This document shows positions 1-26,104 of a DNA stretch of 26,104 nucleotides, in pieces (position 1 is the stretch's first letter; every line of letters starts with the position of its first letter). The notes under the pieces were generated by a model. That model was not told the origin of the DNA. It did not search any database and worked only from the letters and a program-made list of their open reading frames with translations. The stretch covers positions 1 to 26,104 of the IMG/VR virus record IMGVR_UViG_3300027759_000377. One strand, written 5' to 3'. The translations under genes were made by a program, and so were the position numbers. Source of the stretch: a virus.

Positions 1-1
1 T

Positions 2-103
2 GATTGGGATATAACTTACAATACACCAATTACTGGTGATGTTTTGGGACATCTTTCTTCTGATGAGGTGACGGAAACTATGAAACAAGTTCAAGAGTTG
101 TAA
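2..103 (+). CDS. C-terminal end of an unrecognised protein (partial)
   Basis: An open frame enters from the left edge and gives 33 residues (starting DWDITYNTPITGDVLGHLSS, ending VQEL) before a TAA stop. The lipoprotein gene follows 18 bases later on the same strand, so the two may be co-transcribed. Too little is visible to name a family. Confidence 0.6.
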   Translation, partial: DWDITYNTPITGDVLGHLSSDEVTETMKQVQEL

Positions 104-121
104 AAAAATAAATAATATAAT

Positions 122-385
122 ATGAAAAAAGTGTTTTTGGCAATCGGGGTTATTGCAATGTTGGGTTCTTGTACCGAGAACAACCGAGTAAAGAATTGGG
201 GTGGGGAAGGAACAATCAATCTTCCAAAAGGTCGTAAATTAGTGAATGTTACTTGGAAGAACACTCAAGTTTGGTATTTGACTCGTCCGATGAGTTCAAG
301 TGATGTAGCAGAAACTTATCAGTTTCAAGAAGAATCTTCTTGGGGCGTGATGGAAGGAACTTATAACATTGTTGAAACAAAATAA
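122..385 (+). CDS. small predicted lipoprotein
   Basis: This 87-residue protein begins with a charged MKK, a hydrophobic stretch (FLAIGVIAMLG) and a lipobox LGSC, so Cys17 would be the lipidated first residue of the mature protein. The remaining 70 residues are polar, with several Trp (KNWGGEG, VTWKN, SSWGVMEG), and match no family I recognise. Lipidation predicts attachment to a host membrane. In phages such small lipoproteins sometimes act in superinfection exclusion or lysis, but nothing in this sequence decides that. A strong terminator hairpin follows at 415-443. The signal is clear; the function is unknown. Confidence 0.75.
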   Translation: MKKVFLAIGVIAMLGSCTENNRVKNWGGEGTINLPKGRKLVNVTWKNTQVWYLTRPMSSSDVAETYQFQEESSWGVMEGTYNIVETK

Positions 386-414
386 TGAGTTAGAGTCCTG
401 TACTTATCAATTTA

Positions 415-443
415 AAAAAACACCCTTTAAGGGTGTTTTTTCT
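415..443. terminator. rho-independent terminator, bidirectional
   Basis: The stem AAACACCC/GGGTGTTT with a short TTTAA-type loop has an A-run before it and a T-run after it, so it can act on both strands. It separates the lipoprotein gene from the tagged metalloprotease gene. Confidence 0.85.
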
Positions 444-451
444 TTTTATAC

Positions 452-460
452 ATATTTATA
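452..460 (+). promoter_or_regulatory. ATATTTATA motif, candidate phage late promoter
   Basis: The motif ATATTTATA ends 18 bases before the start codon at 479 and directly follows a terminator, as expected for a new transcript. The same motif precedes many other genes in this window. Confidence 0.5.
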
Positions 461-478
461 AATATATTAAAAAGAAGT

Positions 479-1312
479 ATGAAAAAAACGATAAGATTAA
501 CGGAATCTGAATTAATAAAACTTGTTAAACGAGTGATTAGTGAATCTACCGAAATAAATGAAATTGGTGGCATATCTCTTGAATCAAGAAGTTGGTCCGA
601 AATCGTAGTTTCAAAAATTAAAGAAAGTGGTGGAAAAGATTTTACAATAAACGGAAAAGATTTTCCTGAAGTATATGAAAAATTTCCGGTAGATAAATTT
701 AAAATTAAGTTCATCCCAATTGGAGCATATTCATATGACCAAAACAATTCTGGATTAATTGTTGATGATTATGTAATCACACTTGTTGTTGATCCTTCTC
801 TCATAAATAGAATTGACATTTCAGTTGTAAACCACGAAATGAAACACGCCTATCAAGATTTTAAAAGATATGGAAATAAATCAGTTCCAATCAAGGATTC
901 AAAATTCATCAAAGATATGTATACTGAAGATTTTGAAAAGTTTATTATTCGTTTTATGCAACGAAGAGGTGAAACCGATACATTAACGACAATACTTTAT
1001 TTGTATTATATCCTATCTAATGTTGAGCAAGATGCTTATCTTGAAAATATTTACGATGAAGGTCCAAACCCTTATAAATTTGGTTATGGGGCACAAATAA
1101 TGAGTAGTATAAAATTATTAGATAATTTGAACATCACAAATCTAAACGAAAAAACTTGGGAGGAATTAAAACAATCAAACATACCATTTATTAAAAAATT
1201 CAAATCAAAAGAAGAGTTTGCAAGTTATAGTGAGAGGTATTTGAAAAAATTGGCAGAAAAGTTTAAAAGAAAAATAAATAAAATGAAATATCTTAATTTC
1301 CAAGACAAATAA
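479..1312 (+). CDS. putative HExxH zinc metallopeptidase with N-terminal tag peptide
   Basis: This is a 277-residue protein. Residues 1-22 (MKKTIRLTESELIKLVKRVI then SE) form a basic amphipathic helix nearly identical to the start of the next gene product, while the rest is unrelated. His119-Glu120-x-x-His123 (NHEMKHAYQD) is a zincin HExxH motif, and Glu183 in NVEQDAY is a plausible third zinc ligand of the ExxA type. The protein has no signal peptide. The fold and substrate are unknown. By analogy with T4 internal proteins, the shared N-terminal peptide could target it to the prohead; that is inference. The start follows a terminator and an ATATTTATA motif with suitable spacing. The metallopeptidase call rests on the motif alone. 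Confidence 0.65.
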   Translation: MKKTIRLTESELIKLVKRVISESTEINEIGGISLESRSWSEIVVSKIKESGGKDFTINGKDFPEVYEKFPVDKFKIKFIPIGAYSYDQNNSGLIVDDYVITLVVDPSLINRIDISVVNHEMKHAYQDFKRYGNKSVPIKDSKFIKDMYTEDFEKFIIRFMQRRGETDTLTTILYLYYILSNVEQDAYLENIYDEGPNPYKFGYGAQIMSSIKLLDNLNITNLNEKTWEELKQSNIPFIKKFKSKEEFASYSERYLKKLAEKFKRKINKMKYLNFQDK

Positions 1313-1340
1313 AGATTTTTATACCAATACTGTTGTAACT

Positions 1341-1565
1341 ATGAAAAAAGTGATTAAACTTACGGAATCGGATTTAACGAGAATTGTTAAACGAGTGATT
1401 GATGAAAATAAGAAAAATAAAAAAGAAATGGATTGGAAAAAAATGGAGTTTAAGAGTAATGAGGATTATTTAAAATTTTTGGATACCAAAATGAAAGATT
1501 TAATAGATAAAATAAAAACTACTCCAGAATTATTAAATGTGTTTAAAAGATTACACGATAAATAA
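1341..1565 (+). CDS. small tagged protein, unknown
   Basis: This 74-residue, very Lys-rich protein opens with KKVIKLTESDLTRIVKRV followed by IDE, which is the same N-terminal tag as in the gene ending 28 bases upstream. The remaining ~50 residues are predicted helical (EDYLKFLDTKMKDLIDKIK) and match no family I recognise. The two genes are probably co-transcribed. With so little besides the tag, it might be a packaged internal peptide or a scaffold accessory. A host-type promoter begins immediately downstream. Confidence 0.65.
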   Translation: MKKVIKLTESDLTRIVKRVIDENKKNKKEMDWKKMEFKSNEDYLKFLDTKMKDLIDKIKTTPELLNVFKRLHDK

Positions 1566-1574
1566 TTAAAAAAC

Positions 1575-1604
1575 TTGACACTTTTCAAAAGTGTTGTATA
1601 TTTA
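1575..1604 (+). promoter_or_regulatory. promoter for attenuator leader (TTGACA ... TATATTTA)
   Basis: TTGACA at 1575-1580 and TATATTTA at 1597-1604 are spaced as in Bacteroidota promoters (TTG / TAnnTTTG), except that the last base of the -7 element is A. Transcription would begin about 20 bases before the leader peptide. Confidence 0.6.
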
Positions 1605-1627
1605 TAACAAAACAAATAAAACTACAA

Positions 1628-1702
1628 ATGAAAAATTTACATATCATATCTTTAAGAGGGTTGGCGATAGCTGAAGATACTACCTATAAGGAGATGGTGT
1701 AA
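1628..1702 (+). CDS. 24-residue leader peptide candidate
   Basis: A short frame encodes MKNLHIISLRGLAIAEDTTY then KEMV and a stop. It lies between a promoter and a terminator hairpin. Its last codons (AAG GAG ATG GTG TAA) contain GGAGATGG, which is complementary to one arm of that terminator. A ribosome finishing the peptide would cover this segment. The peptide uses AT-rich codons such as TTA, ATA, AGA and GAA, several of which match tRNAs in the array. There is no experimental evidence that it is translated. Confidence 0.45.
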   Translation: MKNLHIISLRGLAIAEDTTYKEMV

Positions 1703-1756
1703 TAAATTATTATATAAAAATTTTAATCCCATCTCCAAAAGAGGTGGGATTTTTTG
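1690..1756 (+). promoter_or_regulatory. putative transcription attenuator (antiterminator/terminator)
   Basis: The terminator stem is ATCCCATCTC (1726-1735) with GAGGTGGGAT (1741-1750) followed by six T. The upstream segment GGAGATGG (1690-1697) can instead pair with CCATCTCC (1730-1737), and the two pairings exclude each other. This is the usual layout of translation-coupled attenuators, here placed ahead of a tRNA array. Confidence 0.55.
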
Positions 1757-1765
1757 TTTTAGGGG

Positions 1766-1796
1766 TTGTGCAAATAGATAAAAAGTTGTATATTTG
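1766..1796 (+). promoter_or_regulatory. Bacteroidota-type promoter (TTGTG ... TATATTTG)
   Basis: TTGTG at 1766-1770 and TATATTTG at 1789-1796 are separated by 18 bases. The promoter lies just after the attenuator terminator and 44 bases before the first tRNA, so it would serve the array independently of the attenuator. Confidence 0.7.
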
Positions 1797-1839
1797 TAGA
1801 ACAAACAATAAAGGTTCTTTGACATATTGGTAAAATGAC

Positions 1840-1913
1840 ATCCCCGTAGCCCAACAGGCAGAGGCATTGGACTTAAAATCCATTCAGTATGAGTTCGAAT
1901 CTCATCGGGGATA
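1840..1913 (+). tRNA. tRNA-Leu(UAA), with a short variable loop
   Basis: Acceptor ATCCCCG/CGGGGAT, T arm ATGAG-TTCGAAT-CTCAT and anticodon loop CTTAAAA give anticodon UAA and discriminator A73. CCA is not encoded. Bacterial tRNA-Leu normally has a long variable arm, but here it is five bases (TCAGT), as in class I tRNAs. The base pair 27-43 is T-T. Identity as Leu rests on the anticodon alone. Confidence 0.8.
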
Positions 1914-1935
1914 CAAAAAAAATATTAAAAAAGAT

Positions 1936-1966
1936 TTGGCAGATTGGAAATGATTACATATCTTTG
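1936..1966 (+). promoter_or_regulatory. Bacteroidota-type promoter (TTGG ... TATCTTTG)
   Basis: TTGG at 1936-1939 and TATCTTTG at 1959-1966 are 19 bases apart. A close relative of this promoter occurs at 3881-3911 (both contain GATTTGG and ACATATCTTTGT), suggesting duplication within the array. Confidence 0.65.
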
Positions 1967-1986
1967 TTGAACAAAAGGAATAAAGG

Positions 1987-2080
1987 TGTGTGATTGTAAG
2001 AAACGGGAAACTCGTAAAGTACATTAACCTGTTAACACAAAATGGTGAAACGAGAGTGTGTGTTAACTACTGAATCACAA
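1987..2080 (+). ncRNA. structured spacer RNA with a long hairpin
   Basis: An outer stem TGTGATT (1989-1995)/AATCACA (2073-2079) encloses a nine-pair hairpin GTTAACACA (2031-2039)/TGTGTTAAC (2059-2067) and a small hairpin CGGG-AAA-CTCG. No tRNA features or reading frame are present. It would be the first product of the promoter at 1936-1966. Confidence 0.45.
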
Positions 2081-2089
2081 AATGAAAAA

Positions 2090-2222
2090 TTGTGTTGTTC
2101 CTTGAGAAACAAGAGTGCGGTCGTACCAGTGGTATATTATTAAGGGTGGTTAAAAAACAAATACTATATTAAGGATGGCGGCGGTACACCACACAACACA
2201 GAGGACTTCTCACCCTCAAATT
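2090..2222 (+). ncRNA. three-copy pseudoknot RNA, copy A
   Basis: The 5' strand TGTGTTGT (2091-2098) pairs with ACAACACA (2193-2200). A terminal hairpin GAGG...CCTC (2201-2217) carries loop bases TTCTCA that are complementary to TGAGAA at 2103-2108. The element ends in CCTCAAATTT directly before the tRNA-like element at 2224. Copies B (3021-3122) and C (4731-4814) share every one of these parts while their middles differ. I recognise no known RNA family. Confidence 0.6.
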
Positions 2223-2223
2223 T

Positions 2224-2344
2224 AGTCAGGTAATACGTAATGTGAAAAAGGTAGCACATCCTGAAAACGCCACGGTTCATAATCACTTGGACGCGAGAAG
2301 TCATAAAGGTTGTATTGTTGCAGGTTCGAATCCTGTCCTGACTA
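2224..2344 (+). tRNA. tRNA-like element 1 (AGTCAGG family), enlarged
   Basis: Acceptor AGTCAGG/CCTGACT and T arm GCAGG-TTCGAAT-CCTGT are normal. A D-like hairpin ATGTG-AAAAAGGTAG-CACAT is present but shifted. At 121 nt it is far too long for a tRNA, and no 17-nt anticodon arm can be drawn. A loop-like string TTCATAA (anticodon CAU) occurs without flanking complementarity. It could be a tRNA with insertions, a decayed tRNA or a tRNA mimic. Confidence 0.5.
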
Positions 2345-2545
2345 CAAATGACACATAGAAAGACAAACAAGTAATTTGGTGTATTGAACACAGGAGACAA
2401 AAAATTCATTACAACACTACAAGAGGTGTTATGTTTGTTGAGTATGATAATATGTAACTGAAACATTGTAAGATATTACAATACCACCGAAAGGAAATGT
2501 AAGTGAAAAGTTATCCCATGTCTTGGTGGATGTGTTTTTTTTAAT

Positions 2546-2633
2546 AGGTGAGTGGCGGAATGGTAGACGCTATCCGATTATCGGAGAGGCCGAGTTAAAA
2601 ACGGCGTTATGGGTTCGAATCCTTTCTTATCTA
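2546..2633 (+). tRNA. tRNA-Leu-like element, probable UAA, extra hairpin before the anticodon arm
   Basis: Acceptor AGGTGAG/CTTATCT and a D arm GGCGGAATGGTAGACGC, typical of tRNA-Leu, are clear. After the D arm comes a hairpin TCCGA-TTA-TCGGA, then GCCGA-GTTAAAA-ACGGC, whose loop reads UAA. Only three bases (GTT) separate this from the T arm. The extra hairpin that normally forms the variable arm therefore appears before, not after, the anticodon arm. Alternatively the TTA-loop hairpin is an aberrant anticodon arm. Confidence 0.6.
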
Positions 2634-2638
2634 CAAAT

Positions 2639-2684
2639 CTCAAGAAGTTGCTATCTTGAGGCTGACAGGTTCGAAACTGTCGAT
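2639..2684 (+). ncRNA. two-hairpin half-tRNA-like spacer
   Basis: Two adjacent hairpins, CTCAAGA/TCTTGAG and GACAG-GTTCGAAA-CTGTC, look like an anticodon-type arm followed by a T arm, but there is no 5' acceptor or D arm. This may be the remnant of a tRNA or a structured linker between two tRNA-like elements. Confidence 0.4.
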
Positions 2685-2767
2685 TGATTATGGTGTATGG
2701 GGCACATCAGAACGGAGTAGGTTGACGAAACAGGAGAGGGGTAATGGTTCGAATCCATTTTAATCAG
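2685..2767 (+). tRNA. tRNA-like element, anticodon unclear
   Basis: Acceptor TGATTA/TAATCA (six pairs plus a T-T), T arm AATGG-TTCGAAT-CCATT and a small D-type hairpin GTG-TATGGGG-CAC are visible. The 51 bases between the acceptor and T stems match class II length, but no seven-base loop with U33 and a paired stem can be drawn. A hairpin GTTCGG/CCGAAC follows at 2772-2792. Confidence 0.45.
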
Positions 2768-2796
2768 CAAAGTTCGGAGTAATTAACCGAACCTAA

Positions 2797-2858
2797 CAAG
2801 AAGATGATTCACATAGCTTAAAGTGATTTGGTACCACTAATTACTGGTTGTCTTCTTG
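2797..2858 (+). ncRNA. structured spacer hairpin
   Basis: CAAGAAGA (2797-2804) pairs with TCTTCTTG (2851-2858), enclosing 46 bases that contain GTG...CAC and GGTACC self-complementary pieces. It lies four bases before the next tRNA-like element. Confidence 0.35.
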
Positions 2859-2862
2859 AATA

Positions 2863-2936
2863 ACTACTTATGGTGTAAATTGGTTTGCACATCGGCAATC
2901 GCCGAAGGGTTGTAGGTTCGAGTCCTATGGGTGGTT
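2863..2936 (+). tRNA. tRNA-like, normal length but no standard anticodon loop
   Basis: Acceptor ACTACTT/GGGTGGT (with G-U pairs), D arm GGTG...CAC and T arm GTAGG-TTCGAGT-CCTAT give a 74-nt molecule of ordinary class I size. The anticodon region reads TCGGC-AATC-GCCGA. It folds with a four-base loop (or TCGG/CCGA with a six-base loop), and U33 is absent. It may not decode at all. Confidence 0.55.
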
Positions 2937-2942
2937 CAAATA

Positions 2943-3016
2943 TAGCAGGCGGGAGGTATAGTATCTCGCCGGTCTCATAAGCCGGTTTAACTTGGTGCGA
3001 TTCCAAGGCGTTGCTA
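2943..3016 (+). tRNA. tRNA-Met(CAU)
   Basis: The anticodon arm CCGGT-CTCATAA-GCCGG is clear (anticodon CAU), with D arm GGGA-GGTATAGTA-TCTC and T arm CTTGG-TGCGATT-CCAAG. The acceptor is weaker (TAGCAG pairs with TTGCTA), with two or three unpaired bases near the T stem. CAU may also be a lysidine-modified Ile; elongator versus initiator cannot be decided. CCA is not encoded. Confidence 0.75.
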
Positions 3017-3020
3017 CAAA

Positions 3021-3122
3021 TGTGTTGTTCCTGTGAGAAAGGAATGTAGGAAGGAACAGGAGAGAAACAATACGAAAGTATGAATCTTACTCACAACACA
3101 GAGGAGTTCTCATCCTCAAATT
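3021..3122 (+). ncRNA. three-copy pseudoknot RNA, copy B
   Basis: TGTGTTGT (3021-3028) pairs with ACAACACA (3093-3100). The terminal hairpin GAGGA-GTTCTCA-TCCTC (3101-3117) carries a loop complementary to TGAGAA (3033-3038). The middle contains a GNRA hairpin ATAC-GAAA-GTAT. The element starts directly after tRNA-Met and ends at CCTCAAATTT, two bases before tRNA-Ile. Confidence 0.6.
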
Positions 3123-3123
3123 T

Positions 3124-3197
3124 ACCGATGTAGCTCAATAGGTGAGAGCAGGACGCTTATATCGTCAAGGTTATGGGTTCGACCCCCGTCATCGGTA
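3124..3197 (+). tRNA. tRNA-Ile(UAU)
   Basis: This is a full cloverleaf: acceptor ACCGATG/CATCGGT, D stem GCTC/GAGC, anticodon loop CTTATAT (anticodon UAU, codon AUA) and T arm ATGGG-TTCGACC-CCCGT. A73 is present and CCA is not encoded. AUA is common in this phage's genes, so the tRNA fits its codon use. Confidence 0.9.
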
Positions 3198-3389
3198 CAA
3201 ATGAAACCAACAGAAGTCCGACTTGCACGGATGAAAGGAACCTTGACTTCATGGGATTAGCTACCCAAACGAAGAGAGATAAATGACTCAAGGTACTCTG
3301 TTTAGGACCCTGCTCTGATGTGCACGTCAACAGGTGATGGGGAACAAACCATCTATAAAATCCCGAATTAAAAATGGTTTCATTTATTT
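3198..3389 (+). ncRNA. structured spacer RNA between two tRNAs
   Basis: These 192 bases hold no gene. They can pair as ACCTTGA with TCAAGGT, GGG-ATTAGCTA-CCC inside that stem, and a hairpin GATGG...CCATC near the 3' end; two GTGCAC-like segments may also interact. Function unknown. Confidence 0.35.
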
Positions 3390-3463
3390 GCGGGTATAGC
3401 TCAATTGATTAGAGTGTCACCCTTCCAAGGTGAAAGTTGTGGGTTTGAGTCCCACTACCCGCT
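3390..3463 (+). tRNA. tRNA-Gly(UCC)
   Basis: Acceptor GCGGGTA/TACCCGC, D stem GCTC/GAGT, anticodon arm TCACC-CTTCCAA-GGTGA (anticodon UCC) and T arm GTGGG-TTTGAGT-CCCAC form a standard cloverleaf with T73. CCA is not encoded. Confidence 0.9.
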
Positions 3464-3468
3464 CAATA

Positions 3469-3568
3469 GATAGGATATTATTCCAATTAAAACTGGAATC
3501 ACGCCTAGTATGGGTTAATTACCCATTGATGAAGGGATATAAATGAGAGGTTCCCTTTAAGTCCTATC
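3469..3568 (+). ncRNA. four-way-junction RNA, cloverleaf-like but not a tRNA
   Basis: The outer stem GATAGGA (3469-3475)/TCCTATC (3562-3568) encloses exactly three hairpins: ATTCCA/TGGAAT (3480-3499), TGGGT-TAATT-ACCCA (3511-3525) and AAGGGA/TCCCTT (3532-3557). The geometry resembles a tRNA cloverleaf, yet there is no T loop, no GG in a D loop and no anticodon loop. It lies between tRNA-Gly and tRNA-Ala. Base pairing is seen directly; function is unknown. Confidence 0.5.
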
Positions 3569-3667
3569 GACGTTATTAAAATGACTTTTTCAAGGAGTAA
3601 GATCCACAGGGTTGCAAACAGAAAACCGGAAAATTCACTCACCAGTAATTTTAAGGTGGGGAAATAT

Positions 3668-3746
3668 GGGCTGGCATGTTCCAAGGCTTCGGCGAGAAAC
3701 ATTTGCAATGTTTTTGAGATGGGTTCGATTCCCATCCGGTCCACCA
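3668..3746 (+). tRNA. tRNA-Ala(UGC), CCA encoded
   Basis: Acceptor GGGCTGG/CCGGTCC, A73, encoded CCA, anticodon arm AAACA-TTTGCAA-TGTTT (anticodon UGC) and T arm ATGGG-TTCGATT-CCCAT are clear. The D region is long and pairs poorly, and the G3-U70 identity pair of tRNA-Ala is present as G-T in the DNA. Identity is therefore well supported despite the odd D arm. Confidence 0.85.
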
Positions 3747-3768
3747 AATAAACAATTAATATAAACGA

Positions 3769-3897
3769 ATGATGAAAGAAGTTTTATCAGGAACTTTCAA
3801 ATCAGGAAAAGTAAATTTTGTTAAAACTAACATAAAAACTGATTTGTTGAGAAAACTGAAAAGGAAATTAAAAAAAAGATTTGGTAAATTAAAGTAA
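3769..3897 (+). CDS. 42-residue basic peptide, unknown
   Basis: A short frame within the tRNA array starts MMKEVLSGTFKSGKVNFVKT and ends in a Lys/Arg-rich tail (KLKRKLKKRFGKLK). It fits between tRNA-Ala and the promoter for tRNA-Glu. Two ATG codons are adjacent. The basic tail suggests nucleic-acid binding, but this is only an impression and the frame may be fortuitous. Confidence 0.45.
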   Translation: MMKEVLSGTFKSGKVNFVKTNIKTDLLRKLKRKLKKRFGKLK

Positions 3898-3911
3898 TAC
3901 ACATATCTTTG
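3881..3911 (+). promoter_or_regulatory. Bacteroidota-type promoter (TTGG ... TATCTTTG)
   Basis: TTGG at 3881-3884 and TATCTTTG at 3904-3911 are separated by 19 bases. It overlaps the end of the small basic ORF and lies 36 bases before tRNA-Glu. It is a sister of the promoter at 1936-1966. Confidence 0.7.
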
Positions 3912-3946
3912 TCAAACAAACAAAATGAGTAAAATCATTTTAATTT

Positions 3947-4019
3947 CGCCCGTTGGACAAGCGGTTAAGTCGTTTCCCTTTCACGGAAAAGATCATGGGT
4001 TCGAATCCCATACGGGTGA
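3947..4019 (+). tRNA. tRNA-Glu(UUC)
   Basis: Acceptor CGCCCGT/ACGGGTG, anticodon arm TTTCC-CTTTCAC-GGAAA (anticodon UUC) and T arm ATGGG-TTCGAAT-CCCAT form a standard cloverleaf. CCA is not encoded. Pair 2-71 is a G-T. Confidence 0.9.
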
Positions 4020-4079
4020 CAGAATAGGGGAATAATAGTTGTCTGTACTACCCCCACCTTTCAATGGTATACAGGATTC

Positions 4080-4152
4080 ACCCCCATCGTCCAACTGAAT
4101 AGGACACGCCCCTTCTAAGGGTGGAATCGGAGTTTGAATCTCTGTGGGGGTA
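4080..4152 (+). tRNA. tRNA-Arg(UCU)
   Basis: Acceptor ACCCCCA/TGGGGGT, D stem GTCC/GGAC, anticodon arm CGCCC-CTTCTAA-GGGTG (anticodon UCU, codon AGA) and T arm CGGAG-TTTGAAT-CTCTG are present. AGA is the main Arg codon in the phage genes here. CCA is not encoded. Confidence 0.9.
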
Positions 4153-4163
4153 CAAACAAATTA

Positions 4164-4236
4164 TGCCAACCAAGCATTACTACGATACGGGTTCATACCT
4201 GTGGGTTAGGGGTGACGATCAGGAAAGACTGATAAC
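4164..4236 (+). ncRNA. short T-arm-like and hairpin spacer
   Basis: ACGGG-TTCATA-CCTGT resembles a T arm and is followed by a hairpin ATCAG-GAAAGA-CTGAT. AACC and GGTT flank the first hairpin as a weak acceptor-like stem. It could be a minihelix-type tRNA remnant; function unknown. Confidence 0.3.
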
Positions 4237-4239
4237 TTT

Positions 4240-4315
4240 GGTCCCGTGGTTGAATGGTTACAATTCCACCCTGTCACGGTGCGAGATGCGGGTTCGAATC
4301 CCGTCGGGACCGCCA
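4240..4315 (+). tRNA. tRNA-Asp(GUC), CCA encoded
   Basis: Acceptor GGTCCCG/CGGGACC, G73, encoded CCA, anticodon arm CCACC-CTGTCAC-GGTGC (anticodon GUC) and T arm GCGGG-TTCGAAT-CCCGT are canonical. This is the most host-like tRNA in the array. Confidence 0.93.
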
Positions 4316-4360
4316 AAAAAAAGTTCATTGACATAAATAGATTGGTAAGATAGCAGATAG

Positions 4361-4522
4361 ACCTATATCGGCAGAATCCCATAGGGAATCAGAAATGATG
4401 AGCAAGATGGAGCCCCTATCAGATTAACGGGTTGAGGAGGCACTCAAAGTTTTCCGAGAGGTTAACAGGTATATAAACGATGGTTTGGGTAGAACGGATG
4501 TTGAAGGCGAGATATAGGTAGT
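4361..4522 (+). ncRNA. multi-branched structured RNA 1
   Basis: ACCTATATC (from 4365) pairs over nine bases with GATATAGGT (ending near 4521). Inside are TCCC-ATA-GGGA and TTGAG-GAGGCA-CTCAA hairpins and further complementary pieces (GATGG/CTATC, AACGGG/AACAGG-type). No convincing gene or tRNA lies within it. It sits between tRNA-Asp and structured RNA 2. It matches no family I can name. Confidence 0.45.
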
Positions 4523-4577
4523 AAGGATGAGGTGACTCACGAATAAGTAAATCTTAAGGTCTTGCCTTTTTTAAAAT

Positions 4578-4729
4578 ATTGATAGTGGTTTTCCCCATTC
4601 AACGGATGTCGACAATCCAGAATGGATAAGGAATTCATCACCCCCTGAAAAGGACAGTGCCGAGGCCTCGTAAAACTACGATTATGCACTTAAGATTGGA
4701 GCGAGACGGGTACTCCATCACTATCAACA
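4578..4729 (+). ncRNA. multi-branched structured RNA 2
   Basis: The outer stem TTGATAGTG/CACTATCAA (nine pairs) closes about 150 bases. Enclosed helices, in order, are CCATTC/GAATGG with inner GGAT-GTCGACA-ATCC; CCT-GAAA-AGG (a GNRA loop); AGTGC/GCACT holding CGAGG/CCTCG and CGTA-AAAC-TACG; and TGGAG/CTCCA. So many nested helices are unlikely by chance. It is followed at once by copy C of the pseudoknot RNA. Confidence 0.55.
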
Positions 4730-4730
4730 A

Positions 4731-4814
4731 TATTGTGTTGTTCCCTTGAGAAAGGAAGGCTAGATGGTTAATTATTATGCATAACCCAATACAGAGGTTC
4801 TCAACCTCAAATTT
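4731..4814 (+). ncRNA. three-copy pseudoknot RNA, copy C (shortest)
   Basis: TGTGTTG pairs with CAATACA (one G-U where copies A and B have G-C). The terminal hairpin is GAGGT-TCTCA-ACCTC: its fifth pair is T-A where copy B has A-T, a compensatory change. TGAGAA at the 5' side is again complementary to TTCTCA. The middle is reduced to a hairpin GGTTA/TAACC. The element ends in CCTCAAATTT before the tRNA-like element at 4815. Confidence 0.6.
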
Positions 4815-4951
4815 AGTCAGGTGTTGTGGAATAACTTTGGTAATGCGGATGTATACGCAAGCATTACACGGTAGGTAAAGCAAAGAGTAATTACTTTGTG
4901 TGACTAATAAAGGAATCGTCCTTTGAACCTGTTCAAATCAGGTACTGACTA
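4815..4951 (+). tRNA. tRNA-like element 2 (AGTCAGG family), enlarged
   Basis: Acceptor AGTCAG/CTGACT and T arm ACCTG-TTCAAAT-CAGGT are intact. Between them lie a seven-pair helix GTAATGC/GCATTAC with an inner GCG/CGC, a hairpin CAAAG-AGTAATTA-CTTTG that could be an anticodon arm, and AAAGGA-ATCG-TCCTTT, shaped like a long variable arm. At 137 nt it reads as a class II tRNA with a large insertion in the D region. Anticodon not assignable. Confidence 0.5.
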
Positions 4952-5011
4952 CTCACGGTTCTCAATAGACATTTTAAATGGAATTGATGACAGTTGGAAA
5001 GACAACAACAT

Positions 5012-5093
5012 AGTCAGGTGGCACAATGGTTGACGGTTGGTGCTGGGCAGATGCTCCTCCAAAGGTATACAGGTTCGAATCCTGTCCTGACTA
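5012..5093 (+). tRNA. tRNA-like element 3 (AGTCAGG family), possible Trp
   Basis: Acceptor AGTCAGG/CCTGACT and T arm ACAGG-TTCGAAT-CCTGT are perfect. The loop-like string CTCCAAA (anticodon CCA, Trp) occurs, but its flanks do not pair and no variable loop would remain before the T arm. GCAC/GTGC can form a D-type stem with a 15-base loop. Length is 82 nt. Decoding ability is doubtful. Confidence 0.5.
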
Positions 5094-5109
5094 CAAAAAT
5101 ATAGAAAGT

Positions 5110-5289
5110 ATGAAAATTAATATCAATTATTGCTCAACGAAGCATTATGATAAAACGAACATTACTCAATGGATGTGGATGTTCAAAAGATACAAAAATG
5201 TAAAAGGATTTATCTGTCGAATATTTGGAATATACATAAATGTTCGAGAAAATAATGCTACAGATAAACTTATAGCTAAAAGTAAATAG
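5110..5289 (+). CDS. 59-residue unknown protein inside the tRNA array
   Basis: The frame from ATG at 5110 encodes MKININYCSTKHYDKTNITQ and continues WMWMFKRYKNVKGFICRI. An upstream ATG at 5026 would lie inside the preceding tRNA-like element, so the later start is preferred. The stop codon TAG overlaps the first bases of the next tRNA-like element. There are two Cys and several aromatic residues, and no family is recognised. Confidence 0.5.
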   Translation: MKININYCSTKHYDKTNITQWMWMFKRYKNVKGFICRIFGIYINVRENNATDKLIAKSK

Positions 5290-5391
5290 TCAGGTGGCGG
5301 AATGGTAGACGCTAAAATAATGGGTGGATAGCGTGCCATTGGGGTAGAACCAAGAAAGTTACGCATACAGGTTCGAATCCTGTCCTGACTA
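5288..5391 (+). tRNA. tRNA-Leu-like element (AGTCAGG family), possible UAG
   Basis: Acceptor AGTCAGG/CCTGACT, the Leu-type D arm GGCGGAATGGTAGACGC and T arm ACAGG-TTCGAAT-CCTG are clear. TTGG-GGTAGAA-CCAA could be the anticodon arm (UAG), but position 33 is G. About 25 extra bases separate it from the D arm, and ACGCTA/TAGCGT or AATGG/CCATT can pair there. Length is 104 nt. Confidence 0.55.
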
Positions 5392-5412
5392 CAAAAAAAT
5401 TAAATTATTATT

Positions 5413-5616
5413 ATGAAGGATTTTATCACTATATTGACAACATTTGTTGTTATGTTTATTGGACTTATTAGTTATATACATTTCTTGTCGTCGGAACTCA
5501 CATATACCTCGGCAATTGCTGGAGGAATAGGTGTTATTATTGTTATAAGACCGGCATGGGATAAATGGAAAGAAAGATTTGACAAATTGTTTTGGAGAAA
5601 AGAAAAAAATGATTAA
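5413..5616 (+). CDS. small two-span membrane protein, unknown
   Basis: This 67-residue protein has a hydrophobic segment at about residues 5-27 (ITILTTFVVMFIGLISYIHF), a second at about 32-46 (TSAIAGGIGVIIVI), and a basic, aromatic C-terminus (KWKERFDKLFWRKEKND). The size and topology are compatible with a small holin or a membrane-altering early protein, but it does not sit beside the cell-wall hydrolases. A host-type promoter overlaps its 3' end. Confidence 0.6.
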   Translation: MKDFITILTTFVVMFIGLISYIHFLSSELTYTSAIAGGIGVIIVIRPAWDKWKERFDKLFWRKEKND

Positions 5617-5621
5617 CTTTG
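5592..5621 (+). promoter_or_regulatory. Bacteroidota-type promoter (TTGG ... TAACTTTG)
   Basis: TTGG at 5592-5595 and TAACTTTG at 5614-5621 have an 18-base spacer. The ATG of the next ORF begins five bases after the -7 element, roughly where transcription should start, so its mRNA may be leaderless. Confidence 0.65.
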
Positions 5622-5625
5622 TGGT

Positions 5626-5790
5626 ATGGAAAGATATTCAATGAAAGAGGTTCTTATAAACAGATTTGGTGAATCTGAAAAGAACGCAAAGACAAGTAGA
5701 AACACAACACGATCAACAAAAAAATCAGGTGATAATGGTAAATATGTTACTAAAATTGTTGATGGTGTTAAGTATATGGTATTAAAATAA
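5626..5790 (+). CDS. 54-residue unknown protein, probably leaderless
   Basis: The product starts MERYSMKEVLINRFGESEKN, passes through a Thr/Ser/Lys-rich linker (KTSRNTTRSTKKSGDNG) and ends KYVTKIVDGVKYMVLK. A promoter whose -7 element ends five bases before the ATG supports its expression. No family is recognised. Confidence 0.6.
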   Translation: MERYSMKEVLINRFGESEKNAKTSRNTTRSTKKSGDNGKYVTKIVDGVKYMVLK

Positions 5791-5801
5791 CATTTATAAA
5801 A

Positions 5802-5894
5802 ATGAGTAGATTATGGTATTTGGTGGCGTATTTAACAGGTGTTTTGACAGGTATCGTTATTAGTGCGATAGTTATTAAATCCTTTTTTTTATAG
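5802..5894 (+). CDS. 30-residue single-span membrane peptide candidate
   Basis: The frame MSRLWYLVAYLTGVLTGIVI then SAIVIKSFFL is almost entirely hydrophobic and would span a membrane once. It begins 11 bases after the previous stop and its own stop overlaps the next tRNA-like element. So short a frame could be fortuitous. Confidence 0.4.
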   Translation: MSRLWYLVAYLTGVLTGIVISAIVIKSFFL

Positions 5895-5997
5895 TCAGGT
5901 GGCGGAATTGGTAATCGCTCTTTAAGGTTCCGTAGTCGGAGTAATAAATCAAACCTTATATGACACTTACCAACAGGTTCAAATCCTGTCCTGACTA
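5893..5997 (+). tRNA. tRNA-Leu-like element (AGTCAGG family), possible CAA
   Basis: Acceptor AGTCAGG/CCTGACT, Leu-type D arm GGCGGAATTGGTAATCGC and T arm ACAGG-TTCAAAT-CCTGT are present. ATCAAAC resembles the Leu-CAA loop and is followed by CTTAT and a 13-base class II-like variable region. The 5' partner TAAGG lies 26 bases upstream, with a hairpin TCCG-TAGT-CGGA in between, as if about 19 bases were inserted in the anticodon loop. Length is 105 nt. Confidence 0.55.
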
Positions 5998-6000
5998 CAA

Positions 6001-6140
6001 GTAGCCCGAAGTACAAGGGAACGAAGATGGAGATTACAGACATAGATTGAAATAAAAAATATCTTCGGATACATCTATGTAATGGCGTGGACGCTCCCCG
6101 AATCGTGTGTCGGCACAGTTTGTGTGTTCTGGGGATAAAC
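6001..6140 (+). ncRNA. structured RNA at the 3' end of the tRNA array
   Basis: Two overlapping pairings, CGAAGAT/ATCTTCG and ATAGAT/ATCTAT extended by ATTAC/GTAAT, suggest a pseudoknot or a switch. Downstream are GCG-TGGA-CGC, TGTG-TCGG-CACA and CCCC/GGGG helices. No gene is visible. The array terminator follows. Confidence 0.45.
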
Positions 6141-6157
6141 CAAAAAACACACATTTT

Positions 6158-6183
6158 AAACCACCAACTATGGTGGTTTTTTT
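6158..6183 (+). terminator. rho-independent terminator of the tRNA array
   Basis: A perfect seven-pair stem ACCACCA/TGGTGGT with loop ACTA is followed by a run of T. It closes the tRNA/ncRNA array just before the lysis-type genes. Confidence 0.92.
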
Positions 6184-6191
6184 ATTTTATT

Positions 6192-6201
6192 GATATTTAT
6201 A
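6192..6201 (+). promoter_or_regulatory. GATATTTATA motif, candidate late promoter
   Basis: The motif lies directly after the array terminator and 13 bases before the ATG at 6215. Confidence 0.55.
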
Positions 6202-6214
6202 AAATAAAGATTTT

Positions 6215-6919
6215 ATGAAAGGAAAAATTAAAATCACTGAAGGTGAAATTAAACATATTTTACAAAAACACAAATTATCAATTAATGAGTCCGTTAAATT
6301 AACCGATTTTGTCACTAGTGATATGTCATCCGAAAGTCCAAATTTCAAAAGTTTTATTGAGTTCCTAAATGGTAATATTGATGTTGATACTATCGCTAAT
6401 GATGTTAATTCTTTTATAAAAACAACGACAACACCTATTATTAATAGTAATACCGACGATGTTAAGATACTTGGAGGTAATAAAACTGATGATGAATTTT
6501 ATAAAAAAGTTTTAAATCGTGTTGGGGCAAAACCAACAAAAGAGAATATGAAATTCTTTTACGCTTGGAGACAAGCTGAAGGATCAAAATCAACATTCAA
6601 TCCCTTTAATACAACACATAAGAAAGAAGGATCTTCATTTTGGAATTGTTTAAAAAAGAGATTGGGGAAATGTCTATCCGGAGTTAGAAATTATAAAACC
6701 GAAGAAGATGGGATTGACGCAACCGCATCAACCATTAAAAATGGATATTATCCGTGTATTGTTGATAGTTTAAAAAATGATATCGGAGCGAAAAATATTG
6801 CCGAAAAATGTTCGTCAAACTTAAAAACTTGGGGTACTGGAGGTTTAGTAAAAACTATATTAAATAGTAAGACATTAAATCCACCGGCAATATCAAGAAG
6901 TTTGGTTAAAAAAGTTTAA
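6215..6919 (+). CDS. tagged lysozyme/transglycosylase-like cell-wall hydrolase
   Basis: This is a 234-residue protein. Residues 1-25 (MKGKIKITEGEIKHILQKHK then LSINE) form an N-terminal tag helix like those of several other proteins here. Residues 113-185 carry a signature seen in phage lysozyme-like/SLT domains: FFYAWRQAEG (candidate catalytic Glu122), NPFNTT, GVRNYKTEEDGIDAT and IKNGYYPCIVDSL. The expected reaction is cleavage of peptidoglycan glycan strands. Between tag and domain is a low-complexity Asn/Thr linker. A membrane protein and an M15-type peptidase follow, so the three form a likely lysis or cell-wall entry module. A tagged hydrolase could also be a virion protein. The domain call is from motif memory, not a search. 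Confidence 0.65.
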   Translation: MKGKIKITEGEIKHILQKHKLSINESVKLTDFVTSDMSSESPNFKSFIEFLNGNIDVDTIANDVNSFIKTTTTPIINSNTDDVKILGGNKTDDEFYKKVLNRVGAKPTKENMKFFYAWRQAEGSKSTFNPFNTTHKKEGSSFWNCLKKRLGKCLSGVRNYKTEEDGIDATASTIKNGYYPCIVDSLKNDIGAKNIAEKCSSNLKTWGTGGLVKTILNSKTLNPPAISRSLVKKV

Positions 6920-6946
6920 ACCAAATGTTTTTTTTAAATTTTTATA

Positions 6947-6954
6947 ATATTTAT
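6947..6954 (+). promoter_or_regulatory. ATATTTAT motif, candidate late promoter
   Basis: The motif is 7 bases upstream of the ATG at 6962, closer than at the other genes. Confidence 0.35.
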
Positions 6955-6961
6955 TAGTTAT

Positions 6962-7570
6962 ATGGAAAATTACACAGGAGTCATCATCGCATTTATAACG
7001 GGTGTGATAGGTCCAATTTTAGTTCTTTATGTGAAAAACAAATTGACTAAAAAGGAAAAACCCGATATGGTAACAGAAACATTAAGAGTTGCTGAATTGG
7101 TTACCAATAAAATAGAACACATAAAAGAAGAATTTAATGCTGATAGGGTTTGGGTGACACAATTCCATAACGGAGGTAACTTCTATCCAACAGGAAAGTC
7201 AATGGCGAAATTTTCAGTTATGTATGAAACCGTGAATCCTGGTGTAGGATCAATCCAAACAAATTTCCATAATATCCCTGTTAATCTATTCTCAAAATCA
7301 ATTAACCAATTATTAAGTAATGATGTGATTGAAATCCCCGATTTTAAAGACGAGACAATTTCAACATATGGATTAAAATACATTGCGGAAGACACTAATT
7401 GTAAATCAGGTTATTTATTCTCAATTAAAACAATTGATGATAAATTCATCGGAACTTTAGGTATTGACTACACAAAAAGAAAAACAAAACTAAATATAGA
7501 GTCAATTAATCACCTACAAGTTCATGCCACTTCATTGGGTGGTGTTTTAATGACACATCTACAACAATAA
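6962..7570 (+). CDS. membrane-anchored GAF-like protein
   Basis: This 202-residue protein has one N-terminal transmembrane helix (about residues 6-24, VIIAFITGVIGPILVLYV) and then a short charged helix. A soluble domain follows, whose RVWVTQFHNGG, SVMYETVNPG and GYLFSIKTIDDKFIGTLGIDY strands look like a GAF fold. No catalytic or chromophore residue is evident. It is placed between two cell-wall hydrolase genes and its stop is only 10 bases before the next start, so a role in lysis control (for example as a holin-like or sensor component) is possible but unproven. Confidence 0.55.
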   Translation: MENYTGVIIAFITGVIGPILVLYVKNKLTKKEKPDMVTETLRVAELVTNKIEHIKEEFNADRVWVTQFHNGGNFYPTGKSMAKFSVMYETVNPGVGSIQTNFHNIPVNLFSKSINQLLSNDVIEIPDFKDETISTYGLKYIAEDTNCKSGYLFSIKTIDDKFIGTLGIDYTKRKTKLNIESINHLQVHATSLGGVLMTHLQQ

Positions 7571-7580
7571 TTTTATTTAT

Positions 7581-8327
7581 ATGGAAATCAATGAAGTGAA
7601 TACCTATGACTTTGAGCAAGGATCTGTTGATTCGGGTAAAGTAGTTTTTGGAGGAAAAAACAACAATTGGGATGGTTCTATGGAAAGAGCACTAAAAATT
7701 GCAAATTTTGCTAAAGAATGTTTGGGTAAAAAGAATGTTATCTCATCACAAAAACGATCTAGAGTTGATACCGCATCAGGAAATGTGTCTGATCACTATA
7801 AAGGTAATTTATCGTCTTATGCGGTTGATATACCAACGAGAGGTAGAAAAGGTGATGAATTATTGAAATGTATTATGTCCAAATTTAATAACGGAAGTAA
7901 TTCAGATTACACCGGAGGGAAATGGTTAAATGTGACGATTGAAGGATATAGATATCAATTTGGTTGGAGAGTTAAAGATCATTATGATCACATTCACGTC
8001 GGAGTTAAAAAAGTTGGGACATCAAGTGGTGTTGAGAATAATAATGAAGTGGCATCCAAGGTTTTATTTGATGCAAATAGTTTCGGTAAAAAAGGTGATG
8101 AAAACCTTAATAAACTTTTAGATAAGTTAAAAAGTAAGGGTATTGAGAATCCCCAAGAATCATTAAAGAAGTGGATAGGTAGTGTTGTAAAGAAAGAAAT
8201 GAAATACAAATCATTCAAAGACATTTTAGATTCCGATGAATACAAACAATTATTGAAGTATTTTGAAACTAATGAAATGGAACAAATGGATGAAGAAATT
8301 CAAAGAATTAAAAAAATTATAGGTTAA
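7581..8327 (+). CDS. M15-type peptidoglycan peptidase
   Basis: This is a 248-residue protein. The motif SDHYKGNLSSYAVDIP (His72, Asp83) and the later DHYDHIHVGV (His137/His139) match the zinc-ligand pattern of M15 peptidases (SxHxxGxAxD ... HxH), which cut peptide cross-links of peptidoglycan. Residues from about 145 onward form a separate Lys/Asp-rich helical tail (SFKDILDSDEYKQLLKYFET), perhaps a binding or regulatory part. There is no signal peptide, so export would need a holin or entry with the virion. Together with the lysozyme-like gene upstream it could attack both sugar and peptide bonds of the wall. Confidence 0.7.
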   Translation: MEINEVNTYDFEQGSVDSGKVVFGGKNNNWDGSMERALKIANFAKECLGKKNVISSQKRSRVDTASGNVSDHYKGNLSSYAVDIPTRGRKGDELLKCIMSKFNNGSNSDYTGGKWLNVTIEGYRYQFGWRVKDHYDHIHVGVKKVGTSSGVENNNEVASKVLFDANSFGKKGDENLNKLLDKLKSKGIENPQESLKKWIGSVVKKEMKYKSFKDILDSDEYKQLLKYFETNEMEQMDEEIQRIKKIIG

Positions 8328-8331
8328 GGTA

Positions 8332-8362
8332 TTGTTTAATCAGAAATAAATACTTAAGTTTG
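8332..8362 (+). promoter_or_regulatory. Bacteroidota-type promoter candidate
   Basis: TTG at 8332 and TAAGTTTG at 8355-8362, about 20 bases apart, precede the 49-residue ORF by 44 bases. Confidence 0.5.
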
Positions 8363-8406
8363 TACTGTTAATGTGAATATAAACTTTTAAACCCCCATTA
8401 TTTAAT

Positions 8407-8556
8407 ATGGAACAAGAAGAAAACAAGGAGATGGTGATGTACGCATACCGTGACTCTGAAGGTAAACTATTGTGGACATCCAATTTGGATTTCGCTCAAT
8501 TAAGAGCGGATTCTTACGGGACATTCAAAGTTTACGAGGAAAAAACAAAAATCTAA
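8407..8556 (+). CDS. 49-residue acidic protein, unknown
   Basis: The product starts MEQEENKEMVMYAYRDSEGK and continues LLWTSNLDFAQLRADSYGTFKVYEEKTKI. It has its own host-type promoter and is followed by the tandem promoters of the large structured RNA. Its composition looks coding (balanced, few rare residues). No family is recognised. Confidence 0.65.
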   Translation: MEQEENKEMVMYAYRDSEGKLLWTSNLDFAQLRADSYGTFKVYEEKTKI

Positions 8557-8574
8557 AAAAAGTTCACAAAGTAC

Positions 8575-8605
8575 TTGACAAAACAAAACAAATGTCGTAA
8601 CTTTG
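8575..8605 (+). promoter_or_regulatory. Bacteroidota-type promoter, upstream of tandem pair
   Basis: TTGACA at 8575-8580 and TAACTTTG at 8598-8605 with a 17-base spacer match the Bacteroidota consensus closely. An 18-codon frame beginning at 8614 lies between this and the next promoter. Confidence 0.8.
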
Positions 8606-8666
8606 TAAAACAAATGAGATGGGTAACGATTCAGATACAAGTCTCAAAAAAAAGTAAAAAAAGTGT

Positions 8667-8696
8667 TTGACAAGTCAAAAAAATGTCTTACCTTTG
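8667..8696 (+). promoter_or_regulatory. Bacteroidota-type promoter, downstream of tandem pair
   Basis: TTGACA at 8667-8672 and TACCTTTG at 8689-8696 with a 16-base spacer. Flanks resemble the upstream promoter (both continue GTAAAACAAA), suggesting local duplication. Transcription would start near 8702. Confidence 0.8.
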
Positions 8697-8701
8697 TAAA
8701 A

Positions 8702-9841
8702 CAAAAATCGGAAACGTCCGAAATGAAAAAATTGAAATATTGATGATTAAAACAGTCTAGGTCCGTAGGGCTACTGTTGTGTGTGAGGAAAGTGACTACG
8801 GGACAAACATTTAACTGTATGAAACAAAGCAGAAGTCCTTCGCATTTAAAGTGTAAGTGTAATATATTACCGCAATAGTTATATCATTAATTCGTTCTTT
8901 GAAAGATTAGATATCCATTCAGGAGTATACGAAATATCTACGGATTAAACGTAAAAACTGATAAAGATATTGGGCCGTATATAGTCCATAAAATAAACTA
9001 CGAAAGTAGGATAAAGTGAACCCTTAAGTGTGTTGGGTTTGCGGTTTAGGAAACTGAACTTGAGTATACAAGCGGGATACCGTGTAACCTTTAGTACCGA
9101 GGTCAACGATGTAGGGAAAATGGTTAAACGATTGGGCGATGTGGGTCGTCTGATTGAGATGGGAACATCAATAGGAATAACCCGTAGGAATATTGCAAAA
9201 AATATGATTATCCGATTATATGATTGCGTGTTCCAATATGATAGGTAACTTAAAACCGAAAGGTATGACAACAAACAGGTGGTGCTGACATTGTCCCTGA
9301 CGGAACTCTACCAAGGGTTTAGTTTTGAAGTAATCTTGAGATATGGGAATGGGGACATTTCAAGGAGTAGTTTGGTATTTTGTTGTTCAAAAGACGACGA
9401 AGCTGACAGACGGACCACTACTTCTATCAATCCACGACACAAAAACTTTAGTGTTAATGAAGTAACATTTATAAACTTAAAGCAAAAGTGTCCGTCAGGT
9501 AATAGCGAAAGGTGACTACATAGTAATGAGCCGTTCATTGCACAGAAGGATCGCAAGTCTGACTGTATTCTTACCAAAAACCTCTATTCCCGCAAGGAAG
9601 AGTTGGGGAGGCATCCTCGAAGAGAGTTGAGTAATGAGAGAGTAGCTATTACCTCAAGGAGTGATTCACCTAAATAATCGTCACTGAGGATTACTTCTCA
9701 AAAGGAAGTGGATACGAAGGGAAACAATAATCCTTCAAAAGATTCTCAACAAAAACTGTAATCTCAGGTTTTTATTTTTTAGGTAAAACTTATTAAGTTA
9801 AAAAAATTAATTAGGGGCGATGTGAATCAGTCCCTTTTTTT
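8702..9841 (+). ncRNA. giant structured non-coding RNA (GOLLD/ROOL-like candidate)
   Basis: About 1.1 kb without a convincing gene follows two strong host-type promoters and ends at terminator-like hairpins. Local helices are abundant: GTCCGTAG with CTACGGGAC (8761-8804), TAGATAT/ATATCTA (8908-8940), CTAC-GAAA-GTAG (8998-9009), GGAACA...TGTTCC (9162-9234), a long-range ACGGA-CACU with AGUG-UCCGU pairing (about 9411-9493), TTCC-CGCAA-GGAA (9587-9599) and GAGG-CAT-CCTC (9608-9618). Known GOLLD and ROOL RNAs are phage-associated, 500-1000 nt, ornate and near tRNA genes, which fits. I cannot match a family consensus by eye, so the assignment is inference while the non-coding, structured nature is seen. 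Confidence 0.65.
9812..9841 (+). terminator. rho-independent terminator after the giant RNA
   Basis: AGGG...CCCT with a 15-base loop is followed by seven T. A second, weaker hairpin plus T-rich run lies at about 9756-9779; either could set the 3' end of the RNA. Confidence 0.6.
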
Positions 9842-9850
9842 GTGTTCTAT

Positions 9851-9859
9851 ATATTTATA
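9851..9859 (+). promoter_or_regulatory. ATATTTATA motif, candidate late promoter
   Basis: It follows the terminator at 9812-9841 and precedes the ATG at 9871 by 11 bases. Confidence 0.55.
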
Positions 9860-9870
9860 ATAAAAGTTTT

Positions 9871-10650
9871 ATGAATATTAGAAGAATGTTAATATCAGAA
9901 CAAGAAAAAAATGAAATAAAAAATTTATATGGGGTTTTGTCTGAAGAGACATCCAATTATCTTCTTGATGATCCGTGGAAAGGTGGTTTTACTGTTATTA
10001 GTACTAAAGAAAAACCTGGAGATAAAATAGAATTAACCATTAATTTATCAAAAATTTATTCGGCAATGTATCGTACTATGGATCCAGAATTTGATACACG
10101 ATTAAAAGTACTTCAGGTTCCGGACGAAAAAAAGACAGGTAGGTTAATATATCACAAACCAAGTGGAATGATTCAATTAATTCCGAATCCCCCAATTCCT
10201 AATGATAGTAAAACATCAAAAGAGATTATGTTAGATCTTAACGATGTATTCACCAATATAGTTACTACGGGCATTAATATTAGCGAGTTCAAAGATAAAA
10301 ATTTAGTATCAAAACTTAAAAGTAAAAAGTTGGGGGTAAAAACTAATGATGAAAAATCAAAAATCAGTGGTAAAAAATTAAAAATTGGTAATAAAACCCC
10401 AAAAACATTTAAATTAAAATTATCTAACGAAGAAAGATGTGTGTTACCTGATGATAAATCGTGGAATTATGCGAAACAAAAAGATAGATGGTTTGCATCA
10501 AAAAATAATATTGATTGGTTTGATATAAGTAATAAAAAGAAGGCAATTACTATTTTAAAAACAGGATGTAAATCATTAAAGGACTTTTTATCGTTTGTTC
10601 CTCCAGTTGTTACTGATGATAATAATATGGTACCACCTACCTCAATATAA
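9871..10650 (+). CDS. tagged protein of unknown function
   Basis: This is a 259-residue protein. The first 25 residues (MNIRRMLISEQEKNEIKNLY then GVLSE) make an N-terminal helix related in pattern to the other tags: hydrophobic residue, Ser/Thr, Glu, then a mixed charged helix ending in L-S-E. The body is Lys-rich, with a central linker (SKLKSKKLGVKTNDEKSKIS) and a C-terminal part containing DKSWNYAKQKDRWFASKNNIDWFD. No enzymatic motif is visible. It is a single-gene unit between an ATATTTATA motif and a UUCG-loop terminator. A basic body with this tag fits a packaged internal protein, but that is a guess. Confidence 0.7.
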   Translation: MNIRRMLISEQEKNEIKNLYGVLSEETSNYLLDDPWKGGFTVISTKEKPGDKIELTINLSKIYSAMYRTMDPEFDTRLKVLQVPDEKKTGRLIYHKPSGMIQLIPNPPIPNDSKTSKEIMLDLNDVFTNIVTTGINISEFKDKNLVSKLKSKKLGVKTNDEKSKISGKKLKIGNKTPKTFKLKLSNEERCVLPDDKSWNYAKQKDRWFASKNNIDWFDISNKKKAITILKTGCKSLKDFLSFVPPVVTDDNNMVPPTSI

Positions 10651-10652
10651 TT

Positions 10653-10677
10653 AAAAGGAACTTCGGTTCCTTTTTTT
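10653..10677 (+). terminator. rho-independent terminator with UUCG loop
   Basis: AAAAGGAAC-TTCG-GTTCC followed by seven T. It ends the tagged-protein gene and is convergent with the tmRNA terminator. Confidence 0.92.
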
Positions 10678-10713
10678 GTGCTTTAAAATAACATTAAAAC
10701 ATAATTTTACCGC

Positions 10714-10746
10714 ATAAAAAAACCCCACCCAAAAGAGTGAGGTTTT
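10714..10746 (-). terminator. terminator of the tmRNA gene
   Basis: Read on the minus strand, AACCTCAC pairs with GTGGGGTT (one G-U) and is followed by a T-run. It lies just beyond the 3' end of the tmRNA. Confidence 0.85.
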
Positions 10747-10752
10747 AATAAG

Positions 10753-11159
10753 TGGAGGTGCGGAGGCTCGAACTCCGGTCCATAACATCCCGTAAAACAA
10801 GGACTACACGTTTAGGTTGACATTTTCTAATGTCCCAAAATAGAAGGTTTTTTCACATCAGAACCGACAAACAGATATAGTCAAACCAAATTACCCCCTG
10901 ACTATTAGAGGTTGTTCCTTTTCGGGTAGAAACCACACCCTTTGTAGGGACTTCTGTTGCTAGGTTGTATGTCCACCGACCCCCGTTTCCGTATACTTAT
11001 TAAGCTACAGTAACTTCAGAAGTACGAACTAATCCGATAACTTCCATTTTGTTTAGCACATTGCCATTTGTTTTTCTGAATCAGTTTTTAAGGAGATTAA
11101 TTCAGTCCCCACGTGCCCTTTATTTTCAGCCGACATCTGTCAAATCCAAAAACACCCCC
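10753..11159 (-). ncRNA. ssrA: tmRNA (transfer-messenger RNA)
   Basis: On the minus strand the 5' end GGGGGTGTTTTTGGATTTGA matches the tmRNA 5' signature, and the 3' end has T arm CGGAG-TTCGAGC-CTCCG and acceptor CACCTCC that pairs with GGGGGTG (one G-U). CCA is not encoded. The internal frame ends with tandem stops TAATAA at about 11002-10997; read backwards, the tag ends NKMEVIGLVRTSEVTVA. Downstream pseudoknot-like helices (for example ATAGTCA/TGACTAT) are present. tmRNA rescues stalled ribosomes and tags the nascent protein for proteolysis. The C-terminus ...TVA is unlike the usual ...LAA of bacterial tags. The resume codon is not certain. Length 407 nt is normal. Confidence 0.92.
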
Positions 11160-11190
11160 ATAAATCAAAGAACTTTCGTTTCTATAAATA

Positions 11191-11220
11191 CAAATATATA
11201 TAGAAAAGTTCATAAATCAA
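11191..11220 (-). promoter_or_regulatory. Bacteroidota-type promoter for tmRNA
   Basis: On the minus strand TTG (11220-11218) and TATATTTG (11198-11191) are 19 bases apart, placing transcription about 25 bases before the mature tmRNA 5' end. Confidence 0.7.
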
Positions 11221-11228
11221 AATTATTT

Positions 11229-11238
11229 GATATTTATT
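11229..11238 (+). promoter_or_regulatory. GATATTTATT motif, candidate late promoter
   Basis: The motif ends 5 bases before the chosen ATG at 11244. It faces away from the tmRNA promoter, giving a divergent pair. Confidence 0.4.
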
Positions 11239-11243
11239 TTTAT

Positions 11244-12314
11244 ATGGAGAAAACTAGTGAGATATATGATTTACTTTTAAGAGTGAAAAATGGTTATGAT
11301 CCAGGATGGTCATCATATTTCTCAAGATATGATGATATTTTAGATGATATACGATTTAACGATAAATCACCAGGTTTAAGTACGGTTGTGATTAAATTTA
11401 TGAGTTATGACGACTATTTTAAACTTTTTGATGAGGATGAATTATATGATGAAGATATTCGGACAATACAATATTTTTTAAATAATCAATGGGAAAACGA
11501 CAATTACGACACATATGAATTATCTCAAAATTGGAATGAAGGATACCTTCAAAATTATTTTAACGAGGAGAATTTAGAACTTATTAACAATATTACATCT
11601 ATATTATACAATAATTCCTCAAAAATGAGTTTTAAACAAAAGTCACAATTAATTCACGATAATTTTAGTGATGAGGTTGAATCAATAACATCTGAATGGT
11701 CGGAGATTGAACACAATTGTAAAATTAGTAAAATACAAGAACTATTATACGAAGAATTTGGTAATCAATTTTACACTATGGGTATTAGGGAGGAATCTGC
11801 TTTATATAAGTATAGGGTGACAGTTAACTCATTAATAAGGTTATTCAACATATTTAAACTCCAAGATAAAAATATTTCTGATGTATTAAAAGAAATAATA
11901 AAAATTAATGGTGAATCCCACAGTGAGAATTACAATGAAATGTATTGGAATACAGGTTGTGAAGATTTTGATGAGGAAAGTTTTAACAGAGATGCTAATT
12001 GGTATCTAACCAAAATTTATGACAAAATTTTAGATGATGATAAATATGTTGATGTCTACGAGTATTTCCACATTAAAGAATTAATTGAAAAGGAATACGG
12101 ATTTGATAAATGGAATAAAATTAATACTAAAGATGACCTATACTTCAATATCAATGAAATTGATTCCGAAACAAATAAAATAAATATAACTATTAGGAGT
12201 AACAATGGTGATGAAGATCGTTCTGTAACATATGACGAACTAATTAGATTACAAACCCAATACGAATTATTTAACGAAATACGAAAAATACAAAACAAAA
12301 TTTTTTTAATTTGA
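11244..12314 (+). CDS. acidic 356-residue protein, unknown
   Basis: The ATG at 11244 is chosen because an in-frame upstream ATG at 11049 lies inside the tmRNA gene and the ~65 residues it would add are not protein-like. The product is rich in Asp, Glu, Tyr and Asn (MEKTSEIYDLLLRVKNGYDP; FKLFDEDELYDEDIRTIQYF), with no signal peptide, membrane helix or catalytic motif that I recognise. It appears mostly helical. Acidic phage proteins can mimic DNA, but the even spread of aromatic residues argues for an ordinary globular fold. A promoter for the next gene overlaps its 3' end. Confidence 0.7.
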   Translation: MEKTSEIYDLLLRVKNGYDPGWSSYFSRYDDILDDIRFNDKSPGLSTVVIKFMSYDDYFKLFDEDELYDEDIRTIQYFLNNQWENDNYDTYELSQNWNEGYLQNYFNEENLELINNITSILYNNSSKMSFKQKSQLIHDNFSDEVESITSEWSEIEHNCKISKIQELLYEEFGNQFYTMGIREESALYKYRVTVNSLIRLFNIFKLQDKNISDVLKEIIKINGESHSENYNEMYWNTGCEDFDEESFNRDANWYLTKIYDKILDDDKYVDVYEYFHIKELIEKEYGFDKWNKINTKDDLYFNINEIDSETNKINITIRSNNGDEDRSVTYDELIRLQTQYELFNEIRKIQNKIFLI

Positions 12315-12324
12315 AATAAATCCA

Positions 12325-12332
12325 TATATTTG
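12325..12332 (+). promoter_or_regulatory. TATATTTG -7 element, leaderless start
   Basis: The -7 element ends four bases before the ATG at 12337. No clear TTG at -33 is seen. The segment TTTGTGGTATGGAAAGA is shared with the promoter/start at 5618-5634. Confidence 0.5.
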
Positions 12333-12336
12333 TGGT

Positions 12337-13122
12337 ATGGAAAGAAATTATGAATTACTGAAAGAAGTTTTGTCGGTTCCCACAAAAACTTATCAAGAAG
12401 ATTTAATGGTACAATATATCTGCGATTGGTTGGATGCGAATAACATCCCCTATTATGTTGATGAACTTTACAATGTGTATGCAACCAAAAAAACTGACGA
12501 GAATGTTGAGTTTTTTCCTTGTGTTGTGGCACATACCGATACCGTTCACAATATTGATACAATCAATGTTGTTGAGGAAATGTTACCTGACGCACAAGGT
12601 AATGTCAAATTATCCCTAAAAGCGTATAACAACGAAGGATATCCGACAGGTATTGGTGGGGATGATAAATGTGGTGTGTATGCTTGTTTGGAGTTGTTAA
12701 AAGAACTTCCCAATCTTAAAGCGGCATTCTTTGTTTCTGAAGAGACGGGGTGTAAAGGTTCGTTCAATTCCGATCCAAAATTCTTTGAGAATATCGGATA
12801 CGCAATTCAATTTGACGCACCTGAAAACAATATGATTTCAGAATTTTTAATGGGTGTTAATATGTTTGATCGTGACAGTAGATTTTTTGAGGTTGGTGGT
12901 AAATTGATCACAGAACATTTCCCCTCAAATACGAAATACCATAAACACCCGTATACCGACATTTACCCAATTAGAACCAAGTATAACATTGCTTGTTTCA
13001 ATATCTCAATCGGATATTATAGATACCACACCGCAAACGAATATGTTGTTGTGGAGGATGTATACAACGGAATTAAAGTTGGTAAATTGATGATTGACGA
13101 ACTTGGTTATTCTAAACATTAA
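12337..13122 (+). CDS. M20/M28-type zinc peptidase
   Basis: This 261-residue protein has VVAHTDTVH (His66, Asp68), GIGGDDKCGVYA (Asp109/Asp110) and FVSEETGCKGS (Glu135/Glu136), the ordered metal-ligand and catalytic motifs of M20/M28/M42 peptidases such as tripeptidase T; YRYHTANEY near the end supplies the last His. At 261 residues it is much shorter than PepT (about 400), so the usual dimerisation domain is missing. Such enzymes hydrolyse short peptides in the cytoplasm. Its neighbour is a convergent ClpC-like unfoldase, so it could help recycle degradation peptides. Expression probably starts from the TATATTTG element just upstream. The family call is strong; the substrate is unknown. Confidence 0.85.
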   Translation: MERNYELLKEVLSVPTKTYQEDLMVQYICDWLDANNIPYYVDELYNVYATKKTDENVEFFPCVVAHTDTVHNIDTINVVEEMLPDAQGNVKLSLKAYNNEGYPTGIGGDDKCGVYACLELLKELPNLKAAFFVSEETGCKGSFNSDPKFFENIGYAIQFDAPENNMISEFLMGVNMFDRDSRFFEVGGKLITEHFPSNTKYHKHPYTDIYPIRTKYNIACFNISIGYYRYHTANEYVVVEDVYNGIKVGKLMIDELGYSKH

Positions 13123-13125
13123 AAG

Positions 13126-13153
13126 AAAAGGAGGTTATTCAACCTCCTTTTTT
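13126..13153. terminator. bidirectional terminator between convergent genes
   Basis: AAAAGGAGGTT-ATTC-AACCTCCTTTT with T-runs on both strands. The stop codon of the Clp gene lies in this hairpin, so its last codons form one arm. Confidence 0.9.
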
Positions 13154-15189
13154 CTTCTACCTCTTTTCTTTGGTTCGGATGTAATCCTTAATTCAATATC
13201 TATCGTTTGTGAATCACCTTCACCTTTAACAAATAACATATATTCTTTTCCCACAGATACCTCATCAAGTAAAATCTTCTCTGAAATCAAATCCTCAATT
13301 TTATCCTGAATTGCTCTTTTGATAGGTCTTGCACCGAATTGAGCATCAAACCCCACCTTTGATATGAACTTAATAATAGAATCTTCGTAAGAAACATTAT
13401 ATTTCATATACTCCAATCTCTTAATTAATTTATCAACCTCCAATTTAACAATTTTATCAATATCATCCTCCTTTAATGGATTAAAGATAATCACATCATC
13501 AATTCTATTTAAAAATTCAGGAGAGAAAAATTTGCTCAATTCCTTTTTAAGGATATCTCGTTTTTGTTCTTCCTCAACATAATCACTTTTTTTGAATCCG
13601 ACTCCGGTACCAAAATCTTGTAATTTCCTAACACCAATATTTGATGTCATAATTATTAAACAGTTTTTGAAGTTAATTTTTCTACCCAAACTATCTGTAA
13701 GGTGCCCATCATCTAACATCTGAAGTAATGTTGAGAATATGTCTTTATTTGCTTTCTCAATCTCATCAAATAAAATAACCGAATATGGTTTATTTTTAAC
13801 TTGTTCGGTAAGTTGTCCCCCCTCTTCGTGTCCCACATATCCTGGAGGTGATCCAATCAATCTTGAGATGGTATGTTTTTCTTGGTATTCTGACATATCC
13901 ACTCTAATCATATTATCTTCACTACCAAAAATTTCTTTTGCTAATTGCTTCGCTAAAAATGTTTTACCAACACCTGTTGAACCCAAGAAGATAAATGAAC
14001 CGATTGGTTTATTCGGATCCTTAATTCCAACTCTATTTCTTCTAATTGCCTTTGAGATTTTTCCCACCGCTTCGGATTGTCCAATAACCAATTCATTTAA
14101 TGTTTGATCTAACCCAACTAAAGATTTTGTTTCATCAATTGTAATTTTGCTAACAGGAATTTTTGTCATATTTGAAACTACCTCATAAACTAACTCGGGA
14201 CTAATCTCTTTCTTTTTGATTTTTAATTCTTCGTCAAATTTTTTCTTTTCATCTTCTAATTTCCCCAAAATTTTTCGTTCCTTATCCCTCAATTCTGCGG
14301 CCATTTCAAACTTTTGACTTTTGATTACCTGAAGTTTCTCTTCTTTAATATCGGAAGCTTGTTGTTTTAATTTTTCAATTACTTCGGGTAATTTAATATC
14401 CACTTGTGATCTGGCACCAACCTCATCAAGAATATCAAATGCTTTATCGGGAAATTCTCTATCCGTGATGTATCTATCCGCTAACTCAACACATAAATCT
14501 AAAATTTCATCACTGTATAATACTTTGTGGTGATCCTCATATTTTGATTTACTATTTTTCAAAATAATCAAGGTTTCCTTTTTTGTTGATGCGTCAACAA
14601 TAATCTTTTGGAATCTTCTTTCTAATGCTCCGTCTTTCTCAAAGTTTTTACGGTATTCATCTAATGTGGTTGCTCCAACACATTGTATTTCCCCTCTTGC
14701 CAATGCAGGTTTGAAGATATTTGACGCATCTAATGAACCTGAAGAACTTCCCGCACCAACTATAGTGTGAATCTCATCAATGAATATAATAATGTTTGGA
14801 TTATTTTGGAGTTCCTCAATAATAACCTTCATTCTCTCTTCAAATTGTCCACGGTATTTTGTTCCGGCAACAATTGAGTTCATATCTAAAGATACAATTC
14901 TTTTATCGGATAAATTTTTAGGACAATCACCCTCAAATATTTTCATCGCTAAACCCTCAACAATTGCGGTTTTACCACAACCAGGTTCACCTACTATAAT
15001 TGGGTTATTTTTCTTTCTTCTTGATAGGACTTGTGCAATACGCATAATTTCCTTTTCCCTACCGACAACAGGATCTAACTTACCTTCACTTGCAAGTTTA
15101 TTCAAATCCTTACTAAAGTTGTCTAACACAGGAGTTCCTTTATCTGACGACTTTTTGTTTTTGTCATCGCTATCCATATTTTCTATCAT
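13135..15189 (-). CDS. ClpC-like double AAA+ protein unfoldase
   Basis: This 684-residue protein has two AAA+ modules. D1 has Walker A GEPGCGKT (67-74), Walker B IIIFIDEI (133-140) and [10 protein letters not shown]2 has Walker A GSTGVGKT (403-410), Walker B VILFDEIE (471-478), [17 protein letters not shown] and GAR sensor 2 (619-621). Between them, about residues 286-315, is a UVR-like coiled motif ([13 protein letters not shown]), as in ClpC. VGF (530-532) sits where ClpC has its ClpP-contacting loop. The N-terminal Clp repeat domain is missing: the protein starts with a 20-residue polar leader, so adaptor use must differ. It ends in a basic tail ([11 protein letters not shown]). It would unfold proteins for the host ClpP. 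It is transcribed opposite to its neighbours, with two palindromes upstream. Confidence 0.92.
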
Positions 15190-15241
15190 ATTCTTAACTT
15201 TTTAAAAATGTAATTTAAAAAAAAGAAAAAGTATATTATTT

Positions 15242-15254
15242 TGACATTATGTCA
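15242..15254. promoter_or_regulatory. operator-like palindrome 1 (TGACAT-T-ATGTCA)
   Basis: A perfect 13-base inverted repeat in the region upstream of the ClpC-like gene. A second repeat of the same half-site lies about 31 bases away, centre to centre. Confidence 0.6.
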
Positions 15255-15270
15255 TTCACTTTTTTTATTT

Positions 15271-15287
15271 ACTGACATTTTGTCAGT
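15271..15287. promoter_or_regulatory. operator-like palindrome 2 (ACTGACA-TTT-TGTCAGT)
   Basis: A 17-base inverted repeat sharing TGACA/TGTCA half-sites with palindrome 1. The 31-base spacing is close to three helical turns, so two dimers could bind the same face. Confidence 0.65.
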
Positions 15288-15353
15288 TTTAATACTTTGG
15301 CGTGGATTGTTATAATAAAATATCCTTTTGGCGGATCTTTTTTTTATAATGGT

Positions 15354-15362
15354 ATATTTATA
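15354..15362 (+). promoter_or_regulatory. ATATTTATA motif, candidate late promoter
   Basis: It precedes the ATG at 15378 by 15 bases. Confidence 0.55.
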
Positions 15363-15377
15363 TAAAAACTAAAAACT

Positions 15378-15962
15378 ATGAGTAAATCATTATTTACAAT
15401 TGATTCTTTTGAAAAAGAAAGAATTTTGGAAATGCATCAAACCGCATTGAAAAACAATTACTTGAACGAACAAGCAACACCAGTACCAACTCCGATTTTA
15501 AAAACAAAAATGAGTGATTTACCTACGGATAAAATTATATTAAGTAATGGATCAGATATTACGGTATATCCTACTTGGAACCAACAAGGGACTGAACCAA
15601 AAAGTACATTTAGAATATTAAGTAATTATGGGAAGGATAAGGTAACTAATAAATTATCACCTAATGTAGTTTCAATGACTATGGCTAATAATGAATTGGG
15701 AGGATTTAACATTGGGTTAACTTATAATTGTTTAGAAAGAAAAATAACAAATGTCGGTGTTCAATCGCCAAATGATACATCAACAATGGCAAACGCTAGA
15801 TATAGATTGAATACAAATAACCAAATTAAAAGTTTTACTAATAGTGCTCAATATCCTAAAATGGTGCAAAGTCACATTAAAGAAATTATAGAAAAAACTG
15901 GTGTCTCAACAACAGAAGGTCCCGTATTAGAAATTATAAATTATTATTGCTCAACCAAATAA
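15378..15962 (+). CDS. tagged protein of unknown function
   Basis: This is a 194-residue protein. The N-terminus MSKSLFTIDSFEKERILEMH then QTALKNNYLNE is a tag-type amphipathic helix ending in L-N-E, a longer version of those in four other genes. The body has beta-type segments (TDKIILSNGSDITVYPTWNQ; GGFNIGLTYNC) and two Cys (YNCLERK, YYCSTK) that could form a disulfide. There is no enzymatic motif. It is a monocistronic unit between an ATATTTATA motif and a bidirectional terminator. Confidence 0.7.
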   Translation: MSKSLFTIDSFEKERILEMHQTALKNNYLNEQATPVPTPILKTKMSDLPTDKIILSNGSDITVYPTWNQQGTEPKSTFRILSNYGKDKVTNKLSPNVVSMTMANNELGGFNIGLTYNCLERKITNVGVQSPNDTSTMANARYRLNTNNQIKSFTNSAQYPKMVQSHIKEIIEKTGVSTTEGPVLEIINYYCSTK

Positions 15963-15964
15963 AT

Positions 15965-15991
15965 AAAAAAGGACTCATTGAGTCCTTTTTT
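15965..15991. terminator. bidirectional terminator between convergent genes
   Basis: AAAAAAGGACTC-ATT-GAGTCCTTTTTT serves the tagged gene on the plus strand and the secreted-protein gene on the minus strand. Confidence 0.92.
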
Positions 15992-15993
15992 AT

Positions 15994-16437
15994 TTATTCC
16001 AACGATTTATATCCGTTGGATGTCCCGTTCATATTACTAATAAAGTAAAAGGTAAATTTAGGGTGTTTCTTATCTTTTTCGTTTTGATTAATTATAATAT
16101 GGCTATTGACAGGTTCTCCAGTTAATAACTCCACATCATTGAATGTGATAAAAATTAAACCTTTCTTTACCTGATAATCAATTACAGTTTCCGTCTCAAT
16201 AAGTTTATCATTATAAAATAACATAATTTTTTTAGTGTCTAAATGAATCACATATTTATTAGTTCCTCCTGATCTAAATTCTTTTACCAACATATTATCT
16301 TCTTTAATGACATCTTCATAAGAAGAATATTTTCCACTATTAAATCCAAGATGATTTTTAAATTCTACCTCAATAGTTTGGGAATAAGAAACAAATGAGA
16401 ACATAACCGTAAACAACGCAACCAACAAATTTTTCAT
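15994..16437 (-). CDS. small secreted protein, unknown
   Basis: This 147-residue protein has a clear Sec signal peptide (MKNLLVALFTVMFSFVSYSQ, cleavage probably near residue 19) of the style common in Bacteroidota. The mature part is beta-rich with no cysteine (KYVIHLDTKKIMLFYNDKLI; QVKKGLIFITFNDVELL). It is one of only two protein genes on the minus strand. It resembles host periplasmic proteins of unknown role and may be a host-derived or conversion gene expressed apart from the late genes. Function not assignable. Confidence 0.75.
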   Translation of the reverse strand: MKNLLVALFTVMFSFVSYSQTIEVEFKNHLGFNSGKYSSYEDVIKEDNMLVKEFRSGGTNKYVIHLDTKKIMLFYNDKLIETETVIDYQVKKGLIFITFNDVELLTGEPVNSHIIINQNEKDKKHPKFTFYFISNMNGTSNGYKSLE

Positions 16438-16523
16438 AATTTTAATTTTTATATTATTTATACGAAGATAAGTAAATTATTCAGTTATCCAAAATAATTA
16501 TTACATTTTTTTAAAAAAAAGTT

Positions 16524-16766
16524 ATGGGAATTACAAAAGAAGAAATATCAGGAACATCAATCATAAACGAAATTCAATCAAGTAATATTAAGAAAACCGT
16601 TTATGACACTATCACTAAAAAATTATTAGTTGAATTTAATAACGGGACACAATATGAATATGATGACGTTCCCCACCAAACATACACACAATTTAGAATG
16701 ACGGATTCTCAAGGAAAATTCTTTAGTTCTAAAATTGCAAAAGCTTTCAAATACAAGAAACTGTAA
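16524..16766 (+). CDS. KTSC-domain protein
   Basis: This is an 80-residue protein. Residues 16-80 (SSNIKKTVYDTITKKLLVEF; YEYDDVPHQTYTQF; SQGKFFSSKIAKAFKYKKL) follow the KTSC pattern: Ser/Asn start, two beta strands, Y-x-Y-x-x-VP, then a Ser-x-Gly-x-(F/Y)-F-x-x-x-I segment. KTSC domains are small, widespread in phages and bacteria, and of unknown biochemical role. The next gene starts about 30 bases downstream, so the two may be co-expressed. Confidence 0.75.
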   Translation: MGITKEEISGTSIINEIQSSNIKKTVYDTITKKLLVEFNNGTQYEYDDVPHQTYTQFRMTDSQGKFFSSKIAKAFKYKKL

Positions 16767-16797
16767 ATAAATCAAATAATCATTGTATTTATTATTG

Positions 16798-17532
16798 ATG
16801 GATAAATACAATGATATACTTTCAAGTTTTAAAGTTCAAAAAGAACTAAACCCTAAAATTTGGGATGGTAAAGATGACAAATCTGTAATGAAACCTGAAA
16901 TTAGAGAAAGGTTACTTGAGATTGCATATGAGTTTATTGATTCTTTAGGTGTTGATATTGTCGTTACAGATATTATAATGACAGGTTCACTTTCTAACTA
17001 TAATTGGTCCAAATACTCTGATGTTGATTTACACATTGTCGCAAACTTAAACCAATTCCAACCTAATCAAATTGATTTATACAAAGAATTTTTTAACCTT
17101 AAAAAAATCATATTTAACGATAATCACGATATAACAATATACGGATACGATGTTGAACTTTATCTTCAAGATGAAGAAGAAACTCATTTCAGTAGTGGCG
17201 TGTATTCCGTATTATTTGACGAATGGGCAAATAATCCTAAAAAAGAATCTGTTAGTATTGATAAAGAACAAATCAAGAATAAAGCAAATCAATGGATGGA
17301 TATTATTGATGGAGTAATTGATAATATGAAAGATGAAGACATTGATACCTCCAAAGAAATAATTAAAAAATATAAGGACAAATTAAAAAAATATAGAACC
17401 TGTGGATTGGAAAAAGATGGAGAATACTCTAATGAAAATTTGGTATTTAAAATGTTAAGAAGAAACGGATATATTGAAAAATTATACAATTTTGGTAATG
17501 AATTTTTAGATAAAAAATTATCAATCAATTAA
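16798..17532 (+). CDS. DNA polymerase beta-type nucleotidyltransferase
   Basis: This is a 244-residue protein. GSLSNYNWSKYSDVDLHIV (Gly63-Ser64, Asp75, Asp77) is the nucleotidyltransferase core motif GS-x(n)-DxD, and DVELYLQ downstream offers the third carboxylate. The C-terminal half is helical and Lys-rich. Such enzymes transfer a nucleotide to RNA, protein or a small molecule; the target here is unknown. With tRNAs and tmRNA in the genome that lack CCA, a CCA-adding role is conceivable, but the protein lacks the family's other motifs that I would expect. The ATG at 16798 is preferred over an in-frame TTG at 16783. A GTATTTATT motif lies just upstream. Confidence 0.75.
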   Translation: MDKYNDILSSFKVQKELNPKIWDGKDDKSVMKPEIRERLLEIAYEFIDSLGVDIVVTDIIMTGSLSNYNWSKYSDVDLHIVANLNQFQPNQIDLYKEFFNLKKIIFNDNHDITIYGYDVELYLQDEEETHFSSGVYSVLFDEWANNPKKESVSIDKEQIKNKANQWMDIIDGVIDNMKDEDIDTSKEIIKKYKDKLKKYRTCGLEKDGEYSNENLVFKMLRRNGYIEKLYNFGNEFLDKKLSIN

Positions 17533-17580
17533 AAAAAAATACCATATTTAATCGTTGTGTTAATAAACGATGATTATGAT

Positions 17581-17589
17581 ATATTTATA
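17581..17589 (+). promoter_or_regulatory. ATATTTATA motif, candidate late promoter of the structural module
   Basis: The motif is 33 bases before the ATG at 17623, further than usual, leaving an A-rich leader. It heads the run of four closely spaced genes to 21787. Confidence 0.5.
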
Positions 17590-17622
17590 TAATAAAAAAT
17601 AATTTTATAAAAAAAACACAAA

Positions 17623-19140
17623 ATGGGAAGTTTAAGACCGATAGGTAGTGAAAAACTACAAGGAATGGATAAAATCAAGAGAATTATTGAAATTTCTCGT
17701 TATAATGAACATATTCCAAACCCTGTGAATGAAATTGAATCAAAAGAATATTCTCGTTCTCTTGCCGATGGTAATAGATATGAAATAGTTAAAGAAAGAT
17801 TGGGTTATATCATTAAAAATCAAATTTCTGAAGGTGTTTCAGAATATATTGATCAGATGAAACATAGAAAATATTATCCATCTTATTCTCAAGCATTAAA
17901 AAGATTAAATTTAATGGCTAAAGAATTGAATGTTCTTCACGAAAATAGAAGTGAGGTATCAATGTTTGGAGAAGAGAAAAAATATTACCTTAAGAGAGAT
18001 ATGATGGAGAAGTTAGATATGGATCCAAATAGTATGGACGAACTTGATGAACAAGCACCTGTCCCAGCTCCCGCTCCGGCACCCGCACCTGCTCCGGCAC
18101 CTGTAGCATCTCCAGCACCCGCTCCCGCACCTGAAGAAATGCCTGTAGAACCTGAAGGGGAATTTCCAGCACCTGAAGAAGGTATGGAAGATGATGAGAT
18201 GGATAATGAAGAAGAAGTTACATTTAAATCAATTCAAAAATTGACAGGAAAATTGGCTCAAAAAATTCGTGACTTTGATTCTAAAGGTGAGGATGAAGAC
18301 GAATCTATGGATAGTAATGATGTTAAATATGTTATCAATTCAATTTTATCATCGTTAGATTTATCAGTATTAGATGATGACGATGTTGACGAAATTCTTT
18401 CTCGTTTTGAGGATGAAGAAGAAGGAATGCCGTCAGAAGATGGTATGGACATTGAAGAACCTATGGAACCGTCACCTGAAGGGGAAGAAGGGGGAGAGTT
18501 ACCTCCACCGGCTGAAGGAGAAATGTCTGAAATGGAAAACTTGGGGAGTAGGTTTATTGACAGACTTACAGGGGCTTATGCCTCATCTATAGGTAAAAAA
18601 TTACCTGGTGTGCACGAAATGTTTGACGAAGATGATATGGAAGATTTTGATATGGAAGATGATAAATTTTCTATGAGAGGTAACTTCTTTGATGGTGAGG
18701 ATGAAGAAAATGAATGGAGTTTTGAAGACGAGGAGGAAGAAAATGAATGGAGTTTTGAAGACGAGGAGGAAGATGAAGATGATCATACTATGAGAGGTGC
18801 GAGAAAACACAGAAGAATGTATGATGATGAAGGTCATTTATCTCACGGAACATTTGGTGAATCTAAAGTAGACAAAATCATTAAAAAATATTTTGAAATT
18901 GACGATAAAGAAAAACAATTAAATGAAGAAAAAAGAAGACAGGAATTGAAAAATCACATTTCTGAAACTAGATCCGAAATTAAAAGATTATCTGAAACAA
19001 TTAGTCAAGAAAGAATGTCAGTTAAATTTTTGAGTGAAAATAAAAAGGCAAGATTAATTGGAATTACAAATAAGAAAAATTTGGTATTCAAATTAAACGA
19101 AAACCAAGTTAAAATTTCACCAAAAGGAAATATTCTATGA
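17623..19140 (+). CDS. acidic, low-complexity structural-module protein
   Basis: This is a 505-residue protein. Residues 1-130 are a mixed, mainly helical domain (MDKIKRIIEISRYNEHIPNP; YPSYSQALKRLNLMAKELNV). About 143-172 is a Pro/Ala repeat linker. Most of 173-400 is strongly acidic, including two tandem 11-residue repeats EENEWSFEDEE coded by a 33-base direct repeat (18703-18768). The C-terminus is a coiled-coil helix (KEKQLNEEKRRQELKNHISE) and a short basic end. Acidic, helical and abundant-looking, it could be a scaffold or core protein, but homology cannot be claimed. The stop overlaps the next ATG (ATGA), indicating translational coupling. Confidence 0.75.
   Translation: MGSLRPIGSEKLQGMDKIKRIIEISRYNEHIPNPVNEIESKEYSRSLADGNRYEIVKERLGYIIKNQISEGVSEYIDQMKHRKYYPSYSQALKRLNLMAKELNVLHENRSEVSMFGEEKKYYLKRDMMEKLDMDPNSMDELDEQAPVPAPAPAPAPAPAPVASPAPAPAPEEMPVEPEGEFPAPEEGMEDDEMDNEEEVTFKSIQKLTGKLAQKIRDFDSKGEDEDESMDSNDVKYVINSILSSLDLSVLDDDDVDEILSRFEDEEEGMPSEDGMDIEEPMEPSPEGEEGGELPPPAEGEMSEMENLGSRFIDRLTGAYASSIGKKLPGVHEMFDEDDMEDFDMEDDKFSMRGNFFDGEDEENEWSFEDEEEENEWSFEDEEEDEDDHTMRGARKHRRMYDDEGHLSHGTFGESKVDKIIKKYFEIDDKEKQLNEEKRRQELKNHISETRSEIKRLSETISQERMSVKFLSENKKARLIGITNKKNLVFKLNENQVKISPKGNIL
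18703..18768 (+). repeat. two perfect 33-base tandem copies inside the acidic protein gene
   Basis: Each copy encodes EENEWSFEDEE. DNA identity between the copies shows recent duplication or slippage and suggests variable copy number between related phages. Confidence 0.9.
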
Positions 19141-19544
19141 ATAAATTAATATACATCAATGGTTTAGGTCCAAATTATAAAGGCGATAATATATATGAAT
19201 TTATATTTTCAGATACTTTAGAAGTTTGGGGTGAGAATTGGGATTCAAAACCGGCAAATGGTTACCCACTTCCTCCCGACATTGAGTATGTTAAAAAAGT
19301 TGGTGTATTAAGAAACGGAGAAATAACATTGGAATTAATACAAGATTCCGATGTTTTTTCACTTATAGACGCGACTGATGATGTTATTGCATTAGGTTGG
19401 GAGAAAGAAACTGAAGAACTTGATTTCTCTATAACAAAAAGGTTAGTGTTTAAATTTGGGCAAACCGAAGAAGAAGTAAAAAATAAATTATATGAACGAG
19501 ATATCGTTCTTGAGTTTGAAAAAAAGGTAGTATATGAAAACTAA
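19137..19544 (+). CDS. conserved-looking structural-module protein, unknown
   Basis: The 135-residue product is beta-rich and acidic (MNKLIYINGLGPNYKGDNIY; EFIFSDTLEVWGENWDSKPA). It overlaps the upstream gene by four bases and the downstream gene by 11, so all three are translated from one message. No signal, membrane segment or motif is visible. Its place just before the packaging genes suggests a virion or assembly role (inference). Confidence 0.75.
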   Translation: MNKLIYINGLGPNYKGDNIYEFIFSDTLEVWGENWDSKPANGYPLPPDIEYVKKVGVLRNGEITLELIQDSDVFSLIDATDDVIALGWEKETEELDFSITKRLVFKFGQTEEEVKNKLYERDIVLEFEKKVVYEN

Positions 19545-20424
19545 AAACCCTATAACTGTATTGTTGGAAAACGGAATTCATTTTTCCACTTTAACAAATA
19601 TGTCTGAAAACCAAATTAAAATTTTGGCGGAAAGATTTAAAAAAGAAGAATCTAAAGAGCAATGGACAAAAAAAGGTGGGGCGGTTGAGTACACGGCACC
19701 TGTAAGTGCGTTGAAAACGGGGGCAAGTATACCAACACCTCCATCAGCAAATATGAAGTCAACAATAACAAGTGATGGATCTACTGTAAAACTTACACAG
19801 GCCGAAACCGAAATAACTGAAAAGTTTGAATCTAAGGCTCAACAAGGTTTATTTTGGGCAAAATGTAATAACGCAAAAGGTAAAGAAAAAAAGAAATGGT
19901 GTGATATGGCTAAAGAATTTTCTGATAGCACAACCAAAAAAGATTATAAAAAAATGCCCGAAAAGATACACCCTGAAAAAACAGTTGATTATAAAAAGAA
20001 GGCTCAAAAAGAAAGTTACGAAAAATTCCTTGAGGATAGAATAGTTGAGATGGTTCATAATCACGTAAATCCTAAATTAACTAAAGGTGAGATTAAAAAA
20101 ACAATCCAAGAAAAATCTGAAGGTATGATGTTGAGGAACCCGAAAAGAAATACTATGTTTTCCAAAAATGAAGGTATGGAAATGAAAAAAATGGGTAAAC
20201 CAATTGGTAGAATGTTTTCCGCAGGTAAAACACCTATGGAAGAAAATGATACTAAAGAAAAAGAAAGAACAAAAGAAAAAGAACCCGGAACAAAAAATCC
20301 ACCAAAAAGAAGAGGTAACCCCTTTAAAAACCCAAATCCTGGTGTGAAAGAACAACCAAGAGGTAATAGTAAGGATGATGTTAAAATGACTTTTATGAAT
20401 CAAATTAAACAAGCTTTAAAATAA
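19534..20424 (+). CDS. basic structural-module protein, unknown
   Basis: This 296-residue protein is very Lys-rich: an N-terminal helix (TVLLENGIHFSTLTNMSENQ), a Thr/Pro spacer, a KKKWCDMAKEFSD segment and a disordered basic C-terminus (TKEKERTKEKEPGTKNPPKR). The charge suggests binding to DNA or to the acidic 505-residue partner encoded two genes upstream. No enzyme motif. It overlaps the previous gene and is followed four bases later by the next. Confidence 0.7.
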   Translation: MKTKNPITVLLENGIHFSTLTNMSENQIKILAERFKKEESKEQWTKKGGAVEYTAPVSALKTGASIPTPPSANMKSTITSDGSTVKLTQAETEITEKFESKAQQGLFWAKCNNAKGKEKKKWCDMAKEFSDSTTKKDYKKMPEKIHPEKTVDYKKKAQKESYEKFLEDRIVEMVHNHVNPKLTKGEIKKTIQEKSEGMMLRNPKRNTMFSKNEGMEMKKMGKPIGRMFSAGKTPMEENDTKEKERTKEKEPGTKNPPKRRGNPFKNPNPGVKEQPRGNSKDDVKMTFMNQIKQALK

Positions 20425-20428
20425 TAAA

Positions 20429-21787
20429 ATGGCAGATAAGGACTTAGAAAGATTAATCAGGAAGATAATAAAAGAAGCACCTGTAGATTATGGTGATTAC
20501 CCTGAAAGAATGGACCCAAAAACTCAAAATAGAGTTGAGGATCCTGAAAATATATACGCTAAAAACAGAGCGTTTAAAGGTGGAGTTTCTGATGTAGAAA
20601 AAATTGCCGGAACAAGATTTAAAGAGGTTGTGGATTATGTTAAAAGATATTTTAACACTCAAGAAAATATAACCGATCCGCACGTAATGAGATCTATTAT
20701 GGTGGAACAAAGTAGAGCAGTTCAACAATCAATGATTATTGAATCATCCCATAAAGATAAATTAAAAGATTTGGCGGTAGAAATTGCTGCGAAAGAAGAA
20801 GGATGGTTGGATTATTCATTAACTATGGGTGATGCCATTGATAATGGAGATGTTAGTAAATCACCAATTCAAGGTGCCGGAACAAGATACGGATTTGAAT
20901 TTATCAATGTTGATGCGTTCTTAAACGAAAAAAAGATTGATCCAAGTCAGTTCCAAATGAAAGAAAAAGATTTACCTAAATTGAAACTTCCACCAAATTT
21001 CTCATTTGATATTGACGAATTAACACCCGAAGAACAAAGACAACTTGAGATTGAAAAGAGACACGTCATCAACGCATTGATTCAAGGTAAGGGTAAAAGA
21101 GGACAATTCTCATACCAAGCATTTAAAGATAGATTAGACGAGATTGATCCAAGATTATATTCTTTATACAATAAAATAATGTCGGCTAATGACTTAATGT
21201 ATTTCACCCAAGAAGATTTAATTGAAGCGATGGGTGGAAACGCTGCAGGTTCATCTAGTGTTGAGAGTGACGATGAAGACGATGAAGAAGAAGGTGGTGA
21301 AGAAGGTGAAGGAATGGATGTTGTTGTTGCAAACGGTGTAATATTCCCAATTTTATTACACGAATTAGTTAAAGGTTTTGCATCAGTCGCATCAAGAGAA
21401 CAATGGAGAGATATGGATCCTTCAATGGCTCAAGATGTTATGGGTAAAACTGATGTATTCTCAAATGAACCAATGCAATTTAGAGTTGGTGCAGAACTTG
21501 TAAGAAAGTTAAGAACATTATTGCCTGATGAATTAATTTTAGACGAAAGAAGTAAAGTTTATATTCCTTTCTTTGAAAGAATCCTTTACGGTATTCCCGC
21601 AGAAAGATTCTTAAAAGAAATTATGTCAAATGTTGTGTCTGAAAGAGAGGAAGATAATAATAAAGTAAGAAGAACTTTTGAGGACATTCTTAAACGAGCA
21701 AAATCTGATTATCAAAAATATAAAGGTAATGATGATGAAGACGAAGAGGAAGATGACAATGATATCTTATCACAATTAGGACTATAA
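20429..21787 (+). CDS. structural-module protein upstream of terminase, unknown
   Basis: This is a 452-residue protein. The start MADKDLERLIRKIIKEAPVD recalls the tag helices, with I-K-E at 14-16. A large helical body follows (DVEKIAGTRFKEVVDYVKRY; EIAAKEEGWLDYSLTMGDAI), then an acidic linker (DDEDDEEEGGEEGEG) at about residues 283-297, a second helical domain and an acidic tail (DDEDEEEDDNDILSQLGL). No catalytic motif. It ends the four-gene run and is followed by a terminator, so it belongs to the same transcript as the scaffold-like gene. A capsid- or neck-associated role is inference from position. Confidence 0.7.
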   Translation: MADKDLERLIRKIIKEAPVDYGDYPERMDPKTQNRVEDPENIYAKNRAFKGGVSDVEKIAGTRFKEVVDYVKRYFNTQENITDPHVMRSIMVEQSRAVQQSMIIESSHKDKLKDLAVEIAAKEEGWLDYSLTMGDAIDNGDVSKSPIQGAGTRYGFEFINVDAFLNEKKIDPSQFQMKEKDLPKLKLPPNFSFDIDELTPEEQRQLEIEKRHVINALIQGKGKRGQFSYQAFKDRLDEIDPRLYSLYNKIMSANDLMYFTQEDLIEAMGGNAAGSSSVESDDEDDEEEGGEEGEGMDVVVANGVIFPILLHELVKGFASVASREQWRDMDPSMAQDVMGKTDVFSNEPMQFRVGAELVRKLRTLLPDELILDERSKVYIPFFERILYGIPAERFLKEIMSNVVSEREEDNNKVRRTFEDILKRAKSDYQKYKGNDDEDEEEDDNDILSQLGL

Positions 21788-21806
21788 CATATTTAAATAA
21801 TTAATT

Positions 21807-21840
21807 AAAACCCCCTTTTATGTAAATAACTGGGGGTTTT
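21807..21840 (+). terminator. rho-independent terminator before terminase gene
   Basis: AAAACCCCC/GGGGGTTTT with a 16-base loop, immediately followed by the GATATTTATA motif, so one transcript ends where the next begins. Confidence 0.85.
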
Positions 21841-21850
21841 GATATTTATA
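21841..21850 (+). promoter_or_regulatory. GATATTTATA motif, candidate late promoter of terminase
   Basis: It lies directly after the terminator and 13 bases before the ATG at 21864. Confidence 0.6.
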
Positions 21851-21863
21851 GTTAAACAGTTTT

Positions 21864-23627
21864 ATGGGTTTTACTAAAGAACAAGTAATGTTGGAGTATG
21901 TCAAATGTATGAAAGACACTCCATACGCATTAAAAACATATCTACAAACTTACGATAATACGGTGTCACAATATGTTCCACTACAATTATTTCCCGATCA
22001 AGTATCTTTGTTAGAGGATTATGATAAATACAATGAGAATATTGCACTGAAATATCGTCAGGCGGGTGTATCAACTGTAACCGCGGCTTGGGTGTCCAAG
22101 AAACTTGCGTTTGCTAAAAAAAACAAACCTGAAAAAATCCTAATTATTGCCAACAAATTGGATACATCGTTAGAGATGGCTAATAAGATTAAGTCATTTG
22201 TTTCTCAATGGCCGAAATGGGTTGGTGCGGATTTCTCCACTGAAAAAAATTCACAGAAACATTATAAATTAACAAATGGTTGTGAGGTTAAAGCGGTTGC
22301 AACATCAAAGGATGCTCTTCGTGGATTTACACCTACGGTTCTTATATTTGATGAGGCAGCATTTATTGAAGCCGACAGTGATTTTTGGTCGGCTTGTATG
22401 GCATCCCTATCCACAGGGGGTAAAGTAATTGTGGTATCAACACCAAACGGATACGATAGAATTTATTACGAAATATATGATCAAGCGTTAAGAAATATGA
22501 ACGACTTTAAAATTACAGAAATGTATTGGTTTAGAGATCCTCGTTACACAAAAGATTTATATTTAGTTAAAACTGAAGATATTATTCATTACCTTCTAAA
22601 TAAAGAAGAATATACTGAAGATCAGATATTAAGTTGGGAAGGTATTCCATTTGAAACAAGAAATTATGACGATCTTAAAACCATAATGGACACAGGATAC
22701 AAACCTTGTTCTGATTGGTTTGAGAAAATGGTTAAAAAACTTAAATATGATAAGCGTAAAGTTTCTCAAGAGTTAGAATGTAACTTCCTTGGATCGGGGG
22801 ATAATGTATTTGATTCAAAAATGTTACAAACAATTCGTGAGAATATGCTTAAAGAACCCCAAAATAAAATGATGGGTAATTCTTTATGGATATGGAAGGA
22901 ACCGGTAGTTGGACACAAATACATAATGGGGGTTGACGTTTCTCGTGGGGATAGTGAGGATTTCTCAACAATACAAATTATTGATTTTGATGAACGAGAA
23001 CAAGTTTTAGAATATATTGGAAAAATTCCGCCTGATGTTTTGGCGGAAGTTGCTTATAAATGGGGTAATATGTACTCCGCATTTATTGTAATTGATATCA
23101 CAGGTGGAATGGGTATTGCCACATCAAGAAAACTACAAGAACTCGGATATAAAAATATGTATGTTGAGGGGGTTGACTTAAATAACACTTGGAAATATAA
23201 TCCAAAGGGACTTGATAAAATTCCCGGTATTAACTTTAACAATAAAAGGGTTCAAATTATTGCGGCATTTGAGGAAGGAATGAGACATAAATTCAGAATG
23301 TATAGTTCAAGATTATTTAATGAAATGAACACATTTGTATTTGTTAATGGTAGACCGGATCATCAAAAAGGACATCACGATGATTTGATTATGTCAATAT
23401 CAATAGCATTGTATGTTGGAGAATCTTCGTTTTCAAATTTAGAAAAAGTGACAGAACAAACAAAGGCAATGTTGGATTCTTGGACTGTAAGTAATAATGA
23501 ATCAGTTAAAAATATAATAAATTTTAACCCCGTAATTCCACATATGAATCAAGATGGATTTAGAGACAATTCAAGTGCAAGTAGAAAGGATTATGAAACC
23601 TATGGGTGGTTATTTGGGAATAGATAA
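21864..23627 (+). CDS. terL: terminase large subunit (T4 gp17-like packaging ATPase/nuclease)
   Basis: This is a 587-residue protein. The ATPase half has YRQAGVSTVTAAW (about 64-76) as Walker A and VLIFDEAAF (about 157-165) as Walker B. The usual P-loop lysine is replaced (GVST), as in some other terminases that keep RQxG. The nuclease half has GVDVSRGDSEDFSTIQI, FIVIDITGGMGI and HHDDLIMSISIAL, supplying the RNase H-fold acidic residues. It would pump DNA into the prohead through the portal encoded downstream and cut concatemers. Length fits the gp17 family (about 610). Order terL then portal resembles T4, although sheath and tube genes are not between them. Confidence 0.95.
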   Translation: MGFTKEQVMLEYVKCMKDTPYALKTYLQTYDNTVSQYVPLQLFPDQVSLLEDYDKYNENIALKYRQAGVSTVTAAWVSKKLAFAKKNKPEKILIIANKLDTSLEMANKIKSFVSQWPKWVGADFSTEKNSQKHYKLTNGCEVKAVATSKDALRGFTPTVLIFDEAAFIEADSDFWSACMASLSTGGKVIVVSTPNGYDRIYYEIYDQALRNMNDFKITEMYWFRDPRYTKDLYLVKTEDIIHYLLNKEEYTEDQILSWEGIPFETRNYDDLKTIMDTGYKPCSDWFEKMVKKLKYDKRKVSQELECNFLGSGDNVFDSKMLQTIRENMLKEPQNKMMGNSLWIWKEPVVGHKYIMGVDVSRGDSEDFSTIQIIDFDEREQVLEYIGKIPPDVLAEVAYKWGNMYSAFIVIDITGGMGIATSRKLQELGYKNMYVEGVDLNNTWKYNPKGLDKIPGINFNNKRVQIIAAFEEGMRHKFRMYSSRLFNEMNTFVFVNGRPDHQKGHHDDLIMSISIALYVGESSFSNLEKVTEQTKAMLDSWTVSNNESVKNIINFNPVIPHMNQDGFRDNSSASRKDYETYGWLFGNR

Positions 23628-23635
23628 TATTTATA
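23627..23635 (+). promoter_or_regulatory. ATATTTATA motif, candidate late promoter
   Basis: It begins on the last base of the terminase stop codon and ends 12 bases before the ATG at 23648. Confidence 0.5.
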
Positions 23636-23647
23636 ATAAAATATAGT

Positions 23648-23827
23648 ATGGGATTATCAAGTAGAAAAAGATCAGGTAAACTTATTGCGGGTAGTACATT
23701 GATAGTACCGGGGCAACCCATTTTAAGTGCGAAAAAATTTGAAATAACATTCTCAAATAAAAAAGGTTCTTTACCCGAATCGTATAGTGAACAATTAACA
23801 AGTTCGGGTAATACATCTAACACTTAA
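23648..23827 (+). CDS. 59-residue protein between terminase and portal, unknown
   Basis: The product starts MGLSSRKRSGKLIAGSTLIV and continues PGQPILSAKKFEITFSNKKGSLPESYSEQL. It has a basic N-terminus and a beta-type middle. It has its own upstream ATATTTATA motif and sits in the late module between the two packaging genes, so it is likely real and possibly a virion or assembly component. No family is recognised. Confidence 0.65.
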   Translation: MGLSSRKRSGKLIAGSTLIVPGQPILSAKKFEITFSNKKGSLPESYSEQLTSSGNTSNT

Positions 23828-23884
23828 TTCTATACTTATTAATAAAAGTGATTAAAATTATATAAATAAAATTAAATAGTCAAT

Positions 23885-25705
23885 ATGGAACAAAATCAAA
23901 ATAATCTAACTATTTGGCAAAGATTATCTCAGGCATTTGGTCCGAATTCTTTATTAGGTCAAGATTTACCAACATACAAAGTTGATAAAACAGAGTTATT
24001 AAGAACCACAGATAAAAAAGAATACGAACTTGAAAAATTACAAACTCAACAGTCAATGTACCTATCGGGACAATGGGCTAAAATTGAGAATAACTTATAT
24101 ACACAAGCGGTATATTACGAACCAACAAGATTAGCATCATTTTATGATTATGAATCAATGGAGTTTACTCCTGAAATTTCTACCGCATTGGATATCTATT
24201 CTGAAGAATCTACAACTGCTGATCAAAATGGTTATATATTACAAATCTATTCGGAGTCAAAAAGAATAAAAGGAATATTAGCGGATTTATTTAATAATGT
24301 ATTAGATATTAATACCAATCTTGCTATGTGGACAAGAAATACTTGTAAATATGGAGACAATTTTGTTTACTTAAAACTTGATCCTGAAAAAGGTATTGTT
24401 GGTTGTATGCAATTACCTAATATTGAAATTGAACGATTGGAGAGGGGTATGGCGGCAAAATCGGTAAATGCTGAAGTTGACCCAAAATCAAAAGGTTTAA
24501 GATTCCATTGGAAAATTAAAGATATGGAATTTAACTCTTGGGAGATTGCTCACTTTAGATTATTGGGTGATGATAGAAAACTTCCTTACGGTACTTCTAT
24601 GTTAGAAAAGGCAAGACGTATATGGAAACAATTATTATTATCTGAAGATGCAATGTTAATTTATCGTACATCAAGAGCTCCTGAACGAAGAGTATTTAAG
24701 GTATTTGTTGGTAATATGGACGACAAAGATGTTGAAGCGTATGTTCAGCGTGTTGCAAACAAATTCAAACGAGATCAAGTGGTGGATTCAAAAACAGGGA
24801 ATGTTGATATGAGATTTAACCAAATGGCGGTGGATCAAGATTATTTTGTTCCTGTGAGAGATGTGGCACAAACAATGCCAATTGAGACATTAGCAGGAGC
24901 TCAAAACTTATCAGAAATTGCGGATATTGAATACATTCAAAAGAAATTGGTAACTGCGTTAAGAGTCCCTAAAGCGTATTTAGGGTTTGAGGAAGTTGTT
25001 GGTGACGGTAAAAATCTATCATTACAAGATATTCGTTTTGCAAGAACTATTCATAAGATACAAAAAAGTATGATTGCCGAAATGAATAAAATTGCAATCA
25101 TTCACCTATACTTATTAGGATTTGAGGATGAATTACAAAACTTTACATTAGGTCTTACAAACCCATCCAAACAAGCGGATTTATTGATGATTGATGTGTG
25201 GAAAGAAAAAGTTCTTTTATATAAAGATTTGGTTACTGAAATTCCTAACACAATCCAACCAACATCCGCAACTTGGGCTAAAAAACACATTTTTGGATTC
25301 TCTGATGAAGATATTAAATTGGATGTCCAACAAATTAGATTAGAAAGAGCAGTTGCCGCGGAACTTACTAATACCCCAACAATAATCACACATACAGGTA
25401 TGTTTGACACTGTTGATAAATTATACAAAAGTAAATCAGGAACAACTCAAAATGCCGCACCACCAGCCGAAGGGGGTGAACCACCTATGGGAGGAGGAAT
25501 GCCACCTATGGGTCCTGATATGGGGGGAGGTTCTGATTTAGGGGGTGAAGCACCACCACCATTACCGGAAAATAAAGAAAAAAATAATTTAAATATTTTG
25601 TTAGAAAGTGACGATTTCCACGAGGATTCTTACATTGATTTAGGTAAAGCGAGAAATTCTTTGGGTTCAATGGAAGATGCGTTGAGCAAATTGTTAAGAG
25701 ATTGA
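23885..25705 (+). CDS. portal protein (T4 gp20-like)
   Basis: This is a 606-residue protein. YDYESMEFTPEISTALDIYS (near 90-105), the NLAMWTRNTCKYGDNFVYLK segment, HFRLLGDDRKLPYGTSMLEK and LLLSEDAMLIYRTSRAPERR match the T4-type portal core. LRVPKAYLGFEEVVGDGKNL belongs to the later clip/crown part. The C-terminus has a Gly/Pro/Met-rich disordered stretch (GGMPPMGPDMGGG) before a final helix. The dodecameric portal forms the DNA entry vertex, docks the terminase and nucleates head assembly. Length is near gp20 (524) plus this tail. TATATAAATA lies upstream in place of the usual motif. Confidence 0.93.
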   Translation: MEQNQNNLTIWQRLSQAFGPNSLLGQDLPTYKVDKTELLRTTDKKEYELEKLQTQQSMYLSGQWAKIENNLYTQAVYYEPTRLASFYDYESMEFTPEISTALDIYSEESTTADQNGYILQIYSESKRIKGILADLFNNVLDINTNLAMWTRNTCKYGDNFVYLKLDPEKGIVGCMQLPNIEIERLERGMAAKSVNAEVDPKSKGLRFHWKIKDMEFNSWEIAHFRLLGDDRKLPYGTSMLEKARRIWKQLLLSEDAMLIYRTSRAPERRVFKVFVGNMDDKDVEAYVQRVANKFKRDQVVDSKTGNVDMRFNQMAVDQDYFVPVRDVAQTMPIETLAGAQNLSEIADIEYIQKKLVTALRVPKAYLGFEEVVGDGKNLSLQDIRFARTIHKIQKSMIAEMNKIAIIHLYLLGFEDELQNFTLGLTNPSKQADLLMIDVWKEKVLLYKDLVTEIPNTIQPTSATWAKKHIFGFSDEDIKLDVQQIRLERAVAAELTNTPTIITHTGMFDTVDKLYKSKSGTTQNAAPPAEGGEPPMGGGMPPMGPDMGGGSDLGGEAPPPLPENKEKNNLNILLESDDFHEDSYIDLGKARNSLGSMEDALSKLLRD

Positions 25706-25713
25706 TATTTATA
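25705..25713 (+). promoter_or_regulatory. ATATTTATA motif, candidate late promoter
   Basis: It begins on the last base of the portal stop codon (GATATTTATA, 25704-25713) and ends 13 bases before the ATG at 25727. Confidence 0.55.
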
Positions 25714-25726
25714 AATAAAAACGATT

Positions 25727-26104
25727 ATGAAATTTGGTTTATTAAAATCACAGATAGAGAATATGTTAATTGAATCATATAAAAATGAGTCAATGAAAAA
25801 TAATATGTTTATTTTTAACGAGTTAGTTCTTAAAAATAAAAACATTAGTAGAGTGTTCTACTTATACGATGAATTAAATTCCAATAAAGGACTTAATGAG
25901 TCCGTTGCAGGTGAATTTGTGAATCAAAGCGTAATTGTTTATGAAAACCTAATTAATAAAATTAACCCCAAAGAACTGAAAGAAATTCAAATGTGGGTGG
26001 GACATATTCAGTGTGAGAATACTTACACATTGGTTGATGATTTATTCTCTAACAATGTGACGAATTTAGAATCTAAAATTAAAAGTAAAAACACAATTTT
26101 AGAA
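25727..26104 (+). CDS. start of an unknown late protein after the portal (partial)
   Basis: 126 codons are visible and the frame runs off the window. It begins MKFGLLKSQIENMLIESYKN then ESMKNNMFIFNELVL, a helix of the same flavour as the tag peptides, and continues as a helical protein (GEFVNQSVIVYENLINKINP). In T4 the genes after the portal encode the prohead core and protease (67, 68, 21, 22), so a core protein is a fair guess, without direct homology evidence. Confidence 0.65.
   Translation, partial: MKFGLLKSQIENMLIESYKNESMKNNMFIFNELVLKNKNISRVFYLYDELNSNKGLNESVAGEFVNQSVIVYENLINKINPKELKEIQMWVGHIQCENTYTLVDDLFSNNVTNLESKIKSKNTILE

Follow-up and report, generated by a model that had tools for sequence, protein, structure and literature searches.

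A structured phage RNA module with covarying stems and a compensated loop–loop contact, found in tRNA arrays and in a larger RNA

What are the three similar stretches that stand immediately before a tRNA or tRNA-like RNA in the tRNA array of a 26.1-kb IMG/VR virus fragment, and do they have a function of their own? The fragment, analyzed over its whole 26,104 nucleotides and called the window here, carries T4-like packaging genes (terminase and portal protein), with the terminase 27% identical to its counterpart in Flavobacterium phage immuto. An earlier note, made from the window sequence only, proposed that the stretches are copies of an undescribed RNA family whose structure is under selection and includes a pseudoknot or kissing contact. 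Scanning with the pattern GAGGN{0,4}TTCTCAN{0,3}CCTCAAATTT gave exactly three matches, one in each copy where it had been placed (2201, 3101, and 4794), and the same pattern did not occur in 100 dinucleotide shuffles of the window. The features to which we refer below are as follows.

About 1840-6000: tRNA array
2091-2217, plus strand: type I RNA copy A, divergent subfamily, 127 nt, covariance-model score 50.7 bits; P1 2091-2098/2193-2200, TGAGAA at about 2103-2108, a long insert, and the P4 hairpin at 2201-2217
2218-2223, plus strand: AAATTT spacer after copy A, then tRNA-like RNA
About 2224-2343: tRNA-like RNA 3′ of copy A, acceptor AGTCAGG/CCTGACT
3021-3117, plus strand: type I RNA copy B, 77.2 bits, member of the seed alignment; P1 3021-3028/3093-3100, P2 TTCC/GGAA with the TGAGAA loop at 3034-3039, P4 3101-3117 with TTCTCA at 3107-3112
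3118-3123, plus strand: AAATTT spacer after copy B, directly 5′ of tRNA-Ile (3124-3198)
3299-3360: freshwater-1 RNA (RF02979), Rfam model match, inside the tRNA array
4734-4808, plus strand: type I RNA copy C, 71.0 bits, member of the seed alignment; P1 4734-4740/4787-4793, P2 TTCC 4741-4744/GGAA 4754-4757 with TGAGAA at 4747-4752, P3 GGTTA 4766-4770/TAACC 4782-4786, P4 4794-4808 with TTCTCA at 4798-4803
4809-4814, plus strand: AAATTT spacer after copy C, then tRNA-like RNA (about 4815-4951)
9363-9770: GOLLD RNA (RF02032), Rfam model match
10750-11159, minus strand: tmRNA

The sequence elements that the note had described are present. For the closing stem P1, copies A and B have TGTGTTGT/ACAACACA and copy C has TGTGTTG/CAATACA; the fifth pair of P4 is A–T in copy B and T–A in copy C (in copy A an A stands unpaired opposite a C); TGAGAA is complementary to the P4 loop TTCTCA; and AAATTT forms the 3′ boundary. 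Its list of helices was correct for P1 and P4 and incomplete otherwise, as two helices had been overlooked: in copies B and C, TGAGAA is the loop of a hairpin of its own (P2, TTCC/GGAA), and a variable hairpin, P3, directly adjoins P1 at its 3′ strand, clearly so in copy C. The register of P2 in copy A is uncertain. The long-insert subfamily to which copy A belongs was also found at two other loci (L183 and copy 1 of L443). A proper tRNA-Ile follows copy B at 3124, and the long tRNA-like RNAs after copies A and C were rejected by both ARAGORN and the Rfam tRNA model. Since the z-scores from thermodynamic folding of single copies (−1.1 to −2.1) are weak support alone, we did not use them as evidence, and the case for structure is comparative.

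Homologs were abundant elsewhere. Exact and covariance-model searches of IMG/VR, the latter with a model built from 55 sequences, gave at least 262 family matches (96, 87, 35, and 44 by search at the cut-offs used), of which a few of the weakest covariance-model matches are probably chance; near-duplicate contigs are present, the first 218 matches reducing to 175 distinct sequences. The window's own 3′ pattern found 16 stretches in viral contigs, and relaxed patterns found at least about 120 each. Together, the covariance-model and pattern searches place the family on well over 100 other phage contigs, as long as 362 kb, bearing out the expectation that it would extend beyond this genome. The 35 records searched whole, which are metagenomic and none of which has an estimated completeness of 90% or more, contain one to four copies each, with 2–45 tRNAs per record in 18 of them. 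In bacterial genome contigs of GTDB, the P4 pattern gave at least 116 matches; those listed are chance matches, since none of them has P1 and TGAGA correctly placed. A single blastn query of INPHARED phages with the consensus, a weak search, returned no match. These results indicate that the three copies are members of a real, widespread phage RNA family.

Compensatory changes support the predicted stems P1, P2, and P4. In a MAFFT alignment (A2), 98.4% of cells pair and 7 of 21 pairs show two-sided changes; none of 500 shuffles attained any of the five observed measures, and sliding the partners by one to three columns reduced pairing from 98% to 55% or less. In a larger set, aligned in two halves to the consensus with the middles removed and, like A2, counted without a phylogenetic null, two-sided changes occurred in 13 of 22 pairs of type I (n = 141), the form with P4, and in 7 of 17 pairs of type II (n = 41), a form without P4 described below. 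P1 appears, for example, as TATGCTG/CAGCATA (L010) and TGTGATG/CATCACA (L030), P2 stems differ among L010, L030, and L068 (type II), and P4 appears as AAGG/CCTT (L199) and GATG/CATC (L379).

The segment that connects P2 to the 3′ strand of P1 is freely variable, and in many members it contains a hairpin flush against P1, the putative P3. Shuffle tests gave p < 0.05 for 26% of 68 middles with a combined p of 1e-14, a value that is too optimistic because mononucleotide shuffles were used and related middles were counted apart. Near-identical middles differ by compensatory pairs in L069/L135, L120/L216, and L076/L105; thus GTAACTA/TAGTTAC in L069 corresponds to GCAACTA/TAGTTGC in L135. P3 is therefore probably a helix as well, with weaker support than the other three. 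It was not evident in every family member.

We then considered the proposed contact between the P2 loop and the P4 loop. Because the earlier patterns contained TGAGA or TTCTCA, scans were run with either loop left free. With the P4 loop free, at least 5 nt complementary to the P2 loop were present in 81 of 84 P1-bearing members, compared with 31% for shuffled loops. Leaving the P2 loop free yielded L385, in which a changed loop faces a matching partner, and L379, in which a shorter loop keeps about four pairs. Three further scans demanded only a changed P2 loop, and two of them gave loci. At all four loci selected only for a changed P2 loop, the partner strand compensates: TTGGAA/TTCCAA in L385, TTAGAA/TTCTAG with one wobble in L441, and TGATAA/TTATCA in L442 and L443. 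One further locus, L421, has a changed P2 loop (TTTGAAA) with no good partner strand seen, and is a counter-example or a decayed copy. These compensations are direct support for pairing of the P2 loop with its partner, in agreement with the pseudoknot or kissing contact and the selection on structure that had been proposed. One array, in L443, contains a canonical copy next to a changed one, and each matches itself, so the contact would form within one copy or between identical copies rather than between different copies. The sequences are compatible with pairing in cis as well as with homotypic pairing in trans; because P4 directly adjoins P1, a contact within one molecule would seem sterically cramped.

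Comparison with known RNAs supported the view that the family is undescribed. Copies A–C matched nothing in Rfam 15 at gathering score or at E values up to 10, and 15 homologous loci had only tRNA among the Rfam matches listed. No description of the family was found in the open-access papers searched. The copies themselves were considered as tRNAs (RF00005) and rejected, being called by neither ARAGORN nor cmscan and having P4 outside the closing stem; P4 as a mimic of the tRNA T-arm was dropped because its loop lacks the T-loop sequence. The freshwater-1 RNA is likewise an orphan RNA of the same array, but it differs in sequence and occupies a place of its own between two tRNAs, clear of the copies. 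GOLLD is similar in being a structured phage RNA near tRNA islands with kissing loops, and one occurs in the window. It is, however, far larger, with many members over 800 nt (PMC12286853), and its conserved 416-position Rfam model misses the copies, matching in the window at 9363–9770 only. ROOL, too, has conserved kissing loops and is found near tRNA islands as a structured RNA of phages (PMC12286853), but it forms a nanocage; the elements here have no Rfam match. The family is thus new in belonging to no RNA family found in Rfam or the papers searched, although orphan structured phage RNAs are already known as a genre. It adds an RNA class with a covariation-supported structure and a compensated loop–loop contact to the few RNAs, such as GOLLD and ROOL, known from the tRNA islands of large phages.

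The surroundings of type I copies suggested how the RNA might be produced. A detector requiring a standard T-loop and a perfect 7-bp acceptor found the start of a tRNA or tRNA-like RNA within 10 nt after CCTCAAA in 64 of 129 distinct type I copies, nearly always at 0–3 nt, and the end of one 3–5 nt upstream of P1 in 24 of 129. Many remaining copies visibly precede a tRNA that the detector overlooked (for example, after L003 and L007), so about half of type I copies or more lie 0–3 nt before a tRNA or tRNA-like RNA. Others stand before a second type I copy or before other recurring noncoding modules (L068, L073, L031, and L057). Orientation relative to the following tRNA is constant. This tight spacing suggests that type I RNA may be released by tRNA processing. 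The same spacing is what a leader or spacer of the tRNA array would show, one that positions or aids cleavage of the next tRNA or tRNA-like RNA and has no function once released, and such an element would also fit the enrichment of the AGTCAGG tRNA-like class directly downstream (24 of 64 vs 200 of 1073, p = 6e-4). We consider this explanation unlikely, given that such a leader is missing from the majority of tRNAs in these arrays, that some type I copies precede other RNAs or one another, and that the module is also used elsewhere, as follows.

About 40 family matches, assigned like type I by sequence patterns, lack P4 and constitute type II, a larger RNA of roughly 200–500 nt overall with the order CTAAACATTGA ... 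ACATAAAGATAC ... [P1-P2-P3] AATGAGTTCTCAGC ... GTGACCCTACTC ... GAGGGTGCTAA. None of these landmarks was found in the window. Type II retains the TTCTCA strand about 6 nt 3′ of P1, outside any hairpin, and this strand covaries with the P2 loop (L385 and L441). No detected tRNA lay within 10 nt of either end of any of the 37 type II copies. Searching Rfam 15, sub-threshold matches included, gave nothing credible for type II, and the idea that it is a group I intron was dropped as an Rfam match was absent. That type II places the same module outside tRNA arrays is the chief reason to regard it as more than a tRNA leader, and this setting argues against tRNA processing as its core function.

We therefore favor, with a probability of roughly 60%, an orphan, trans-acting structured phage noncoding RNA module that is new relative to Rfam and the papers searched. 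In its well-supported part, P1 closes a junction holding P2, with its TGAGAA loop, and in many members the variable P3; P4 follows directly, its TTCTCA loop pairing with the P2 loop. Judging from spacing, the RNA is probably co-transcribed with the tRNA array, and RNase P together with tRNA 3′ processing of the neighbors may free a discrete RNA of roughly 75–170 nt. Once freed, the RNA would serve in trans as a compact module for binding or assembly and not as a signal for tRNA processing, which we infer because P1-P2-P3 and TTCTCA recur in a larger RNA away from tRNA arrays, and also because no protein gene consistently accompanies the family (no recurrent neighbor protein was found near most copies). 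The partner could be another copy of this RNA or a protein of phage or host origin.

If the partner were another copy, the RNA might assemble with itself. The small pRNA of phage phi29 combines a junction with two loops complementary to each other, which act between molecules of the packaging motor. Mutually complementary conserved loops of the pRNA or ROOL/GOLLD kind are found here, as the P2 and P4 loops covary; the pRNA differs in that it is not known to have a variable P3 or a tRNA-array setting. Loops pairing between molecules could produce head-to-tail chains or rings, as in phi29 pRNA, or cages, as in ROOL and GOLLD. This possibility, which we regard as real but doubtful, draws on the presence of both complementary loops on each copy, on the self-matching of variant copies, and on the occurrence of GOLLD in the window and in 13 of the 35 family records (it is absent from 22), multimers of ROOL and GOLLD being stabilized in part by kissing loops (PMC12286853). 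The type II partner strand, which is unhairpinned and follows P1 at about 6 nt, is consistent instead with local pairing inside one molecule.

The small size, multiple copies, and pseudoknot of the RNA, its place beside odd tRNA-like RNAs, and its variable P3 could also suit an RNA that binds a host defense nuclease or toxin as a decoy or in the manner of an antitoxin; no toxin or defense gene was seen recurring beside the family, and we judge this quite improbable. In viral exoribonuclease-resistant RNAs, the enclosing stem is followed closely on its 3′ side by a strand that pairs with a hairpin loop. A pseudoknot that protects the transcript by stopping a 5′–3′ nuclease in this way would share with our family the general topology, a closing stem with an inner hairpin loop pairing just 3′ of it. 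We think it similarly improbable, as copies A–C matched none of the Rfam models of such RNAs; the junction, sequence, and host of these RNAs are also unlike those of the present family.

Near letter-for-letter P1-P2-P3 cassettes are common to type I and type II and recur across phages (L025, L096/L182, and L098/L172). A sequence repeat spreading and maintained by recombination, with no RNA function, could leave such cassettes, but P1, P2, P4, and the pseudoknot all show compensatory changes, and these, together with the fixed orientation relative to the following tRNA, make this explanation very improbable. Returning to the trans-acting module, we would speculate, tentatively, that P1-P2-P3 with TTCTCA is a plug-in domain exchanged, cassette-like, between two RNAs of related phages, the small one of the tRNA array and the large stand-alone one, P3 diversifying and the loop–loop contact building the RNAs into defined complexes that serve during infection. 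One small module in two scaffolds is a tractable object for asking about binding partners and assembly.

Among the protein neighbors of the family, the commonest clusters, present at a minority of loci, resemble free-standing endonucleases by eye.

A second conserved RNA of about 145–157 nt, separate from type I (the small RNA of phage tRNA arrays with a P1 stem and P2–P4 hairpins), was located at 4575-4730 of the window, directly 5′ of type I copy C. Its closing stem was TTGATAGTGG/CATCACTATCAA, of which GATAATG/CATTATC is a compensatory form, and such an RNA was found upstream of a type I copy in 14 distinct cases. The Rfam search of the window returned no match for it. On the 3′ side of type I, a module with GTGAACTTCGGTACCCATACCGCTGACGATGGGC or AAACTTCAGTTCCCACACAGCGGTGAGACGGGC, probably a further noncoding RNA, recurred in loci from other records (L021, L028, L062, L097, L023, L212, and L228), as did a GAGATTTTTAAATCTCCTACTTACTTACG module in L038, L101, L114, and L119.

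A P1–P2–P3 module identical in kind to that of type I was embedded in the larger type II RNA (L137, L132, L187, L145, L195, L161, L130, L226, L025, and others), in which variable hairpins separate constant blocks and which had no Rfam match. L379 carried a hybrid (~1370-1620) whose upstream half was type II-like, together with a P4-like hairpin; an upstream ACATTGAACC was the exact complement of GGTTCAATGT, located immediately 5′ of a T-run. GAGGTTCTCACACCTCAAA repeats, with TGAGA ~105–110 nt upstream, occurred on several contigs of the rumen Alphaproteobacteria MAG RGIG4937 (L232, L267, L284, L304, and L286) and, as far as seen, are unrelated to the type I/type II family.

Since the freshwater-1 match of the window (3299-3360) sits within a longer predicted fold at 3200-3385 (closing stem AATGAAACCA/TGGTTTCATT; predicted −47.5 kcal/mol), the Rfam model may cover just part of this RNA.

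Five long tRNA-like RNAs of the window shared the acceptor AGTCAGG/CCTGACT and a T-arm, with irregular middles.

Long tRNA-like RNAs with the AGTCAGG/CCTGACT acceptor
2224-2343, long tRNA-like RNA
4815-4951, long tRNA-like RNA
5012-5094, long tRNA-like RNA
5288-5391, long tRNA-like RNA
5893-5997, long tRNA-like RNA

Across all loci, the median length of this acceptor class was 100.5 nt (200 distinct sequences), compared with 74 nt for other detected tRNAs (873 distinct).
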